Below are positions 1 through 64,000 of a DNA stretch of 64,000 nucleotides, piece by piece. The stretch spans positions 1 through 64,000 of the forward strand of contig JAQWSU010000006.1 of assembly GCA_029243025.1 (NCBI GenBank), given 5' to 3'. This stretch comes from Pirellulaceae bacterium (lineage in GTDB: Bacteria > Planctomycetota > Planctomycetia > Pirellulales > Pirellulaceae). A model generated the notes under the pieces. The model had not been told where the DNA came from, did no database searches, and saw only the letters and a list, made by a program, of their open reading frames with translations. A program made the position numbers and the translations under genes. Numbering within the stretch: position 1 is the first letter of the stretch; each line of letters starts with the position of its first letter.

Positions 1-732
1 GAACTTCGCGAGGTAATCTTCTATCGTGTCAGGGTCGAATCCAAGAACAAGCAAACCATGCTTTTCCATACTTCGAGACAGCCTGCTGAGGCCCCTGTTG
101 TCAAGATTCTCGCCTGTTATCAGATCTTCCGAAACATACGAAAATATAATCTTGCTTGCTGATCCAGCCTTCGGAACAAAACTCAAGATAGCGTCGTTGG
201 CTTTGCCAGTGAGATAGGCCGAAACGCTTTCCCACACAAACAACGTGGTTGAAGACAGATCGCATCCTGCTTTCTGCAGTTCGGTTCTAATGTCTCGTAT
301 GTGAAAACCCACTGCGATATAGCTCACATGGTCGGGCAAACGCCCCAGAACCCGCTTGATCGTCTCCTTTTTTCTTTTGATCCCACCAGGATGGTCAACC
401 TCGAAGTAGCGGATCTTCTCGATCCCTGGAAGGAAATAAGCCTTGGGATCCATTCCTGACCCAAGGTTGACAATGGCGTCGATCTCATCCGTTGCAAGGC
501 ACTCCTCAATGACCTCATCGTAGTATCGAAAACGGCAAAGCAAGTAGCCCAACATTCCCGAGTACAGAATTTCGCAAAAAGCGGTAACCGATATCTGCAC
601 GGGCGAAACGTGCCTGAGCTTGACGAAATACTTACTCCCGCCAGACAGAAACTTCTCAGAAATGGGATCGTTGTACAGACGCTGCTGCGGAGGATAGAGC
701 AGCCCATTGCTCGCAATGCAGGCAGTCCACAT
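1..732 (-). CDS. LCMT-family SAM-dependent methyltransferase (C-terminus cut by window edge)
   Basis: Partial gene; 244 codons are visible and the frame is open to the left edge. The N-terminus reads MWTACIASNGLLY, then YNDPISEKFL, a region that leads the fold in leucine carboxyl methyltransferase (LCMT/TIGR00027-like) proteins. About 90 residues in comes VNLGSGMDPKAYFLP, the SAM-binding loop in the form this family uses (LGxGxDxxxYR/F). Later FEVDHPGG and VWESVSAYLT match the family's second and third conserved blocks (D-P, and WE-G-YL). I chose ATG at 732 because the frame is closed by TGA at 763-765 and holds no other ATG; no clear ribosome site precedes it. It lies 92 bp downstream of the histidine kinase on the same strand. 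The substrate is unknown; bacterial members mostly act on small molecules or are uncharacterised. Confidence 0.8.
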   Translation of the reverse strand, partial: MWTACIASNGLLYPPQQRLYNDPISEKFLSGGSKYFVKLRHVSPVQISVTAFCEILYSGMLGYLLCRFRYYDEVIEECLATDEIDAIVNLGSGMDPKAYFLPGIEKIRYFEVDHPGGIKRKKETIKRVLGRLPDHVSYIAVGFHIRDIRTELQKAGCDLSSTTLFVWESVSAYLTGKANDAILSFVPKAGSASKIIFSYVSEDLITGENLDNRGLSRLSRSMEKHGLLVLGFDPDTIEDYLAKF

Positions 733-824
733 CCCGTGCTTGTCGGATCCACGGCATCTCCATCAGGAGGGAAAGCTGCGTACCTGGCAGTCACCGGTGC
801 AGACAACAAAAGGTCGCCCGAATG

Positions 825-2477
825 TCAATCGTTGAATTCGGCCTGCATATCTCGGCTCTTGATCTGCAACGAGAATCGCAAGCTGGCCCCGGAATCAACG
901 CAGTCTGCGACAAGGTGGCCACCATGAGATTCGACAATTGACCGACTGATTGCAAGCCCCATCCCCATGCCGTTTTCTTTGCCCGAATTGAAAGCTCCAA
1001 AAATGAATCCCTCTTTGCCGACCGTTACGCCTGGGCCGTTGTCTCTGACCACGACTTCAATGCTGTGATCGTCAATTCGCCGTGTGCTCAAGGTGATCAC
1101 TTTTTCATCAGAATAGAGTTCCTGCAATGCTTCCATCGCATTTCGGATCAAATTAACGGCTACCTGTTCGACCTGCAATGGGTCAATTTGGATTAATGGC
1201 AAGCCCCTGTCGAATTGTTCTACAAGCTCAATCTGAGATTGAAGTAAATCCGGTTCCAGTAGACTAACCGCTTTCTTAATCACATCATGAATGTCGCTTT
1301 CTTCCCGCTTCAGAAGCGTTTTTGTGATCAAAGATCTTACTCCGGCAACAATCTGCGCCGCACGGACAACCTGTTCACGAAGACTCGCTGCCATCTCTCG
1401 GATACGATCCATCATTGGTTCATCAGCCGAAGTCAGTTTTTCAATCACGAACGCATAGTTGGAAGCGGCTGACAATGGCTGATTCACCTCGTGCGCAATA
1501 CTCGACGCCATCTGCCCCATTAAATTGGACTGCGCGGCTTGAGCAAACCCCTCACGACGTCGACGGAATTCCTCTTCCGCAGCCCGTCGGATGGTGATGT
1601 CTTGCACATAAACAACAAAGTATTGCTTACCTTCGAACTCAAACTGATTCATCGTCACTTCGACGGGCAATACAGAACCGTCTTTCCGACGATGAAAAGC
1701 CTCAATAATTTTGGGCTCACCACTCCGCATTGCCTCCACGCCAGTCGTCCAATAGTCCGAGTCAACCTTGAACAGAATGTCTTGCATCTCCAAGGTTAGC
1801 AATTCATCGTGCGAATACCCGGTCAAATCGCAAATCGCCTGATTTACGTAAGCAATTCTTCCGTTTGTTTCGGCCTTCAAGATCGGGGTGCTACTTTTGT
1901 CGACAGAAAATTGAGTAAACCGCAACTGTTGTTCGTCGCTTCGGCGTCGAATCGCAATGCTGGCCAGGTAGGCTGCACTTTGCAGCACACGAAGATGCTG
2001 CTCAGTCGGAACGCTAACACAAGTGTGGCTGATTGAAAACGTTCCCAAGACTTTATCATCTTCAGCCATGATAGGAATGGACCAACACGCTAACAGACTG
2101 TACTTCTCAATTACCTCGTGCAAGGACTGCCAATACTCACTCTTGCGCGTGTCGGCGACGATGACCGGTTTTTTTTCCAAAACGGCCGCTCCGCAGGAGC
2201 CGACGCGATCTCCAGGAACAATCGTCGCAAACATGGAGCGAATTTCGTCGCTTACACTCGGAGCCACCTTCAAATTCAAGACATCTGCCTTGGGGTCATA
2301 AAGCATCAGGCTGGTAAATGATTGGGGCACTAATTTCTCGACCAGGCAGCAAAGCTCCGTCAAAATCTCATTGATTTCGACCCCCAGTGCGACCTGGGCG
2401 AGAATATCATGCTGCAAAAGAAGAATGCGATGCACCACTTGCAGATCCGATTGGTCATCAAACGGTGCCTCTTGCAT
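825..2477 (-). CDS. GAF-PAS sensor histidine kinase
   Basis: Two-component sensor kinase without predicted membrane segments, so probably cytoplasmic. Counting from an upstream in-frame GTG at 2510, a GAF domain spans about 46-190 (GSCGAAVLEKKPVIVAD is typical), a PAS domain about 197-312 (NGRIAYVNQAICDLTGY, then VYVQDIT), the H-box is SIAHEVNQPL with phospho-acceptor H340, the N-box is NLIRNAMEAL, the G1 box DNGPG at 490-494, and the G2 box GMGMGLA at 514-520. The HEVNQPL form and the short H-box spacer resemble the FixL/DctB-type class. The given start is ATG 2477, preceded by AGAGGA ten bases upstream; ATG 2498 and GTG 2510 in the same frame are also possible. No response regulator lies beside it. 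The ligand of GAF or PAS cannot be read from the sequence. Confidence 0.93.
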   Translation of the reverse strand: MQEAPFDDQSDLQVVHRILLLQHDILAQVALGVEINEILTELCCLVEKLVPQSFTSLMLYDPKADVLNLKVAPSVSDEIRSMFATIVPGDRVGSCGAAVLEKKPVIVADTRKSEYWQSLHEVIEKYSLLACWSIPIMAEDDKVLGTFSISHTCVSVPTEQHLRVLQSAAYLASIAIRRRSDEQQLRFTQFSVDKSSTPILKAETNGRIAYVNQAICDLTGYSHDELLTLEMQDILFKVDSDYWTTGVEAMRSGEPKIIEAFHRRKDGSVLPVEVTMNQFEFEGKQYFVVYVQDITIRRAAEEEFRRRREGFAQAAQSNLMGQMASSIAHEVNQPLSAASNYAFVIEKLTSADEPMMDRIREMAASLREQVVRAAQIVAGVRSLITKTLLKREESDIHDVIKKAVSLLEPDLLQSQIELVEQFDRGLPLIQIDPLQVEQVAVNLIRNAMEALQELYSDEKVITLSTRRIDDHSIEVVVRDNGPGVTVGKEGFIFGAFNSGKENGMGMGLAISRSIVESHGGHLVADCVDSGASLRFSLQIKSRDMQAEFND

Positions 2478-2798
2478 GTTAATCTGATCCTCTTCCATCA
2501 GTCTCGGCACAACAAAGGGGCTTCGATCGCCGCTCCGATTTCACTTTTTGGTGGCAAGCCAACTCGAAACAATGTGTTACAAATGGTTACAAAGGTCAAG
2601 GGTGAGCATTATGACATCGTCGATCCGTTCAAATCTATTGAAAAACTAGCGGCGATGGTCATTTTGCACGACTGTGAGCCCGAGCAGAAATAGGCACATT
2701 GCTCTCGGATTTCACTTCGCGCTAACAACCCAGGGTGAACCTGGAGCTCCCCACCGACTCGTGCAGATACAAACCACGGTGTCCTCTCGCTAATCGGG

Positions 2799-3863
2799 CT
2801 AATTCCAGCGAAAAAATCGCAGGGCAACGACAAAAGAGAGGATCGCCCAGCACCCGATCAAAGTCAGTTCCGTCGACAAATCGACCAACGACCTGCCCTC
2901 TAACATGGTGCCTCGAATCGCGTCAATCAGCGGCGTTAAAGGTAGCAGCTGAATCAGCGGTTGAGTCGCTTCTGGGAATCGTTCACGAGAGAAAAAAATA
3001 CCAGAAACCATCCACATTGGTAGCGTTGCAAGATTCATCAAACCTGACATCGTTTCCATGGTTTTTGCACGAATTGCAATCAGTAATCCAATGCCAGAAA
3101 ATTGGACACACCCCAACAGAATTAACAGCAACAGAGCGAGATAGCTACCCTGATTGACCACTCCAAAAATCAAATTCGAGCAGACCAGCAGCAAAAGGAT
3201 TTGGGGGATGGTGAAGATCTGGCGACTAATCATGATCGCCGTGAGAAATTGTCCCCGTTTCATGGGTGTCGCCAGTAGCCGCTTGAGCAATTTCCGGATT
3301 CGCATATCGACAATGGCGAATCCAATTCCCCACACCCCCCCACTCATGATCCCCATACCAATTAAACCTGGAATTAAGAAATCAATGTAACGAGAGCCTG
3401 GCGCAGTGATCTCTTGATTGCTTGAGAGAACCACATCGTCCCGCCCAGCAGCTCGTTGCAAGACATCGTTAACAGAATTTCGAGCCAGCAGGCTTCCTGG
3501 CCGCGTTGGATCATACGCATAGCGATAGCGTGGTTCGCCCGTAGCTTCAACGGCGACAATCACGTCAGCCCGCCCAAACCGCAAACTATCATTTGCATCG
3601 TTAGCGTTTTCAATACGAATGCGAAAGCGATCATCCTGCTGAAGCGTTTCTAGAATCGCAGCCGCCTGATCGGTCTGTTGAATGACAACCGTGATTTGCT
3701 CGACGGGTTGAGTACGGAAGGCAACCCCCAACGCGAGCATTGTCAAAAGGGGAAATACATAGACCCAAAAAATAGCCGCCGGTTCTCGCAAAAACGTGCG
3801 AAGCCTAGCCAGAATCATTTGACAAATTGCCGAATGGCGGACTTCGCTATCTGGTTGCCTCAT
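2799..3863 (-). CDS. ABC-2 type exporter permease
   Basis: Membrane subunit of an ABC-2 exporter, 354 aa. One membrane segment lies near residues 29-49 (AAIFWVYVFPLLTMLALGVAF). A soluble extracytoplasmic stretch of about 120 residues follows, then five hydrophobic segments between about 165 and 350, the usual shape of drug/antibiotic ABC-2 permeases. Its ATG overlaps the stop of the ATPase gene by four bases (ATGA), so the two are translationally coupled and should form one transporter. The substrate is unknown; the ATPase subtype suggests export of a drug or natural product rather than import. Confidence 0.9.
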   Translation of the reverse strand: MRQPDSEVRHSAICQMILARLRTFLREPAAIFWVYVFPLLTMLALGVAFRTQPVEQITVVIQQTDQAAAILETLQQDDRFRIRIENANDANDSLRFGRADVIVAVEATGEPRYRYAYDPTRPGSLLARNSVNDVLQRAAGRDDVVLSSNQEITAPGSRYIDFLIPGLIGMGIMSGGVWGIGFAIVDMRIRKLLKRLLATPMKRGQFLTAIMISRQIFTIPQILLLLVCSNLIFGVVNQGSYLALLLLILLGCVQFSGIGLLIAIRAKTMETMSGLMNLATLPMWMVSGIFFSRERFPEATQPLIQLLPLTPLIDAIRGTMLEGRSLVDLSTELTLIGCWAILSFVVALRFFRWN

Positions 3864-4819
3864 GAGAATTCGTCCTCAGCTGCCTTCAAGCTCCGACCAG
3901 CAACCTTCATAAATACATCTTCCAGACTGGCTTGACGAGTGGTCAAACTTGCAATTCCCAACCCATTTTCTTCCAATGTTTTCAATAAATTTGGAATCAC
4001 CAAGTGTGGCTGTGCAACAGACAACTGATACCGTCCATCTTCATGCTTTGCCTCACTCACATCAGGCAGATTACGCCACAGATGATCTGGCAAGTCAGCC
4101 TGAACATCGGGTCGCAGCGTAAAATTGACGACATGCTCACCGCCGATACTGGCAATGAGTTCCTGCGGCGACCCCACTGTAATTACTTTTCCTCGATCGA
4201 TGATCGCAATCCGATCGCAAAGGCGTTCTGCTTCGTCCATGTAGTGCGTTGTCAACAAGACCGTACGACCTTGTCGACGTGAGTCGGCAATTAGTCGCCA
4301 AACTTCACGGCGTGATTGAGGGTCGAGCCCTGCGGTTGGCTCGTCTAAGAACAACAACTGCGGTTCGCCGATTAAGGCAATAGCAAACGCTAGTCGTTGT
4401 TTTTGTCCCCCAGAAAGATTCTTGACCCAAGTCTTTGATTTGTCATCAAGCGACACCCAAGCAATGGCATCCTGAGGATGCATTCCAGCCCGATAAAAAC
4501 TACGAAAGAGTGTCAACGTCTCCAGCACCGTTAGCTTCTCCGACAACTGGGTCTCTTGCAAAGAAACCCCAATTTTCTGTCGAATCTCACTCCCCTGATC
4601 CTGCCAACGCATTCCCAAAATCTGAACGTCACCACTGGTTGCTGGCAACAGGCCTTCCAAGATCTCGATCGTCGTCGTTTTCCCGGCACCATTTGGTCCC
4701 AGAACGCCGAAACATTCTCCCTGCTCTACCCGCAGATCCACACCCCTAACGGCCTCAACCGGGGGCTTCCCGGGGTAGGTCTTCTTTAAATTCGAACAGG
4801 TAATGGCCGCAGTCGTCAT
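3860..4819 (-). CDS. ABC-2 exporter ATP-binding protein (CcmA/DrrA type)
   Basis: Cytoplasmic ATPase of the exporter encoded together with the downstream permease, 319 aa. Motifs in order: Walker A GPNGAGKTT at 41-49, Q-loop VSLQETQ near 85-91, signature LSGGQKQRL at 135-143, Walker B LLFLDEPTAGLD at 155-166, and the H-loop TTHYMDEAERL. The roughly 100-residue C-terminal extension ending KVAGRSL is standard in DrrA-like ATPases (ASLEDVFMKVAGR). The gene starts with ATG after an AGAAAGAG purine stretch and overlaps the permease start by four bases. Family membership is certain, substrate unknown. Confidence 0.93.
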   Translation of the reverse strand: MTTAAITCSNLKKTYPGKPPVEAVRGVDLRVEQGECFGVLGPNGAGKTTTIEILEGLLPATSGDVQILGMRWQDQGSEIRQKIGVSLQETQLSEKLTVLETLTLFRSFYRAGMHPQDAIAWVSLDDKSKTWVKNLSGGQKQRLAFAIALIGEPQLLFLDEPTAGLDPQSRREVWRLIADSRRQGRTVLLTTHYMDEAERLCDRIAIIDRGKVITVGSPQELIASIGGEHVVNFTLRPDVQADLPDHLWRNLPDVSEAKHEDGRYQLSVAQPHLVIPNLLKTLEENGLGIASLTTRQASLEDVFMKVAGRSLKAAEDEFS

Positions 4820-5073
4820 CGAGCACTCTTTCTGGACATTTTTTTACGGTCGGTTATGCCTCATCAGTCATTCGTTGTCTACCGGGTGATGGGCAGCTAA
4901 CTGCAATCGATTCTGGCCATCTTCCATCGCACGTTGAAAGAATCCTACCTAGATGGTTCTTGACAAGACTCGCTTTGCCCGTTGAATTATTGGCATTCAT
5001 GAACCTACCGCGATGTTCAGATCCTCGGTCATATTACCTGCATTGAACCTGCCTCTTGGAGACTCCACTCACG

Positions 5074-5601
5074 ATGCCTTCGCTAGATAAGCAACGCCGC
5101 AAAAAACTTCAAAAGAAAATCGACCGAGAATACGATTATCGCACCTTCTGTGACCGGGATGTCTATGTCAACGCAACGGGACCAAGCGGCCGTGGATTAT
5201 TTGCAAATCGCCAGTTTTTCCCTGGTGAACTGGTTGTCGAAGTCAAAGGCAAGCTGTTATTGCAAAAAGATTACGGAGCTTCGACTTATGTGATGGAGTT
5301 GAACCGAAAATGGTATCTTGAACCGGACATACCAGGTGCCTTCGCAAACCATTCTTGCAACCCGAATTGTGAGCTCATCGAATTGACAGATCATTCGATG
5401 GGCATTGTCTCGATTTGCAATATCGAGCCAAGAACCGAGATTTCCTATGACTATCAGTGGCCGGCACTGTCGTGGATTCCACGCTGCAATTGCGGAGCGC
5501 CAACCTGTCGCGGTTGGGTCGTTGCAGAAGACCAGGTCGCTAAAATGCGCCGGCTCTCCAAAAAGCGAAACGGAAGTAAAAACGGAAGTAAAAAGAAGTA
5601 G
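5074..5601 (+). CDS. SET-domain protein-lysine N-methyltransferase
   Basis: Compact SET protein of 175 aa. N-terminal GPSGRGLFA (37-44) is the SAM-binding entry motif, NHSCNPNCE at 92-100 is the hallmark knot motif, and EISYDYQW near 122-129 holds the catalytic tyrosine. A post-SET zinc motif follows (CNCGAPTCRG, C138/C140/C145; the fourth ligand would be C96 or nearby). The basic ends (RRKKLQKK at the N-terminus, SKKRNGSKNGSKKK at the C-terminus) suggest binding to nucleic acid or an acidic partner. ATG 5074 is preceded by GGAG about 12 bases upstream; an in-frame TTG at 5056 is an alternative. SET proteins resemble eukaryotic histone methyltransferases but are scattered through bacteria. 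The bacterial target here is unknown. No neighbour explains it. Confidence 0.93.
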   Translation: MPSLDKQRRKKLQKKIDREYDYRTFCDRDVYVNATGPSGRGLFANRQFFPGELVVEVKGKLLLQKDYGASTYVMELNRKWYLEPDIPGAFANHSCNPNCELIELTDHSMGIVSICNIEPRTEISYDYQWPALSWIPRCNCGAPTCRGWVVAEDQVAKMRRLSKKRNGSKNGSKKK

Positions 5602-5997
5602 GCTCGCTGACAGCACCCGAGGTCAGTTCCCAGTAAGCGCCTCCCAAAAAACATCGATCGTTGTCAACCACAGCCAGGGGTGAAATGGCTCCTCTGCTCC
5701 ACCCCCAATCTGTTCTCCGGCAAACCGAGCAGAAATCAGAAACAGCAGGAACGTGCATGCGTTGCGGCACATACTTGCCATCATTTCAGCTGCCTCTGCT
5801 GGGGCCAGCGTTCGAGAGCCATTCTATCCAGGGGGTGCCCGCAGCTTGTTCCATTATGTGACATCCGTGCGGTCGGATCCGGTTAACGTTAGAATTCAAA
5901 AAGGTAGCCCTGGAAAAAGCACAGTAAAATTACGTGCGTTTCTTCAGCTCCGTTGCCAACGACTCCCGGACCACCTAACCAACCGTAGGAACTGATC
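5602..5997 (+). other. 396-bp intergenic stretch, no gene seen
   Basis: This lies between the SET gene and the metallopeptidase gene. Short frames exist on both strands but none carries a recognisable motif or a ribosome site. No convincing hairpin-plus-T-run follows the SET stop. The last 60 bases should hold the metallopeptidase promoter or leader. Confidence 0.5.
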
Positions 5998-6744
5998 ATG
6001 CGTCTGCTCTGGATTATCCCATTCACCATCGTCTACCTAACCACCTTCGCGGTATCAACCTTTGCTGAGGACGAGCAATCGCAGAGCGACGACCAGACCG
6101 TCTTTTATGATCCTGTTGAAAAGGACATCGAGGGTTGGACGATTGCGGTCGATCCGCGACTCCTTGAACCCGAGCACCAAAAAACTGCCAGCGAAGCATT
6201 TGCCGCTTTGGCGAATCACCTGCAGCGAGTGAAGTACATCATGCCAGCTGAACGCGTCAAACAGCTACAAAAGCTGCGCATTTGGCTAGAACTTGACAAT
6301 TCAAAACTGACGAACATGCAATATCATCCCGATCGCGGCTGGCTGCTTGCCAACGGGCACGATCCTCGCCTCGTCAAGCACGTGCACATCCCTCAGGCAA
6401 AAGATCTTCTCAAACGAGGAACATGGGCCAAACATCCGTATGTCGTGCTTCACGAACTTGCCCATGCTTATCATGATCAAGTGTTAGGATTCGACGAACC
6501 GAAAATCGTTACCACCTTCGAAGATGCCAAGCAGGCGGGCATTTACGAGAAAGTCCTCCTCTACACCGGACGCAAGGTTCGTCACTACGGACTCAGTAAT
6601 CACAAAGAGTATTTTGCGGAATCTACCGAAGCCTATCTCGGCGTCAACGATTTCTATCCTTTTGTGCGTGCAGAATTAAAAGAACATGACCCCCCGATGT
6701 ATGAAGTCATGAAAGCAGTCTGGGGCCCAATCGACCGAGAGTGA
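5998..6744 (+). CDS. secreted HExxH metallopeptidase-like protein
   Basis: Protein of 248 aa with a signal peptide (hydrophobic core residues 3-20, ending near TFAED), so probably periplasmic or secreted. The zinc motif is HELAHAYHDQ with H152, E153 and H156. About fifty residues on is EYFAESTEAYLG, where E208 or E211 is the likely third zinc ligand. The HExxH...EYFAE pattern resembles the anthrax lethal factor/Pro-Pro endopeptidase-like fold, but overall family membership cannot be fixed by eye. The preceding half (residues 30-140) looks like a lead domain without known motifs. It stands alone between the SET and hydrolase genes. Substrate unknown. Confidence 0.8.
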   Translation: MRLLWIIPFTIVYLTTFAVSTFAEDEQSQSDDQTVFYDPVEKDIEGWTIAVDPRLLEPEHQKTASEAFAALANHLQRVKYIMPAERVKQLQKLRIWLELDNSKLTNMQYHPDRGWLLANGHDPRLVKHVHIPQAKDLLKRGTWAKHPYVVLHELAHAYHDQVLGFDEPKIVTTFEDAKQAGIYEKVLLYTGRKVRHYGLSNHKEYFAESTEAYLGVNDFYPFVRAELKEHDPPMYEVMKAVWGPIDRE

Positions 6745-6884
6745 CGCGTATCGGTTGAAAATTGGCCATTTGACAAATCAGGCTTCAGACTTTCCGCAGC
6801 GTGACCGATGGAACGAAGCGACGAGGACTATTTAATCGATCAAAAACGCGTGACGGATAATCGCATTCTGGCAAGGATTCCAGC

Positions 6885-8453
6885 ATGTCGACGACAAAAG
6901 TGCTACCGCCCACGGCTCGAGTGATTTTGGTACACGGCACCTTCGCTGCTCGCGATGGAAATGTTGGTGATAGCTGGTGGCAACATGGAAGTGCAACTTG
7001 GAATGGGCTGCAAAAACGTTTGCCGGCTGGTACGGATCTTGTCGAGCAGAGTCAAGTGTTCCACTGGTCGGGCGAGAACAGTGAACGTGCTCGGATCAAG
7101 GCCGGCCAAGATCTCCTCAAGCTATTTCGACAATTTGAAGAGGAAGGCATTGGCTACCACGTGATCGGTCACAGCCACGGCGGTTCCGTGATCTGGCACG
7201 CTTTACGTTCAGCTGAATTGCAAAACTACTGGTTGCCTCGGCTGCATAGTTGGGCAACTGTCGGTACGCCTTTCTTGCAACACCAGACTCGCAGCAGCTG
7301 GAGTTTGATCAATGCCATCAACATTGTCCTCGCTCTCGTGTTACTGAAGCCCGCCTATACAACCTTCAGACGACTCGTCCAATACTCCATTGCCGCAATC
7401 ACTGGCGGCGACATCGAGATGCTGACCGACGCGAGTAACGATTCCGCCATCGTACAAATTATTCGAGCCCCTAGCCTGAAGATCTTGGAGCTACTCGGAG
7501 TACCCGTCAACTTGACGGGAGACAAAATGCAAGTTGGCAGCTTCGATCCATCCAGCGGCGATTCGTTCGTAAATCACTTGTTCATGACAACCGAAGGCAT
7601 CACAATTCTGATCGTCGCGGTGATCTACATCTACGTATTGGTAAACCTTGCTTTCATGTTTCTCAATCCGGTGCTTGAATCACTGCGAATGCGATCTGAA
7701 AAACGACTCGAGCAAAGGTGTTCCCAGCGATTCGGCAAACGTTGGCTTGGCATTTGGTCTCCGGATGATGAAGCAATTAATGGACTGACCGCCACCCTTC
7801 GACTCTCCATGTCTTTTGTCTCCAGGATGGGGCCGCGAGAACGGGTTCTGTTCTCGGACGTCTTATTACTCATCTCGCAACCGTATTACTGGCTGATTTC
7901 GCCTATCTTCAATCGCTTCATTCGCCCCCTGTTGGATGATTTCATTAGGTCTTACATTGCGAAAACCGCGCAAGGAAACAATCGACCGGCGGCAGAAGTT
8001 GTCGGTGTTTCGCAGGTTCCTCTCTACAGATCTGCAGAGTCCACATTCCCCTCGATGCCCGCCTGGATGAACGCTCGAATCGTGGACTCTTCCAACCGTT
8101 ACACGGTGCATTTGGCACCCAAGCTGAGACGACTCCTGTCTTCCACCTGCATTCTGACAGGCCTGGACGCCTTTGGACACGAATTATCAGGGCGGGAACT
8201 GGTTCACACCTCCTATTTCGAGCATTCCGAGGTCCAAGATTTACTCGCCATGCACATTGCTTGGTCCATCGACAATTTTTCACACGCGGTCAAAATCAAC
8301 ACAACAGACGAGCGGCTGATCGCTTGGTACCAGACATTTCGCATCGCATCGGGCGGCCAGATACCTTCGGATTGGTTGGTCTCAACAGAACAAAACAAAT
8401 GTTCTGTCCCGATTCGACCTCGTCGTAGTATTCCACAACGCAGGGCTGCTTAG
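6885..8453 (+). CDS. alpha/beta hydrolase with internal membrane segments
   Basis: The N-terminal 110 residues are an alpha/beta-hydrolase start: VILVHGTFA (oxyanion-hole HG) at 13-21 and the nucleophile elbow GHSHGG at 95-100 with S97. After that the protein is unusual: hydrophobic stretches near 145-165 and 235-258 (ITILIVAVIYIYVLV) predict membrane anchoring in the middle of the protein. A long C-terminal part with YFEHSEVQDLLAMHI may supply the catalytic histidine. The start has a good ribosome site (AAGGA, nine bases before ATG). 522 aa is long for a simple hydrolase. It may be a lipase/esterase acting at the membrane; substrate unknown. Nearest genes are unrelated. Confidence 0.75.
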   Translation: MSTTKVLPPTARVILVHGTFAARDGNVGDSWWQHGSATWNGLQKRLPAGTDLVEQSQVFHWSGENSERARIKAGQDLLKLFRQFEEEGIGYHVIGHSHGGSVIWHALRSAELQNYWLPRLHSWATVGTPFLQHQTRSSWSLINAINIVLALVLLKPAYTTFRRLVQYSIAAITGGDIEMLTDASNDSAIVQIIRAPSLKILELLGVPVNLTGDKMQVGSFDPSSGDSFVNHLFMTTEGITILIVAVIYIYVLVNLAFMFLNPVLESLRMRSEKRLEQRCSQRFGKRWLGIWSPDDEAINGLTATLRLSMSFVSRMGPRERVLFSDVLLLISQPYYWLISPIFNRFIRPLLDDFIRSYIAKTAQGNNRPAAEVVGVSQVPLYRSAESTFPSMPAWMNARIVDSSNRYTVHLAPKLRRLLSSTCILTGLDAFGHELSGRELVHTSYFEHSEVQDLLAMHIAWSIDNFSHAVKINTTDERLIAWYQTFRIASGGQIPSDWLVSTEQNKCSVPIRPRRSIPQRRAA

Positions 8454-8714
8454 CAGCAAATCTGGAAATATTGATAACCTTTTTCTTGAGGCAGTACTCC
8501 CTTGAAATTGGCTTTCTAATTGAATCGAATTTTGGCGGGCGATTTGCCAAAGGAGAGCCACGCGTCCTATGTAGCGAAGCTGCCTGATACAGAACAGAGT
8601 CTTTTAAAGAGTACGTTGTCAGCAATCAGTGTATTACTAACTAGCAACAGCCTCAGTTATCATTGCGCGCAAACCATCATGGTGATGCGTTAGTAACCTC
8701 GCCGGAGTGAATTG

Positions 8715-10037
8715 ATGACAGACCAAAACGAATCACAGGGCCTCGGAACACGATGCTTACATGCTGGACAACAACCCGACCCAACGACAAATGCCCGGGC
8801 CGTACCTATTTACGCGTCCACATCCTACGTTTTTGACAATACGGATCATGCGGCAGATCTATTTGCACTCAAAGAATTTGGCAATATCTACTCACGGATC
8901 ATGAATCCCACAAACGACGTGCTCGAACAACGTTTGGTCGCACTCGACGGAGGCGCAGGGGCCTTAGGACTTGCTTCCGGACAGGCGGCAACCCACGCTG
9001 CGATTAATACCATTTGCCACGCGGGTCAAAACTTCATTTCCTCGAACAGTCTCTACGGCGGAACCTGGACACTGTTTACACAAACGTTTCCTAAACAGGG
9101 TATCGAAGTCCGCTTCTTCGACCCCAGTCACCCGGAACAGATCGAAAATCTTGTCGACGAAAACACTCGCTTGGTTTACATGGACAGCGTGGGTAATCCC
9201 AAAAATGACGTTCCGGATTACCGAAAAATCACGGAGCTTGCCCATCGGCATCGATTGCCCGTTTTTTGCGACAACACGACGATGACCCCTCTGCTGCTCC
9301 GCCCAATCGAACATGGTGTTGATGTGGTGATCTACTCAACCACCAAGTTTATTGGAGGTCATGGCACTCACATCGGAGGCGCTATTGTCGATAGCGGCAA
9401 TTTCCCTTGGGCCGACAATCCCGACAAGTGGCCTGAATTTTGTGCACCGTCAGAATCCTATCACGGCGTGGTATTTGTCGAAGCTCTGAAACCGATGGGA
9501 AACATCTCTTTCATCATTCACGCGCGCACACATTGGTTACGAGATACGGGGGCGTGCATGAGCCCCTTCGGTGCCTTCTTGTTTCTACAAGGTCTAGAAA
9601 CACTCCATTTGCGTATGCCCAGGCATTGCGAGAATGCGCTGAACGTCGCTCAATTCCTGGAACAACATGAGGCCGTTTCCTGGGTCAACTATCCCGGATT
9701 AGAAAGCCACAAGGATCATGTCAACGCCATGAATTATCTACCAGACGGTCAAGGCGCGATTCTCGGTTTCGGCGTCAAGGCAAACAACGCCAACGAGGCG
9801 AAAGAAATTGGCCGGCGCTTCATCGACCATTGCAAACTGTGCTCGCATCTTGCCAATATTGGTGATGCGAAAACGCTGGTCATCCATCCAGCTTCGACAA
9901 CCCACCAGCAATTGACCGCCGAGGAACAAGTAGAAACAGGCGTCACACCCGACTACATTCGTGTCTCAGTGGGACTGGAGGATAGCGAAGACATCATCGC
10001 TGACCTGAATCAAGCGTTGCGCGCAGCCACGGCCTAA
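8715..10037 (+). CDS. metY: O-acetylhomoserine aminocarboxypropyltransferase (sulfhydrylase)
   Basis: PLP enzyme that makes homocysteine from O-acetylhomoserine and sulfide, 440 aa. LHAGQQPDPTTNARAVPIYASTSY at the N-terminus is the MetY/Cys-Met signature. YSRIMNPTNDVLEQR, ASGQAATHAA and SSNSLYGGT are PLP-site blocks, and STTKFIGGHG carries the PLP-binding lysine (K211). The long insertion around WPEFCAPSESYHGVVF and the C-terminal IHPASTTHQQLT.EE..GV fit MetY rather than MetB. ATG 8715 follows GGAG by seven bases; TTG at 8712 is an alternative. The next gene encodes the acetyltransferase that makes its substrate, 44 bp downstream, so the two form a direct-sulfhydrylation operon. Confidence 0.96.
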   Translation: MTDQNESQGLGTRCLHAGQQPDPTTNARAVPIYASTSYVFDNTDHAADLFALKEFGNIYSRIMNPTNDVLEQRLVALDGGAGALGLASGQAATHAAINTICHAGQNFISSNSLYGGTWTLFTQTFPKQGIEVRFFDPSHPEQIENLVDENTRLVYMDSVGNPKNDVPDYRKITELAHRHRLPVFCDNTTMTPLLLRPIEHGVDVVIYSTTKFIGGHGTHIGGAIVDSGNFPWADNPDKWPEFCAPSESYHGVVFVEALKPMGNISFIIHARTHWLRDTGACMSPFGAFLFLQGLETLHLRMPRHCENALNVAQFLEQHEAVSWVNYPGLESHKDHVNAMNYLPDGQGAILGFGVKANNANEAKEIGRRFIDHCKLCSHLANIGDAKTLVIHPASTTHQQLTAEEQVETGVTPDYIRVSVGLEDSEDIIADLNQALRAATA

Positions 10038-10081
10038 TCAATTCCTGAAGTAAGGGAAATGCAACTGCATTTCAGCCCGCT

Positions 10082-11845
10082 ATGCCGGCAGAATTCAGCA
10101 GCTCAGATGACCAGCGAACCAACCAAGCTTTGACTCAGCTGCAATCGATTTGTTTTGACAAACCGATGCGGCTGAAGTTAGGGGGCCAGTTGCCTTCGGT
10201 TACCTGTGCCTATGAGACCTTTGGCCAGCTTAACTCCGATCGATCCAACGCGGTTCTCGTCTGCCATGCGATTTCCGGAGACTCACATGTCACGCGTCAT
10301 CACCCGGACGACCAGCCTGGCTGGTGGGAACAACTGGTTGGCCCCGGACGAGCGATCGATACGAATCGCTACTTCGTCATCTGCCCCAACGTGTTGGGAG
10401 GCTGTCGCGGCTCCACCGGTCCGGAATCAATCAACCCAGCAACTAACCGACCGTTTGGTCAGCAGTTTCCAATCATCACAATGGACGACATTGTCAATGT
10501 ACAGACTCGATTAGTGAACCAGCTGGGAATCGATCGACTCGTAGGTGTCGTGGGCGGATCCTTGGGAGGGCATCAGGCAATCACCTGGGCGACGCGTTAT
10601 CCGGAACGCATCGCAGCCTGCTGTGCTATCGCGACTTCCTCTCGACTATCTTCGCAGGCCTTAGCATTCGACGTGATCGGGCGAAATGCGATCAAGACGG
10701 ACCCGATGTTTCAGGACGGTCAATACTATGGCAATGCCAAACAGCCTGACATCGGACTGGCAATCGCCCGCATGCTGGGCCATATCACCTATCTATCGGC
10801 AGATGGAATGGACGAGAAATTCGACGTCGATCGACACAACCCCCGCGAACTTGACACGCTGTTTGAAAATCGTTTTTCAGTCGGCTCCTACCTTGCCTAC
10901 CAGGGTCACAAATTTGTAGAACGCTTTGATGCCAACAGCTACATCACACTGTCCATGGCCATGGATCTTGTCGATTTCGGCGACACGCTTGAACAACGGT
11001 GTGCCTCGTTGGCTTCATCAACTTGCCGTTGGTTGGTGGTTGGTTTTTCCAGTGACTGGCTCTTCCCACCCCAACAGTCCCGCCAAATCCTGCAAGCACT
11101 CAATACACTCCAAAAATCGGCCACCTATGCCATTGTGCCTTCGGATGCGGGACACGATGGTTTCTTGGTCGAATCCGACATCGATCGCTACTGCGATCTA
11201 GTTGCTGCAACGCTTGCCCCACCAACAAGGCTCACCAGCGATACGCCTCCCCAACGAGTAGATGACCAGCGGATTTTGGAACTCATTGAAGATGGGGAAT
11301 CCGTCCTAGACCTCGGCTGTGGCAGCGGAGATTTACTCTGCGCACTTCGAGCTCGAGGGCACCATCGCCTGACTGGGGTAGAAGTCGATTTGGATTCAGT
11401 CACCAAGGCGGCGCGTCAAGGTTTAATCGTTCAACACGCGGACCTTGATGAAGGCGTGCTCGATTTTCCTAACGACAGTTTTGATACGGTTATTTTATCA
11501 GCCACGTTGCAAGCCGTTGCCAACATCGAAGAGCTATTGGACGAGATGTTGCGGGTAGGCTCACGCTGTATTCTAAGCTTCGCAAATTTCGCCTTTCGAG
11601 AATTGCGAGACATGTACACACGAGAAGGCAAGTCTCCCAAAGCAGATGGTCAGTACCGATACGATTGGTACGACACACCAAACCGCCGGTTTCCTTCCAT
11701 CACCGACGTCCATGAGCTGCTACGAGCAAAGCGGGCAAAAGTCTTACGAGCGATCTATATGGACACCAAATCAGACGTACAGATATCGGACGACGACGAC
11801 TTTAATTACAAGGCAGACACAGCCATTCTGGTCATTCATCGCTAA
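10082..11845 (+). CDS. metX: homoserine O-acetyltransferase fused to MetW
   Basis: One 587-aa frame holds two enzymes. Residues 1-380 are MetX, an alpha/beta hydrolase-fold acyltransferase that acetylates homoserine: SGDSHV, NVLGGCRGSTGP, nucleophile elbow VGGSLGGH with S160, GFSSDWLFPP with D325, and DAGHDGFL with H358 complete the triad. From about 395, RILELIEDGESVLDLGCGSGDLL begins a MetW domain with a SAM-binding motif at 409-416. RRFPSITDVHELL near the end is typical of MetW. In many bacteria metX and metW are separate adjacent genes and MetW is needed for MetX activity, so the fusion fixes them at 1:1. It lies just after metY. Confidence is high for both halves. The acetyl rather than succinyl donor is inferred from family and context. 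Confidence 0.95.
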   Translation: MPAEFSSSDDQRTNQALTQLQSICFDKPMRLKLGGQLPSVTCAYETFGQLNSDRSNAVLVCHAISGDSHVTRHHPDDQPGWWEQLVGPGRAIDTNRYFVICPNVLGGCRGSTGPESINPATNRPFGQQFPIITMDDIVNVQTRLVNQLGIDRLVGVVGGSLGGHQAITWATRYPERIAACCAIATSSRLSSQALAFDVIGRNAIKTDPMFQDGQYYGNAKQPDIGLAIARMLGHITYLSADGMDEKFDVDRHNPRELDTLFENRFSVGSYLAYQGHKFVERFDANSYITLSMAMDLVDFGDTLEQRCASLASSTCRWLVVGFSSDWLFPPQQSRQILQALNTLQKSATYAIVPSDAGHDGFLVESDIDRYCDLVAATLAPPTRLTSDTPPQRVDDQRILELIEDGESVLDLGCGSGDLLCALRARGHHRLTGVEVDLDSVTKAARQGLIVQHADLDEGVLDFPNDSFDTVILSATLQAVANIEELLDEMLRVGSRCILSFANFAFRELRDMYTREGKSPKADGQYRYDWYDTPNRRFPSITDVHELLRAKRAKVLRAIYMDTKSDVQISDDDDFNYKADTAILVIHR

Positions 11846-11860
11846 CACCCAAGTCTCGCG

Positions 11861-12811
11861 CTACTTGGTCGCTTTGAGCAAATCGATCATCGCCAAACCC
11901 ATGGCATCACCGATCAGGAAATAACTTTCTGCATTTCCAAACCAATGATGACCGTGTCCAACATTGGGTGATTCATTTGCAGGACGTGCGAAATCGGTCG
12001 TTTGCACAAACGCGACCGAACCCTTGAACTCGGGTCGCATGGCAGCTCGACGTTGGGCGTTTCGAATCGCAAGCATCTTCTCGCCGGCCTTCGGTCCACC
12101 GTTGCCAAGCTCACCAATCACAATCGGCAATTGTGGCACTTTGAGTTCTCGCCGCACGTCATGAATCAGGTGGACCAGATTCTGTTCATAGTCTTGGCGA
12201 CCTTGATCATCGGACATATCGTTCCATCCTTGAAACCAAACAAATCCCGCAAGCTGCGATTGGCGAGGCAACTGCGGAAAGTCGATTTCTAAATCGCCTA
12301 CCGCCTGTCGAATCTCCGACACCATTTGTTCAAAATAAGGACCCGTCTCACCAATCGCACTCGGCGGGCGAAAATCTTGATGCAAACTCTTACCACCCCA
12401 GGCGGTTTTGATGATCAAAACCGGATCCTTTCGGTACTCACCAATCACATGACCAAACTGGAACTCAGGTCCGATGTGGTGGTTCCCCGGATAGCCGGTA
12501 AAACCAATTGACAGGGGTCCGCGTTTAATACCATCCCGCACTTGGAAGGATACAAACACGTCATCCCGCACGACCCATTCGTTGTTTTCGTCTTTGACAT
12601 GGGCATACCGATCTGGATCATCCGCTGCACGGATCACCTGATTTAACGTACCACGACCACCGTTGTAATACTTTGGATGATCTAAATCGACGACACCCTG
12701 CCCTTCCATATTGGATTGACCGGCCATCACGAAGATCTGTAGTGTTTCCGCAGTAGACCACGAGCCTATCAGGATACTGAAAAGCAGAGTCAGCGGTAAA
12801 AAACGCAACAT
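11861..12811 (-). CDS. secreted sialate O-acetylesterase-like SGNH hydrolase
   Basis: A signal peptide (MLRFLPLTLLFSILIGSWSTAE) is followed at once by IFVMAGQSNMEG, the nucleophile block of the DUF303/SASA family (serine of GQSNMEG, about residue 33). FVWFQGWNDM is the family's GxND block, and the histidine of GHHWFGNAESY near the C-terminus would complete the active site. Members remove acetyl groups from sugars, including sialic acid and xylan; planctomycetes carry many copies and true substrates are mostly unknown. I chose ATG 12811, giving a clean signal peptide with AAGGAAAA upstream, over a longer frame beginning at 12841. It lies 26 bp after the SUI1-like gene on the same strand and converges with metX-metW, leaving 15 bp between. 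Confidence 0.88.
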   Translation of the reverse strand: MLRFLPLTLLFSILIGSWSTAETLQIFVMAGQSNMEGQGVVDLDHPKYYNGGRGTLNQVIRAADDPDRYAHVKDENNEWVVRDDVFVSFQVRDGIKRGPLSIGFTGYPGNHHIGPEFQFGHVIGEYRKDPVLIIKTAWGGKSLHQDFRPPSAIGETGPYFEQMVSEIRQAVGDLEIDFPQLPRQSQLAGFVWFQGWNDMSDDQGRQDYEQNLVHLIHDVRRELKVPQLPIVIGELGNGGPKAGEKMLAIRNAQRRAAMRPEFKGSVAFVQTTDFARPANESPNVGHGHHWFGNAESYFLIGDAMGLAMIDLLKATK

Positions 12812-12837
12812 AACGATCGTTTTCCTTTCCGAAACTA

Positions 12838-13176
12838 TCACTTTACTCGGTAACCCAATTCCAGGAGTGATTTGCGAATACGATCCACATGATCTCCCTG
12901 AATTTCAAGCACGTCGTCTTTGACAGCGCCTCCCGCACCGCAAGTTTCTTTGAGTTTCGACAGCAGGGCCTTGAGATCAGTTCCATGGGATGACAAACCG
13001 TTGACCGTTGTCACCAGCTTACCGCGTTTTCTTTTTTCCATAAGTACGCGAGCGGTTTGTTCGGAGGGGTCGCGGTAAGTTTTAGGAGGCGGTGGACACT
13101 GACAGTCTGTTTCCAATTCGCCGCACCGCTCGCACTGAGGGGGCTGGTCGAATTGAGTGCCCTCAAATAGTCGCAT
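12838..13176 (-). CDS. SUI1/eIF1-family translation factor (YciH-like)
   Basis: Small factor of 112 aa. The C-terminal two thirds is a SUI1 domain: VTTVNGLSSHGTDLKALLSKLK, then CGAGGAVKDDVLEIQGDH and VDRIRKSLLELGYRVK. An N-terminal zinc-type knuckle CERCGELETDCQC lies at about residues 15-27. Bacterial YciH and archaeal/eukaryotic eIF1 share this fold; YciH influences start-codon fidelity in vitro but is not essential. ATG 13176 is preceded by GGAG at good spacing, so the frame that extends upstream into the quinoprotein gene is ignored. It sits 19 bp after that gene's stop and 26 bp before the esterase start, in a run of same-strand genes. Confidence 0.93.
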   Translation of the reverse strand: MRLFEGTQFDQPPQCERCGELETDCQCPPPPKTYRDPSEQTARVLMEKRKRGKLVTTVNGLSSHGTDLKALLSKLKETCGAGGAVKDDVLEIQGDHVDRIRKSLLELGYRVK

Positions 13177-13195
13177 CACTTTATTTACTCCAAAC

Positions 13196-14551
13196 TTACT
13201 GGGATGACCTCGACAAACAATAAAGGTGTTTGCTGCCTCGCAAAAACAACTGTTCACCGACCAAAGCAGGCGAAGCATCACAACCTTCGTTGAGTCGATT
13301 TGTCGCCAGCACTTTGAGCTCGTTAGCGGGCTCGATCACCACCGCAGCACCGTCTCTTCCCACCACATAGAGGCGACCCGCTGCGGCCACCGGTGAGGCA
13401 TACAATCGTCGCACTGCTGGCAACCGTGTCCGGCTCATCACTACCCGACCGGTGGAGGCGTCCACACAACTGAGAATCGGGTTATTTGACTGATTGAAAT
13501 AGAGCATCTCTCCCAGTAACAAGGGAGAAGGCACATAGGGCGTTCCTCGGTCTCGCGACCAAGCCACCTGATCGGAATCAGAAATATCACCTCGCGAAGC
13601 CAAAGGCAAGGCAAACAATGATGATCCTCCATAGCCGCTCATGCAGAATACGGTTTCTTGCGTAGCTACGGGCGAGGGAGTCACATTTCCGACTTGGCCT
13701 CCACACTCCCAAAGAATCGAACCGTCTGCTAGATCGTAGCTTCGAACACGATTGCTGGCATTGGTAATAACTTGTGTTTTATTCTGATGTTGCAGGATGA
13801 GCGGCGTCGCCCATGCACTTGGTTCATCCCGATCCGCTCGCCAAACGGTGGCACCATTACGGGCATCCAACGCCATTAGGTACGATTGGTCCTCCTGATC
13901 GCGAACGATCACAACCCGATCACCATGCACAACCGGCGAGGCCCCTTCACCGAAACTCTTTCGCATCTTGACTGGTCCCAAGTCACGTTGCCACAGTAAT
14001 CGACCGTCGAGGTCATAACAGTAGAAGCCGGCGGATCCGAACCAGATATAGAGGCGTTGACCGTCGGTGACCGGCGAAGCAGAGGCAAAATTATTGTCAC
14101 CGTGATGACCTTCGTGCGGCACCATTTCCTTCGCGATACGCCGCCACAGTTCCTTTCCACTCGTCCGATCGAGACAAATTACAGCGAATTGGAAACGTGT
14201 GTTCGGATAGGTGATGCCGAACGGACGAGCGGGCTGATCAGCAGGCTTTGGCAGATCCGGAATGACTTTTCCGGTATCGATCGAAGTCAATAAGAAAATC
14301 TTGTCCTGCCAAATGATCGGCGTGGAACTTCCTCGGCCATCCAGAGGAACCTTCCATTGAACATTCTGATCCTCGCTCCATCGGATCGGCGGATTCGCCA
14401 GTCTGCTGACACCATTCGCCTCAGGGCCACGCCACTGAGGCCAGAAGGCTGCTTTTTCTTTAACCCAATCAACCGCAAAAACCGACTGGGTCACGGCCAA
14501 TATTGCGACAACGATCAGAATTTGACGATCGAATTTGAACAACTGTGCCAT
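13196..14551 (-). CDS. secreted PQQ-like beta-propeller protein
   Basis: Secreted or periplasmic protein of 451 aa with a signal peptide (MAQLFKFDRQILIVVAILAVTQSVFAVD). WPQWRGPEANG is the conserved entry motif of planctomycete quinoprotein-type propellers. Repeated blades show the AxDxxTGxxxW pattern: CLDRTSGKELWRR, ALDARNGATVWRAD, SYDLADGSILWECG, CVDASTGRVVMSR. No cofactor ligands or cytochrome motif are seen, so it may be a structural or binding propeller rather than a dehydrogenase. The start has GAGGAG about eleven bases upstream of ATG 14551. It lies between the deoxyhypusine-synthase-like gene (78 bp) and the SUI1 gene (19 bp) and may share a transcript with both. Confidence 0.9.
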   Translation of the reverse strand: MAQLFKFDRQILIVVAILAVTQSVFAVDWVKEKAAFWPQWRGPEANGVSRLANPPIRWSEDQNVQWKVPLDGRGSSTPIIWQDKIFLLTSIDTGKVIPDLPKPADQPARPFGITYPNTRFQFAVICLDRTSGKELWRRIAKEMVPHEGHHGDNNFASASPVTDGQRLYIWFGSAGFYCYDLDGRLLWQRDLGPVKMRKSFGEGASPVVHGDRVVIVRDQEDQSYLMALDARNGATVWRADRDEPSAWATPLILQHQNKTQVITNASNRVRSYDLADGSILWECGGQVGNVTPSPVATQETVFCMSGYGGSSLFALPLASRGDISDSDQVAWSRDRGTPYVPSPLLLGEMLYFNQSNNPILSCVDASTGRVVMSRTRLPAVRRLYASPVAAAGRLYVVGRDGAAVVIEPANELKVLATNRLNEGCDASPALVGEQLFLRGSKHLYCLSRSSQ

Positions 14552-14629
14552 CGATCTGCTTACTCCTCTGAAAAATCCGCTACCACCATCAAACCCGAGA
14601 TTCAGGATGGCCAAACAAAGCTTAACGAG

Positions 14630-15700
14630 TCAGTCTCCCAATTCCTCGAAGATGGCCTTCATCAATAAAGGCCAGACGACTGTCGCATCGGCGTAGACTT
14701 CCGCATAGCGACCGCCCTGTTCGGTCGGAACGAACTTCCCCCAACTGACTCCTTCCGAATAAGTACAGCCCGAGAGGCCACCCCAGTGGACAGGTTCAGG
14801 GCAAATACGAACGCCATATTTAAAACGTCTGGCTGGTAAACAAGTTCCAAGTCGAGCGTTGGCCACATCGTAATAAGGCGACACTTGTTGTGCCCAATTC
14901 CGAGGAACGCCACCGCCAATGGTCAAAATCCCCAACTCTTCGCTTTGGGAAACAAAACGGGCATATTCCTGCAGATCCAAGAACGGGTTAAAACGAGGCA
15001 CAGCAAGGAACACATCATTCGCCGTGGTGGGAGTCTCACCCTGCAGCGCGCCCCGCATGGCCCATGTCGCAACATCCAATCCAATTTCACTGTCCGTGAA
15101 GGCTGGAATAAAAACGGGAACATCCTTTTCCGAAGCGCTTCGCAGGATACCGCGTCCTTCCTTTAATTTGGCAAGTCGCTCTCCGATCGCTCGACAAAGT
15201 CGTGCGGATGACCAGACGCCATCCGTCGGATTCGACTCACTCATTACGGACCGAACTAGCGTTTCAATATTGTTCAAATTGGCTTCCATCTCTAGCGTAT
15301 CGTAGATACGGTTGTAGCCCTGTTCAAACAACTTTTCGTCAGAATCACTCCTGTCATACCGATAATGCGTCAAGCCGATCGACTCTGTCAAACCGTGAGC
15401 AATCAGGGCACCTGTTGCAACAATCGCCTGGACCAAACCGCGGTCGATCAAATCACAAATGAGTTGCCCCTGCTTCGCCACAGTCATCGCACCCGAGAGT
15501 GTCAGGACAACCTGGCATTGCGATCGTTCGATCATCTCCAGCAAGATATCAAAGGCTTCACCAAGCTGTCGTCCGCCGAAAGCGGTCTTCCCCATGGCTC
15601 GCAATAGGTCGGTGAAATTGTGGACTTTCGACAGGTCAAGGCTCTCGAGAGGAACCAAGCCATCGTGACGGCCATCATGCAGTCGTCGCTCGGAGGACAT
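14630..15700 (-). CDS. deoxyhypusine synthase family protein
   Basis: 356 aa, full length for the family. TLSGAMTVA and VATGALIAHGL are NAD-site blocks, ANLNNIETLVRSV and VFIPAFTDSEIG follow, then LTIGGGVPRNW. EGVSWGKFVP near the C-terminus carries the catalytic lysine (K322) in the same setting as the EAVSWGK motif of eukaryotic enzymes. Classical members transfer the butylamine part of spermidine to a lysine of eIF5A. Bacteria lack eIF5A, and bacterial relatives, where tested, act as homospermidine synthases or are unassigned. ATG 15700 was preferred to an upstream TTG. No EF-P or polyamine gene lies nearby; the closest translation gene is the SUI1 factor 1.5 kb downstream on the same strand. 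Confidence 0.92.
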   Translation of the reverse strand: MSSERRLHDGRHDGLVPLESLDLSKVHNFTDLLRAMGKTAFGGRQLGEAFDILLEMIERSQCQVVLTLSGAMTVAKQGQLICDLIDRGLVQAIVATGALIAHGLTESIGLTHYRYDRSDSDEKLFEQGYNRIYDTLEMEANLNNIETLVRSVMSESNPTDGVWSSARLCRAIGERLAKLKEGRGILRSASEKDVPVFIPAFTDSEIGLDVATWAMRGALQGETPTTANDVFLAVPRFNPFLDLQEYARFVSQSEELGILTIGGGVPRNWAQQVSPYYDVANARLGTCLPARRFKYGVRICPEPVHWGGLSGCTYSEGVSWGKFVPTEQGGRYAEVYADATVVWPLLMKAIFEELGD

Positions 15701-15742
15701 CGGGTAGCTCAATCAAAATAAAGGATTTCGAGAATCTCGGCC

Positions 15743-16303
15743 CTAAGCTTCGCGTGCTTGCTCCAACAGCGCGATCCACGGCCCAACATAATGGCCGTTA
15801 TCGTGAAACGTTCGGCCGCTAACAAGGTTACCATCGATGACACAAGCTTCGTCGACAAACTTTCCTCCGCACACTTCCAGATCGAAGCGACACTTGGGAA
15901 CGGTAGCCATCCGCCGACCTTTCACACAATCTGCGTAGGCCGGTATTTCGACGCCGTGACAAACACTGGCGATCGGTTTGTTTGCGGCAAAGAAATGGCG
16001 CGTGATCTGTACGAGATCCTCATCATAGCGAATGTATTCCGGAGCTCGCCCTCCGGAGAAAAGGATTCCAGCATAATCCTCTGGCTGGACATCCTTGAAA
16101 GCAATGTCAGCATCGATCGTGTAGCCTTCCCATTCCTTGGTGATGGTCCAGCCCGATTTGACCTCGTGCAACACCATTTGATAGGTCCGTTGCTCCGGTG
16201 CGGCAACTACAGGCTGAAAGCCCGCCTCGATCAAACGGTAATAGGGATACATGGTATCAAGCGTTTCGGTCGCATCACCAACGACAATAAGAACTTGTTG
16301 CAT
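15743..16303 (-). CDS. DJ-1/PfpI-family protein
   Basis: Class I glutamine-amidotransferase-like fold, 186 aa. VLIVVGDATETLDT opens the first strand and carries the family acidic residue near E14. ILFSGGRAPEYIR and the nucleophile elbow IASVCHGVEI with C115 and H116 are diagnostic. GHYVGPWIALLEQ closes the domain. Members include PfpI proteases, glyoxalase III-type enzymes and chaperones; sequence alone does not separate these. ATG 16303 is used; the upstream TTG start lacks support. The stop lies 42 bp before the deoxyhypusine-synthase-like gene on the same strand. Confidence 0.92.
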   Translation of the reverse strand: MQQVLIVVGDATETLDTMYPYYRLIEAGFQPVVAAPEQRTYQMVLHEVKSGWTITKEWEGYTIDADIAFKDVQPEDYAGILFSGGRAPEYIRYDEDLVQITRHFFAANKPIASVCHGVEIPAYADCVKGRRMATVPKCRFDLEVCGGKFVDEACVIDGNLVSGRTFHDNGHYVGPWIALLEQAREA

Positions 16304-16755
16304 TGCTGAATTTCCACTCAAAAAGGGAACGCATGATTCGCCGTGAACCTGATACGGAAAGCGAACACCTAAGTTTTACTAGCCCGCACCGCCCTAATCA
16401 AACTCGCCTTGGACGACGCGTTTCAAGTCGCGAACAGGACGCACGTCGCAAAACGTACAGTCCACGATTAGCGAACAATGAATTCTTCCCAAAAAGCATG
16501 CTGGCATTCAGATTAGGCAACAGCCAACGCCTGCCAATCAGACCATCCACGGGTAGCCAGAACAGCGAAGCCCGCATCGCGAGCGGCGCGGCAGATCGCC
16601 CGCTGTGACGGACAATTCATCAATACAAGAGCATCGCTGCCGACCCAGATTCTTCGGCAAGCGATCCATTCGGTCTAGCAGCGAGCGTGGCTCGAGGTGC
16701 ACCCAGAACGAAACCCAGAACGAAACCCAGAACGAAACCTAGTGCGACAAAGTTT
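16304..16755. other. 452-bp gap without a recognised gene
   Basis: No frame here shows a known motif. A 34-codon minus-strand frame starting at 16620 (RAICRAARDAGFAV) looks protein-like in composition but stops quickly and could be a remnant. The right end holds a small 12-bp tandem repeat (16702-16737). The stretch probably also carries the promoter of the PfpI gene. Confidence 0.4.
16702..16737. repeat. 12-bp tandem repeat, three copies
   Basis: The unit cccagaacgaaa occurs three times in perfect head-to-tail order just downstream of the HdeD-like gene stop. Being a multiple of three it stays open in one minus frame (FVLG repeats), but I do not believe that frame is coding. Confidence 0.85.
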
Positions 16756-17325
16756 TCAGTGAGCGGCTTGATCGACTGAATTTGCAATGGATCGACCCGC
16801 GAAGCCAATCATCATCATCCAAGTCCCAAGGAACAAAAGTTTGATCCCCAGCAGAATGCCGATCGCAAACAGCCCTGTCCACGGCCAGTCTTGCCAGAGA
16901 AAGATTCCCAAGATCATCGAAACAATACCGCTCAGCACCATCCATCCCCAACTGGCCATGGGTCGGAGCTGGAAGCCCACGAAAACCTCTACGACACCCT
17001 CGACAATCAAATAAGCGATCAGAACAATCGTCAAGACTTCGAGACCAAAGATCGGCCGACCGATCATCATACCACCGCACACGACGGTCAACGTCCCCAG
17101 CACAAAAGCCAACAAACCCGATCCAAACGATCCCGCTTGAAAAGCGAATATGCACTGCCCCAGGCCACTGATCAGCAGCAGCGAGCCAACAACGATCACC
17201 ACAGAGACACCGGCGACAAAGGGTGATCCAATCGCCAAAGCCCCCAAAATGATCGTGACGATCCCCAGACCGATCATCCAACCGGATCGTGCCTTGATCG
17301 CGTTGGCCAAAGGATGTTCTGACAT
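16756..17325 (-). CDS. HdeD-family (DUF308) membrane protein
   Basis: Inner-membrane protein of 189 aa with six predicted helices in three pairs: WMIGLGIVTIILGALAIG, SVVIVVGSLLLISGLGQ, GSGLLAFVLGTLTVVCGGMMI, LTIVLIAYLIVEGVVEVF, WMVLSGIVSMILGIFLW, FAIGILLGIKLLFLGTWMM. Repeated GxxxxxxG patterns and internal duplication are typical of HdeD/DUF308. In enterics HdeD relates to acid resistance at high cell density; the function here is not shown. ATG 17325 has a perfect GGAGGA seven bases upstream. Divergently transcribed from the methyltransferase gene with a 199-bp spacer. Confidence 0.9.
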   Translation of the reverse strand: MSEHPLANAIKARSGWMIGLGIVTIILGALAIGSPFVAGVSVVIVVGSLLLISGLGQCIFAFQAGSFGSGLLAFVLGTLTVVCGGMMIGRPIFGLEVLTIVLIAYLIVEGVVEVFVGFQLRPMASWGWMVLSGIVSMILGIFLWQDWPWTGLFAIGILLGIKLLFLGTWMMMIGFAGRSIANSVDQAAH

Positions 17326-17524
17326 TCGTATCCTCCTTGTCGAAAAAATGACTCTCTCAAAATGCTGACAACCCGCATCGTAGCCCCTCTGGAGTTCCTG
17401 GACAACATTAACAACTTTCCCGGATCGTGGTCGTCTACCAGCCAGCGGAGCTGACAAAGTGTAGAATCAGGCAGATGATTCCAGGCTGCGGCCGTAAATC
17501 TTTCGTTGTTTGGAAAGGGATCCA

Positions 17525-18196
17525 ATGAATAACGAGACCAATGAGCATCACGAATCGAACGAAGCGTTTTACGATCGCATCAGCAACGCCTACGATCTCA
17601 TCGCGGACTCCAGCGAACGAGAAGCCCGAATCACCGGCGAAAAGGCACTGGAACTGAAGGCGGGAGAACGCGTGCTGGAAATCGGATTCGGTACCGGAAA
17701 CACGCTGATCGATTTGCTGGAGACGGTTGGAGATTCGGGACAAGTTACGGGCATCGACGTCTCGACCGGTATGCGAGATGTGGCGGAACGAAAGCTGAAA
17801 CAACACCCGCTGGGAGATCACGTCCAGTTGACCGTTGGCGATGCCCGACAAATGCCTTTCGAGGATGAATCTTTTGATGCTGTCTTTACCAGCTTCACAC
17901 TTGAATTGTTTCCCGAGGGCGACATTGAGGCCGTACTGTCGGAGGTGAAGCGAATCCTGGTCAAGGACGGCAGGCTGGGGGTTGTCTCGATGGCAGAGGT
18001 GAAAGAAGGTGACCATCCGAGCTTATTGGAAAAAGGTTACATCTGGATGCACCGCCATTTCCCTCATTTGGTCGATTGTCGACCGATTGATCCAGCCGCC
18101 TATGTGACACAAGCTGGTTTAAAACTACAACAACAGATCGACCTGAAGGTCTGGACGATGCCTGTGGCTGTTGTCGTCGCCAGCAAAGACTTTTAG
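17525..18196 (+). CDS. class I SAM-dependent methyltransferase (UbiE-like)
   Basis: 223 aa. FYDRISNAYDLIADSSE followed by GERVLEIGFGTGNTLIDLL (motif I), VTGIDVSTGMRDVAERK (motif II with the ribose-binding Asp), LTVGDARQMPFEDESFDAVF (motif III) and VKRILVKDGRLGVVSM give a complete class I fold of the Methyltransf_11/UbiE type. The start ATG 17525 has AAGGGA seven bases upstream. Substrate unknown: it lacks the markers that would identify ubiquinone/menaquinone methyltransferase with confidence. It is followed by the STAS-domain gene 61 bp on. Confidence 0.9.
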   Translation: MNNETNEHHESNEAFYDRISNAYDLIADSSEREARITGEKALELKAGERVLEIGFGTGNTLIDLLETVGDSGQVTGIDVSTGMRDVAERKLKQHPLGDHVQLTVGDARQMPFEDESFDAVFTSFTLELFPEGDIEAVLSEVKRILVKDGRLGVVSMAEVKEGDHPSLLEKGYIWMHRHFPHLVDCRPIDPAAYVTQAGLKLQQQIDLKVWTMPVAVVVASKDF

Positions 18197-18257
18197 GTCA
18201 GTCCACTAATCCATTTCATGCAGCTTACGAAGAAGACAGAAAGGGGATCTCTCCTCG

Positions 18258-18638
18258 ATGGGCGAATTAGGTACGAGGTACATTGAGTCGTCGACTCAAG
18301 ACGGCGTGTTGGTGATCAAAATATTGGCGACCGCGATGCGGGACACACAGGTCTGCTACGGAATCCGCGACCAAATGATCGAGGCCATTGATCCGGACCA
18401 AACACAGAATGTGATCATCGATCTCGAAAACTTGACATTTATTGGCAGTATTGGATTCCTAGGCTTCTTGGCAGTCCGTCGCAAGATCCCCAAATCGCGG
18501 ATTATTGTTTGCAATCTCACCGACACGATTCGTGAAATGTTCTTGCTTTGCCGCTTGATCTCGGAAGATAATTCTGCCGATTCCCCGTTTGAAGTCAGGG
18601 CAACGCTCCAGGAATCCCTCGCCTGCTTCGGCGAATAA
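18258..18638 (+). CDS. STAS-domain protein (anti-sigma-factor-antagonist-like)
   Basis: Single STAS domain, 126 aa. The second strand NVIIDLENLTFIGSIGFLGFL has the serine that is phosphorylated in SpoIIAA-like proteins (S in IGSIGF). Downstream RIIVCNLTDTIREMFLLCRL matches the C-terminal helix. Such proteins usually switch an anti-sigma factor or a stressosome; no anti-sigma kinase lies beside it. Sits between a methyltransferase and the sugar transporter, 50 bp upstream of the transporter ATPase gene. Purine-rich AGAAAGGGGA precedes ATG. Confidence 0.88.
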   Translation: MGELGTRYIESSTQDGVLVIKILATAMRDTQVCYGIRDQMIEAIDPDQTQNVIIDLENLTFIGSIGFLGFLAVRRKIPKSRIIVCNLTDTIREMFLLCRLISEDNSADSPFEVRATLQESLACFGE

Positions 18639-18688
18639 ACAAAGATGCAAAAGCTTCGAAGACTACTCCAGCTGCCCGATTCGACACG

Positions 18689-20236
18689 ATGATTCAACAA
18701 CCCGCAACAATCGATGATTCACCCTTGTTGCACATCCATCAAATCAGCAAGTCCTATGCGGGCGTCAAAGCGTTGCAAAATGTGTCGTTGACCCTTCAAC
18801 GCGGGGAAGTACACGCACTCTGCGGCGAAAATGGAGCTGGCAAGTCAACGCTGATCAAGATCTTGACCGGTGTGGTGACCGCGGATTCAGGTAGCATCCA
18901 AATCAACGACCGGATTCTCCCTCTCGGCGACGTCCGTGTTAGCGAATCAGAAGGCATTGCCGTGATGCACCAGGAGTCGACCGCATTCCCCGATTTGAAT
19001 GCGATCGACAACATCTTTGTGGGTCGCGAACTTCGCAAATGCGGTGGAATGCTGCTCAATCGTCGAGAGATGCGGCTAGAAGCCAACCAGCTGTTGCAAC
19101 AACTTGGCGAGACAATTGATTTAGCTGTGCCAGTCGGCAAGCTACGATTAGCCCAACGTCAAATGGTGGCCATGGCGCGCGCCATGTCGTGCCAATGCCA
19201 ACTGTTCATCATGGACGAGCCCACTGCCTCCCTGTCTGCCCAAGAAACAGAAGTGATGTTGAACTTGATCGCTCAATTGCGCGACCAAGGTGTCACCATT
19301 ATGTATGTGAGTCATCGTCTTGAGGAAGTTTATCAGATTGCCAACCGTGTCACCGTGTTACGAGACGGAGAAACAGTCACGACCCAGCCGATTGAGGACA
19401 TCGATGAACAACAATTGATTCGCTTCATGGTCGGACGAGAAGCAGAGGATTTGACACAGTACCACTCGCAAGCGGCTGATCACCGACATGCGGGCGACGA
19501 GGCCTTACGAGTTGTTAACTTGTCGCGCGGCAGTGCCTTTCAGTCCATCTCCTTGACGGTGGCAAGCGGTGAAATCGTTGGCCTAGCTGGATTGGTGGGC
19601 TCGGGAAGAACGGAACTTGCTCGAGCAATCTTTGGCATCGATGTACCGGATTCAGGCTACGCGCTTGTCGGTGGAAAACGCTTAAAACCGGCTTCGGTGC
19701 GTGATTCCATGCGAATGGGCATCGCCATGGTGCCGGAAGATCGGCAACACGAGGGTCTCATCCTGCCGATGTCAATTGCCGACAATCTGTCTTTGGCCAA
19801 CCTGAATGAACTGCGACGATTTGGTTTCATCCAGCGATCCGAAGAGCGACAACTCGTGGAACAACAAATCACCGACCTGGGGATCAAAGTCGCCACACCA
19901 GGATCCGCTGCCGAATCGTTGTCGGGTGGCAACCAGCAAAAGGTCGTCTTAGGCAAATGGCTTGCCACCAATCCTCAGGTTTTGATTTTGGATGAACCGA
20001 CTCGAGGCATCGACGTGGCTGCCAAAGCACAAGTGCACCGCCTGATTCGGTCGTTGTCTGCGGCAGGAATGGCGACCTTACTTATCTCCTCAGAACTTAC
20101 AGAACTGTTAAACGTCAGCGATCGAATTCTTGTGATGCATGAAGGTGCCCTGGCCGCAGAATTTGACGGACCGACGGCAACCCAAGAACAATTGCTTCAA
20201 AGTGCCTTACTCGGCACGAAAAACCAACCCGGCTAG
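18689..20236 (+). CDS. sugar ABC importer, duplicated ATPase subunit (RbsA/MglA/RhaT type)
   Basis: 515 aa with two fused nucleotide-binding domains, typical of simple-sugar importers. The first has a full Walker A (GENGAGKST), a degenerate signature (LRLAQRQMVAMARAM) and Walker B FIMDEPTASLS. The second has a degenerate Walker A (GLVGSGRTEL), a perfect signature LSGGNQQKV and Walker B LILDEPTRGID. This asymmetry is the family norm: only one site is fully catalytic. It heads a four-gene operon (ATPase, permease, permease, binding protein). The order matches lsrACDB; rhizobial rhaSTPQ has the same parts in a different order. Confidence 0.95.
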   Translation: MIQQPATIDDSPLLHIHQISKSYAGVKALQNVSLTLQRGEVHALCGENGAGKSTLIKILTGVVTADSGSIQINDRILPLGDVRVSESEGIAVMHQESTAFPDLNAIDNIFVGRELRKCGGMLLNRREMRLEANQLLQQLGETIDLAVPVGKLRLAQRQMVAMARAMSCQCQLFIMDEPTASLSAQETEVMLNLIAQLRDQGVTIMYVSHRLEEVYQIANRVTVLRDGETVTTQPIEDIDEQQLIRFMVGREAEDLTQYHSQAADHRHAGDEALRVVNLSRGSAFQSISLTVASGEIVGLAGLVGSGRTELARAIFGIDVPDSGYALVGGKRLKPASVRDSMRMGIAMVPEDRQHEGLILPMSIADNLSLANLNELRRFGFIQRSEERQLVEQQITDLGIKVATPGSAAESLSGGNQQKVVLGKWLATNPQVLILDEPTRGIDVAAKAQVHRLIRSLSAAGMATLLISSELTELLNVSDRILVMHEGALAAEFDGPTATQEQLLQSALLGTKNQPG

Positions 20237-20248
20237 CAAAGTTTTCCC

Positions 20249-21238
20249 ATGCGACGAATTACGGCGTCTACGCGAACTTTACTTCAGCATCGCGAAATCG
20301 GATTGTTGCTGATGGTGGTCGCTGTCGCGAGCTTCGTAGGCGCCTTCGACTCGAATTTCTGGGCGGTTGGAAATCTCCGGGACCTGCTGGTACGTAGTGC
20401 GCCAACTGCCATTGTCGCTTGTGGGCTGATGCTCGTGATCGTTACCGCCGAAATCGATATCTCGGTCGGATCTTTAATGGCACTGACTGCCGCCGCAATG
20501 GGAATCATGATCTCAGAGAATCAGTGGGCTCTGTCGATGTGGGTTGGGATTCCCGCAACGTTACTACTTGGAACTAGTATCGGATTGACAACGGGACTTC
20601 TTGTCACAGTCGGACGAGTACCGTCAATCATCGTTACGCTCGGATTACTCACCGCATTACGAGGCGCAACCACACTATTGATGGGCGGTCAAAACATTGA
20701 CGGTTTGCCTGCCTCTCTCTCGCAAATCACCAAGCAGGGCATCGTGGGAGTCCCTCTCAGCATCTGGGTCGCGGGCCTTGTAATCACGTCCACCGCTTTC
20801 CTCATTGCGTGGACGCCACTAGGGCGCAGAATTTTTGCTTTAGGTAGTAGCCGTTATGCAGCCCACATGTCAGGGCTTTCCGAACGCCGTTTAAAACTGT
20901 TCGTCTTCGCTTATACCGGATTCCTGACAGCCTTGGCCACCATCGTCGACGTGCCACGCTTGCCAAAGATTGAGTCTGGAATCGGCATGGAATTCGAATT
21001 ACTGGTCGTCACCTGCGTTGTCGTTGGAGGCGTTTCCATCACCGGTGGAAAAGGAACTTTGAGAGGCGTGATCCTGGCAGTGATCTTAATGACCATGATT
21101 CGGCCCGTGCTGACCTTCATGGAGATCGGCGAAGAGGGGGAAAAGTGGACAAAGGCGATCCAAGGTGCGTTCATCGCCGTGGCGGTGATTGGCGATAGCC
21201 TGCTCCGATCGACGAAAAACACGGAGTCGCTCGAGTGA
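20249..21238 (+). CDS. sugar ABC importer permease 1 (RbsC family)
   Basis: Membrane subunit, 329 aa, about nine to ten hydrophobic segments. Diagnostic BPD_transp_2 blocks: ITAEIDISVGSLMALTAA in the first half, RVPSIIVTLGLLTALRGAT, LGSSRYAAHMSGL and VTCVVVGGVSITGGKGTLRGV in the second. Lies 12 bp after the ATPase gene; its stop overlaps the start of the second permease by four bases. It probably pairs with permease 2 as a heterodimer, as in RhaP/RhaQ and LsrC/LsrD systems, instead of the RbsC homodimer. Confidence 0.93.
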   Translation: MRRITASTRTLLQHREIGLLLMVVAVASFVGAFDSNFWAVGNLRDLLVRSAPTAIVACGLMLVIVTAEIDISVGSLMALTAAAMGIMISENQWALSMWVGIPATLLLGTSIGLTTGLLVTVGRVPSIIVTLGLLTALRGATTLLMGGQNIDGLPASLSQITKQGIVGVPLSIWVAGLVITSTAFLIAWTPLGRRIFALGSSRYAAHMSGLSERRLKLFVFAYTGFLTALATIVDVPRLPKIESGIGMEFELLVVTCVVVGGVSITGGKGTLRGVILAVILMTMIRPVLTFMEIGEEGEKWTKAIQGAFIAVAVIGDSLLRSTKNTESLE

Positions 21239-22194
21239 CAGGTCAACGCATCGAATTTCGCTGGTGGCACGAAGTCGTCCTGCTCGGACTGCTTGTTGCC
21301 CTGCTGTTAATCGCCGAATCTCGAATACCCGGATTTGTTTCATTTCGCAGCCAACTTTTTCTGTCACGCCACTTGTGGGAATTTGCAATTCTGGCCACAG
21401 CAATGACCTTGATCATCATCTCCGGCGGCATTGATTTGTCGGTCGGTTCCGCGATGGGATTGTGCGCTGTCGCATTTGGCATCTGCTTTCAATTCAGTGG
21501 TAGTCTCTCCATTTCCGCCATCGTTTGCCTGCTGACAGGGCTCTTAGGCGGATTGTTCAATGGCGTATTGATTGCACACTTTCGATTACACCCCCTGATC
21601 GTGACCCTCGCAACATTTGCTGCGTTTCGTGGGATTGCAGAAGGAATTAGCCAAGGGCAATCCTACTCGCAATTTGGTGACGCATTTTCGCAGCTAGCGC
21701 GGGGAACATGGTTCTCAGTCCCCATCCCGGGATTCATCTTCGCGTTCCTGGCCTGTTCATCGGCCTTGCTCCTTGCGAAAACCCCCCCGGGGCGATTCCT
21801 GTATGCCATCGGACACAATCCTCAAGCCGCTCGCTTTTCTGGAGTCCCCGTGGGCCGAATCCGGGTTGGCCTGTACGCATGGTCTGGATTGCTGGCTGGC
21901 CTTGCAACCCTGATTTATGTTTCTCGTTTCGACACAGCGAAAGCCGATGCAGGCAAAGGGTTCGAACTTGACGTCATTACAGCAGTGGTCGTAGGTGGCA
22001 CGAGCATCTTTGGCGGCCGTGGTACAATTATCGGTACTACCTTGGGGTTACTGTTAATCCATGAGACGCGATTGTTCGTCGGTCGTTACTGGCGAACCGA
22101 TGAATTGAAATCGATTGTTGTTGGCTTGCTGTTAATTGCCTCGGTTTTGATTTATCGTCTGTTAACGAAAAGAGATGAAGTGAGCAAGCTATAA
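21235..22194 (+). CDS. sugar ABC importer permease 2 (RbsC family)
   Basis: 319 aa; begins with GTG inside the preceding gene's TGA (GTGA overlap), a sign of translational coupling. Same family blocks as permease 1: LIIISGGIDLSVGSAMGL, RLHPLIVTLATFAAFRGIAEG, IGHNPQAARFSGVPVGRI and VVVGGTSIFGGRGTIIGT. The two permeases are paralogous but clearly diverged, consistent with a heterodimeric channel. The gene for the binding protein follows after 53 bp with its own strong ribosome site, which should give the excess of binding protein such systems use. Confidence 0.93.
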   Translation: MTGQRIEFRWWHEVVLLGLLVALLLIAESRIPGFVSFRSQLFLSRHLWEFAILATAMTLIIISGGIDLSVGSAMGLCAVAFGICFQFSGSLSISAIVCLLTGLLGGLFNGVLIAHFRLHPLIVTLATFAAFRGIAEGISQGQSYSQFGDAFSQLARGTWFSVPIPGFIFAFLACSSALLLAKTPPGRFLYAIGHNPQAARFSGVPVGRIRVGLYAWSGLLAGLATLIYVSRFDTAKADAGKGFELDVITAVVVGGTSIFGGRGTIIGTTLGLLLIHETRLFVGRYWRTDELKSIVVGLLLIASVLIYRLLTKRDEVSKL

Positions 22195-22247
22195 TCGGCG
22201 AGAGCCCGCAGAAGGCCTTGCAACTGAATTAAACGGAGGCACGCATA

Positions 22248-23252
22248 ATGAATCGAGTTCATCTAACGTTTGTCTTAATGGTCAGCCTTGTTGTTTTCGG
22301 CTGCAATCGTCAAACGGCTAATCAAACAGACGGAGCCAACGATAAGCTGACGGTGTGCATGCTGCCAAAGATCAAAGGAATCAGCTATTTCACGTCTTGT
22401 TACCAGGGCGCTCAAGAGGCTGCAGCAGAACTGGGAAACATCGATTTAATCTATGACGGACCGATCGACGGAGACCCCAAGAAACAGGCCGAACTAATTG
22501 AACAATGGATTGTTGATGGAGCCGACGTCATCTGCGTTGCCCCCAATGCCCCGGACGTGGTGGCCAACGCCATGAAAGAGGCTCGCGATGCGGGAATCCA
22601 TGTCATCACCTGGGACGCTGATGGCACAACCGATTCACGTTCATTCTTCGTCAATCAAGCCACCCCCCAGGCGATTGGCCAAGGCCTAGTGAATACGATG
22701 ATCGCGGACATCGGCGCCGACCAATCAGGCGATGTCGTGATCATCAGCTCCGATGCGACATCCGCCAACCAAAACTCCTGGATCAAAGCGATGGAACCCG
22801 CCTTAGCGAAGAGCAAGCTGAAACTGCAAACCATCAAATTCCCAGGTGAGAATGCGGGTAACGCATTGGCGGATGCTCAAGACGTCATCAAAGTTTACCC
22901 CAACTTGAAAGGCATCTTTGGAATCAGTTCTGTGTCATTTCCCGGAGCGGCCGAAGCAGTTCGACAAGCCGGAAAAACTGGCGAAATCAAAGTCACCGGA
23001 CTCGCAGTACCAAGCGACATGCGATCCTTTGTCGACGATGGCACCGTGAATTCGATCGTCCTTTGGAACACTGTCGACCTTGGCTATCTGACCATGCACG
23101 TCGCCCAAGCAGTCGCTGAGGGGCGGCTTACCCCAGCAGAGACCACCTTGCAAGCAGGACGACTCGGTGAGATAAAAATCAAAGGTGACAACGTTCTGCT
23201 GGGAGACATCATGGTCTTCAACAAAGACAACATCAACGATTACGATTTTTAG
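22248..23252 (+). CDS. sugar-binding lipoprotein of ABC importer (RhaS/LsrB-like)
   Basis: 334 aa. Signal with lipobox VVFGC (C19), so a lipid-anchored binding protein. Peripla_BP_4 fold: KIKGISYFTSCYQGAQEAA, LIYDGPIDGDPKKQAELIEQW, VITWDADGTTDSRSFFVNQ, and the tail MVFNKDNINDYDF closely follow LsrB/RhaS-type proteins. From memory of LsrB, its AI-2 ligands are K35, D116, D166, Q167, P220 and A222; here the Lys, the TWDAD Asp and one Gln remain, but D166, P220 and A222 are replaced. So AI-2 is unlikely and rhamnose or a related deoxysugar is favoured. The rhamnose isomerase gene 19 kb away agrees. GGAGG precedes ATG. Confidence 0.93.
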   Translation: MNRVHLTFVLMVSLVVFGCNRQTANQTDGANDKLTVCMLPKIKGISYFTSCYQGAQEAAAELGNIDLIYDGPIDGDPKKQAELIEQWIVDGADVICVAPNAPDVVANAMKEARDAGIHVITWDADGTTDSRSFFVNQATPQAIGQGLVNTMIADIGADQSGDVVIISSDATSANQNSWIKAMEPALAKSKLKLQTIKFPGENAGNALADAQDVIKVYPNLKGIFGISSVSFPGAAEAVRQAGKTGEIKVTGLAVPSDMRSFVDDGTVNSIVLWNTVDLGYLTMHVAQAVAEGRLTPAETTLQAGRLGEIKIKGDNVLLGDIMVFNKDNINDYDF

Positions 23253-23389
23253 CTCTGTCCCGCACAACTTAGCTCGGTTTTCAAACGACCCGCTGCCCTC
23301 ATCCAAACGCAGGCTGGCGGAAGTTGAAAAACCAGCCTATTGGCAAAGTCCTGTGCAAGTTAACGAATTTTTTTCTCTCCGAGGGCCAA

Positions 23390-24313
23390 ATGCGAACCCC
23401 AACTATTTCCGTGATCCTGATTGGCGTTGTCCTCGCCAACCTGCTTACGTTGACCGTGACCGCACAGGAACCAAGCGTCGAAATGCGTTACCCGCTCGGC
23501 CCAGACTCGCTCCAGCAAGACTCGGTTCCGCGAGGTACAGTCACGAACCATATTTGGCAAACGAGCAAGATTTTCCCTGGAACAATCCGTCGCTACCACG
23601 TTTATGTGCCGTCTCAGTACGACGGCAAAACGCCACTGGCGCTGATGGTCTTTCAGGATGGTCACACCTATTTGAAAGCAGACGGAGACTTTCGTGTCCC
23701 AACGGTATTTGACAATCTCATTCATCAGGGAGCCATTCCACCCATGGTTGGCGTCTTTGTTGACCCCGGACACACGAAGGAGGTCCTACCACCGAAGCCT
23801 GGATGGCGACCCCGTCCCGAAAACCGCAGCATCGAATATGACACCCTTTCTCCCGCTTATTCGGAGTTACTGCTGACGGAGATTCTGCCGGAAGTCGCGA
23901 AATCAGTGCGATTCACTGACGATCCTGCAGGTCGAGCGATCTGCGGGATCAGCAGCGGCGGGATCTGCGCTTTCACCGTTGCCTGGGAACGACCGGACCA
24001 GTTTCAAAAAGTGCTCAGCCATATCGGCAGCTTCGTCAACATCCGGGGAGGTCACAACTATCCCGCCTTAATCCGTAAAGAAGAAGTGCGTCCAGTGCGA
24101 ATCTTCCTGCAGGACGGCAGCAACGACTTGGACAACGAACACGGCAACTGGCCATTGGGAAACAAGCAAATGGCAGCAGCACTCGCGTTTCGCGATTACG
24201 ATGCAACCTTCGTTTACGGTTCCGGTGCCCACAATGGCAACCATGGTGGAGCAATTCTGCCAGACTCACTCAAATGGCTGTGGCGTGACTACAGACTTGA
24301 GAAGGCGGATTGA
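23390..24313 (+). CDS. secreted esterase (enterochelin-esterase-like, putative)
   Basis: 307 aa with signal peptide (MRTPTISVILIGVVLANLLTLTVTAQE). Esterase-D-like alpha/beta hydrolase: YHVYVPSQYDGKTPLALMVFQDG, MVGVFVDPGHT, nucleophile elbow ICGISSGGICAF, acidic residue in LQDGSNDLDNEHG, and the histidine in AHNGNHGGAILPD. Planctomycetes have many such proteins, often joined to sugar-ester or ferulate release, but the substrate is not visible. ATG 23390 has GAGGG eight bases ahead. It follows the sugar importer by 137 bp on the same strand and could deliver substrate to it. Confidence 0.87.
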   Translation: MRTPTISVILIGVVLANLLTLTVTAQEPSVEMRYPLGPDSLQQDSVPRGTVTNHIWQTSKIFPGTIRRYHVYVPSQYDGKTPLALMVFQDGHTYLKADGDFRVPTVFDNLIHQGAIPPMVGVFVDPGHTKEVLPPKPGWRPRPENRSIEYDTLSPAYSELLLTEILPEVAKSVRFTDDPAGRAICGISSGGICAFTVAWERPDQFQKVLSHIGSFVNIRGGHNYPALIRKEEVRPVRIFLQDGSNDLDNEHGNWPLGNKQMAAALAFRDYDATFVYGSGAHNGNHGGAILPDSLKWLWRDYRLEKAD

Positions 24314-24417
24314 AAATTCCGGTTGCCTTCCATTCGATTTGTGTTCTTCAGCCACGACTGAATCAGAAAGCGGTGATCGGCAGCACGTCTGAGCAGCCGG
24401 CGCAAAAAACTCGGCGC

Positions 24418-24450
24418 AAAAAAACCGGCACCGCGAAAGCGTGCCGGTTT
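24418..24450 (-). terminator. rho-independent terminator of the 24481-25269 gene
   Basis: Perfect 10-bp stem aaaccggcac / gtgccggttt around a 9-base loop. Read on the minus strand it is followed by seven T. It lies 31 bp past the stop of the minus-strand charged-helical-protein gene and faces the plus-strand esterase gene, so it separates two convergent units. Confidence 0.88.
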
Positions 24451-24480
24451 GGTTTATCAACGAGAACGTTTTTAAACTGA

Positions 24481-25269
24481 CTAACGTCGTCGACGACGTC
24501 GACCGCCATTGTCCTCGTCGTCGTCCTCATCCGATTCTTCCGCGGCGGGTCGCCGGCGGCCACGATCTCTACGGCTACGTTCACCCCCTCGGTCGTCACC
24601 ACCACGATTTCCGCCAAATGCGCCACGCGAGCTTCGCTCAGCTTCTTCAAACACAAACGCATCGCCCATCATACGTTCGATTTGGTTCTCACTGACGACT
24701 GCAGCCATAATTTTCCTTTGGGCGCCAAGACGGATTTCAGCGATCTGTTTGTTGGTTTCCTTCTCAATCTCTCGCCGTACCTCTTCTAGCTTTTCACGAT
24801 CGTCATCATCAAGCTCAACACCGCCGGCAACCAATGCATCACGAGCCGATCCACGTCGAAGTTGAAATTGGAATTCCAATTCACCGAAACGATCTTTTTG
24901 TTTCGAATTCAAAATCTCCAAAACTTTGTCTCGATCAGAGTCTCGCACCTTTTGCAACTCTTCTCGCATGCGAGCGAAGGTTGCTTGCCGATCTTCACCG
25001 TCTCGACCAAAGTTACCAAAATTCCCTCCTGCAAACCTTTCGCGGAGACTGTTACGACGCTCTTCGTTGTACTCCTTCAACTCTTCAAGCTGGCTATCGG
25101 TAAGATTAAGTTCAGCTTGCACGTCTTCGCGCTGCAGAAGTTCGGCGGGTCCTGAACCGAACATGCCGCGTCCACCACGTCCTCGTTGTTGGGCCTGGGC
25201 AGTGGATACTGACATCGCCACCGTTGCGATGGTAATCGCTGCCAGAATCAACAGGTTTCGCTTAAACAT
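24481..25269 (-). CDS. secreted charged helical protein with LTxxQ-like motif
   Basis: 262 aa. Signal peptide ends AQAQQRG. ELNLTDSQLEELKEYNEERR resembles the LTxxQ motif of Spy/CpxP-like periplasmic proteins, and the middle (residues 60-190) is strongly charged and helical. The tail is low-complexity: GGNRGGDDRGGERSRRDRGRRR, then acidic EESDEDDDED, then a run of arginines. This basic-acidic tail suggests binding to a polyanion or mineral. No enzymatic motif. Probably last gene of the minus-strand group that also includes the EF-hand and secretin-like genes; a strong terminator follows. Function unknown. Confidence 0.8.
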   Translation of the reverse strand: MFKRNLLILAAITIATVAMSVSTAQAQQRGRGGRGMFGSGPAELLQREDVQAELNLTDSQLEELKEYNEERRNSLRERFAGGNFGNFGRDGEDRQATFARMREELQKVRDSDRDKVLEILNSKQKDRFGELEFQFQLRRGSARDALVAGGVELDDDDREKLEEVRREIEKETNKQIAEIRLGAQRKIMAAVVSENQIERMMGDAFVFEEAERSSRGAFGGNRGGDDRGGERSRRDRGRRRPAAEESDEDDDEDNGGRRRRRR

Positions 25270-25359
25270 CTGAGCATTCCTTATGTACTAAAGTTTCCGC
25301 CGAATCTCGACAGGCAATTACGGCGCGACAGCATGAGCGTGACGCCGACTAGACTCGCG

Positions 25360-26664
25360 TTACTCATCGGACTCCAAGATCTCAGCTTCTCGAGCGGTGA
25401 TCAAGCCGTCTCCATTCGCGTCATAATCTTGGAAGTCAGAAATATCTCGTTCCTCAGCAGTGGAAGCAAACTCGCTCAAGGTGACTTGGCCATCGGCGTT
25501 ATCATCCCGATCCTCCCACCAGTTCGGCAAGGCTTTGGGAAGCGAACGGCCCTCGGATCGGTAAGATTTCCGTCCTTTTAAGCGTTCCGAGCCATCGACT
25601 TTGTAGGAATCCTTAGCGGCTACCTCCTCTTTCTGATCACTATTGCGTCGAGAGTCACCGCGTCTCGATGTGTCACGACCTCGGGAACTACCGCCACTAA
25701 ATTTTTGCTTGATGGCTTCGATTTCAACGGGCTTACTAAAATCGATCTGAAATCGATCTCCAAAGAATTTCGCTCGACGTTCATCGATTTCATCAGGATC
25801 GATGCGACCGTTTTGGTTTTTGTCCATGCGTGCAAGAAAGCTGGAGGGGTCCCAACCGCCGAAGCTTCCACGACTTCGCTCACCACCACGGCCCCGATCA
25901 CCACCACGGCCTCGATCTTCACCGCCGCCCCGATCACTACTGCGGCCCCGATCACTACTGCGGCCCCGATCACTGCTGCGGCCCCGATCACTGCTGCGGC
26001 CCCGATCACTGCTGCGGCCCCGATCCTCGCCGTCACCACGGAAGCGTTTGGCAATTCGTTCAGCCATCTCGGCTTTGGTCAGCATGCCATCCTTATCTAA
26101 ATCGGACTCGCGGGGATCGCTGCGCCATGGAACAGAAGACCATTCGCTATGATTGAGAATCCCATTTTTGTCTTTGTCGTAGCGACCCATTGTACGATCA
26201 ACATACTCCAGGACTCGCCGGTCATATTTCTTTTCCAGATCAATGAGCTTTCCAGCCAGAGTCATGGGACTGACCCCAAAGCCCGCAATCTCTTCGTTTC
26301 CGAAGCGGGGAACCGTTGGAAATTCATCTTCTTCTTCTTTTTTCCGTGTCGGCGAGGAAGATTTCCCAGGCCGATTTTCCTGCCTTTTTCCGGCTCCGCC
26401 CAGCAAGCGTTGAATGGGAAGAGGTCGTCCGGTTTCGAGGCCCGCCTCGCGAGCCATCCTTTCAATGAAACCTTGAGCGCGGCCCTGAGCTTCATCCGGC
26501 TCAATCGTACCATTTCCATTGGCATCAATTCGTTCCAAGATCCGAGCACGAAAATCACCGCCACGATCACCGCCACGATCACCGCCACGTTGTGCAAAAG
26601 TTGGCATGGCAATCGTCGCGACAATCCCAACCACCAGGATCGCAAAGACCACAGACCTTCTCAT
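25360..26664 (-). CDS. secreted EF-hand protein with RGRSSD repeats
   Basis: 434 aa. Signal peptide MRRSVVFAILVVGIVATIAMPTFAQRG; ATG 26664 has AAGGAG upstream. About six calcium-binding loops of the DxDxDG type can be read: DANGNGTIEPDE, DKDKNGILNHSE, DLDKDGMLTKAE, DKNQNGRIDPDE, DDNADGQVTLSE and DANGDGLITARE. Between loops three and four lies an arginine-glycine-serine tract with five near-identical DRGRSS units (18-bp DNA repeats), continuing as DRGRGG. Likely a calcium-dependent surface or periplasmic protein; such EF-hand proteins are common in planctomycetes, function mostly unknown. It lies 77 bp after the secretin-like gene. Confidence 0.88.
   Translation of the reverse strand: MRRSVVFAILVVGIVATIAMPTFAQRGGDRGGDRGGDFRARILERIDANGNGTIEPDEAQGRAQGFIERMAREAGLETGRPLPIQRLLGGAGKRQENRPGKSSSPTRKKEEEDEFPTVPRFGNEEIAGFGVSPMTLAGKLIDLEKKYDRRVLEYVDRTMGRYDKDKNGILNHSEWSSVPWRSDPRESDLDKDGMLTKAEMAERIAKRFRGDGEDRGRSSDRGRSSDRGRSSDRGRSSDRGRSSDRGGGEDRGRGGDRGRGGERSRGSFGGWDPSSFLARMDKNQNGRIDPDEIDERRAKFFGDRFQIDFSKPVEIEAIKQKFSGGSSRGRDTSRRGDSRRNSDQKEEVAAKDSYKVDGSERLKGRKSYRSEGRSLPKALPNWWEDRDDNADGQVTLSEFASTAEERDISDFQDYDANGDGLITAREAEILESDE
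25930..26019. repeat. 18-bp tandem repeat, five copies
   Basis: The unit ccgatcactactgcggcc occurs five times inside the EF-hand gene; copies three to five share one base change (actact to actgct). Each unit encodes six residues (RGRSSD read on the minus strand), so copy-number change keeps the reading frame. A sixth partial unit follows at 26020. Confidence 0.92.
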
Positions 26665-26741
26665 CTCATGAACTCCTTCGCCATGTGTGAATTCGTTTCG
26701 CTTATCCGATTCGCTACCGTCCTCGGCCACGACCACCCTGT

Positions 26742-29700
26742 TCACGGCCCCCCCCCACGTTCAAAGCCTCCACGACTGCCACCCGATTCCCGTCCACTCC
26801 TACGTTCAAAGCCTCCGCGCCCACTGCTTTGGGCTTCCCGAATTCGATTGATGAAATCACTCGCACTGTTTCCACGGCTTTCACCACTTGAACGCGAACG
26901 TTCATTTCTTGAGCGACTCGAGCCCCGATTGGATTCGGAAGAAGATGACGTCGTTGAAGTTTCAACAAGATCACCTAACACGCCCACAAGAGTTTGCTGA
27001 ACAACATACGGATCGGTTCGTTTCAGGTTAACAACTGCGATGCTTTCTGGAGGCTTTTCAGCAGCCCGGCGATCCAGTTCGCGCACCACGGTCTCGACTT
27101 CTTTCAACAGAGGACCGGGTGCGGAGACAACAATTGAGTTGCTTTCGGTATCAACTCCAATCGACATTTTCGGCTGATCACCGGTGGCCGCTTGTTGCGA
27201 ATTTCCACCGCCGCCACGGCGGTCGTCACCCCCACCTCGTCTGCCAAAAAATCCGCCACCCGGGAAACCACCTCGTTGCTCTCGAGATTCACCTTCTCGG
27301 CGACGGTTTTCTTGGCCTGTCACAATTCGGTTCGCATAGACTTCACGTAATACTTTGGCGACTGCCTCAGCATCGGTATACAACACGGGAATAAACTGCG
27401 GCCTCGGGAAGGTCAAGACTTCTTCAGGCCCACTCTCGATATCAATCACCTGCAACAACTGCTTGACCATTCCGACCTGCTCGGGATCCCCATGGACAAA
27501 GAGAGCGTTGAGCCGTTTGTCAGCCACAATGTGGGGTAGGGTTGCGGCAAGTGCAGTGGTTTGCTGCTGCAGCACGCTGTTCACACTGGTTCCTGTCGTG
27601 GCGGTCGCTGTCATCGAAGGCGTAATCCCTGTCAAAATGCTCGTGACCAAGGTGCTGGCTGTTTCGGCCTCGATGTGCTTCAAGTAGAACAGATTAAATC
27701 GCGGACCCGCCGCAGCCGCCGAGGATGAAAAGGCCTCGACCAACGACTGAATGGCATTCAGTGCCTCAGTATCCTTCGAGCTGATCATCAGTCCATCGGG
27801 AGTTGCCGCAATCATGACCGGCGCAACCGATTCGGAACTATCCGCGGCCTGCTCTGTAGGCTGGCTAGCCTGCTCGGCCCCTGTCGCTTGAGCAAGCCCT
27901 GACTCGGGAAGATCTACCACCAGACGTGTCTCGAACAAGGAAGACTCTGGAGAGACGGCTTGTTCTGTTTTCTTGACCGGGTCGGATTCCGAATCTTGAG
28001 GTCGCCTTTTCTGAGGTCGATCCGATTCCCGTCGACCGGGCTCCATCTCCCGTGTCGGACGGCCTTGCCGCGAACGACGATCGCGAGGGCCATCGGAATG
28101 CAAACGCTGCAACTGCAGCAATCCTTGCTCCTGACTTGGGATCACAACTTTAATTTCGTTGCGACGTAGATTCGGCCAAATAGTACGAATTCTGTCGATT
28201 GCCATGGCAGCCGTTTCCGCTGACATGGGAATCATCCGTACATTGCCGGTCCGAGAAACTCGAGTTCTCCCAGCGAATCCACCCACCCTAGCTCGTTCAC
28301 CAATGTCATCGAGCAACAAACGAATCTGTTCGATCTGGGCCTGCGACCCCCGCACAACCAGTTGTGGCGGAATTAGCGTTCCGTCCACGACCGGAGGTTT
28401 TTGCGTCGAGCTGAATAATTTTTCAACGAGCGTAATTGCTGCTGCCGGATCGGTGTATTGGAGCGGAATGACTTGGACCCGTTCTGGGTTTTGCTCCATC
28501 TCCGCAATCGTGGCTTGTATCGAACGATGTTGAGAAGGTGTAGCGAAGGCGATAATGCCGCCGGTACTCGAATCCACTTCCAAACGCAGCCCAGCATCAC
28601 CAACAAACAGTGTCTGTAACACGCGCAATACCGATTCTGGATCGGCGGTCGCCACCTTGTGAGACATGAATTGAGACAGTTCTTCCGCCCCACCACTGGA
28701 TTGAGTCGTGTTGGGTGAATCGATTTCACGCACGATCTGCTCAACCAATTGGATCTTTTCTTGCTCGCCAGTCGCAAAAACGGTACGGCCCAACGGATTG
28801 GCTGATATGCGGATCGAACCATCTTCCGATGCAAATTGTTCCTCTTCGATACCAAGCAACGGTCGCGCAACGGCCAGGATTTCGTCAGCCGAGGCAACCT
28901 TTAAGGGAAAGGCATGCAGTTTACCCTTTTCCTGTTCCGCAGCCGTTTTTTCCAGGGAAATCAAAATTTCCTGAATCGTCCGCAAATTACCCGCGGTTTC
29001 CGTTGCCAGAATCTGCTTGGCACCTGGCATTACAATAATGGAACCAACCGGACTTAGCAGTTGATTGATCTGCTTCTCAGCCTCTGCGGCATCTACCTTG
29101 TCGAGGTTAAAGCGAGTCTTCGTGATTTCGTATTCCCCTCGATCCTTCAAATCGGAGGATGACGTTTCGACCAATAAATCCCGAACGAGTTGAGCGTCAA
29201 GCTCATCTTCGAGATCAATCACCAACAACATTTTTCCTTTTCGAACCAGCGTATACCCTTTGATTAATAAGTAACCATTCACCAGATCGATCGCTTCTTT
29301 CGGCGTGAAGACCTGATCTTCGTCAATGTAATTGAAAGTACCAGAAGGAATCACATCACTCGAAAAGGACAAGTCCGACTCTTCCGCAAGCCACTGCAAC
29401 ACATCATCCCAGGAGGCATATCGAAAACTAAACTTTAACTCGCCGGCTTGACCGGTTGGCTCAAGTGGTTGTTCAGCCGCCTTGGTTTCAGCCGCCTTGG
29501 TTTCAGCCGCCTTGGTTTCAGCCGCCTTGGTTTCAGCCACCTTGGTTTCAGCCACCTTGGTTTCAGCCACCTTGGTTTCAGCCGCCTTGGTTTCAGCCAC
29601 CTTGGTTTCAGCCACCTTGGTTTCAGCCACCTTGGTTTCAGCCACCTTGGTTTCAGCCACCTTGGTTTCAGCCACCTTGGTTTCAGCGCCCGACTCTTGG

Positions 29701-29777
29701 GCAAGCACAGGCTGAATTCCAATCAGTGCACTGAGGGCGCAGCAGATCAAAAGTCGGAACAGTTGACGATGGCTCAT
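26742..29777 (-). CDS. secretin N-domain repeat protein without a secretin barrel
   Basis: 1011 aa with signal peptide (MSHRQLFRLLICCALSALIGIQPVLAQE; another ATG at 29795). A 14-fold ETKVA/ETKAA tract of 70 residues follows, then many GspD-like N-modules (STN/NolW type): LPHIVADKRLNALFVHGDPEQVGMVKQLLQ, VEQEVVNLIR-like helices and repeated IAFATPSQHRSIQATIAEME blocks. Gly/Arg-rich segments occur near 800-850 and at the end (RGGFERGGGP). The C-terminal beta-barrel domain of true secretins, with its VPxLxxIPxLGxLF signature, is missing, so it cannot form the outer-membrane gate alone. It may be a periplasmic scaffold. First gene of the minus-strand group of three secreted proteins. Confidence 0.85.
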   Translation of the reverse strand: MSHRQLFRLLICCALSALIGIQPVLAQESGAETKVAETKVAETKVAETKVAETKVAETKVAETKAAETKVAETKVAETKVAETKAAETKAAETKAAETKAAEQPLEPTGQAGELKFSFRYASWDDVLQWLAEESDLSFSSDVIPSGTFNYIDEDQVFTPKEAIDLVNGYLLIKGYTLVRKGKMLLVIDLEDELDAQLVRDLLVETSSSDLKDRGEYEITKTRFNLDKVDAAEAEKQINQLLSPVGSIIVMPGAKQILATETAGNLRTIQEILISLEKTAAEQEKGKLHAFPLKVASADEILAVARPLLGIEEEQFASEDGSIRISANPLGRTVFATGEQEKIQLVEQIVREIDSPNTTQSSGGAEELSQFMSHKVATADPESVLRVLQTLFVGDAGLRLEVDSSTGGIIAFATPSQHRSIQATIAEMEQNPERVQVIPLQYTDPAAAITLVEKLFSSTQKPPVVDGTLIPPQLVVRGSQAQIEQIRLLLDDIGERARVGGFAGRTRVSRTGNVRMIPMSAETAAMAIDRIRTIWPNLRRNEIKVVIPSQEQGLLQLQRLHSDGPRDRRSRQGRPTREMEPGRRESDRPQKRRPQDSESDPVKKTEQAVSPESSLFETRLVVDLPESGLAQATGAEQASQPTEQAADSSESVAPVMIAATPDGLMISSKDTEALNAIQSLVEAFSSSAAAAGPRFNLFYLKHIEAETASTLVTSILTGITPSMTATATTGTSVNSVLQQQTTALAATLPHIVADKRLNALFVHGDPEQVGMVKQLLQVIDIESGPEEVLTFPRPQFIPVLYTDAEAVAKVLREVYANRIVTGQENRRREGESREQRGGFPGGGFFGRRGGGDDRRGGGGNSQQAATGDQPKMSIGVDTESNSIVVSAPGPLLKEVETVVRELDRRAAEKPPESIAVVNLKRTDPYVVQQTLVGVLGDLVETSTTSSSSESNRGSSRSRNERSRSSGESRGNSASDFINRIREAQSSGRGGFERRSGRESGGSRGGFERGGGP
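29476..29685. repeat. 15-bp minisatellite, 14 copies
   Basis: Unit gccRccttggtttca (R is G or A) repeated 14 times without interruption, 210 bp. It lies within the secretin-like gene and encodes ETKVA or ETKAA on the minus strand. The only variation is one base per unit, meaning recent expansion or gene conversion. Copy number should vary between strains; frame is kept because the unit is five codons. Confidence 0.95.
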
Positions 29778-29795
29778 CGTAGCGAGGTGTGGCAT

Positions 29796-30708
29796 CAGGA
29801 GAGGCTCAATCGAATAAAGTCAAAACGGATTCAAAATAAAGGAATTTCAGCGATTCACTGTAGGCAGTTTCGCGTGATTTAGCGAGCGGATCTCCTCCGC
29901 CGGACCAACCCGCAGCTTCTCGCTTGGTTTCGCAGTCAGCAACTGAATAGGGGGCGCTCAAAAAAGCAACTCGCATAGCCCGCATCCCTCTCATTTTGAC
30001 GCCAATCAACAACAGCGCCGATTGGATTTTGCTCATCGCTAATCATTCTTTACAGGATTGACGTCTTTTTTTCCTATCGTGACGTCAAATCGGGATACCA
30101 ACAGCTAACAAGAGCCTCCTGCTACTCCACTCTTATCTACGGTGAGAAACAAGACTGGCTGCTGAAATCAGCACGAAAGCCCGTAAAAGTGTGCTAAGTT
30201 GCCAGCAACCAGTCGAATTCGGTGGCAATCGGAAGGTTATCAATCGCTACTTTCTCCGCTGATTGAACCCAACATCTCTGAGGTGGTTTCGCGGATGGCA
30301 ACTGTTTTCCGGGGAATGGGCCACCAGCCAGCAAAGATTCTCGCCAAGCAGCTACTTCCTAGCTAACGCGGATGGGTTGGGCCGATCTACCATGGGAAAT
30401 CATTTTTTTTTATGAACTTTGTCGTCTGAAGCATGGCTGGGTAAAAGAAGCGAACGCGACTCGGGGAAAATGCTGGAATTCCAGCCATGGGTTGAGAATG
30501 ATTAAAATATGGACTGACCAACCCTGGGAACCATCCAGCGATTCAACCCGCCGCGTCGATAGGAATCTGCGGTGTTGACTTTTCCAACATGGCAGGTCAC
30601 GGTGAGACGTTGAAGATCGAATGGTCTTCAGAAATCGACAAATCCTTTTCCAACCCAACGGTAGTCGTCTTCTCCATTCTCACGTTTAACAAGGGACGCT
30701 CTTTGGCG
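29796..30708. other. 913-bp gap upstream of two divergent gene groups
   Basis: It separates the secretin-like gene (minus) from the ECF sigma gene (plus) and must hold both promoters. A 76-codon minus frame at 29806-30036 (starts MSKIQSALLLIGV) ends just before the secretin-like gene, but has no clear ribosome site and no family. An inverted repeat at 30058-30088 is listed separately. The plus strand from about 30600 in the sigma-factor frame is open but has no better start than 30709. Confidence 0.45.
30058..30088. promoter_or_regulatory. inverted repeat TTGACGTC-N15-GACGTCAA (possible operator)
   Basis: Two perfect 8-bp half-sites facing each other across 15 bases, spaced about two helical turns centre to centre. 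The spacing fits a dimeric regulator better than an RNA hairpin. TGACGTC also resembles a -35 TTGACG on the minus strand, with TAAAGAAT farther on. Position is upstream of both the secretin-like and sigma genes. Role is inference only. Confidence 0.35.
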
Positions 30709-31353
30709 ATGACGGATTCGAATCATGAAGTCGACCGAATTCTACAAAGAGTTCGCGACGGCGATCGACAATCTTTAGCGTTGCTGTTTTCCCAGCATCG
30801 AGACCGATTGTGGAACATGGTCAATATTCGGATCGATCGACGGCTAAGAGGTCGAGTGGATCCGGACGATGTGTTGCAAGAAGCCTATTTAGACGCAGCG
30901 GACCGAGTCGACCAATTCATCGTCGATCATTCGGGATCATTTTTTGTCTGGTTGCGTTTGATCGTGAACCAAACGCTGGTGAACGTTCATCGTCGACATT
31001 TAGGCGCGAAGATGCGTGATGCGAAGCGAGATATTTCGATTCATGCAGGCCAACATCAACAAGCGGCATCAACGTCCCTGGCGTTACAACTGCTGGGACA
31101 CTTGACCACGCCCAGCCAGGCGGCCGTTCGTGAAGAAACGGCTCGCAAACTGGAGGAAGTAATCGAAGGACTGGAGCCCATCGATCGCGAGGTACTTGTG
31201 TTACGTCACTTTGAACAATTAACCAACAGCGAGGTCGCCGAGACTCTAGAAATCCAACAGAAGGCTGCGAGCATTCGTTACATTCGTGCGTTAAAGCGAT
31301 TGCGCGACAAGCTTTCTGAGGTTCCAGGCATGGCTACGGAGTGGTTATCCTAA
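30709..31353 (+). CDS. ECF-type RNA polymerase sigma factor (planctomycete subgroup)
   Basis: 214 aa. Region 2 spans about residues 20-90 with RLWNMVNIRIDRRLRGRVDPDDVLQEAYLDAA and FFVWLRLIVNQTLVNVHRRHLGAK; region 4 at 145-205 shows GLEPIDREVLVLRHFEQLTNSEVAETLEI and helix-turn-helix KAASIRYIRALKRLRD. TTPSQAAVREE before region 4 is typical of the ECF type that pairs with Ser/Thr kinases in planctomycetes. ATG 30709 (MTDSNHEVDR) follows AAGGGA; the frame upstream is open but lacks similarity. The kinase gene follows after 28 bp, so they are co-transcribed. Likely activated by phosphorylation through the partner kinase, inferred from families. Confidence 0.92.
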   Translation: MTDSNHEVDRILQRVRDGDRQSLALLFSQHRDRLWNMVNIRIDRRLRGRVDPDDVLQEAYLDAADRVDQFIVDHSGSFFVWLRLIVNQTLVNVHRRHLGAKMRDAKRDISIHAGQHQQAASTSLALQLLGHLTTPSQAAVREETARKLEEVIEGLEPIDREVLVLRHFEQLTNSEVAETLEIQQKAASIRYIRALKRLRDKLSEVPGMATEWLS

Positions 31354-31381
31354 AGCACCGAATCCTACCTAAACAAACGTC

Positions 31382-34246
31382 ATGAACAAACGAACCGACA
31401 AACCTGCAAAGCCACAATCCGCCCCTAGCGAAATCACCGCAGAAAACCCGCATCGCGACCCGGTGGAGGAACTGGCAGCGGAATTCGTCGAACTTCGTCG
31501 CGATGGTGATCGAATAACGATCGATGATTTTGCGAAGGCACATCCCGATTTTGCAGAAGAAATTCGGGAGTTGTTTCCAGCAATTGTGGCGATGGAACGC
31601 TTAAATCGCCGAGTCCAACATGATTCGCGCCCGCTTGTATGCAAACAAGAAATCAATGTCGAACGGCTGGGTGATTTTCGAGTCATTGGAGAAATTGCCC
31701 GCGGTGGAATGGGCATCGTCTACGAAGCCGAACAGGTCAGCCTTGGTCGTCGAGTTGCTGTCAAAGTGCTGCCTAAGCAAGCCTTACGCGGCGAAAAAGA
31801 TGTACAACGATTTCACCGAGAAGCTCAGACCTCTTCCAAGCTCCATCACACCAATATCGTTCCCGTATTCGGTGTTGGTGAGCAGGACGGCATGCATTAC
31901 ATCGTGATGCAGTGCATTCAGGGGGTCGGCCTGGACGAAATCATCTCCGAATTAAAACGGTTAATGCTTGGCTCCACCGGCACGCCAAGCCAGCAGGCCG
32001 ATTTCGATGACGCACGATCCAGCTATGTGAAACGAAACGCGGCAGCTTTATTGAGCGAAAAACTTCGTCACGATTCGCTGACTTCCGACGATGGAGATAC
32101 CGCCCCGGACTCCGGCATGGCGCAATCTCTCCTATCGACCAGCCGTGTCACCGACGGAGTGAGAAGCGATGAGTACAACAGGCCTAAGACGAGTGATCAA
32201 CCAAAACCGCTATCGCCGATCACTGCTCGGATCAACGCAGATTACTGGAAGAACGTCGCATTGATCGGGGTGCAAGTATCCAACGCGCTGCAATATGCTC
32301 ACACCCATCAAACGTTGCACCGAGATGTCAAACCGGGCAATTTACTACTCGATGGAGAAGGCGTTGTCTGGGTCGCTGACTTCGGCTTGGCCAAAGCAGT
32401 TGAACAAGACGATGTGACTTGGACCGGTGACATCGTCGGAACGCTCAGCTACATGGCACCTGAACGCTTTCACGGCGACTGCGACGAACGAAGCGACATT
32501 TACGGGTTGGGCCTTACGCTCTACGAGCTGCTCACTTTTGAGCGAGCTTTCGAGGGCAGTGATCGGGTCGCCTTGATGCACCGTGTGGCGCACGAAATAC
32601 TCCCTTCACCACGCCGACGCAATCCTGGAATACCTCGCGATCTGGAAACCATTGTGATGAAAGCTGCGGCACGCGATCCGAACGATCGTTATCAGTCCGC
32701 AGGGGATCTTGCCACCGACTTACAATGTTTTATTGACGATCGCCCGATCAAAGCAAGACGAGTGAACGTCGCCGAACAACTCATACGATGGTGTCGTCGA
32801 AATCGAGCGGTCGCCAGCTTAACCGCCACCGTCGCCGCACTACTGGTGATCGTCTCGATCATCACGACTTCAGGGTATCTTCGTGAATCAGCACAACGTT
32901 ACCGTGCGGAATCATCGGAGCGAATGGCCTTGGAGGCCTTGGACAACATTTACAGTCAGTTTGCTCCAGGCCCCCTGCAGCTACCAGCTCCTCAAACGAC
33001 GGAGGCTGACACGCGAGACTTGATTGACGACGACGGTGAAAATGAAGAAGCTTTGATGGCGGTTCAAACTCAGTTACCGCTTTCCAAAGATGTGGCCAAA
33101 CTCCTGGACAATCTGCTGTTGTTCTATGATCAACTTTCATCCCAAGCAGGAAACGATCAAAACGTCCTGTTCAAAACGATCAAAGCCCATCGACGAGTTG
33201 CCGATATCAAATCACGACTAGGCGAGTTCGAAGATGCCAAAGCCAGATACCAACGCGCAATAACGCGATCCAAGGCATTCAAGAACAACACCCAAGAAAC
33301 AGCTATCGAATTTGCTCGCATCCACAACGGACTAGGCAGTGTCCTGGTCGCAACACGCGATCGGGAGCAAGCCGTCGAAGCGCACGAACAAGCGTTGGTT
33401 CTGCTGAACAATCAAGCAACATTCCCTGAATCAAAGTATGAATTAGCGCGGACTTTGTATCTGCTACACGAGTCACAACAACGTCCGTGGTGGCAACGCA
33501 AGCGAAACGACAACACAAACCTCGTGGCAATGCAACCTCTCGAGGAAGCCATCGTTTTGCTTGACAAACTCTTGCAAAATCAGCCCGATGTCTCTGAATA
33601 TCGATTTCTATTGGCCAAGTGTTACCGAGCGGTTGCCGAGGCCAAGCGGAATGACGTGTCCGATGCCAACGGCCAAACGATTCAACAACTCGAAAGCCTC
33701 GTCCAACGTTATCCCGATATACCTGACTACCGATATGAATTAGCCGATGCCCATTCAGTAACGGATTCACACTCCCTTCGCTGGAACCGTGACTACTCCC
33801 CCAAACGACTAGCCCTGGCAAACAAACGAGTCGACCGGGCACTCGAAGTCGCCTCAAACATCGACGCTTCGCATCCGAACATTTTGCAATACGTTACTTT
33901 AGCCAGTCGGCTTCATTACACCATGGCCATTGTGAAGCACGCTCAAAACGAAAGAGAACAAGCGCGTCGGCATCTGGATGCGGCGATCGCGAGGCAGGAG
34001 CGTATCCTGCAAGCCCAACCCGACTCTTACATTAAAAAGATGTGGTTGGCCAATCTAAAAGTCGACCTGGCTCAGCTCTGGTCAGAACTTGACCGGCCTA
34101 ATGCGGCCCGAAAAGAACTTGCTCGCATTACGAATATCCTGGGACCACCCGGGAGTGAAAAAAACCAGACTGACAGCGAATTCGTCAAACGATTCACTCA
34201 TAAAATTCGAACACGAGCGGATGATCTTGCCGACTCATTACCGTGA
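31382..34246 (+). CDS. membrane Ser/Thr protein kinase with TPR repeats
   Basis: 954 aa. Residues 28-70 form a helical lead (ELAAEFVELRRDGDR, DDFAKAHPDFAEEIRELFPAI) common to kinases paired with ECF sigma factors. Kinase domain starts at about 97: glycine loop GEIARGGMGIVYEA, K128 (VAVKVL), catalytic HRDVKPGNLLL with D315, DFG at 333-335, GTLSYMAPERF at 353-363. A polar insert of roughly 90 residues (195-285) separates N- and C-lobe parts. One membrane helix near 470-495 (ASLTATVAALLVIVSII) is followed by a large extracytoplasmic part with TPR-like helices (560-945). It follows the sigma gene by 28 bp, forming a signal pair. Confidence 0.93.
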   Translation: MNKRTDKPAKPQSAPSEITAENPHRDPVEELAAEFVELRRDGDRITIDDFAKAHPDFAEEIRELFPAIVAMERLNRRVQHDSRPLVCKQEINVERLGDFRVIGEIARGGMGIVYEAEQVSLGRRVAVKVLPKQALRGEKDVQRFHREAQTSSKLHHTNIVPVFGVGEQDGMHYIVMQCIQGVGLDEIISELKRLMLGSTGTPSQQADFDDARSSYVKRNAAALLSEKLRHDSLTSDDGDTAPDSGMAQSLLSTSRVTDGVRSDEYNRPKTSDQPKPLSPITARINADYWKNVALIGVQVSNALQYAHTHQTLHRDVKPGNLLLDGEGVVWVADFGLAKAVEQDDVTWTGDIVGTLSYMAPERFHGDCDERSDIYGLGLTLYELLTFERAFEGSDRVALMHRVAHEILPSPRRRNPGIPRDLETIVMKAAARDPNDRYQSAGDLATDLQCFIDDRPIKARRVNVAEQLIRWCRRNRAVASLTATVAALLVIVSIITTSGYLRESAQRYRAESSERMALEALDNIYSQFAPGPLQLPAPQTTEADTRDLIDDDGENEEALMAVQTQLPLSKDVAKLLDNLLLFYDQLSSQAGNDQNVLFKTIKAHRRVADIKSRLGEFEDAKARYQRAITRSKAFKNNTQETAIEFARIHNGLGSVLVATRDREQAVEAHEQALVLLNNQATFPESKYELARTLYLLHESQQRPWWQRKRNDNTNLVAMQPLEEAIVLLDKLLQNQPDVSEYRFLLAKCYRAVAEAKRNDVSDANGQTIQQLESLVQRYPDIPDYRYELADAHSVTDSHSLRWNRDYSPKRLALANKRVDRALEVASNIDASHPNILQYVTLASRLHYTMAIVKHAQNEREQARRHLDAAIARQERILQAQPDSYIKKMWLANLKVDLAQLWSELDRPNAARKELARITNILGPPGSEKNQTDSEFVKRFTHKIRTRADDLADSLP

Positions 34247-34396
34247 TCCACTTATTCGCGTCCAATCGGCATCACGAACCAACTATCAATCCAGCCTGCC
34301 AATCACCGGCGATTGGTGGCTCGAAACGAATCCACTCTACGATCAACTCGAAATCGCAGCACGCACAATTCATCGACATACGTGGAGATACAACGA

Positions 34397-35956
34397 GTGA
34401 AACTTTCAACCTGGAGATTCTATCCAACCACGTTGTTGCTCTGCGGCATCGCAATCTGCGACTTGTTCTGCGGCACGAAAGTCTCTGCAGAAAATCGTCC
34501 ACCCAATATTCTGTTCGCCATTTCGGATGATCAATCCTGGATGCATGCGGGCGCCTATGGTGATCAGGCCACCGCAACCCCTGCTTTTGATCGGGTCGCC
34601 CAGGAAGGAGTACTCTTCCAGCACGCCTTTGCCGCAGCACCTTCCTGCGCACCATCACGGAGTGCTTTATTGTTGGGTCGAAACATCTGGGAAATTGGTG
34701 AGGCAGGCGTCCTATTTGGAGTATTGCGGCCCTCATCTCCAGCTTTCACACAACGATTGTGTGAAGCAGGTTACCAGTTGGCGTCCACCGGAAAAACGTG
34801 GGGTCCCGGACGCATCGTCGGTTGGCAGCAATCAAAGGGGCAACAACCGTCATCATTCGCATCGTCGAGTGAGGTGCTTTTTGGAAAAACGTACAATCAA
34901 CAGCAACTGTCGCAGCCACAACCCGGAGTGAACCCAAACGACTATGCCGCCAACTTCGCCAAATTCCTGCAAGAACGCGACCCGTCCCAACCGTTTTTTT
35001 TCTGGTATGGCGCTACCGAACCTCACCAGCGCTACAACCAGGGAGCCTGGAAAAACGCCGGGAAACAGCTTCAGGATGCCCGCCTACCCGGCTGCCTTCC
35101 CGATCATCCGATTACCCGCGGCGAAATACTGGACTACGGATTAGAGATTGAACATTTTGATCGGCATCTGGGACGCATGCTCCAGATGCTGGAGGAGGCC
35201 GGCGAGCTGGACAACACACTCGTCGTTGTCACCAGCGATCACGGAAATCCGTTGCCGCGATCCAAATGCAATCTGTACGACAGCGGAACGCGCGTTCCCC
35301 TCGCCATCCGTCTTCCGGGCGTTATTCCATCTGGGCGGCAAGTAAACGATTTCGTCAACCTCATCGACTTGGCACCCACACTGCTCAACGCAGCGAAGGA
35401 AAAAGTCCCTGCCCAAATGAGTGGCAAAAGCCTCTGGTCGATCTTAACGTCGCATCAGTCAGGTCAAATCGATCCGCAACGAAATTTTGTAGTGACAGCC
35501 ATGGAGCGACACATCATCAGCCGACGCGGATATGTCGGATACCCAATGCGATGCCTACGAACATCCGAATTCAGTTATATCCGCAACGCCGAACCTGATC
35601 GTTGGCCCGCTGGTGATCCCGATTACTTTTCAATCCACCAAGGTTTCTATGGTGATTGCGATCGAGGTGCATCCAAAAAGTTCATCCTGCAAAACGCAGA
35701 GCAACCCGCAGTAAAACCCTTTTTCCAGCGCGCGTTCGGTCGCCGACACGCTGAAGAACTTTACGACATGCGTCAGGATCCACACCAGTTAAAGAACCTG
35801 GCCGAGAACCCACAATTTGCCAGCACCAAGCTGAAACTCGCAACAAAACTTGATGAATACTTGCAGCAGCATGGCGATCCGCGGCAACGGGGTGAAGCAC
35901 CGTGGGACCACTATCGATTCACGGACGAACGCGTCTACTCCAATGAAAGTCGATGA
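34397..35956 (+). CDS. secreted sulfatase (formylglycine type)
   Basis: 519 aa. A GTG start at 34397 with GGAG ahead gives a signal peptide (VKLSTWRFYPTTLLLCGIAICDLFCGTKVSAEN). PPNILFAISDDQSW supplies metal ligands, and SCAPSRSALLLGR is the formylglycine signature (C84 of C-x-P-S-R). VVVTSDHGNPLPRSKCNLYDSGTRVPLAIRLPG holds the second metal and sulfate site. EPHQRYNQGAW is a family block. Secreted sulfatases in marine planctomycetes work on sulfated polysaccharides; specificity cannot be assigned. Located 150 bp downstream of the kinase gene, within the sigma/kinase-bracketed block. The upstream frame beginning at 34313 is also open but lacks a signal sequence. Confidence 0.92.
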   Translation: MKLSTWRFYPTTLLLCGIAICDLFCGTKVSAENRPPNILFAISDDQSWMHAGAYGDQATATPAFDRVAQEGVLFQHAFAAAPSCAPSRSALLLGRNIWEIGEAGVLFGVLRPSSPAFTQRLCEAGYQLASTGKTWGPGRIVGWQQSKGQQPSSFASSSEVLFGKTYNQQQLSQPQPGVNPNDYAANFAKFLQERDPSQPFFFWYGATEPHQRYNQGAWKNAGKQLQDARLPGCLPDHPITRGEILDYGLEIEHFDRHLGRMLQMLEEAGELDNTLVVVTSDHGNPLPRSKCNLYDSGTRVPLAIRLPGVIPSGRQVNDFVNLIDLAPTLLNAAKEKVPAQMSGKSLWSILTSHQSGQIDPQRNFVVTAMERHIISRRGYVGYPMRCLRTSEFSYIRNAEPDRWPAGDPDYFSIHQGFYGDCDRGASKKFILQNAEQPAVKPFFQRAFGRRHAEELYDMRQDPHQLKNLAENPQFASTKLKLATKLDEYLQQHGDPRQRGEAPWDHYRFTDERVYSNESR

Positions 35957-36072
35957 GTCGCATGGCGTTCCAAATTACCGTGTAACAACTCATCCACCTT
36001 TTCGCTGTCTATTCGGGTCGACGATTTCGCTCGACACCGACGCTACCCGTTTGCGAACAAAGGAGGACTGTT

Positions 36073-36618
36073 ATGTTAGGCAAGTTGGCAACGGTGTGCT
36101 TATTCGCCACCACCCTGATCGGCAGCTGCATCATCACAGCAAATGCCGAAACAGGTCGTTTTTTCGGACATCGACGGAATATTAGACGAATCACCTTTTT
36201 TGAACCAACAGTTTCAGCCCAAGCAAAACGGCTCGCCACCGCGGCTGCTGGGTCGTCGTTAAAGTTATCGGGGGATTGCTTCGGCTCGGAATCAGGAAGT
36301 GCCTTTCTCGTCTTCGATAAAGTCACATTACCGGTTCCAATCGACGATTGGCAAGAAACCACCGTCACCGTCACACTACCCCCAATGTTCTTGCGTGACG
36401 CCATCGGGGTTCACATTGATGTGGTGACTCCCCAAGGAAACTTGGCGAAACGCAAATCACTGTTGATGACCCCTCCGACCGAAATCACCAACGGGGAACG
36501 GATCGCCGACTCATCGACCGACGGAAAAGACCAAGACCGTCGTGCGACAAATCACAGTTTTGACGCCCCTTTCACCCATGATACGTCGCTCGGACAATCG
36601 TTCCGTTCCCAGGACTAA
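36073..36618 (+). CDS. secreted IPT/TIG-like protein A
   Basis: 181 aa with signal peptide (MLGKLATVCLFATTLIGSCIITANAE) and a strong AAGGAGG site before ATG. One beta-sandwich-like domain, residues about 58-135: GSSLKLSGDCFGSESGSAFLVFDKV, then IDDWQETTVTVTLPPMFLRDAI, HIDVVTPQGNLAKR. Pattern G-x-V-x-I-x-G-x-x-F-G plus a WxxxxVxVxLP strand matches IPT/TIG immunoglobulin-like folds. It is a diverged paralog of the two genes at 37528 and 44188, which share FLGNQPGSVLMVFNN. No catalytic motif. C-terminal tail is hydrophilic and disordered. Likely an envelope structural or adhesion protein, by fold only. Confidence 0.78.
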   Translation: MLGKLATVCLFATTLIGSCIITANAETGRFFGHRRNIRRITFFEPTVSAQAKRLATAAAGSSLKLSGDCFGSESGSAFLVFDKVTLPVPIDDWQETTVTVTLPPMFLRDAIGVHIDVVTPQGNLAKRKSLLMTPPTEITNGERIADSSTDGKDQDRRATNHSFDAPFTHDTSLGQSFRSQD

Positions 36619-36954
36619 AATGGCTTAGAAACTGCATTTTTCGCCGAAAAATAACGAATGATGCCCAACACTTGCTTCCCAGCAACCGGGTCGCTCTCGA
36701 TCGAGAGCGACCCGGTTGCCATTGATCTTCTCAAGCTCTGAGAACATTAGGTCGAGACGCATATTTTTGCCACGAAGCATTTCAGCCTGCAACAAAGGGC
36801 TTTCCAGCTTTCGATCAGTGGCCAAATCGGGATTCTCTTTTCCCAAAGATCGAGCGTAACAAACCAGAAAGAAGTTCGCTTGCTTTAGTAGAGCCGGTTG
36901 AAAGAGTTTCAACCGCCGCGAAAAACAATGCCTTTGCTTCAAGGGAGACAAATC
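36619..36954. other. 336-bp gap with 38-bp perfect palindrome
   Basis: Lies between protein A and the Gly/Tyr-rich gene. A minus frame at 36625-36951 (108 codons) is open but has no recognised motif, and runs straight through the palindrome, so I do not call it. The last 50 bases before 36955 hold a good ribosome site for the next gene. Confidence 0.5.
36682..36719. repeat. 38-bp perfect palindrome
   Basis: Arm gcaaccgggtcgctctcga (19 bases) is followed directly by its exact reverse complement, with no spacer. It lies 63 bp after the stop of protein A and 235 bp before the next start. No T-run follows on either strand, so a standard terminator is unlikely; as RNA it would form a very stable hairpin on both strands. 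Confidence 0.95.
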
Positions 36955-37314
36955 ATGACCCGTTTCGCAAAAACCGCCCTGCTTACTCTACTCGTGCTCA
37001 GCATCTTCGCTGTTGCTGCGCCAGACAATGCGGAGGCCGGCCGGGGCTGGTACGGTCGCCGCGCCTACGTATCATCCTGTTACACCAGTTACCGACCCAG
37101 CTACGATTATTATTGTGCGCCACAAGTCTACCGATCGACCTATTTCCCGAGATATGATCACTGTGGTTTTGGTGGATACGACAACGGCTGCTACTTTAAC
37201 TACGGCACTTACAGCGGTGCTGGATACCGCGGCTACAACCACTGCTACCCGACCAACTACTACGGTGGCTATGGCAACGGTGGCTATGGCAACGGTGGCT
37301 ATGGTGGATGGTAA
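36955..37314 (+). CDS. small secreted Gly/Tyr/Cys-rich protein
   Basis: 119 aa. ATG 36955 (after AAGGGAGACAAATC) opens a signal peptide (MTRFAKTALLTLLVLSIFAVAAPDNAEAG) followed by a short mature chain. It contains several cysteines (SCYTSY, YYCAP, DHCGFGG, NGCYF, NHCYP) and an end built of GGYGNGGYGNGGYGGW. Low-complexity Gly/Tyr chains often make adhesive or cell-surface layers; the cysteines could crosslink. No known domain. Its position between two IPT/TIG-like genes and its strong expression signals suggest an envelope structural role. A terminator follows at 37346. Confidence 0.8.
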   Translation: MTRFAKTALLTLLVLSIFAVAAPDNAEAGRGWYGRRAYVSSCYTSYRPSYDYYCAPQVYRSTYFPRYDHCGFGGYDNGCYFNYGTYSGAGYRGYNHCYPTNYYGGYGNGGYGNGGYGGW

Positions 37315-37345
37315 TCGAGTTTTGTCTGTGTGCCTTTTTCAACAG

Positions 37346-37379
37346 AGCCGACTGAGGGTTTCCTCGGTCGGCTTTTTTT
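37346..37379 (+). terminator. rho-independent terminator after the Gly/Tyr-rich gene
   Basis: Stem agccgactgagg / cctcggtcggct (12 bp, one wobble) with loop gttt, then seven T. It lies 31 bp after the stop and should make the small gene a separate transcript from protein B. Confidence 0.9.
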
Positions 37380-37527
37380 GTCGGCACAGGTTGATTCTTC
37401 GACTTTCACGCCGATTAAACCGCCCGGCCCGACTGTAACAGATGCCTCTGCTTTTCGCTCAAGAGTGAGGGAGGCATCTGAGCCGAAAACAATCCTCGCA
37501 CTTCTACCTACATAAGGACCCACAGAA

Positions 37528-38466
37528 ATGACTCGCCCAATAGTTACTCTGGCCGCTTTTTTCGTTCTTAGCTCATCAATCTTTGTGGTTGACGCGTCAG
37601 CCGGATGTGGTCGTGGACGTCATATCGGCTGCCGCATTCCTTCTCGACCCGTTGCCGTACGTCACCGACGGCCTCTCCGTCCCGTCGTGATCAAGACACC
37701 CGTTTTAATTCAGCAGCCTATTCGCCAACTACCTACGATCCCGGCGGGTTCCACCTTGACTGTACCCGGCAACTTTCTGGGCAACCAACCGGGCAGCGTG
37801 CTGATGGTTTTCAACAACGTCAAATTGCCAGTACAAATCATTGATTGGAAAAACCACGAAGTCACCATAAAGCTACCTCCCATGGCTATCCGAAAACCGG
37901 TTGTAATTCGTTTGGATATCGTCTTGCCGAATGGTAACTTAGGTTTGACACAGCGAGCCAATGTAACTCCGCCCGCAACCATTCTCTTACACTCCACGCG
38001 GCCGGCTTCGCCGTTGCCAACGATGCCTGCCATTCAATCCAGCACCGTTGCGGCACCAGAGATTGCTCCAGTAGACTCCCACTCGATAACACCGATCACC
38101 TCGAACACTCGGCCAGCCTTCGAAGTCGCACCGCAACTCTCACCCCAACTACCCGCAACGAATCCTCAAACTGCGGGTACACCGGCGGAACCGATTGTGT
38201 TACCGCTCCCAAACGCGACCGGCCCCCAGCCGGGTCTTAATTCAACACAGGGTCTCCCAGGTCAGCCCATCGTCCTACCACCGGTCACAGCTCAACCAGG
38301 CGCGGAAACACCGGGCGTCGTAGCTCCCTCAAGCCATGCTGACCCACTGGAAAACAATCCGATCTTAAACGAGCACCGTTCCCATGGCGCAACAGCCAAC
38401 GAAGCGGCCCCCCAGGGAACTTCCGACAGCTTTTTTTCGATGGTCCGCAACTTATTGAATGACTAG
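37528..38466 (+). CDS. secreted IPT/TIG-like protein B with Pro-rich tail
   Basis: 312 aa; AAGGA precedes ATG. Signal peptide ends near VDASAGCGRGRH, a start shared with protein C (ADASAGCGGRR). Residues about 70-150 are the family domain: GSTLTVPGNFLGNQPGSVLMVFNNV, WKNHEVTIKLPPMAIRKP, RLDIVLPNGNLG. The remaining ~160 residues are proline/threonine-rich (LPATNPQTAGTPAEPIVLP, PIVLPPVTAQ) without a fold, like a surface stalk or spacer. Ends SFFSMVRNLLND, a short helix. It is followed by the minus-strand kinase gene, convergent, with a GC-rich hairpin between. Confidence 0.82.
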   Translation: MTRPIVTLAAFFVLSSSIFVVDASAGCGRGRHIGCRIPSRPVAVRHRRPLRPVVIKTPVLIQQPIRQLPTIPAGSTLTVPGNFLGNQPGSVLMVFNNVKLPVQIIDWKNHEVTIKLPPMAIRKPVVIRLDIVLPNGNLGLTQRANVTPPATILLHSTRPASPLPTMPAIQSSTVAAPEIAPVDSHSITPITSNTRPAFEVAPQLSPQLPATNPQTAGTPAEPIVLPLPNATGPQPGLNSTQGLPGQPIVLPPVTAQPGAETPGVVAPSSHADPLENNPILNEHRSHGATANEAAPQGTSDSFFSMVRNLLND

Positions 38467-38501
38467 CACCGACAGACAATCGTCGCTCAAATCACCAGGT
38501 C

Positions 38502-38523
38502 GCCCCTACCCGGGAAGGGGCGG
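38502..38523. terminator. GC-rich hairpin between convergent genes
   Basis: Stem cgcccct / aggggcg with loop acccggga-like centre, 35 bp after the stop of protein B and 8 bp before the kinase stop. No T-run follows in either direction, so termination is possible but weak or factor-dependent. Confidence 0.45.
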
Positions 38524-38530
38524 CTCTATT

Positions 38531-40837
38531 TCAACCTTGGCCGATATCCTGTAGGGCCAGCAGGTCTTCATCGAGCACACGATGCAACCAGAACATCAGA
38601 CCAAATCCAGCTAATCCAACAAGGCTGGCCGTAATCAAGAATTGACGGTCCTCCATCGCCTCTTGTCCGACGGATTGAGCGAAGAGCAAAATCAAAAGGA
38701 TACCGAGCAACGGCACAAATGCGGTCAAGGTAAGATACAAGCGGTTCAAGCGTCGCAGCCACAACACGTCATTCTGTTGAGGTCCACGAATAATCTCGCC
38801 TCGAATCATGGCCGGAATAAACCAACGGATACAAAGAAGGGTTACCAGGAAAAAGGGATACGTTCCCGCCAAGATTCCGCACAAGGCGGATGAAAGTGCA
38901 AAGTGCACATACACTCCTGCCGAAACCCCACCGTTCAGACCTAGATGTAGGCTAATCGGATAGGCCAGACCGGCAATCAGCCAAAACGAGAGGGCCAGAC
39001 AGGCCATAGAATGACCGAGGAACATCACGTTACTCCCACCCGCGCGAGGCCGCGGACTGGGGGGGTTCTTCAGTGCAAGGGCACAGCGGTAGGCTACGAC
39101 AATTACGATACTGATACCCACAGAAAATGTGATTGCATTAATCAGGGTAGCAAGTAGCAGGAAGAAATCTTCCGCACCAGCCAATTGACTGATGATGCGT
39201 TGGCCATTGTAGAAAAAGTTGAATAACGCCGCGAACAGACTTGGCAACAAAGTTGCTAAGAGTACCGTCAGCGTCGGAAACAACAAGGGAATGCGGCTGC
39301 CCCAATGCTGAGGCGGTTGCAACAATCTCCAACAACGAGGGTTCAAACAAAGACGCAAGGCGTCTGCCAATTGGTTCGCTGATTGAAAGCGCCGCCCATC
39401 ATCAGGTTCCAGGCAACGACGGAGTACATCACGCAACGATGAGGGACAATCCGCCGGCAGAGACTTGATTAACACCTCGAGCTCGACATCCCGGCGACGA
39501 TCGAGCATGCATTGCAGCGAGGCTGCCCAGCCATTTGCCTGCTTCGTTTCATCCTGGAATGGCCGATGTCCTGTCATCAACTCCCATAGCACAATACCCA
39601 GCGAATAAATATCACTCGATTCGCGCACTCGATGGGCCGATCCACCGAGCGCCGGATGGCATGCCTCCAATTGCTCTGGCGACATATAGGCCATGGAACC
39701 ACCGAACGTATCAGTCGGATCTTCGTCTTCGCGTCCAGCTTGGAAACTGATATTAAAGTCGGCCAACTTCGGCGATGCTTCTGAGGTCAGCAGGATATTA
39801 GCTGGCTTGATGTCACGGTGAAGCACTCCCTTTTCATGAGCATAGGCAAGGCCATCTGCTAAGCGACTACCAATCTCACAGATAGCTACTGACCACGTCG
39901 CTTGTCGCAAGGCCAGTCGAATCGCAGACCCTTCGGGCGGTGCCGTTCCTGCCGAAGACAGTCGGCGATCGACCGATTCTAGAATCACCGATCCGCACAA
40001 TTCGGCACGGTCCAGTTCGCTCATTTGATCAACGATATCCTTCAGCGTTCCGCCCGCAACCAATTCCATGTAGAGCAAACGGATAGAGCTACCGCCACTA
40101 CGTTGATCGAACACACGGACAATGTTGGAATGGTCCAGCTGAGCTAACGTTCGAGGTTCCGTCCCCGCACTCTGAGAAATCTTGAGTGCAACCAGTCGTT
40201 CCAACGATCGCTGTCGAGCGAGATAGACAGTCGCAAATGCTCCCTGTCCCAGGGTCATTAGCAGATCAAAATCATCAACCGTGTCACCTTCTTTGATTTG
40301 ATCCAACCGTTTCGAAATCGGATCGACTCGATCCAGGGTTTCAGCCAACCCGTCGGTAAGCATGCCTTCCATTGAATGGTCTGTACCGCTCGGTCGATCC
40401 CCCGGAACCACCATTGTCCCTAACAAAGAGCCCAACTGCGCTGCTTGGGTTGGGAAGCGTTCAAGTACAGTCGCGACGTCCACGTGATCGCCAACCTGCA
40501 TTCGTATCTGAATTTCCTCGCAGATCAAGTCAACTGGCAACTCATCAATCCGGCCTAATTCTGGCAAACTACGCAGATAGAACTCGAGATACTCGGGCGC
40601 ACGTCGATCTTGCCAGCGATATTCCAAATCCACCTTGATCAATTCATGCAAAAGGAGACGACGTTCTTCGACCGGAACATCTTCAACAAATCGACCAATC
40701 TGAGGAAATACCGCATCTTCAGCTATGCAAGACCCCCAGGCCGCAGCCAACAAATCGACCTTTTCCTCCGTACGTTTCCAAAACAACTCATTCGACTGTT
40801 GATTCGCATTAGTGCGGTTAGAATACGAGTCGTTCAT
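38531..40837 (-). CDS. membrane Ser/Thr protein kinase, DFN variant, six TM C-terminus
   Basis: 768 aa. Residues 20-150 are a helical lead of the type found in ECF-linked kinases. Kinase domain from about 187: LMTLGQGAFATVYLA, K219 (VALKIS), HRDIKPANILL with D342, then ADFNISF where the DFG glycine is asparagine (N362), GSMAYMSPEQL at 380-390. The C-terminal 250 residues have about six hydrophobic helices (around 510-540, 555-580, 610-635, 645-675, 700-725, 735-755) and no sensor domain. Divergent from the ECF sigma gene; 64 bp separate their starts, so they likely share a control region. A DFN variant can still bind Mg/ATP, as Asp is kept. Confidence 0.92.
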   Translation of the reverse strand: MNDSYSNRTNANQQSNELFWKRTEEKVDLLAAAWGSCIAEDAVFPQIGRFVEDVPVEERRLLLHELIKVDLEYRWQDRRAPEYLEFYLRSLPELGRIDELPVDLICEEIQIRMQVGDHVDVATVLERFPTQAAQLGSLLGTMVVPGDRPSGTDHSMEGMLTDGLAETLDRVDPISKRLDQIKEGDTVDDFDLLMTLGQGAFATVYLARQRSLERLVALKISQSAGTEPRTLAQLDHSNIVRVFDQRSGGSSIRLLYMELVAGGTLKDIVDQMSELDRAELCGSVILESVDRRLSSAGTAPPEGSAIRLALRQATWSVAICEIGSRLADGLAYAHEKGVLHRDIKPANILLTSEASPKLADFNISFQAGREDEDPTDTFGGSMAYMSPEQLEACHPALGGSAHRVRESSDIYSLGIVLWELMTGHRPFQDETKQANGWAASLQCMLDRRRDVELEVLIKSLPADCPSSLRDVLRRCLEPDDGRRFQSANQLADALRLCLNPRCWRLLQPPQHWGSRIPLLFPTLTVLLATLLPSLFAALFNFFYNGQRIISQLAGAEDFFLLLATLINAITFSVGISIVIVVAYRCALALKNPPSPRPRAGGSNVMFLGHSMACLALSFWLIAGLAYPISLHLGLNGGVSAGVYVHFALSSALCGILAGTYPFFLVTLLCIRWFIPAMIRGEIIRGPQQNDVLWLRRLNRLYLTLTAFVPLLGILLILLFAQSVGQEAMEDRQFLITASLVGLAGFGLMFWLHRVLDEDLLALQDIGQG

Positions 40838-40901
40838 GTTTCAATCCGACGTTGGCCAACCTTTGAGTGAAGCCGAAAATCAGCCGCCAGGAGTCACCAC
40901 G

Positions 40902-41513
40902 ATGACCGGATCTGAACAAGTCATGCGAAAACGTTTAAAGGACGGCGATCGCGACGCACTGGTAGAGTACATTCAAAACAATCAACCGGCACTGCTCGCT
41001 TTCATCAACAAGCGAGTTGGCAAACACCTGCTCAAAAAAATCGAGCCTGACGATATTCTACAGGAAGTCAGCGTCGAAGCGCTACGCGCATTTGACAAGA
41101 TCGAAATTGGGGATCGAGAGCCACTCAATTGGCTGTTTCACATCAGCGAGCGGAAAATCATCGACGCGCATCGCCGGTTTTTTTCCAGTCAAAAGCGAGA
41201 TGCTTCTCGCGAAGTGGCGATCGGCGGCGAAGGGAGCCAAGCGGGAATCGGCTTGGGTAACCTCTTGGCTGCTAGCATGACGACACCCAGCCAAGCGTTC
41301 TCACGTGATCAAAAACAATTACGCATGCTCGCTGCGTTAGACACGCTCCCTGAAGAACAGCGAGAAGCACTTCGCTTGCGTTACTTGGTCGGCTTGCCGT
41401 CCAAAGAGATCGCCCAGAAGCTCGGCAAGTCCGATGGTGCGATTCGTGTCATGCTCTCTCGCGGCCTGAGTCGCCTACAGCAATTATTGTCAGACGAGAC
41501 GCTCAGACCGTAA
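40902..41513 (+). CDS. ECF-type RNA polymerase sigma factor
   Basis: 203 aa. ATG 40902 follows GGAG at eight bases. Region 2: LLAFINKRVGKHLLKKIEPDDILQEVSVEALRAFDKI and PLNWLFHISERKIIDAHRRFF. Region 4: LDTLPEEQREALRLRYLVGLPSKEIAQKLGKSDGAIRVMLSRGLSRLQQLL, with a complete helix-turn-helix. MTTPSQAFSRDQ before region 4 mirrors TTPSQAAVREE of the other sigma factor in this window, so both belong to the same planctomycete ECF class. Divergent from the DFN kinase. The stop lies 15 bp from that of the ThuA gene, convergent. No anti-sigma factor gene is present; control by the kinase is inferred. Confidence 0.93.
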   Translation: MTGSEQVMRKRLKDGDRDALVEYIQNNQPALLAFINKRVGKHLLKKIEPDDILQEVSVEALRAFDKIEIGDREPLNWLFHISERKIIDAHRRFFSSQKRDASREVAIGGEGSQAGIGLGNLLAASMTTPSQAFSRDQKQLRMLAALDTLPEEQREALRLRYLVGLPSKEIAQKLGKSDGAIRVMLSRGLSRLQQLLSDETLRP

Positions 41514-41528
41514 GGCAAACCAACCGCA

Positions 41529-42557
41529 TCACTTTTCCTGGCCCGCTGGCAAAACCTTGCCAACCGCATGATCCGCAGGCAAAATGCCTCGACGGTAATT
41601 CCCGAAGCCATACATCGTGGGATCAAAGTCATCGACATAGGTCACATCTGCCTTCGCGGGAACCTCCATATCCAATCCCCAAAAGATCGAATTCAAAATC
41701 ATGCGGCGGAGTCCCTCGCTTTGCAGATCGGTCGCAGCCCCCAAGGTGGTGCAAAATATTTTATTTTTGGTACCGCTATCTTGTTGATGCAACCGCGTCC
41801 AAGCAACGGGCATCGGAGGGCCATTGACATCTTGTTGCTTACCGTCCGAGCGTCGCTTCTTAACGTATTTGGCAGGTGGATCGGACGGTTTCATACCTGA
41901 CAACACTTCGCCACGCAACAAAATCTTTGCGTCTGCTGGCGGATAGGCTTCGTAAACGTCCGAATCGCCAAACACCTCATCCACGCCTCTTAAGATCGGA
42001 TCATTCTCCGCACCCGGCTCAACGATACCAAGGGTGGCTTCGCGCTTGTGGCCACCCCAATGGCTGACCCAATCCTCTCCGAGAACCTGTTTGCCGAAGC
42101 GATTGTAGGACTGAAAATCAGTATCACGATCGTTTCGATATTGAAATGCGTGCGTACTTGTTCTCAAACCAATGACAGGAACACCGCGTTTAAACGCCGC
42201 GTCAAAATGCTTCATCTGTTCATCGGGCCAATTACGAAAACGCAGTAAAATCACAATCGCATCGGCAGAATCCAAAAGTTCCGCACCCGACAAACTGGCC
42301 TGATTTGTCGGATCAATAACTCCCTCCTCATTGACCGAAAAAAGCACGGTTGTCTTAAAACCATGTCGCTCGCTCAGGATCTTGGCCAGCATCGGCAGAC
42401 CCTCTTCCGAACGATACTCTTCATCGCCCGCAACGAGAACAATGTGCTTACCCTTCCCAGGCCCTTCTTGGCCATCATAAGAAATCCAGTCTTTCGCCGA
42501 AGCGGCTGCAGCGCTCGCTAAGATAATGATCATGCCAACACTAGTGATGCGAATCAC
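41529..42557 (-). CDS. secreted ThuA-domain protein
   Basis: 342 aa; GTG start at 42557 after AAAGGGAAAA, and signal peptide (IRITSVGMIIILASAAAASAKD). KHIVLVAGDEEYRSEEGLPMLAKIL, ADAIVILLRFRNWPDEQMKHF, GVPVIGLRTSTHAFQY and CTTLGAATDLQSEGLRRMILNSIFWGL are the ThuA/glutamine-amidotransferase-like blocks. The usual amidotransferase cysteine is replaced (GLRTSTHAF), as in other ThuA proteins, so an amidotransferase reaction is unlikely. ThuA is tied to disaccharide use (trehalose) in rhizobia; many planctomycete copies are unassigned. Next gene on the same strand, 137 bp upstream, is rhamnose isomerase. Confidence 0.9.
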   Translation of the reverse strand: MIRITSVGMIIILASAAAASAKDWISYDGQEGPGKGKHIVLVAGDEEYRSEEGLPMLAKILSERHGFKTTVLFSVNEEGVIDPTNQASLSGAELLDSADAIVILLRFRNWPDEQMKHFDAAFKRGVPVIGLRTSTHAFQYRNDRDTDFQSYNRFGKQVLGEDWVSHWGGHKREATLGIVEPGAENDPILRGVDEVFGDSDVYEAYPPADAKILLRGEVLSGMKPSDPPAKYVKKRRSDGKQQDVNGPPMPVAWTRLHQQDSGTKNKIFCTTLGAATDLQSEGLRRMILNSIFWGLDMEVPAKADVTYVDDFDPTMYGFGNYRRGILPADHAVGKVLPAGQEK

Positions 42558-42694
42558 GGTTTTCCCTTTCGTATCACGCCAACCGGCGTTCGAGTTCAGG
42601 TGACCATTCAGGCCAGGATTTGATTTTCAATGGGGAAGAGCTTACGTGATCTTACCGTACCCAACCCCTAATTTGGAGTCCTAGGAAAAATTGA

Positions 42695-43954
42695 TCAGAA
42701 AGTCCGTTGACTCAGGACTCGCTGTTCATACTCGCGTACATTCGCCAACCACGCCGTGCTAACGGGCACATCTGCACGCTCGCAATAGTAGTCCCAGACA
42801 GCGCCACTTGGCAATGTCTTCAGCTCTTCAAGCCAAGCCAGACGACCGGTCAAATCTCCATCGACTTCCATTTGTCTGAGTAATTGAATCGGTTCCAGCA
42901 GTGCGAGCAAAAGCGCTTTCAATGCATTGCGAGTTCCAATCACCCACGCCGCCACGCGATTGATACTGGCATCGAAAAAGTCCAATCCGATGTGCGTCCG
43001 TTCGAGATACCGACCCCGCACTATTTCCTGGGCGATTGCTAACAACTCATCACTCATCGTCACCACATGATCGCTGTCCCATCGCACACCGCGACTGACA
43101 TGCAACATCAACCGATCGACGTAACCGAATACCGAAGATATTTTGTCGGAAATCAGTTCCGTTGGGTGAAAATGACCCGCGTCCAAACAGAGTACTTTGT
43201 TTCGAGTAATCGCATATCCCAGATAGAACTCATGAGACCCAACAACGTAGCTTTCAGACCCAAGTCCAAATAGTTTGCATTCGACCGCATCCAGATGGTG
43301 TCGTGGGTCAAGTGGTTCCGCAAACAAATCGTCGAGTGCGGAAATTAATCGGGAGCGAGGCCCGAGGCGATCGATAGGTTGATCCTTCGAACCGTCAGGA
43401 ATCCAAACATTCGTCACGCAGGGTGTTCCTGTGGCCTGCCCCATCGCAGCTCCAATGCGTCGAGCTCGACGACCGTGTTCCAGCCAAAACTCCCTGATGG
43501 ATGGATCCGGATGCGACAGCGTTGCCCCACTCGCTGCCAAGGGGTGCGCAAAATAGGTGGGGTTAAAGTCAAGTCCGAGGCGTTGCTGCTGCGCCCACTC
43601 AAGCCAACCTTGAAAGTGCTGAACTTCAATTTCATCACGATCAACGACTTGGCCACCAAATTCCCCATAGCTGGCGTGAAGATTGAGACGATGAGAGCCG
43701 GGAATTAACGAAAAGGCGGTCACGAGGTCCGATCGGAGTTCATCGACATCGCGCGCGCGCCCCAAATAGTTACCGGTAACCGCTAGGCCACCACCCAACG
43801 CGTGCGACTTCGTCTCAAATCCTTGAACATCATCGCCTTGCCAACAGTGAACCGAAATCGAGACGCGAGCCAGATGATCAAGAGCCGACGCCACATCAAC
43901 CCCGATCTCCTGGTAGCGTTCGCAGGCCAATTCGTAGGCCCGTTCAATGTTCAT
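42695..43954 (-). CDS. rhaA: L-rhamnose isomerase
   Basis: 419 aa, the usual length. It follows E. coli RhaA along its whole length: [138 protein letters not shown]. Metal ligands E/D/H in the [12 protein letters not shown] and WDSDH blocks are present. It converts L-rhamnose to L-rhamnulose in the cytoplasm. No rhaB or rhaD is adjacent; an importer of the rhamnose/Lsr type lies at 18.7-23.3 kb. Start ATG 43954 after GAGAGG. Confidence 0.97.
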
Positions 43955-44187
43955 CTGAAAACCTCTCGCGTCAAAACGGAACGAAAATCGAGTCAGATCG
44001 GGCTCAACCGCTCCCTTGCGTCGATTTGCAAGCCAGGGCCGAATAGCCAGAAAACAAGCTGGAAGTATAACGGTTTTTCAAATTATTTCTCTGCCGTTGT
44101 AACATCCGACAAGTTACTTCGCTGAATATTCCATGGAGTCACACCATTTCAGCAAAGCAAACATTTTTCGACCAAGGAGACTTAATC

Positions 44188-44748
44188 ATGGCCCGCAAAA
44201 TCATTGCACTTTCCACCCTTTTCGCCCTCACTTTCGCTATTTTCGCAGCTGACGCGTCAGCCGGCTGTGGCGGTCGTCGCCGTAGCTACCACCATCACCA
44301 CAATTACGTCCGCCCGATAAGGTTCGTTCAGCCCATCCTGCACCATCATGTGACTCCCCCACAAGTTGCGATTGCACCCCCCATCGTTGCTCCAGAGCCT
44401 CAATTTCCCGTAGTCCCTTCCGGATCGACAATCACGATCCCCGCCAACTTCCTTGGCAATCAACCCGGCAGCGTCTTGATGGTCTTCAACAACATCAAAC
44501 TACCGGTGAGAATCAACAATTGGACCATGACAGGAGTGACCGTCACTCTGCCACCAATGGCGATCAAAGAAGCGGTTTTAATTCGCCTAGATGTGTTATT
44601 GCCGCAGGGTCAGTTAGGACGCACACAGAAGATTCGTGTCACAGCGCCCGCACCCGTGGTATTACACCCAACGGCTCCGATTTCACCGTTGCCAACCAAC
44701 CCTGCTCTCCAGGCACAAAATCAAGCCGCAGCAATTTTGGGTGGCTAA
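44188..44748 (+). CDS. secreted IPT/TIG-like protein C
   Basis: 186 aa; AAGGAG before ATG. Signal peptide (MARKIIALSTLFALTFAIFAADASAG) then CGGRRRSYHHHHN, a histidine patch. The domain (residues about 78-155) is very close to that of protein B: GSTITIPANFLGNQPGSVLMVFNNI, WTMTGVTVTLPPMAIKEA, RLDVLLPQGQLGRTQK. The stretch PTAPISPLPTNPAL also matches B (STRPASPLPTMPAI), so B and C are recent paralogs; C lacks the long Pro-rich tail. Histidines could bind metal. Separated from B by 5.7 kb holding the kinase, sigma, ThuA and rhaA genes. Has its own terminator. Confidence 0.82.
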   Translation: MARKIIALSTLFALTFAIFAADASAGCGGRRRSYHHHHNYVRPIRFVQPILHHHVTPPQVAIAPPIVAPEPQFPVVPSGSTITIPANFLGNQPGSVLMVFNNIKLPVRINNWTMTGVTVTLPPMAIKEAVLIRLDVLLPQGQLGRTQKIRVTAPAPVVLHPTAPISPLPTNPALQAQNQAAAILGG

Positions 44749-44791
44749 TCAACGGGTCAACGTGACGACCTAATTCGCACCGCTTAGCCAG

Positions 44792-44822
44792 CCGGAATCC
44801 GAAAGGATTCCGGTTTTTTTTT
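44792..44822 (+). terminator. rho-independent terminator after protein C
   Basis: Stem ccggaatcc / ggattccgg with tetraloop gaaa, followed by nine T. A textbook intrinsic terminator 43 bp after the stop. Confidence 0.95.
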
Positions 44823-44844
44823 CACCGATGAGATCTGGAGAAAC

Positions 44845-44869
44845 GCCCCCGAGGCGTAACATCGGGGGC
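44845..44869 (+). promoter_or_regulatory. second hairpin in the protease leader
   Basis: Stem gcccccga / tcgggggc around a nine-base loop, followed by tccttttcg. It lies 22 bp past the terminator and 61 bp ahead of the protease ATG. It may be a weaker back-up terminator or a leader structure; nothing decides between these. Confidence 0.4.
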
Positions 44870-44930
44870 TCCTTTTCGCTCTTGATCCTATGGCTTCCCT
44901 CTCCATCTCTCAATCAAGGAGTGCACACCG

Positions 44931-46652
44931 ATGTTCACCTCCCCCACCCTCGCATCCCCGCAGCGGAACATTATCTTGGCCATGTTGCTCGTCATGACCA
45001 CTTCGACGGCTGCCATCGCCAACAGTCAGGTTTACCAACAATTGCTTAAGTCTTCGGCAATGATCGTTGCCGGCGACCGTTTTGGCAGCGGCGCGTTAGT
45101 GGACGCAGAACATCGACTGGTTTTCACCAACTATCACGTTGTGGGTGAAATGGACGACGTCCGGGTAGTCTTTCCACAGCATCAGAACGGCAAACTCCGA
45201 GCGGATCGACACGGCAGCATTCGCGAGCTTGACAGCATCAGCTTCGCGGGCAAGGTGGTAGCTCGTGACCTTCGCCGCGATCTCGTCTTAATCGAAGTTG
45301 AATCCATTCCAGCCGGCACCGTCGAGATTCCACTCGCCGCAGAGAGTGTTTCGCCGGGAGAGCGCGTACATTCGATAGGGAATCCAAGCGCAAGCAGCGC
45401 CATGTGGGTCTATACATCCGGGACGGTTCGGCAGGTCTATCATAAGCAGTATCAATTGGATGATTCTCAACAAGTGGATGCGCAAGTTGTTGAAACCCAA
45501 GCTCCCATCAACCAAGGTGACAGCGGAGGTCCGGTCGTAAACAACAACAATGAATTGGTTGCAATCGTGTCCGCCACCTCGAATGACAGCAGCTTGGTCA
45601 GTGTTTGCATTAACGTGAACGAACTCAAATCGTTGCTGAACGGCGAAAACAGCACGATTGATCTCCCGGTCAAGAGCATGCTGGACGAACTCAATCTGAA
45701 TTACGAACTCAAATCGACTGGAGATTTCACTGTCGATGTGCCCGCAAATGACGGCGACTTTGTTCGCGTTGAGATCGATGCCGAGACGCACCTGTTCGAC
45801 GGGCGTAGGATTCGCCAAATCCGTGCGCTCCTCAAGAGTTTTGAAAACGATATGCCTGCTTCGCTGCTGAGCGATTTAATGATCGACAACAGTCAACGCA
45901 AGTTCGGCAACTGGGAAGTCTGGCCGCTCAAAGACGAACAACGCGTTTATTTTCGAGTCGATCTTGATCGGGATACCAATATCGACAACGTGAAATCGAT
46001 GATACGGGGCGTGGCGTTGGTGACACAAGCGATGCGCAACCAACTCACCACCGCCAACCAAAAAGCACAATCGGATACAAGGCCCGCGGAACTCATGGGA
46101 ACCTGGGTCGCTAGTCGATTGAATTCGAGCGGTACCAAAGTCGCCTACGCCGTATCGCTGAACCGAGACGGATCCTACCACTGGTATGTAAGTGACGGTG
46201 GTGACAAGCCACTCCTAGAAGATCGTGGCAAGTTCAGCATCAACGACCAAACAGTGACGTTCAAGAACGAGCAAGAAGCGTTCTCAGCCAAGCTCAGAAT
46301 CGTCAATCAAAATCAGATTGCGTACGAATCGAAAAGTCTTCAGTTCACGATGAACCGTTATGTCGGTCCTGCAACCGCTCCAGATTTGAGCGGCCGATGG
46401 GCGACGATCATCCAAGTGGCCAATGGCAATTCGGTCAGCTACACACTCGAATTAAAAGCGGAAACATTGACCTGGACCATCCAGTCGGAAAACCAGGATC
46501 CGATTATCATCTCGGGGCCCTATCAACTCGAAGGCGACAAACTAACCTATTCGACAGACGGCAACTCATTCGTCGCCGACGTGTCGCTCCAAGACAGTGA
46601 GACGCTGATTTACAAAGACCCGACCAACTCACTCTTCCTGAAGCGAACTTAG
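44931..46652 (+). CDS. secreted trypsin-like serine protease with two C-terminal beta repeats
   Basis: 573 aa. Signal peptide around residues 13-30; AAGGAG before ATG. The first 240 residues are an S1C (DegP-like) protease: FGSGALVDAEHRLVFTNYHVV (H69), ARDLRRDLVLIEV (D117), QAPINQGDSGGPV (S198). No PDZ domain follows. A linker domain (240-380) comes next, then two similar modules: ELMGTWVASRL...GSYHWYVSDGG...GKFSINDQTVTF and DLSGRWATIIQ...LTWTIQSENQDP...YQLEGDKLTYS. These resemble lipocalin-like TIGR03066/67 modules, by eye. Likely processes or surveys envelope proteins. It follows protein C and may act on that family (inference). Confidence 0.9.
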   Translation: MFTSPTLASPQRNIILAMLLVMTTSTAAIANSQVYQQLLKSSAMIVAGDRFGSGALVDAEHRLVFTNYHVVGEMDDVRVVFPQHQNGKLRADRHGSIRELDSISFAGKVVARDLRRDLVLIEVESIPAGTVEIPLAAESVSPGERVHSIGNPSASSAMWVYTSGTVRQVYHKQYQLDDSQQVDAQVVETQAPINQGDSGGPVVNNNNELVAIVSATSNDSSLVSVCINVNELKSLLNGENSTIDLPVKSMLDELNLNYELKSTGDFTVDVPANDGDFVRVEIDAETHLFDGRRIRQIRALLKSFENDMPASLLSDLMIDNSQRKFGNWEVWPLKDEQRVYFRVDLDRDTNIDNVKSMIRGVALVTQAMRNQLTTANQKAQSDTRPAELMGTWVASRLNSSGTKVAYAVSLNRDGSYHWYVSDGGDKPLLEDRGKFSINDQTVTFKNEQEAFSAKLRIVNQNQIAYESKSLQFTMNRYVGPATAPDLSGRWATIIQVANGNSVSYTLELKAETLTWTIQSENQDPIIISGPYQLEGDKLTYSTDGNSFVADVSLQDSETLIYKDPTNSLFLKRT

Positions 46653-46752
46653 AGGCAAACCAATCGGCGCAAACAACTGTAGTCGCATCCAGGAAGCGAC
46701 CACCGTTCCGCCGTCGGCAACACCACCCCGCAAAGAAGGTCAGGAAGAAAGG

Positions 46753-47694
46753 TTATTTCGATAGCTTCGAGTAACGCTCAAACGCTTCGGCCACTTTCCC
46801 CGACTTCACATCTCCGGGATGTAACAACACACGATAGTAAAACGTCATCGACTCACCCGGCTCTAGCGTATGAGCAGCATCGATCGAGTTATCACCCTTG
46901 AAGTGATGTTCTCCGAATACATTGGCGGCAAAGAGACCATAGGTGCGAACGTGCCAGTAGGTCGGGTAACGAAAGCTTTGGGGATGATTTAGGATTGCAA
47001 CTCCGACAACTTCATCCTCAACCGGACCATAATAGTCAACCCAAGCAGCGGGTTTGCCCCAGGCACCCTTGTCTTCTTGACCTTCGCTGTTAACAATTTT
47101 CCCACCCTCGCCTCGCTCGACTCGCATCGATCCGGCAACACGGACACCAAACGAACCTTCTTTCGTGTCCCCAAACGTCACGGGCTTGTCGGTAGCCGTC
47201 AGCTTGATGTCAAAATCAATATATTTTGAATCCCCTTCGACACCGAAGGTCAGTTTACGAACATCATGACAGATCACTTCACCGTGTCGATCAATCCAGT
47301 CATTTTTCGTTTCGATAACCGCCGTCTCACCACCTTTGACGGTTGAGAATTCGCGATGAGCGATCGTACCACATTGGTCACGACCCTCCGCCCAGAAGTC
47401 AGAATCATTGACCTCGCCATGAGTGAACCAAAACGAACGGTGATGAACGTGGTCTTCCTTTTCGTCGGCCGTCGCTTCGCGCATTGGAAAGCCGCGTGTT
47501 ACGGACTTTCCCTTCGGTCCGATCACAGGCCACAAGATCGGTTTCGCGCCTGACTTGACTAGATATTCGGTAAACATTTCACCGTCGAGATTGACGGTAA
47601 CCTTTTCGGGATGTTGTTCCACCGTGAACCGATCGGCGAACGTTGTTGAAACCAAGAGTGCCACAACAAGAACGGCTGCTCCGTAGCGCATCAT
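46753..47694 (-). CDS. secreted DUF6807/PmoA-family protein
   Basis: 313 aa with signal peptide (MMRYGAAVLVVALLVSTTFAD); GAGGAG ahead of ATG. Blocks FTEYLVKSGAKPILWPVIGPKGKSVTRGFPM, DHVHHRSFWFTHGEVN with three histidines, and HPQSFRYPTYWHVRTYGLFAANVFG are typical of the DUF6807 ('methane oxygenase PmoA') family. The family name is misleading: it is not a methane monooxygenase subunit. The conserved His/Asp cluster suggests a metal or sugar site. Members are frequent beside carbohydrate enzymes and Gfo/Idh/MocA oxidoreductases in planctomycetes. Divergent from the efflux genes. Confidence 0.88.
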   Translation of the reverse strand: MMRYGAAVLVVALLVSTTFADRFTVEQHPEKVTVNLDGEMFTEYLVKSGAKPILWPVIGPKGKSVTRGFPMREATADEKEDHVHHRSFWFTHGEVNDSDFWAEGRDQCGTIAHREFSTVKGGETAVIETKNDWIDRHGEVICHDVRKLTFGVEGDSKYIDFDIKLTATDKPVTFGDTKEGSFGVRVAGSMRVERGEGGKIVNSEGQEDKGAWGKPAAWVDYYGPVEDEVVGVAILNHPQSFRYPTYWHVRTYGLFAANVFGEHHFKGDNSIDAAHTLEPGESMTFYYRVLLHPGDVKSGKVAEAFERYSKLSK

Positions 47695-48075
47695 TGAATA
47701 ACTCCTCTGCTGGGAAGCCTAAGTTTTACTGTTTATGAAAACGTGTTGAGTTTAGCAACCTTTGCAGCCCAATGTGAAAAATTCGAGCTATACGGAGCCC
47801 AGTTTTTTCGCCAAAAAACAAATCTCCGCCTCAAATTGTAGGCTCCAACGGGTCGCCAAAATAGGGCTTTCGACCTCCTCTCACTCGTCGGCGAATGAAA
47901 CCAAGCCGTTCGGGCAAACTGTGCGGCCAAAATCAAGAAAGGTTAACCCGATCAGCAACCTGCAACTGGCTTCAATTGTAGATTCGAGCTGTTATGATAC
48001 GTAAGCAAGTCCACCGCCCGTTCGTGGACGAGTTTTTACAGTTGAACGCTACCCCCAGATTTTCATCTCTCCTCT
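47695..48075. other. 381-bp divergent control region
   Basis: Between the minus-strand DUF6807 gene and the plus-strand efflux operon. No coding frame with support. It must contain both promoters; I could not pick a repeated element or hairpin of interest. Confidence 0.5.
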
Positions 48076-49308
48076 ATGGCCGTCAAACCCTCCATCTGCG
48101 CTGTCCTGTTAATCATTCTTGCCGGGACAAGTTGTTATCGGGATGAGACGGCCGACAATTCGGGTTCGACAGAGGCAAGCAAGGAGCCGTTAATTTTCAC
48201 CGCCGAAATCGAACAGGTTTCTCAGCGCAGTTGGCCCATCGTCGTTCGCTCTCAAGGCAGTCTAATTGCCGACGAAGTATCAACCATCGGAGCCAAAGTT
48301 TCGGGTCGAGTTGCGATCACTTCCGTGGATCTTGGTTCTCGAGTCAAGAAGAACGAGGAACTTGTCCACTTGGAGCTAACAGATTTTGAGCTCCAGGTTC
48401 AGCAGGCTGAAGCTGAATTAGCAGAGGCTTGCGCGAAAGTCGGTTTGCAGCCAAACGACCCAATGGAGAAACTCGATCCACAAGCAGTACCGACGGTGAT
48501 GGTTGCCAAGGCGATTTGGGACGAAGCCCAAGAAGCGCTAGCTCGCATGAAGCGACTTCAGACCTCCCGAGCCATCTCGGCATCAGAATTTAATAAACAA
48601 GAATCAGCCGAGCGAGTCGCAGACGCGAATTATCAATCGGCGTTACAAAGCGTCGACGAACAGCTAGCCATCATTCGAGTCCGTCGTGCGGCACTGGCAA
48701 TGACTCGCCAAAATCGAGAGGACGCCATCATCCGCGCACCTTTTGATGGTGTCGTGCAGCGACGTCATGTATCCGCCGGAGCCATTGTCCGCGGAGGTGA
48801 TCCGCTCGTAACACTGGTTCGAACAAATCCTTTACGATTTCGCGGCCGAGTGCCAGAACTCAAAGCAAACTCCGTGCAACTCGGCCAGTCGCTAAGAATC
48901 TCTGTGGCGGGAGTCCGCGAACTCATTCACTCCGTTGTCAAACGCACGAGCCCCAGCCTGGATGAATCAAATCGATCGTTGATGATTGAGGGCGACCTGG
49001 ATAATACCGACGGCAAGCTTCGTTCTGGCCTGTTTGCAGAAGCAGATATTGTTGTCGACTCAGAGGCGACAACCGTTGCCGTACCAGCTTCCGCCGTCGG
49101 TGAGTTTGCTGGGGTCAATCGCGTCTGGGTGGTCACGGAGGGAATCGCTGCTCAACAACAGGTGAAGATCGGACGTCGGTCCGACAAACAGTTGGAGATT
49201 CTGACGGGACTCCGTACTAATCAGTGGATTGTCACCGACTTTAACCAAGGATTGGCGGGGCGCGTCGAAACGCCCAAAACCCACCAACTGACTGTAACTC
49301 ACCCCTAG
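48076..49308 (+). CDS. RND efflux periplasmic adaptor lipoprotein
   Basis: 410 aa. Lipobox LAGTSC (C20). HlyD/AcrA-type order: beta-barrel start VVRSQGSLIADEVSTIGAKVSGRV (lipoyl half 1), coiled-coil hairpin about 110-215, lipoyl half 2 with AIIRAPFDGVVQRRHVSAGAIVRGGDPLVTL, then barrel and membrane-proximal parts (VAVPASAVGEFAGVNRVWVV). Links the RND pump to an outer-membrane channel. The pump gene starts 71 bp downstream. No TolC-type gene is in the window. Substrate unknown. Confidence 0.93.
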   Translation: MAVKPSICAVLLIILAGTSCYRDETADNSGSTEASKEPLIFTAEIEQVSQRSWPIVVRSQGSLIADEVSTIGAKVSGRVAITSVDLGSRVKKNEELVHLELTDFELQVQQAEAELAEACAKVGLQPNDPMEKLDPQAVPTVMVAKAIWDEAQEALARMKRLQTSRAISASEFNKQESAERVADANYQSALQSVDEQLAIIRVRRAALAMTRQNREDAIIRAPFDGVVQRRHVSAGAIVRGGDPLVTLVRTNPLRFRGRVPELKANSVQLGQSLRISVAGVRELIHSVVKRTSPSLDESNRSLMIEGDLDNTDGKLRSGLFAEADIVVDSEATTVAVPASAVGEFAGVNRVWVVTEGIAAQQQVKIGRRSDKQLEILTGLRTNQWIVTDFNQGLAGRVETPKTHQLTVTHP

Positions 49309-49379
49309 CGTATTGGATTGTGCCGCACCGGTTGCCGATGCCACGCACTTCGCCCTATGCCAATTGAGGACCGAATTCC

Positions 49380-52300
49380 TTGCAGTGGCTTGCTGAAATC
49401 TGCGTTCGACGGCCCGTATTTGCGGTGATGTTGGTGGCAGCTCTGGTGGTTGCCGGAATCATTGCCTACACCCAAATGGGCGTGGCACGATATCCCAACA
49501 TCGACATGCCAGCGCTGTTCATCTACACGCGCCACCCGGGTGCGTCTCCCAGCGAAATCGAATCGGAGATCTCCCAGCCCCTCGAAGATGCTGTGGCAAC
49601 CGTCGAAGGCGTCGACGAACTGCGTTCGATTTCGTTCGAGGGAGCATCCATTGTCATCCTCAATCTGGATCTCAACCGCAATGTTGACTTAGCCGCTCAG
49701 GATGCTCGTGACGCGATTGGTCGTGACATTGACGAATTGCCGTTTGGAACGGAACCGCCACAGATCGGCAAACGAGATCTCGATTCATCCCCTGTCATGA
49801 CGATCGCGATTTCCGGCCCGCGTGACGGCCGGGAACTCTATGTCTTGGCTGATCGTTATGTCAAACAAGTCATCGAATCTGCCGAAGGCGTGGGTGAAGT
49901 CACCATTCGCGGCGCGATGGATCGGGCCGTGCAAGTGCGAATTGATGCACGGCGACTGGCCGCATATGGCCTGTCGATCGTCGAAGTACGTGAAGCGCTC
50001 GCTCGGCAAAACACCGAAATTCCCGGTGGACTCATGCAAACGCCAACTCAGGAATTCACGCTTCGCACTATGGGACGAGTCGACAAAGCTCGTGATTTCA
50101 ACGATTTAGTCGTGGCCACTATTGATGGCCACCCCATTCGACTGAGTGACCTGGGCGAAGCCATCGACGGACAGAAGGAATTGAGGAATAAAGCAAGACT
50201 CAATGACGTGCCTGCTGTTGTACTCTTTGTGCAACGTCAGTCCGGTGCGAATACGGTCGACGTGATTCAAGAAGTCAAAACGCGGCTGGAGCGATCGCGT
50301 GAATTGCTACCACCCGACGTGAGCGTCTCGGTGCTACAAGATCAGTCAGGCTACATTGTTGCCGCGATGCACGAAGTGCAAAAGCATCTCATTTCCGGTA
50401 GCGTCTTGGCCAGCTTAGTCGTCCTGCTTTTCATGCGTTCATGGCAATCAGCACTGATTGCAGCGATTGCGATCCCCACTTCCATCATCGCCACCTTCGC
50501 AATCATGCGACCGTTAGGATTTACGCTGAACAACGTCACAATGCTTGCGCTTGTCCTGATGGTCGGTGTTGTAATTGATGATGCAGTAATCGTCCTGGAA
50601 AACGTCTTTCGTTACATTGAAGAGGAAGGTCTGAACCCGTTTGAAGCAGCCATTCGTGGCACACGCGAAATCGGACTGGCGGTTTTAGCGACAACGTTTT
50701 CCCTAGTCATTGTCTTTTTGCCCGTGTCGTTCCTTGACAGCGTCACAGGGAGATTGCTGTTCCAGTTCGGTATCACCGCAACAATCGCCGTCTTGATTTC
50801 CATGCTGATCAGCTTTTCACTGACGCCGATGATGTGCAGTCGACTGCTGCGCCAACGTCACTCCGACTCCCCCATTCCTCAATCGCGCAGTGGTATCTAT
50901 CAATATATCGAGTCGGGATATCTCATCTGTCTGCGTTGGGCCATGCAACATCGCTGGCTGGTGGCTTGCATTTCGCTAATTACGATCGCCGCCAACTACC
51001 CGCTTTATCATCTCGTCAAACAAGATTACATCCCTTCCAACGTTGACGAGTCAGAGTTTGAAATCCGGTTGACGGCCGATGAAGGCACGGGCATGCAATC
51101 AATGGACAAGGCCACCTTGGCCATTGAAAACCAATTGAAAAATATTGATGGTATTGAATACATGCTGACCTCCGTTGGCGGTCGTGGCGCAGTCAATCGA
51201 TCCGAAATATTTATCCGACTGGTTGATATCTCAAATCGTTCTTTTTCAATTCCGCGTTTGGTACGCGACACCTTGCGGGGCAACCCGCGTGCGGCCTGGG
51301 AAGGTAACTTCAGCCAGCAAGAGAAAATGCAAGAGGTTCGCGACATCCTCAATCAGTTTCCGGATTTGCGTGGTTCCGTACGCAACCTGACGTCATTTCG
51401 ACAAGGACCTCCCGTTGATATCGATTTTTCAATCACTGGACCGAGCTTGGATGGACTTCATGACTACGGAAACCGATTACTGACTGAAGCCAAAACCATC
51501 CCAGGTATCGTCGATGCAGATCTGACACTGAAGATGAACAAACCTGAACTCCTGGTGCACATCAATCGTGAACGGGCAGCCGCCTTGGGGGTCGATGTTC
51601 AAGAAATTGCTGAGACATTAAGAATCTGTGTGGGGGGGGACGAGCATGTATCAAGATACCGCGATGACCTGGCCGACGACGCCTATGATGTCGAATTGAG
51701 ACTGGTTGGAATTGACCGTAGTAACACCGATGCCATTTCACAACTTTATGTGCGAACGAAAAACAGCACCACTCAACAGAACACGATTCAACAGGCGGGG
51801 AGTCAACATACTCGACTAGATAATGTCGTCAACTTTGAATACGGCGAAGCCGCATCACGGATCGATCGACTCGATCATGAACGCATGGTTGCCATCCGGG
51901 CGAATATCGCACCCGGATTTGCGTTGAAGGATCGGATTGAAGCACTTAACGAAGCGGTGGAAAGAGTGAATCTACCGGAGGGTTACAACACCTCAGTTCG
52001 AGGTCGTGGTCGCGAACTGGAGCGAACCTTGAATGAATTCGGCTGGACCTTTCTGATGTCATTCATTTTCATGTACATCGTCTTGGCCGCTCAGTTCGAA
52101 CATTTTATCCATCCGATTACCATCCTGATCTCACTGCCACTGGCCGTACCATTTGGCCTCTTTAGTCTGTGGATGGGCGGTGAAACACTTAACCTTTATT
52201 CTGCGCTGGGAATTCTCGTCTTGTTCGGCGTCGTCAAGAAAGCATCAATTTTGCAGGTCGACCACACCAATCAACTAAGAGAACAAGGGATGCCACGTGA

Positions 52301-52550
52301 CGCCGCCATCATGTTGGCAAATCGCGATCGGTTGCGGCCTATCTTGATGACCACATTCTCCTTTGTCGCTGGCATGTTCCCGTTGCTGATTGGCGTTGGT
52401 CCCGGTGCCGAAGAACGTCGCTCGATTGCCGTTCTCGCCGTGGGTGGACAGACTTTGTCGCTCTTGCTGACACTACTCGCCATCCCCGTGACTTACTCGT
52501 TGCTGGATGACCTCTGGGCGGGACGCTTCAAACAACAAAGCGACGAATGA
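49380..52550 (+). CDS. RND efflux pump permease (AcrB/HAE family)
   Basis: 1056 aa, full length, twelve membrane helices with two large periplasmic loops. A TTG start at 49380 is preferred: GAGGA lies upstream, and CVRRPVFAVMLVAALVV right after it is the conserved first helix. Proton-relay residues are kept: VGVVIDDAVIVLENV (two Asp, matching D407/D408 of AcrB) and GVVKKASILQVDH (Lys matching K940). FSLTPMMCSRLL, SFIFMYIVLAAQFEHFIHPI and RLRPILMTTFSFVAGMFPL are family blocks. Works with the adaptor gene just upstream. HAE-type (drug/organic) rather than metal-type by the DDA motif context. Confidence 0.94.
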   Translation: MQWLAEICVRRPVFAVMLVAALVVAGIIAYTQMGVARYPNIDMPALFIYTRHPGASPSEIESEISQPLEDAVATVEGVDELRSISFEGASIVILNLDLNRNVDLAAQDARDAIGRDIDELPFGTEPPQIGKRDLDSSPVMTIAISGPRDGRELYVLADRYVKQVIESAEGVGEVTIRGAMDRAVQVRIDARRLAAYGLSIVEVREALARQNTEIPGGLMQTPTQEFTLRTMGRVDKARDFNDLVVATIDGHPIRLSDLGEAIDGQKELRNKARLNDVPAVVLFVQRQSGANTVDVIQEVKTRLERSRELLPPDVSVSVLQDQSGYIVAAMHEVQKHLISGSVLASLVVLLFMRSWQSALIAAIAIPTSIIATFAIMRPLGFTLNNVTMLALVLMVGVVIDDAVIVLENVFRYIEEEGLNPFEAAIRGTREIGLAVLATTFSLVIVFLPVSFLDSVTGRLLFQFGITATIAVLISMLISFSLTPMMCSRLLRQRHSDSPIPQSRSGIYQYIESGYLICLRWAMQHRWLVACISLITIAANYPLYHLVKQDYIPSNVDESEFEIRLTADEGTGMQSMDKATLAIENQLKNIDGIEYMLTSVGGRGAVNRSEIFIRLVDISNRSFSIPRLVRDTLRGNPRAAWEGNFSQQEKMQEVRDILNQFPDLRGSVRNLTSFRQGPPVDIDFSITGPSLDGLHDYGNRLLTEAKTIPGIVDADLTLKMNKPELLVHINRERAAALGVDVQEIAETLRICVGGDEHVSRYRDDLADDAYDVELRLVGIDRSNTDAISQLYVRTKNSTTQQNTIQQAGSQHTRLDNVVNFEYGEAASRIDRLDHERMVAIRANIAPGFALKDRIEALNEAVERVNLPEGYNTSVRGRGRELERTLNEFGWTFLMSFIFMYIVLAAQFEHFIHPITILISLPLAVPFGLFSLWMGGETLNLYSALGILVLFGVVKKASILQVDHTNQLREQGMPRDAAIMLANRDRLRPILMTTFSFVAGMFPLLIGVGPGAEERRSIAVLAVGGQTLSLLLTLLAIPVTYSLLDDLWAGRFKQQSDE

Positions 52551-52601
52551 GCCATCCAGGGACCGATTGCTCCCGTCGAAATCGAAGCGACTCATTTCCA
52601 G

Positions 52602-54113
52602 CTAGGCTTGAATCGCCTTGAGTACACGACCATGAACATCGGTTAAACGTCGGTCGATTCCATCGTGCCGGACGGTCAGGCGAGTGTGATCAACTCCCAA
52701 TAAATCGAGAATAGTCGCATGTACGTCGTAGACCTGAACTGGATTAGTGCGATCCAGAGGCTTGTATCCCCATTGATCACTCTCACCGTAAGTCACTCCA
52801 CCCTTGACCCCCCCACCGGCCAACCAATTTGTGAACACGTACGGATTGTGATCTCTCCCCGTCTCGCTTTGAGAAGAAGGTAAACGACCAAATTCGGTAG
52901 TCCAAAGGATAATCGTATCCTCCAACATGCCACGTTGCTTCAGGTCTTTGATTAAAGCCGCAGCACCTCGGGACATCCCCAACGCAAGCGGACCATGATC
53001 GCGTTCAATGTTTTCATGCGAATCCCAGTTCCGACGAGGGAACGAGTTATCATTGCCTGACCAGATCTGCACAAACCTGACCCCGCGTTCCAGTAAACGT
53101 CTGGCGGTGAGACATTTCCGACCAAAGTAATCGGTTTCCTCGATTTCATTAATCTCTGCACCGAACTTGGATCGGCCGTGATCAAGCCCATACATTTTCA
53201 GGATATGGGCAGGTTCGCGACTAATATCTAATACTTCGGGGGCCGCCAACTGCATGCGCGCGGCGAGTTCATAGCTGCGAATTCGAGCATCGAGGCGCGA
53301 GTCGCTGTCACGTTGACTGGCGTGTCGCTGGTTAAAACGTTCCAGCACGGTTCGTGTCGCAAGTTCGCTGCTGGGTGTCACATAGTCGTTTTCCGGGGGA
53401 AACAAATCACGAATCGGATAGGGTGTCCCTGGCCGGATCAAGGTGCCCTGATGCTGGGCCGGCAGGAATGCAGAACTCCAGTTTTTTGTACCATTCGAAG
53501 AAAACCCTCGTCGATCCGGCATGACGACAAAGGTCGGCAAGTTCTCATTGAGGCTGCCCAAGGCGTAACTGATCCAATTGCCCATGCCCGGAAATCCCGG
53601 ACGCTGAAACCCCGTGGCCTGAAGATAAGTCGCCTGACTGTGTACACCCGTTTTACCAACCACCGAGTGCAAGAATGCCATGTCGTCGACGCACTCTCCG
53701 AGTGGAGCCACTATCTGGCTCAACTGTTTTCCCGACTCACCGTAGGGCTTGAATTTCCAGGGGGATTTGAGCCAAGGGCCCAAACCGTTTTGAAAAGCTT
53801 CGATCGGCTCACCAAAGTCAGACTGCTCACCATGATGCTTTTCCAATGCTGGCTTGTAATCAAACGTATCAAGATGACTCGCAGCGCCACCCATAAACAG
53901 CTGAACCACTCGCTTGGCTTTGGCCGGATGGTTCAACGCAGTCAGCCCCGCACCCTGACCGGGCAACGGTTGGGACTCGGCATAAAGTTGGTCCTGAGAC
54001 AACAAGGCTGCGAGTGCAAGGCCGCCAAATCCGTGAGCTGCCTGCGAGATCACTTGCCGACGTGATAACTTGTCTAAAATCTCCGGATCGACCAAGTGCG
54101 AATCTGATTTCAT
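52602..54113 (-). CDS. DUF1501 secreted protein
   Basis: 503 aa. ATG 54113 is preceded by GAGGTGAAA. The N-terminus SRRQVISQAAHGFGGLALAALL has a twin-arginine-like SRRQ followed by a hydrophobic stretch, as usual for this family. Family blocks: AKRVVQLFMGGAASHLDTFDYKPAL, HSQATYLQATG, GNDNSFPRRNWDSHENI, ILWTTEFGRLPSSQSETGRDHNPYVFTNWLAGGG, VYDVHATILDLLGVDHTRLT. The fold is sulfatase/alkaline-phosphatase-like, but activity is unknown. It directly follows the PSD1 gene by 46 bp, the standard planctomycete pair. Confidence 0.94.
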   Translation of the reverse strand: MKSDSHLVDPEILDKLSRRQVISQAAHGFGGLALAALLSQDQLYAESQPLPGQGAGLTALNHPAKAKRVVQLFMGGAASHLDTFDYKPALEKHHGEQSDFGEPIEAFQNGLGPWLKSPWKFKPYGESGKQLSQIVAPLGECVDDMAFLHSVVGKTGVHSQATYLQATGFQRPGFPGMGNWISYALGSLNENLPTFVVMPDRRGFSSNGTKNWSSAFLPAQHQGTLIRPGTPYPIRDLFPPENDYVTPSSELATRTVLERFNQRHASQRDSDSRLDARIRSYELAARMQLAAPEVLDISREPAHILKMYGLDHGRSKFGAEINEIEETDYFGRKCLTARRLLERGVRFVQIWSGNDNSFPRRNWDSHENIERDHGPLALGMSRGAAALIKDLKQRGMLEDTIILWTTEFGRLPSSQSETGRDHNPYVFTNWLAGGGVKGGVTYGESDQWGYKPLDRTNPVQVYDVHATILDLLGVDHTRLTVRHDGIDRRLTDVHGRVLKAIQA

Positions 54114-54159
54114 ATTTATTTCACCTCGGATGACCGTCACTACGTTCCGGCCCAGGATT

Positions 54160-57147
54160 TCAGTCCACAAACAGAAACTCATTCAAGTTAAAAATCACCC
54201 GGCAAACATTCGCCAAGCCATGCTCGGTTGCTAACTGAGTGAGCGAATCACGCTCGTTTTCCTCTGGATCACGATTCAACGCTAACTGGTAAGCTAAATC
54301 CACTTGCGCAGGAATGGTTGATCTTTTTCGAGCAAGTCGATCGGAAAAATCCTTTGACATCTGCACCATGAACTTGTTGTTCATTAAGGTCAGCGCCTGG
54401 ATTGCCGTGATGGTTGTGTCCCGCTTGGCAACTGATTGTGAGGGATCAGCACAATCGAGCGTCTGCATGAAAGGCTGCTGCTGCGATCGCACGAGAAAAC
54501 GATACACGGAGCGGCGATGAGTTCCAGGATCACTAGGATCGTGTTTGTGATACTCGTAGTGCGGTGAGTGCTCGGGACGTTCGAGCACAAAATCGCGAAA
54601 TCCGGGCCCGTACATATCCAGCCTCAGCTTTCCGCTCACCGAAAGCACAGAATCTCGAACCACTTCTGCTTCCAGCGATCTTCGATTCATTCGCCAGAGG
54701 AAACGATTACCCGCATCACGGTTCTCATACTCAGGAATACTCCGAGTACTCTGGCGATAGACGCTACTGGTGACAATCAGCCGATGCAGCTCCTTCCAAC
54801 TCTGCCCCTGATCACGGAACCAGACAGCCATCCAGTCCAATAATTTGGGATGGGTCGGCAACTGCCCCATCCGTCCAAAGTCATTGGGTGAATCGACGAT
54901 GCCTCGACCAAAATGATAAAGCCAGACCCGATTAACGATTGATCGCCAGGTAAGTGGATTGTCATGGCGAACAACCCAATCAGCAAGCGCAACACGTCTT
55001 TCGCCCTCGGAATGGTCCGGCTCCAGCGAAAACCGCCAATTGTCTTCAGCTCGAATCGGAATCGTTCCGGGACCGACCGACTGGCCCGGCTGTGTGACTT
55101 CTCCCCGTATCAGCAAATGAATGTTGCGAGGCTTCCCACCGAGATGCCCACGGCCTCGAAACGCACCACTTCCCGTGTGGACCGTGCCAACATAGATACG
55201 TTGCTGCTCAGGCAAAGCTTTCAACTGTTGCTGATTGGTGGCAATCATTTCCCCAGCAGTCAGGAGTTGTTCGGAGAGTTCAACGTCCTTCACACGATCG
55301 AGCAACTGTTGGCGATCTTGTATCAGCGAAGCCAATTGACTCGTCACATCCTTATCCGATCCAACACCACGGTAGAAGCCGTCGACGAGATTAGCGCGTC
55401 GCCACCTGGCCGGAGCTTCGATCGAATCGAAAGCAGAGACTTGAGCTTTTGCGGCGATGTTGGTGCGATCCGAGCCCAACACCATCATTTCGCCCAAAGC
55501 CAAAATGTAGTCATTTTTCCGCAACGCTAATTTCGTGGCAGTAAATCGGATGTATTGGGCATCGATGGAGGCAAAGCGAAACAACTGCGGATCCGTACCC
55601 GGGTTGGCAAGATCCCTGCCTGTCTGATCGACCAACGTCACCACGTCCTGTTTGAACTCGGGATCATTAGTCGCTTGAATACGAAACCGAAGCGGAAAGC
55701 CAAAGCCCGCACCAATCCCGTTGAAGTCGTCATGGCTGCCGACAACAATCACCTGTTCGAAGCTTTTCGCCTGCCCCAAGTCAACTTGGACCCATTTCAC
55801 TTCATCAGCTTTCGCCGCAATCTGACTGTGATACCCAAATTCAGCGCGAGAATCTTTGGCCTGTGCTGCTCGCAACTCAGCGATGGCTTCATCGAACCGC
55901 TTGAGTTCACCACCGGCGCGAGTATGGAGTTCCTTATTCAACGCATCCATACGCTGTTGGAGCGTTTTTTGTTGCAGCATGAGCTCCCGACGTTTTGCTG
56001 CAATTTTCGGATCGCGATCATAGGTGCGATCGGCTCGATCTAAGGCTGCAAATACTGCCTGCAGACTGTAGTATTGCTCCTGAGTTACCGGATCAAATTT
56101 ATGATTGTGACAGCGAGCACATTGCACGGTTGAACTCAGAAAGGTGCTCATCGTTGATGAGACCATATCGTCACGATCCAGGTTCCTTGCGACCTGGCCA
56201 TCGATCTTCTCCTCCGGGACCTCTGCATGACCGATGAAATCCCAAGGGCCTGCAGAAATAAATCCTGTTGCCTCGATTCCATCACGCAAATCGGGCCAAA
56301 GCACATCACCAGCTAATTGCTCACGAACGAAACGGGTGTAGGGTTTATCTTCATTGAAACTGCGGATCACATAGTCTCGATACGGCCAGGAGTTGGCTCT
56401 CAACTTATCTTTATCGTAGCCGTGGGTATCCCCATAATGCACGACATCCAACCAGTGACGAGCCCACCTTTCACCGTAGCGCGGCGACTCCAATAACTCG
56501 TCTACCACGTGCTGGTAAGCACCAGGTCGATCATCTTTCATAAATCGGTCAACCGCTTCAGGCGAAGGCGGCAAACCAATCAGGTCAAAATAGAGACGAC
56601 GAATTAGCGTCCTTCGATCGGCCTCGGGCGCTGGCAACATCGATTCCTGACGTAAAGCCTGGTAGATAAATGCATCGATGGACGTCCTCGCCCAGCTTTG
56701 GCCAGCCGCATCAAGCTCTGGCACGGCTGGTTGCTGCAGAGACTGCAAAGACCACCAATCAAAATCGGTAACGCTTGATTCACGAATAGTGAACTCATCC
56801 GGCCATTCGGCTCCAGATTCAATCCACGCTCGCAACGACGCGATTTGCTCTTTATTAAGCGCATCCGCATCTTTCGGCATCTCCGGGTTTTCGCCACGGA
56901 TCATTTCCAGCAGCAGACTTGAAGCCGGATCATCAACGTTGATAGCAGCGCCACTGTCACCACCCTTACGCAGACTTGTTACGGTAGCGAGTGAAAGGCC
57001 ACCCTTTGCATCTTGATCGTTGTGGCAGCTCAGACAATGGCTCGCTAGAATTGGCACGACCTGCTCTTCAAACACCCTCGGATTGGCCAGCGCTGTAGCC
57101 GCAGGAAGCCAAATCGCCACGAACAGAACAAGCAACTGCTTCGTCAT
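54160..57147 (-). CDS. PSD1 / DUF1549-DUF1553 protein with cytochrome-c-like domain
   Basis: 995 aa. Signal peptide MTKQLLVLFVAIWLPAATALANP. Then a planctomycete cytochrome c domain: VVPILASHCLSCHNDQDAKGG (heme motif C-x-x-C-H) and LRAWIESGAEWP. DUF1549 follows (SIDAFIYQALRQESMLPAPEADRRTLIRRLYFDLIGLPPSPEAVDRF, YGERWARHWLDVVHYGDTHGYDKD). A discoidin-like insert with LGQAKSFEQVIVVGSHDDF sits mid-chain. DUF1553 closes (NPLTWRSIVNRVWLYHFGRGIVDSPNDFGRMG, SVYRQSTRS, QALTLMNNKFM). First gene of the PSD1/DUF1501 pair. Role not known; the pair is abundant in planctomycetes and tied to polymer breakdown by association only. Confidence 0.94.
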   Translation of the reverse strand: MTKQLLVLFVAIWLPAATALANPRVFEEQVVPILASHCLSCHNDQDAKGGLSLATVTSLRKGGDSGAAINVDDPASSLLLEMIRGENPEMPKDADALNKEQIASLRAWIESGAEWPDEFTIRESSVTDFDWWSLQSLQQPAVPELDAAGQSWARTSIDAFIYQALRQESMLPAPEADRRTLIRRLYFDLIGLPPSPEAVDRFMKDDRPGAYQHVVDELLESPRYGERWARHWLDVVHYGDTHGYDKDKLRANSWPYRDYVIRSFNEDKPYTRFVREQLAGDVLWPDLRDGIEATGFISAGPWDFIGHAEVPEEKIDGQVARNLDRDDMVSSTMSTFLSSTVQCARCHNHKFDPVTQEQYYSLQAVFAALDRADRTYDRDPKIAAKRRELMLQQKTLQQRMDALNKELHTRAGGELKRFDEAIAELRAAQAKDSRAEFGYHSQIAAKADEVKWVQVDLGQAKSFEQVIVVGSHDDFNGIGAGFGFPLRFRIQATNDPEFKQDVVTLVDQTGRDLANPGTDPQLFRFASIDAQYIRFTATKLALRKNDYILALGEMMVLGSDRTNIAAKAQVSAFDSIEAPARWRRANLVDGFYRGVGSDKDVTSQLASLIQDRQQLLDRVKDVELSEQLLTAGEMIATNQQQLKALPEQQRIYVGTVHTGSGAFRGRGHLGGKPRNIHLLIRGEVTQPGQSVGPGTIPIRAEDNWRFSLEPDHSEGERRVALADWVVRHDNPLTWRSIVNRVWLYHFGRGIVDSPNDFGRMGQLPTHPKLLDWMAVWFRDQGQSWKELHRLIVTSSVYRQSTRSIPEYENRDAGNRFLWRMNRRSLEAEVVRDSVLSVSGKLRLDMYGPGFRDFVLERPEHSPHYEYHKHDPSDPGTHRRSVYRFLVRSQQQPFMQTLDCADPSQSVAKRDTTITAIQALTLMNNKFMVQMSKDFSDRLARKRSTIPAQVDLAYQLALNRDPEENERDSLTQLATEHGLANVCRVIFNLNEFLFVD

Positions 57148-57337
57148 CAATCGCCCCGTCGTATAACATGAGGTAAAAAAGTAACAAACGCCTGCCGCAT
57201 TGCCCTTCATTGTAACCTCATTGAGGTCTCGTTAAAAATGCGGCCCGCTCGCCAAGCACAGGAAGCTTACCGAAGCGACTGTTATGATAGGCTTCTTATT
57301 CACCCGTTGGACCCACTAATCAATAAAAGGGGGGGAA

Positions 57338-58048
57338 ATGCGTCACAGATTGACCTTTCTTTTTGTCTTGATGACTTGTTTCGCCTGGCGAATGACGGCT
57401 CACGCTCAAAATCAACGACTGCGTCCCGAATTCCGACCGATTGTTGATAACGCGGAATTACCACGGGTCTTGCTTCTGGGAGACTCGATATCAATCGGCT
57501 ACACGCTGGGTGTCCGGGAACAAATGCGAGGTCACGCAAACGTCCATCGGGCGGCCGAAAATTGCGGACCCACAACCCGCGGGCTAAAACAACTGGACAA
57601 GTGGCTAGGCGAAAAACAATGGGACGTGATCCACTTTAATTTTGGACTTCATGACCTAAAATACATGAACAAAGACGGGAACCTGACCAAAACGGAAACA
57701 GGACGAGTCCAGGTACCACCGGCGGAATACGAGCGCAATCTTCGCGCACTCATTCGTCGATTAAAGGAGACCGGTGCCCAACTCATTTGGTGTTCTACGA
57801 CCCCCGTGCCCCAAGGCGCACTCGGTCGCGTTGTTGGCGATGCAAAAAAGTATAATACGATCGCGATTCAGGTTGTCCAAGATGAATTGGGTGAGGATTG
57901 TGCCATCAACGACCTTTACCAATTCTGCCTGCCCCGACTACCGGACATCCAACGACCGGCCAACGTTCATTTCACACCCGCCGGATCAAACGCTTTAGCA
58001 ACACAAGTCACCAAGAAAATTCGCAAACGACTCAAGAAACCAGATTGA
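57338..58048 (+). CDS. secreted SGNH/GDSL hydrolase
   Basis: 236 aa with signal peptide (MRHRLTFLFVLMTCFAWRMTAHAQ); GGGGGGAA before ATG. Block I is VLLLGDSISIGY with catalytic Ser. Block III is IHFNFGLHDLKY (N replaced by a GLHD form). Block V is NVHFTPAGSNALA with catalytic His. So an esterase/acyl-hydrolase of the SGNH superfamily, probably acting on carbohydrate esters. It is divergent from the PSD1 gene with 190 bp between, and its 3' end converges on the oxidoreductase gene. Confidence 0.9.
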   Translation: MRHRLTFLFVLMTCFAWRMTAHAQNQRLRPEFRPIVDNAELPRVLLLGDSISIGYTLGVREQMRGHANVHRAAENCGPTTRGLKQLDKWLGEKQWDVIHFNFGLHDLKYMNKDGNLTKTETGRVQVPPAEYERNLRALIRRLKETGAQLIWCSTTPVPQGALGRVVGDAKKYNTIAIQVVQDELGEDCAINDLYQFCLPRLPDIQRPANVHFTPAGSNALATQVTKKIRKRLKKPD

Positions 58049-58066
58049 CGTTTCTGCAAACAGCGA

Positions 58067-59308
58067 TCAATGCAATCCGCTGAGATTCCCATCCGCGTCA
58101 TGGTCGACATGAATCAGCTGGCCCTTGTTGTCCAAGCTGCGCCGCCCCGCCTCGAGGATTGCCGTCACTGCCAAGGTGTCATGAACGGTCGCAAGTTGGT
58201 CACGAAACGAATCCACTGCCGCTCGTTGATTGACAACCGAAACGGCAGCCTGGACAAACGCTTCAATACTGCGATATCCGTATCCTTGCTGACCCACAAA
58301 CTCACCGTTCGAATTAGAGGCATACTTCATAAACAGCGGGTTCGGAGAACTGTATCCGTCCGAATCAGTCGCCAATGCGTAACCCCGGTGAGCCTGATCA
58401 ACCGTAACCTCCCCCTGATGAGTCGCAAAGAAAAAACGTTGCTGCGAATGCACATCACTGCTGGGCGCAATCCAACTGGAGGTGTAAACCGCAGTCGCTC
58501 GGTGGCCAGTCGACAAAAGTCGCCAATCGACGGTTAGTGTGATGGTATCTTCCGTCGCCAAGCCGGCTTCCTGAGCCACGCCTGTAGACGCTGACGCATA
58601 AACGCGAAGCGGTTGTGCACAGGCACCCACTGACCAAACGTGGAAATCGATATGATGAGCGTTGAGATAGTAACTAATGTCACTCGATTTCCCTGCCCAT
58701 GATCGGAACGTTTGCAACTGTGATTTCGGTTGACTCATGTAAGACGAAAAAAAACTGAACTCACCCAATTGACGGACTCGATCACGAGCGTCGGAGTAGA
58801 TCGGATCCCAGCGTTTGTGAACTTCCATCGCCACTAAGACATTCGCCTGTTTCGCTGCTGCTGCCAACGTCTGATGTTCGTGAACCGTTTTGACGATCGG
58901 TTTGGCAATTAAGACATGACAACCGGCAGCGACGGCATCCATCGCAATCTGAAAATGGGTGTCGTCCGGGGTGAAGACAATCACCACATCTCCACGGGAC
59001 ATCGTCGCCAACGCGCGCTGATAGGCTTTTGGATCATCCGCAACGTCTTCGCCCGGAAAGCTCTCGAAGTCCGTCGAAAGATTGTTGTAAGCGTCGCCAA
59101 TGACTCGCGCTAAATGCTGCCGAATGCTGGGAAATTTGCTTCCATTTGTGCCAACCATTTTCAATGAATTCAACAAGCCGCGCTGGCGCAGGTCAAATAG
59201 CGTGAGCGCAACCACTCCCGCGCTTTTATCAGAATCAGCAGCCGCGCCATGCACGAAACCTGTTGTGTATTCACCCGTCCCTACCATCAATGCATTGATT
59301 TTTTTCAC
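58067..59308 (-). CDS. Gfo/Idh/MocA-family oxidoreductase
   Basis: 413 aa, GTG start at 59308 with TGAGGATGA ahead. N-terminal Rossmann start INALMVGTGEYTTGFVHGA. GDVVIVFTPDDTHFQIAMDAVAAGCHVLIAKPIVKTVHEH holds the substrate/NAD motif; the usual EKP triad appears here as AKP, so the lysine is retained. DARDRVRQLGEFSFF and YYLNAHHIDFHVW belong to the C-terminal domain, with a His that often takes part in catalysis. No signal peptide, so cytoplasmic. Substrate is probably a sugar or inositol derivative, unassigned. Lies 21 bp after the sulfatase gene, same strand, so likely co-expressed. Confidence 0.9.
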   Translation of the reverse strand: MKKINALMVGTGEYTTGFVHGAAADSDKSAGVVALTLFDLRQRGLLNSLKMVGTNGSKFPSIRQHLARVIGDAYNNLSTDFESFPGEDVADDPKAYQRALATMSRGDVVIVFTPDDTHFQIAMDAVAAGCHVLIAKPIVKTVHEHQTLAAAAKQANVLVAMEVHKRWDPIYSDARDRVRQLGEFSFFSSYMSQPKSQLQTFRSWAGKSSDISYYLNAHHIDFHVWSVGACAQPLRVYASASTGVAQEAGLATEDTITLTVDWRLLSTGHRATAVYTSSWIAPSSDVHSQQRFFFATHQGEVTVDQAHRGYALATDSDGYSSPNPLFMKYASNSNGEFVGQQGYGYRSIEAFVQAAVSVVNQRAAVDSFRDQLATVHDTLAVTAILEAGRRSLDNKGQLIHVDHDADGNLSGLH

Positions 59309-59327
59309 GTCATCATCCTCAGTTCTT

Positions 59328-60830
59328 CTAGGAGGACGTTCGCGATCGTCCGGCAGTCCTGATCTTTTTGAGTTGTGCTTTCATCGCGCGTAGCCTTTCA
59401 GGATGCTGCTTTGCTAAATTATTCTGTTCCCCAAGATCATCGGCCAAATTGAACAGCTGAAACGATTTGCTCTGTACTCCACGACGTTTCCAGGGAGCAA
59501 CAATTTTCCAGTCGCCGTCACGATAGGACAACGAACTTGTACCTTGAATGACAAGTTGCGATCTTCCTTTGGCCTTCCGTTTTCCGAGCAATGCGTCCGT
59601 GATGACAAGGCTGTCAGGAAATTTTTTACCAATCGGCTGATCCACCAGATTCGCCAAGGAAGCGGGCAAATCGACTAAGCAAACAATTTCCTCAGAGACA
59701 GCAGGCTGAACTTGTTTCGGCCAACGAACAAGAAACGGGGTACGTGTCCCCCCTTCATAGGGGCTGTATTTCCCTCCGCGAAGCGGACCGGAGGGTCGAT
59801 GTCCATTCAAATCTTCAACGGCACGATCTTGATAACCATCATCCAACACAGGACCATTATCACTACCAAAAATAACGAGCGTGTCTTCGGCCAATCCCCG
59901 CTGATCCAGCGCTTTCAGGATTTGTCCAACTTGCCAGTCGACTTGCACGATCGCATCACCACGAATGCCGCACTCGCTACTTCCTTGAAACCGAGGATGA
60001 GGTACACGTGGTACGTGGATGTCATGGAGCGAAAAGAAAAGGAAAAAAGGCTCCGACTGATGCTTGTCGATAAACTTCACGGCTTGCTCGGCAAACCGGT
60101 CAGCCATGTCTTCGTCGACCCAGCGCGCTCGATGGCCGCCGGCCATAAAACCAATCCGGCTAATGCCATTTACAATCGAACTATTGTGTCCATGACTCCA
60201 ATTCATTTTCAATGAAGCGCGATCAGTCTTACCCGTCGGTTGGCGATCGGGGTTCTGCATCGATACCGTAATGGGATCATTGGGATCAAGATCGACAACC
60301 CGATGCCCTTCGACGTAGACACATGGAACGCGGTCTCCTGTCGTGGGCATCAGATAACAATGATCAAAACCGATCTCGAGGGGCCCCGGCTTCAAGTCGC
60401 CATTCCAATTAGGACCCGGTTTTTCACCCAAGCCCAAATGCCATTTGCCAACAATTCCGGTTGCATATCCCGCGTCACTCAGCATCGATGCCAACGTCGG
60501 TTGACCGGGCTGAATTAACGCCGTTGCGTTGGGCGGCGCGATGCCAGTCCCCGGAATTCGCCAGGCATATTGTCCGGTTAACATCGCAAAACGGGTCGGC
60601 GTGCAGGTGGCAGCGGGTGCATACCCGTCAGTGAATCGAACACCTTCTCGGGCAATCCGATCAATATGAGGCGTCTTAACTCTTGTCGCACCGTAACATC
60701 CTACATCCCCGTAGCCAAGATCATCGGTCAAGATCAATACAATGTTTGGTTTATCAGCAACAACAGGTGATGCCATAAAGTTGGCGATGATCAAACAGCC
60801 AAAACTAAGAACTGCAGCAAAGCGAATCAT
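59328..60830 (-). CDS. secreted arylsulfatase-type sulfatase
   Basis: 500 aa. ATG 60830 has AAAGAGA ahead and a signal peptide (MIRFAAVLSFGCLIIANFMASPVVAD). PNIVLILTDDLGYGDVGCYG gives two Asp metal ligands; APAATCTPTRFAMLTGQYAWR is the formylglycine signature (C76, C-x-P-x-R with T at the fourth place). VGKWHLG and FFLFFSLHDIHVPRVPH bind sulfate. VIFGSDNGPVLDDGYQDR provides the second metal pair. Product likely in the periplasm or outside, on a sulfated glycan. Followed by the oxidoreductase on the same strand. Confidence 0.95.
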   Translation of the reverse strand: MIRFAAVLSFGCLIIANFMASPVVADKPNIVLILTDDLGYGDVGCYGATRVKTPHIDRIAREGVRFTDGYAPAATCTPTRFAMLTGQYAWRIPGTGIAPPNATALIQPGQPTLASMLSDAGYATGIVGKWHLGLGEKPGPNWNGDLKPGPLEIGFDHCYLMPTTGDRVPCVYVEGHRVVDLDPNDPITVSMQNPDRQPTGKTDRASLKMNWSHGHNSSIVNGISRIGFMAGGHRARWVDEDMADRFAEQAVKFIDKHQSEPFFLFFSLHDIHVPRVPHPRFQGSSECGIRGDAIVQVDWQVGQILKALDQRGLAEDTLVIFGSDNGPVLDDGYQDRAVEDLNGHRPSGPLRGGKYSPYEGGTRTPFLVRWPKQVQPAVSEEIVCLVDLPASLANLVDQPIGKKFPDSLVITDALLGKRKAKGRSQLVIQGTSSLSYRDGDWKIVAPWKRRGVQSKSFQLFNLADDLGEQNNLAKQHPERLRAMKAQLKKIRTAGRSRTSS

Positions 60831-61388
60831 GGATGTCTCTTTCGGTCTTGTGCAACTTAGGATGAAGGGCATCATCTCGTCCGCAAAAGCCAGGCGGACC
60901 ATCTTAGTTTAACGCCTATTCGCAATATTGCAGACCACTGATCGCTTGATTTTGACCGCGAAACCCTGGCTCAAGGAAAGTGCTGATCACGGAAGAAAGC
61001 ATCGCCTCTCATTCTTAACATTTCCACAACGCAAAAGATGAAACGACTCCTTTCCGGGAACCGTGCGTAAATCAACGGCTAAACTTGCAAAACTCGGAGG
61101 ATCTGCAGGGTGAGGTCGACACGACACAAAATTTGTACGACTTACGGTGTTCAACTTTGACTGGTAACGGAAACGACTCATCGTAGAACCACAGCAAGAT
61201 GACGGTGAAACGATCAATCTCTTCCGGTGAACTGCCTTCCACAACCGTTGACATCCAATGGCAAGCAAGCGGCCAAGAAAAGACACAAATCGCTCCAGTA
61301 GCAGTTCGACACGAGTCTCATGTACCCCACGTGAAAACAACAGCCGACACCAAGCCGATCATTCAGATCGAACAAGAACATTCATCGC
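60831..61388. other. 558-bp gap, no gene supported
   Basis: Between the sulfatase start and the rpiB stop. A minus frame of 117 codons at 60987-61340 and a plus frame at 61199 have no motif, signal peptide or ribosome site. The left end should hold the sulfatase promoter. I see no terminator-like hairpin after rpiB. Confidence 0.5.
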
Positions 61389-61817
61389 TCAAGAATCAAT
61401 CTTCTCGATTCGGCGAATATGGCGGCCACCTTCGAAATCCGTCGTCAACCACGCGTCCAAGATTTGTTCCACCGTCGACCACTCCGTCAATCTCGCACCA
61501 ATGGAGATCATATTCGCGTTGTTATGTCGTCGAGCTAACTTGGCCGTTTCAACCGACCAACAAAGTGCGCAGCGAATCCCATGGATTCGATTTGCCGAAA
61601 TCGCTTCGCCGTTTCCCGATCCGCCCAAGACGATACCCCGATCGCATTGCCCCTCCGAGACAGCGATCGCTGCCGGGCGAATGAAGTCGGGATAGTCTAC
61701 CGACTCCGTAGAGTCGGTGCCCAAGTCTCGTATTTCATGCCCCTTGCCAACCAAATACTTTTTGATCCGCTCCTTGTATTCAAACCCCGCATGATCAGAC
61801 GCAATGGCTATTATCAT
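61389..61817 (-). CDS. rpiB: ribose-5-phosphate isomerase B
   Basis: 142 aa. MIIAIASDHAGFEYKERIKKYL at the N-terminus (phosphate site DHAG), YPDFIRPAA, then GIVLGGSGNGEAISANRIHGIRCALCWSVETAKLARRHNNANMISIGARL. The E. coli enzyme uses a Cys in the C-G-T-G loop; here the loop is GGSGNGE, the form seen in mycobacterial RpiB, where a Glu acts as base. It interconverts ribose and ribulose 5-phosphate in the pentose phosphate pathway. ATG 61817 begins exactly at the first strand; the open frame further upstream is probably untranslated. Confidence 0.95.
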   Translation of the reverse strand: MIIAIASDHAGFEYKERIKKYLVGKGHEIRDLGTDSTESVDYPDFIRPAAIAVSEGQCDRGIVLGGSGNGEAISANRIHGIRCALCWSVETAKLARRHNNANMISIGARLTEWSTVEQILDAWLTTDFEGGRHIRRIEKIDS

Positions 61818-62365
61818 CGTCGACACGTATTCCCCATCGTTGGGCGCTTTAATGGCAGTTTGCAAAACCAGACTGGAGGGCAGACGAAGGCGATTTTACG
61901 GCATCATCTCTGGGCTCGATCAGGCCGTCCGCTTCGGATCACCCCGGCCATCCGAATTTTGCAAGCGTAAGGCAGCCAATCATGAGCAGTCAAGCGGTCA
62001 GAAGTCAAGTTATTGGATCCCCACGACCCACTGAAAAAAAGCTGATCCGCCCCAATTTCCTCTCAGACCGAGACGAAAGAAGTCGGAACGGTCGCTGGGC
62101 GTCAACTTTAGTCCGTTCATGATGTCCCAAGCAAGGCCCATCCGACTCTTCTATCCGCCCAGCCTCTTGAAATGGCGATGGGCGATTTGAACCCTTCAGC
62201 TCAGAGAGACAATCTGTCAGATGGCCTGAGCATTCCCGGAAAGAGCCAATTCTGGTAAATCAAATCTCGATCCCACCTTCCGAGCATTGTGTTATGCATC
62301 GGACTGTCTTACCATCGCTGGTCGGAGGTACGAAAACAAAAGTCGTAACATGGAGGAGAATAGTT
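61818..62365. other. 548-bp divergent gap, no gene seen
   Basis: Lies between rpiB (minus) and arsC (plus). Frames here are short and without motifs. No obvious arsenic operator or hairpin could be recognised. Confidence 0.45.
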
Positions 62366-62788
62366 GTGAAGAGTGTCTTGATTCTTTGTACTGGCAATTC
62401 CTGCCGCTCACAAATGGCCGAAGGTCTTTGGAATCACCTGGGTAAAGACGCATGGCAGGCATTCTCCGCAGGATCAGATCCCGCCGGATATGTCCACGAA
62501 TCGGCCATCGGGGCGATGCACGAACAGGGGCTCGATATCGCTTCCAATCGCAGCAAAAATGTGAACGAATTCCTTGAGCAACCAATCGATCTGGTTGTTA
62601 CCGTCTGTGATAATGCAAAAGATTCGTGCCCAACCTTGCCGGGGGCAACCACCGTATTGCATTGGCCATTCGAAGATCCGGCACACGCGACCGGATCGGA
62701 TGAAGAAAAAATGGAGATGTTTCGTCGGGTGCGCGATCAGATTTCAGATCGTATTGCTTCCTACCTGAACGAAGTCGATGCGAGCTAA
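62366..62788 (+). CDS. arsC: arsenate reductase, thioredoxin-coupled (ArsC/LMW-PTP fold)
   Basis: 140 aa with GTG start at 62366 and GGAGGAG seven to ten bases ahead. VLILCTGNSCRSQMAEG is the P-loop C-x5-R motif of low-molecular-weight phosphatase-like proteins. VTVCDNAKDSCPTLPG supplies the two further cysteines, seven apart, that S. aureus-type ArsC uses for the disulfide relay; plain tyrosine phosphatases lack them. HWPFEDPAHATGSDEEKMEMFRRVRDQI is the closing helix. It reduces arsenate to arsenite. No arsR or arsenite pump is adjacent. Confidence 0.93.
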   Translation: MKSVLILCTGNSCRSQMAEGLWNHLGKDAWQAFSAGSDPAGYVHESAIGAMHEQGLDIASNRSKNVNEFLEQPIDLVVTVCDNAKDSCPTLPGATTVLHWPFEDPAHATGSDEEKMEMFRRVRDQISDRIASYLNEVDAS

Positions 62789-62850
62789 GTGAATTATCGT
62801 TGAAGGAATCTCAACCGAGTCATTGCCAAACTTATTCCAAGCCGCTCTTG

Positions 62851-64000
62851 ATGATAAGGGGACGATCATTGGTCCGAAGATCGCATGTTTTTTATTGGGC
62901 TGCAGTTTTCGTTTTGTCTGCCACCCCAGTCCCGTCGTCCCCGGCCGCAGAAAAACCGTCGCGCCCAAATATTTTACTCATCATGCTGGACGATTTGGGG
63001 TTTTCAGATCTTGGCTGCTACGGCGCCCCGATCATTAAAACTCCAACCATCGACTCGCTGGCAAAGCAAGGCCTTCGTTTTTCTCAGTTCTACAACACAT
63101 CAAAGTGCCATAGTTCGCGAATCTGTTTGCTGACGGGCAAGTACCCGTTCCAAGCGGGCAATCATGCGATGAACAAGGCGGTGACCATTGCCGAAGTACT
63201 CGGACCAGCGGGATATTTCACGGCCATGTCAGGCAAATGGCATCTCAAGGGTGAGCCGACTGAACGAGGATTTGACCGATATTTCGGCCATCTTTCGGGG
63301 GCGACAAACTTCTTTACCGGTGACAATTCGTTTCGTCTAAACGGAATGCCGTGGTCAGATTTCTCAGAAGACTTTTACACAACTGACGTCGTCACCGACT
63401 TTGCTTTAAAATTCGTCGACGAGTCACTTGCACTCGACAAGCCGTTCCTGATGTATGTGGCTTACAATGCCCCCCATTATCCACTCCAGGCGCCAGAGGC
63501 TGATGTGCGCAAATATCGACACCAATTCCTCGGTGGATGGGATCGATTGAGAAATCGGCGGCATCAAAAGATGAAAGACGAAGGGCTGATTCCCGCTGAA
63601 CTGCAGTTGTCACCGCGACCCGATTATATCCCTGCTTGGAACCAACTCAGCGAAGAAGCAAAGAACTGGGAAGACTTTCGCATGGCCACCTATGCAGCCA
63701 TGGTCGATCGTGTTGACCTCAACCTAAATCGCTTGATCAAACAACTGAGGGATAAGGGAGTCTGGGAGAATACCTTGCTGATGCTCTGTTCGGACAATGG
63801 CGCGTGCCCGTTTGAGCGGACGCGAGGCCGAGAAAAAAAACCCTGGGATCCAGCTTCCTATTGGACCTACGACGTGGGCTGGGCACACGTCGGTAACACG
63901 CCATTTCGCTGGTACAAGCAAAACCAACACGAGGGAGGTATTTCCTCGCCGCTGATCGTCCATTGGCCGGAAGGATTGAAAACCGATCCGGGTACCGTGA
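62851..64000 (+). CDS. sulfatase with altered active-site signature (right end cut)
   Basis: Partial; 383 codons visible, frame open to the window end. ATG 62851 opens MIRGRSLVRRSHVFYWAAVFVLSATPVPSSPAAEK, a signal peptide with a basic start. PNILLIMLDDLGFSDLGCYG supplies Asp metal ligands. The formylglycine region reads NTSKCHSSRICLLTGKY: C86-H-S-S-R, with Ser where the canonical motif has Pro or Ala. MSGKWHLKGEP, VAYNAPHYPLQAPE and LMLCSDNGACPFE are normal sulfatase blocks. It follows arsC by 62 bp. Whether Cys86 can be converted to formylglycine is doubtful. Confidence 0.9.
   Translation, partial: MIRGRSLVRRSHVFYWAAVFVLSATPVPSSPAAEKPSRPNILLIMLDDLGFSDLGCYGAPIIKTPTIDSLAKQGLRFSQFYNTSKCHSSRICLLTGKYPFQAGNHAMNKAVTIAEVLGPAGYFTAMSGKWHLKGEPTERGFDRYFGHLSGATNFFTGDNSFRLNGMPWSDFSEDFYTTDVVTDFALKFVDESLALDKPFLMYVAYNAPHYPLQAPEADVRKYRHQFLGGWDRLRNRRHQKMKDEGLIPAELQLSPRPDYIPAWNQLSEEAKNWEDFRMATYAAMVDRVDLNLNRLIKQLRDKGVWENTLLMLCSDNGACPFERTRGREKKPWDPASYWTYDVGWAHVGNTPFRWYKQNQHEGGISSPLIVHWPEGLKTDPGTV

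Follow-up and report, generated by a model that had tools for sequence, protein, structure and literature searches.

We propose that a gene of the deoxyhypusine synthase (DHS) family in the window, the whole 64,000-nucleotide stretch of Pirellulaceae DNA analysed here, probably encodes a SpeY-like homospermidine synthase that would make homospermidine, an ordinary polyamine in bacteria, from putrescine; we infer its substrates, its product and the steps between them. We favour this reading because relatives of the gene often lie beside genes for making polyamines, and not beside those of translation factors. The locus can be explained with no appeal to a hypusine-like modification of proteins or to a translation module. 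The proposal provides a working name and a context for a widespread bacterial subfamily, here called class A, that falls outside the NCBIfam models and is prone to being labelled deoxyhypusine synthase. The features of the window discussed below are as follows.

14630–15700, minus strand: DHS-family gene (class A), read as a probable SpeY-like homospermidine synthase
14735–14755, minus strand: EGVSWGK motif, residues 320–326 of the 360-residue open reading frame, with K326 aligned with the catalytic K329 of human DHS
14897–14917, minus strand: GGGVPRN, residues 266–272, with N272 at the position of H288 in human and archaeal DHS
15743–16321, minus strand: DJ-1/PfpI-family gene (PF01965, 113.8 bits), just upstream of the DHS-family gene and not thought to be part of the function
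13196–14614, minus strand: PQQ-like (BamB-like) beta-propeller (PF13360, 107.9 bits), a neighbour that is not conserved
12838–13176, minus strand: SUI1/YciH-like gene (PF01253, 68.2 bits, cut-off 25.5), from the likely start codon
11861–12841, minus strand: SASA-family carbohydrate esterase (PF03629, 105.8 bits), the last gene of the same-strand run and a neighbour only
5056–5601, plus strand: SET protein (PF00856, 52.7 bits)

A complete gene of the deoxyhypusine synthase family

With an alternative TTG start the open reading frame extends from 14630 to 15712 on the minus strand; the ATG at 15700 agrees with the relatives, whose N-termini start near the same point. The gene is complete, and its product belongs to the family by profile and by fold. 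Pfam DS (PF01916) matches at 255.5 bits (E 8e-76) over profile positions 1–287 of 288, and the AlphaFold2 model (pLDDT 87.3, pTM 0.88, with pLDDT below 50 in the loop at 305–311) finds human DHS as its best structural match (1dhs; Z 32.9, rmsd 2.6, 318 residues) and archaeal DHS (8put) at Z 31.7. The bacterial homospermidine synthase (HSS) of Blastochloris viridis is absent among the structure matches listed for the model, which has no bearing either way. Enzymes of this type would share their product with class A if the homospermidine reading is right, and are described as unrelated to SpeY (PMC9992855), with a reported structure that lacks such a catalytic lysine (PMC4725965).

The Pfam scores of the DS, SUI1, propeller and SET matches are far beyond chance. 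A first-pass annotation of this DNA had noted the DHS-like gene, propeller and SUI1 gene in a row on one strand, the catalytic lysine in EGVSWGK and the SET protein near 5.1 kb, all of which we confirm. It called the propeller a quinoprotein; the PQQ_2/BamB-like profile match stands, and quinone binding is only putative. Its description of DHS and SUI1 as eukaryote-like families is not supported, as both models match ordinary bacteria among the controls (Caulobacter, Thermus and Deinobacterium for DS; E. coli, Synechococcus and Bacteroides for SUI1). The two families are not rare among bacteria.

None of the relevant NCBIfam models is passed by the window's protein. Three models that bear the DHS name score best (231.1, 196.5 and 180.6 bits against cut-offs of 434, 364 and 304.25, respectively), followed by the model of the caldomycin synthase CdmS (NF002699, 174.1 bits, cut-off 500) and the homospermidine model for SpeY, a bacterial DHS homologue (NF001980, 162.1 bits, cut-off 450). 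This ranking speaks against the homospermidine reading, though the DHS-named models are themselves under cut-off.

The active site resembles that of SpeY

The human counterpart of EGVSWGK is EAVSWGK, ending at K329, and EG[VI]SWGK is found in all 80 class-A proteins that we collected from named genomes. Human DHS uses H288 as an invariant proton donor/acceptor and holds its substrate with D316, E323, D243 and N292, of which D243, N292 and D316 hold spermidine (PMC7226451). We compared these positions residue by residue with DHS in two rows, human and archaeal 8put; for H288 and N292 the alignment ran through 8put, to which the human sequence was aligned as well, and L024 was omitted from the table. 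Human H288, D316, E323, D243 and N292 correspond to N272, L313, E320, L212 and Q276 in the window's protein, while E323, W327 and K329 are kept (E320, W324 and K326).

D243 and D316 were considered as marks of a non-DHS enzyme and rejected, since archaeal DHS 8put is also without D243, N292 and D316. For this reason H288 alone sets DHS apart from the bacterial groups. At this position KHH stands in the human and 8put enzymes, whereas all 29 bacterial rows have either asparagine (classes A and B, described below, and the SpeY type) or aspartate (class C). The asparagine is present in 80/80 of the named class-A proteins.

At the four pocket positions (human D243, H288, N292 and D316) class A reads L/N/Q/L, the SpeY type M/N/Q/L and the CdmS type F-or-L/N/D/L, a pattern in which class A matches SpeY better than CdmS. 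The N292 position is glutamine in class A (7/7) as in the SpeY type, and aspartate in the CdmS type (8/8). This glutamine speaks for putrescine over agmatine as the substrate, in a comparison where the SpeY type is represented by just two rows.

Four subfamilies, one copy per genome

We searched 60 genomes, the window's own (G000) and relatives, and 47 of them have a DHS-family protein that exceeds the Pfam cut-off, with exactly one copy in each. A candidate second DHS in G000 (contig C33, 21 bits) was rejected; it is a GSU2086-family protein (L098:9297-10406) whose N-terminal part matches the DS family weakly. Another such weak match to the DS family occurs in G045.

The 47 genomes can be divided into four groups. 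Class A consists of the window's protein and those of six further genomes at 66–78% identity (7 among the 60), and class B of eight genomes, where both proteins tested pass the CdmS model. NF001980 is passed by the protein of two genomes. The largest group, class C, has about thirty genomes, and its three tested proteins pass no NCBIfam model. These assignments draw on NCBIfam runs with four class-A proteins (window, L004, L006 and L008, none of which passes any model), two of class B, two of the SpeY type and three of class C, with the remaining class-C genomes assigned by identity and score alone. Class-C loci (L019, L022, L025 and others, about 30/60 genomes) carry EKITWxK for EGVSWGK as well as aspartate at the H288 position. 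The genomes look as if the four subfamilies, two of them covered by the CdmS and homospermidine models, replace one another at one copy per genome, which we count in favour of the homospermidine reading. This pattern makes enzyme replacement in planctomycete polyamine synthesis directly testable.

Out of at least 551 loci in a scan of named genomes, 80 of class A were kept. By label they belong to MAGs and genomes of the Planctomycetota, Hydrogenedentota, Acidobacteriota, Nitrospirota, Myxococcota and others, with genera that include Thalassoglobus, Sorangium and Minicystis. Class A is widespread and reaches none of the NCBIfam cut-offs. Two MAGs depart from the one-copy rule, each with a pair of class-A DHS genes located on different contigs (L104 and L175; L128 and L137).

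Of the 80 named class-A loci, 12 went into a tree of 43 rows, as did 12 class-C rows trimmed to their last 345 residues; L024 (a 725-residue open reading frame) was omitted. The 19 class-A proteins form one clade with support of 100/100, separate from SpeY, in a tree whose bootstrap had not settled. Support for joining A with B is 85/34.

Relatives often lie beside polyamine genes

Of the 80 loci of class A from named genomes, 29 have a SpeD-family gene on the same strand no more than 0.75 kb upstream, and 19 have an agmatinase-family gene no more than 0.3 kb downstream. Five of the 29 SpeD-family neighbours were examined by Pfam and all are AdoMet_dc; two of the 19 agmatinase-family neighbours were examined and both pass TIGR01230. 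At least one of the two neighbours is present at 33 loci and both at 15, leaving 47/80 with neither, where some contigs are short (the flanks exceed 600 nt upstream in 78 loci and downstream in 71). Clusters of SpeD, SpeY and SpeB have been described for homospermidine synthesis, and the SpeD of such clusters can act as an arginine decarboxylase (PMC10407285). The same source places speY directly downstream of speDA in Gimesia maris, a layout that we find at the class-A locus L114, which bears the label Gimesia sp.; the G. maris SpeY is a possible member of class A. In G007, from the window's own family, the NF001980-type gene has two neighbours of this kind, AguA and a decarboxylase that belongs to the ornithine/arginine decarboxylase superfamily.

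Agmatine deiminase (AguA) is found in 45/47 DHS-positive genomes versus 4/13 DHS-negative ones (p 2.3e-6, kinship ignored), and in the 53 better genomes in 41/43 with DHS versus 2/10 without (p 2.1e-6, kinship likewise ignored). All seven class-A genomes have AguA, and an open reading frame of SpeA size was not found in three of the seven. The first-pass annotation had left the substrate as either a polyamine or a protein lysine; the polyamine neighbours, the co-occurrence with AguA and the asparagine in place of H288 favour the former.

In the genome of the window (completeness 95.95%) the DHS-family gene does not adjoin polyamine genes. It does encode SpeA over cut-off (768.6 against 624.1), and on contig C18 adjacent AguB- and AguA-like genes, with AguA and AguB under their NCBIfam cut-offs (282.9/381.8 and 294.9/410.25, respectively); no AguB match over cut-off was found in any of the 60 genomes. 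Judged by these matches, the SpeA and AguA/AguB-like genes are a predicted arginine-to-putrescine route. The genome also holds two SpeE-family and two SpeD-family genes, so spermidine may be present too. A PF16653 match reached no NCBIfam model at 1e-10, and a second triamine route is no more than a possibility. The absence of a polyamine neighbour from the window's gene and from 47 of the named loci, together with the possible spermidine, the AguA and AguB scores under cut-off and the three class-A genomes without a frame of SpeA size, counts against the homospermidine reading.

The two SpeD-family genes of this genome are fusions of SpeD (AdoMet decarboxylase) with SET, on contig C53 (L096:8542-9504 and 10613-11545). 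Similar fusions occur in G001, a genome of the same genus (contig C13, L099:6727-7671 and 8766-9743), and in both genomes they alternate with two spermidine-synthase genes. Of the other matches listed for 392 genomes in this phylum, none extended past residue 176 of 321. A broken PF02784 decarboxylase-family gene with internal stops lies at C45:444268-445001 of the window's genome.

Table 8 of PMC4334474 gives polyamine data for eight planctomycetes and reports sym-homospermidine in seven. In Pirellula staleyi this compound is reported to be the main polyamine (PMC3035237), and homospermidine is recorded for two of three Stieleria strains, with none in the third (PMC12254169). Searches of the open-access literature on planctomycete DHS and SpeY turned up no class-A protein whose enzyme activity had been assayed.

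Proposed reaction and alternatives

Under the homospermidine reading, the enzyme would be an NAD-dependent protein with a deoxyhypusine synthase fold that acts on small polyamines. Its putrescine would be supplied from arginine by SpeA, AguA and AguB, encoded elsewhere in the genome. A first putrescine would be oxidised by NAD, its aminobutyl group would be held as an imine on K326 and handed on to a second putrescine, and NADH would reduce the product to sym-homospermidine, steps that we have taken over from those given for human DHS (PMC7226451). Class A has the fold family and catalytic lysine of SpeY, the asparagine and glutamine at the H288 and N292 positions, and the polyamine genes beside its relatives, though not beside the window's gene. 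It differs from SpeY in the score against NF001980 and in its separate clade.

Class A could instead be a third type among the bacterial enzymes that couple polyamines with a DHS fold, and its own product would be neither that of SpeY nor that of CdmS; putrescine with agmatine, or spermidine with putrescine, are examples of what it might join. It would then belong to a set of four mutually replacing DHS subfamilies within one planctomycete order. We consider this unlikely.

We are more doubtful that class A works as CdmS does, coupling two agmatines to caldomycin (1,9-bis(guanidino)-5-aza-nonane) that is then trimmed to homospermidine. CdmS, whose substrate is given as agmatine, agrees with class A in fold and lysine and arrives at homospermidine via caldomycin (PMC10981699). 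It shares with class A the asparagine at the H288 position and the leucine at the D316 position, and the agmatinase-family neighbour of class A could use agmatine or the coupled product. However, class A falls far short of the NF002699 cut-off and has glutamine, as in the SpeY type, where the CdmS type has aspartate; the AguA/AguB-like genes of the window's genome, moreover, would consume agmatine as such.

Plant HSS, with spermidine and putrescine as its substrates (PMC10981699), provides a further model, in which the aminobutyl group of spermidine would be moved onto putrescine. The SpeE- and SpeD-family genes of the window's genome could make the spermidine, but SpeD-family genes are found in only three of the seven class-A genomes and the residues that hold spermidine in human DHS (D243, N292 and D316; PMC7226451) read L, Q and L. 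The latter argument is weak, as archaeal DHS 8put is without these residues too. We find this model very unlikely, and retain the homospermidine reading from two putrescines.

Is there a link with translation?

The EF-P gene of the window's genome sits between those of EpmB (425.6 bits, cut-off 369.3) and EpmA (363.4 bits, cut-off 286.9), which makes EF-P an unlikely substrate of the DHS-family protein. This EF-P carries a lysine in KPGKGNAF, which we take to be the modified one, and the other protein of the EF-P family resembles EfpL and has arginine at that tip. PF01287 detects eIF5A in 0/60 genomes, a result with a weak control, as the model matched two of four archaea. The efp model, which matches 14/14 controls including archaea, returns from the window's genome only EF-P and the EfpL-like protein, with no eIF5A.

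Five genes run along the same strand from 16321 to 11861: DJ-1/PfpI, DHS, propeller, SUI1 and esterase. The longer open reading frame of the SUI1/YciH-like gene extends to 13281. Its protein has aIF1 and YciH as PDB matches and shares the SUI1 domain with YciH/SUI1 proteins; it differs from them in not reaching the TIGR01158 cut-off (90.6 bits against 111.65), and its association with DHS is not conserved. Thirty of the 60 genomes have SUI1, 26/47 with DHS versus 4/13 without (p 0.21). Within class A it is present in three of seven genomes (the window's own, G001 and G008) and was not found in the other four. In G001 it shares a contig with DHS at a distance of about 60 kb and adjoins a homologue of the window's gene at 6885–8450; in G008 it is on a different contig from DHS.

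G001 keeps the order of the window's DJ-1 side to about 26 kb, including the DJ-1 gene next to DHS, and has neither propeller, SUI1 nor esterase at the corresponding place. In the other five class-A genomes, stretches of 9.6–20 kb around the gene have no common neighbour except one weak partial match, and lack the DJ-1 gene and an adjacent propeller. SUI1, DJ-1 and the esterase were found in none of the 80 named loci (flanks up to 4 kb), three of which have a weak propeller match. The window's gene row is therefore a local arrangement. We therefore reject a SUI1–DHS module, given the four class-A genomes without SUI1, the distance in G001 and the 80 named loci; the link with translation and the conservation of gene order raised by the first-pass annotation both fail here.

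We consider it highly improbable that the enzyme modifies EF-P, SUI1 or another protein by placing an aminobutyl group on one of its lysines: this reading has the DHS fold, the catalytic lysine, the DHS names of the best NCBIfam matches and a SUI1 gene two genes away in its favour, but class A differs from human and archaeal DHS in the loss of H288 and in scores under the DHS cut-offs, no eIF5A was found by PF01287 in the 60 genomes, with its weak control, or by the efp model in the window's genome, EpmA and EpmB adjoin EF-P, and SUI1 is absent from four of seven class-A genomes.

Beyond the esterase, a single open reading frame at 10082–11845 of the window fuses homoserine O-acetyltransferase MetX (residues 12–379) to MetW (residues 392–585), and an O-acetylhomoserine sulfhydrylase at 8712–10037 adjoins this fusion.

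Follow-up and report, generated by a model that had tools for sequence, protein, structure and literature searches.

A predicted two-box ECF-type promoter upstream of five exported-protein genes in a Pirellulaceae bacterium and its proposed link to the sigma/kinase pair SIG2/KIN2

The window analysed, a 64,000-nt stretch of DNA from a Pirellulaceae bacterium (genome G000), contained two ECF sigma/Hanks-type kinase gene pairs, one of which, SIG2/KIN2, is predicted with a probability of about 0.78 to be a kinase-linked pair driving five genes for exported proteins. These five genes, TIG1, GYC, TIG2, TIG3 and PROT, were each preceded by the two-box sequence GTAACA-N13-TTCGCT, the first base of which lay 75–99 nt before the start codon. 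Simple, heuristic rules served to call ORFs and signal peptides, and the genes of the locus were as follows:

SIG1, 30709..31353, + strand, ECF sigma, plancto1-like, with PF07638/TIGR02984 matches; a neighbour of the regulon
KIN1, 31382..34246, + strand, Hanks-type kinase with one TM and a TPR-like C-terminus, in an operon with SIG1
sulfatase, 34403..35956, + strand, PF00884, without the motif upstream and missing from the G004 locus; no member of the regulon
TIG1, 36073..36618, + strand, secreted TIG-like protein
GYC, 36955..37314, + strand, secreted Gly/Tyr/Cys-rich protein, also found downstream of KIN1 in G004
TIG2, 37528..38466, + strand, secreted TIG-like protein
KIN2, 38531..40837, - strand, Hanks-type kinase with DFN for DFG and a multi-TM C-terminal domain, divergent from SIG2
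SIG2, 40902..41513, + strand, ECF sigma, candidate reader of the motif
TIG3, 44188..44748, + strand, secreted protein with a predicted IPT/TIG fold (AlphaFold model)
PROT, 44931..46652, + strand, secreted trypsin-like protease, PF13365

The first-pass annotation had listed both sigma/kinase pairs, the sulfatase, two TIG-like genes and GYC, all of which were confirmed with small corrections, and had correctly placed a third TIG-like gene and a protease just outside the two pairs. The helical lead domain that it had described as common to KIN1 and KIN2 was not recovered, the best local match between the two being 21% over 42 aa (E=0.22). The start codon of SIG2 is probably that at 40902, an alternative ATG at 40836 being one that would overlap the start of KIN2. 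At least seven other ECF genes of the same genome adjoined a gene for a Hanks-type kinase, and thus sigma/kinase neighbourhoods are ordinary in this bacterium. Rfam and tRNA scans of the whole window gave no match. Upstream of SIG1, a secretin-like secreted protein (26742-29795) had a signal peptide followed by a run of more than 10 AETKV/AETKA repeats; the alignment with its ortholog in G004, a second genome of the same genus, started only past this repeat stretch.

TIG1, TIG2 and TIG3 were the only relatives detected for one another in their own genome. At the level of sequence profiles, Pfam TIG (PF01833) was touched by 1 of 14 aligned TIG-like members, a match that was not significant (E=0.08). 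The model of TIG3 contained a confident beta sandwich (residues 73-155, pLDDT about 90), for which the best PDB match was CGTase (cyclodextrin glycosyltransferase) residues 506-582, with a Z of 9.7 and 2.0 A over 75 residues, followed by Rel-homology dimerization domains with a Z of about 8.3. The matched CGTase region and the Rel dimerization domains are taken here to be TIG-type domains, and an IPT/TIG fold (Ig-like beta sandwich) is supported for TIG3 at the level of the predicted structure.

The predicted ECF-type promoters were located at the following positions:

motif of TIG1, 35982..36006, + strand
motif of GYC, 36856..36880, + strand
motif of TIG2, 37435..37459, + strand
motif of TIG3, 44099..44123, + strand
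motif of PROT, 44856..44880, + strand

These 5 exact sites compared with 0.02 expected per shuffled window (dinucleotide shuffles), and the whole 8.35-Mb genome contained the same 5 and no other, with 0 for the reversed-pattern control. Given that the shuffle rate allowed 2–3 chance sites genome-wide, the absence of exact sites elsewhere is mildly notable, while the placing of all 5 upstream of five secreted genes in a 9-kb stretch is far beyond chance. Among spacers of 5 to 25 nt, 13 alone recurred. As the five window genes had served to define the motif, the independent tests of it were the rest of the genome, other genomes, and the contrast between genomes with and without SIG2. The first-pass annotation had proposed a search for a shared -35/-10 motif upstream of 36073, 36955, 37528 and 44188; such a motif was present at all four and also at 44931. 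Its idea of one regulated envelope programme gained support from this motif common to the secreted genes. With a high degree of confidence, the motif is predicted to be the ECF promoter of the five genes.

TIG1, TIG2 and TIG3 are paralogs, and one might suppose that gene duplication had multiplied a single upstream region into the five sites and that these are devoid of regulatory meaning. However, neither GYC nor the protease is related to the TIG genes, the motif was kept in other genera, and outside both boxes, including the sequence between them, the five upstream regions shared 20–30% identity, being about as alike as random DNA. Thus, the sites did not arise by a recent duplication, and this explanation is largely refuted and extremely improbable.

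Upstream of the other nearby genes, among them the sulfatase and the two sigma and two kinase genes, the best sites had at least 4 mismatches. Autoregulation is common for ECF genes, and a point against the SIG2 reading is that it was not seen here; for SIG1, SIG2 and KIN2, autoregulation through this motif was rejected, since the best match in their upstream regions had 5 mismatches in 12 positions. A one-mismatch site at 33758, inside KIN1 and 621 nt from the sulfatase start, was regarded as chance. The 5′-leaders of the targets had no common structure, and GYC was the only one with a modest hairpin (z -1.84). The putative GYC leader (36886-36954) can fold into the hairpin CGGTTGAAAgaGTTTCAACCG, and a related sequence occurred at the same place in G004 despite the decayed promoter there. 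At TIG2, a 10-bp inverted repeat, CAGATGCCTC ... GAGGCATCTG (37439-37480), extended across the promoter spacer and the start region and is possibly an operator.

The two genomes of the genus bear on which sigma reads the motif. In G004 (6.8 Mb), SIG1 (77% identity), KIN1, GYC, the secretin-like gene and the downstream genes were retained in order, whereas SIG2, KIN2, TIG1 to TIG3 and PROT were absent from the genome and the locus was without the sulfatase. Neither an exact nor a relaxed motif site was present genome-wide in G004, and the region upstream of its GYC contained the degenerate GTAGCA-N13-TCCGCT. The joint loss of a sigma, a kinase and four of the five targets, with a fifth promoter that has decayed, matches what a regulon deprived of its sigma would leave behind; loss in G004 is simpler than gain in the window's genome because the targets, like SIG2 and KIN2, occur widely in the family. 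On these comparisons and those given below, SIG2 is probably the sigma of the motif promoters.

That SIG1 reads the motif, or that both sigmas do so with the two pairs jointly controlling the block, is favoured by the adjacency of SIG1-KIN1 and GYC in the two genomes of the genus and by the membership of both sigmas in the same plancto1-like group. This is nevertheless improbable, because SIG1 persisted in G004 without a relaxed site and without four of the five targets, and the Blastopirellula-type genomes G079 and G106 possessed the motif and targets with no SIG1 match at E<=1e-40; nor did SIG1 co-occur with the TIG proteins or with the class-A proteins described below. The order SIG1-KIN1 was kept in G004 and in seven of the eight other genera read, and in the eighth SIG1 lay on a 4-kb contig without KIN1. 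The first-pass annotation had regarded the two pairs as enclosing the programme; this was not supported, since SIG1/KIN1 persists in the same genus without the TIG genes, protease and motif, the span between the pairs leaves out two of the five targets, and the enclosed sulfatase lacks the motif. SIG2/KIN2 looks to be the only pair tied to the motif and the enclosure by two pairs coincidental.

The comparison covered a sample of 119 genomes of the family. In 10 or more other genera the motif lay before genes for TIG proteins, for Gly/Tyr/Cys-rich proteins and for related proteases. TIG homologs of three further genera had it at the same place, exactly in G063b and G050a and with 1–2 mismatches in five more. 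Secreted Gly/Tyr/Cys-rich proteins with a CYTSYWGC-like end, designated as class A, flanked SIG2/KIN2 in Blastopirellula-type and Rhodopirellula-type genomes; their genes carried the motif, ending 89–105 nt before the start codon, and in 11 of 19 genomes were no more than 3 kb from KIN2. Where class A was located elsewhere, as in G011 at a distance of two megabases, the motif was still present. Gene order, the loss of which the first-pass annotation had named as counting against its idea, was not kept in relatives; in other genera, however, the promoter accompanied the targets even where these are unlinked, and the regulon is thus independent of gene order. Secreted trypsin-like proteases related to PROT had the motif upstream in several genera, and clustering of all ORFs downstream of relaxed sites gave three large groups, made up of 25 TIG and other secreted proteins, 22 class-A proteins and 12 trypsin-like proteases. 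GYC was rejected as a homolog of Blastopirellula class A, the two sharing no significant alignment (E=0.38) and being alike in composition and promoter only; likewise, the class-D Gly/Pro-rich targets of other genera were rejected as TIG orthologs, their C-terminal half being lipocalin-like and without a TIG look. As judged from the sequences compared, the target set is kept in kind across genera while individual protein families are swapped.

Several further sites were observed in individual genomes. In three Blastopirellula-type genomes (L123:386-1459, L128:381-1454 and L133:615-1688), the motif lay about 110 nt before a non-secreted MSTAMELD... protein, a possible cytoplasmic member of the regulon. 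The motif at L260:7920-7944 was 44 nt before SIG2 itself, this being the sole relative with a site upstream of SIG2, and in L204 a sigma-like gene followed it after about 47 nt; both sites hint that some species have autoregulation or a cascade. Two class-A genes flanking SIG2/KIN2 (L270:5315 and L270:9442) had identical promoters and the same N-terminal sequence, suggesting a recent duplication or gene conversion. G094 encoded two copies of a secreted 159-aa protein (L189:412-888 and L190:414-890) with the motif about 50 nt upstream; no SIG2 was detected in this assembly, which is 84% complete, and the sister genome G117 has SIG2.

Among the 19 genomes with class A, KIN2 was present in all 19 and SIG2 in 18 (p about 1e-9 by genome; p=1e-4 for class A versus KIN2 by genus), while SIG1, found in 13 of the 19, had no association (p=0.23); the sampled genomes are related, and these p values ignore phylogeny and overstate independence. 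G056 (85% complete) encoded TIG and class-A proteins and KIN2, yet no SIG2 was detected. Raw whole-genome counts of the relaxed sequence GTAACA-N14-YCGCT did not separate genomes with SIG2 from those without it, and only the sites before secreted ORFs did so: an RBS and a signal-peptide ORF followed 25 of 59 relaxed sites in SIG2-positive genomes versus 4 of 40 in SIG2-negative ones (Fisher p=3.6e-4), the positive set leaning towards one genus and taking in the five window sites. Many of the 34 sites in SIG2-positive genomes that failed this criterion are probably chance occurrences. At 80 named SIG2 loci in public genomes of the class Planctomycetia, the flanks contained 22 motif sites versus 3 reversed controls, most of the sites being before secreted ORFs; the motif-bearing loci include those of Blastopirellula marina, Rhodopirellula baltica and Planctomycetes bacterium CA13. 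No motif was present within 8 kb of SIG2 for close SIG2 relatives such as those of Lacipirellula and Adhaeretor, indicating that targets are located elsewhere or that specificity differs there.

It could also be that the motif is the site of another transcription factor or another ECF sigma, and that its link to SIG2 reflects shared ancestry of the genomes. The genome encodes more than 10 further ECF genes and the link of SIG2 to the motif is a comparative one, but the two-box geometry is of the ECF promoter type, and the targets adjoin SIG2/KIN2 in several genera and vanish together with the pair in G004. Such a factor is accordingly given little weight, and SIG2 is retained as the likely reader of the motif.

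SIG2 is a protein of 203 aa with matches over cut-off to PF08281, PF04542 and TIGR02937 (88.8 bits), that is, an ECF (group 4) sigma with domains 2 and 4 only. Linkers of ECF sigmas are usually not conserved; in the linker between domains 2 and 4 of SIG2, T127, P129, S130 and S134 were invariant among nine orthologs, and this TxPSxxxS stretch is noted as a lead, a phosphosite there being conceivable from sequence conservation though less than an even prospect. The first-pass annotation had observed the sequence TTPSQA in both sigmas; it is present in both, but does not serve as a mark of this locus, T[ST]PS[QR]A being the rule among SIG1/SIG2 relatives. Region 2.2 of SIG2 reads EPDDILQE, keeping the acidic ExxDxxQE, with D51 and Q54 invariant in the same nine orthologs. 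KIN2 possessed HRDIKPAN, and DFN replaced DFG in KIN2 as in each of the 19 relatives read, the metal-binding Asp being retained; DFN is a family signature that may influence kinase activity. The C-terminal membrane domain of KIN2 had 8 predicted segments.

In the proposed mechanism, KIN2, anchored by its multi-pass C-terminal membrane domain, would respond to a cue at the membrane by phosphorylating and so activating SIG2, the phosphosite possibly being the linker TxPSxxxS. Active SIG2 would then bring RNA polymerase to the GTAACA-N13-TTCGCT promoters, and the genes for three TIG-domain proteins, one Gly/Tyr/Cys-rich protein and one trypsin-like protease would be transcribed, each from its own promoter. 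The exported products presumably act in the cell envelope, as suggested by their signal sequences, composition and TIG fold.

Control of SIG2 by KIN2 is considered probable from gene neighbourhood. KIN2 lay beside SIG2 in 57 of the 80 named loci and, besides these, in many sampled genera, and no recurring anti-sigma-like gene was seen among the neighbours read by eye. Both observations speak against the alternative that SIG2 reads the motif and KIN2 is not its activator, in which case SIG2 would be controlled through its own expression or by an unlinked anti-sigma and the kinase would serve another output. This alternative, rather unlikely yet the least so of those weighed here, is favoured by the kept ExxDxxQE, with which binding of core polymerase need not require phosphorylation, unlike in ECF43. 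Region 2.2 of ECF43 sigmas is without the acidic residues (DAED/DxxDxxQE), and phosphothreonine takes their place (PMC8999054). Since SIG2 keeps these residues, an ECF43-like phosphothreonine mode in region 2.2 is unlikely. With KIN2 kept as the probable regulator, a broader picture can be drawn tentatively, and with less than even confidence: a conserved planctomycete surface-protein regulon of a non-ECF43 type, in which the DFN-containing, multi-pass KIN2 would switch SIG2 via the linker TxPSxxxS and not via region 2.2, and SIG2 would drive exported Gly/Tyr/Cys-rich, TIG or lipocalin-like proteins and a trypsin-like protease across Planctomycetia.

Kinase-linked ECF groups of planctomycetes have already been catalogued. 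ECF59, ECF61, ECF62 and ECF217, with members including Rhodopirellula proteins, are planctomycete ECFs for which Ser/Thr kinase control was predicted from synteny; these groups are uncharacterised, their mechanism still to be worked out (PMC8999054). SIG2 resembles them in being planctomycete and kinase-linked, a likeness by kinase synteny. Neither a promoter or regulon for these four groups nor the promoter and regulon described here were found in the literature searched. The promoter, unique in the genome, the five targets and a conserved set in cultured relatives (Blastopirellula marina and Rhodopirellula-type strains) make one such pair testable, and they offer a starting point for learning how planctomycetes control the exported Gly/Tyr/Cys-rich and TIG proteins of their unusual envelope.

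Among NCBIfam models, TIGR02984 (Planctomycetaceae-specific sigma-70 subfamily 1) was the best match of both SIG1 (181 bits) and SIG2 (132 bits), each below the curated cut-off of 183.75. The ECF43 systems EcfP/PknT of Vibrio parahaemolyticus and EcfK/PknS of Xanthomonas citri are similar to SIG2/KIN2 in that the sigma is encoded beside a transmembrane Hanks-type kinase with no anti-sigma gene (PMC13147305). They differ in that ECF43 sigmas lack the acidic region 2.2 residues kept in SIG2 (PMC8999054), KIN2 has DFN and a multi-pass membrane domain unlike the ECF43 kinases, and the ECF43 outputs are T6SS or polymyxin resistance versus a predicted regulon of secreted TIG, Gly/Tyr/Cys-rich and protease genes for SIG2. 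The closest published promoter, GTAAC(g,a)-N14-15-(c,t)CG(t,a), is that of EcfF (ECF16) from Bradyrhizobium japonicum, for which primer extension verified one case (PMC3420878). Its architecture is near-identical to the GTAAC-N16-CGCT found here; EcfF is encoded in an ecfF-osrA unit and counts among the reactive-oxygen-inducible ECFs of that study, and the likeness is one of promoter and not of group membership.
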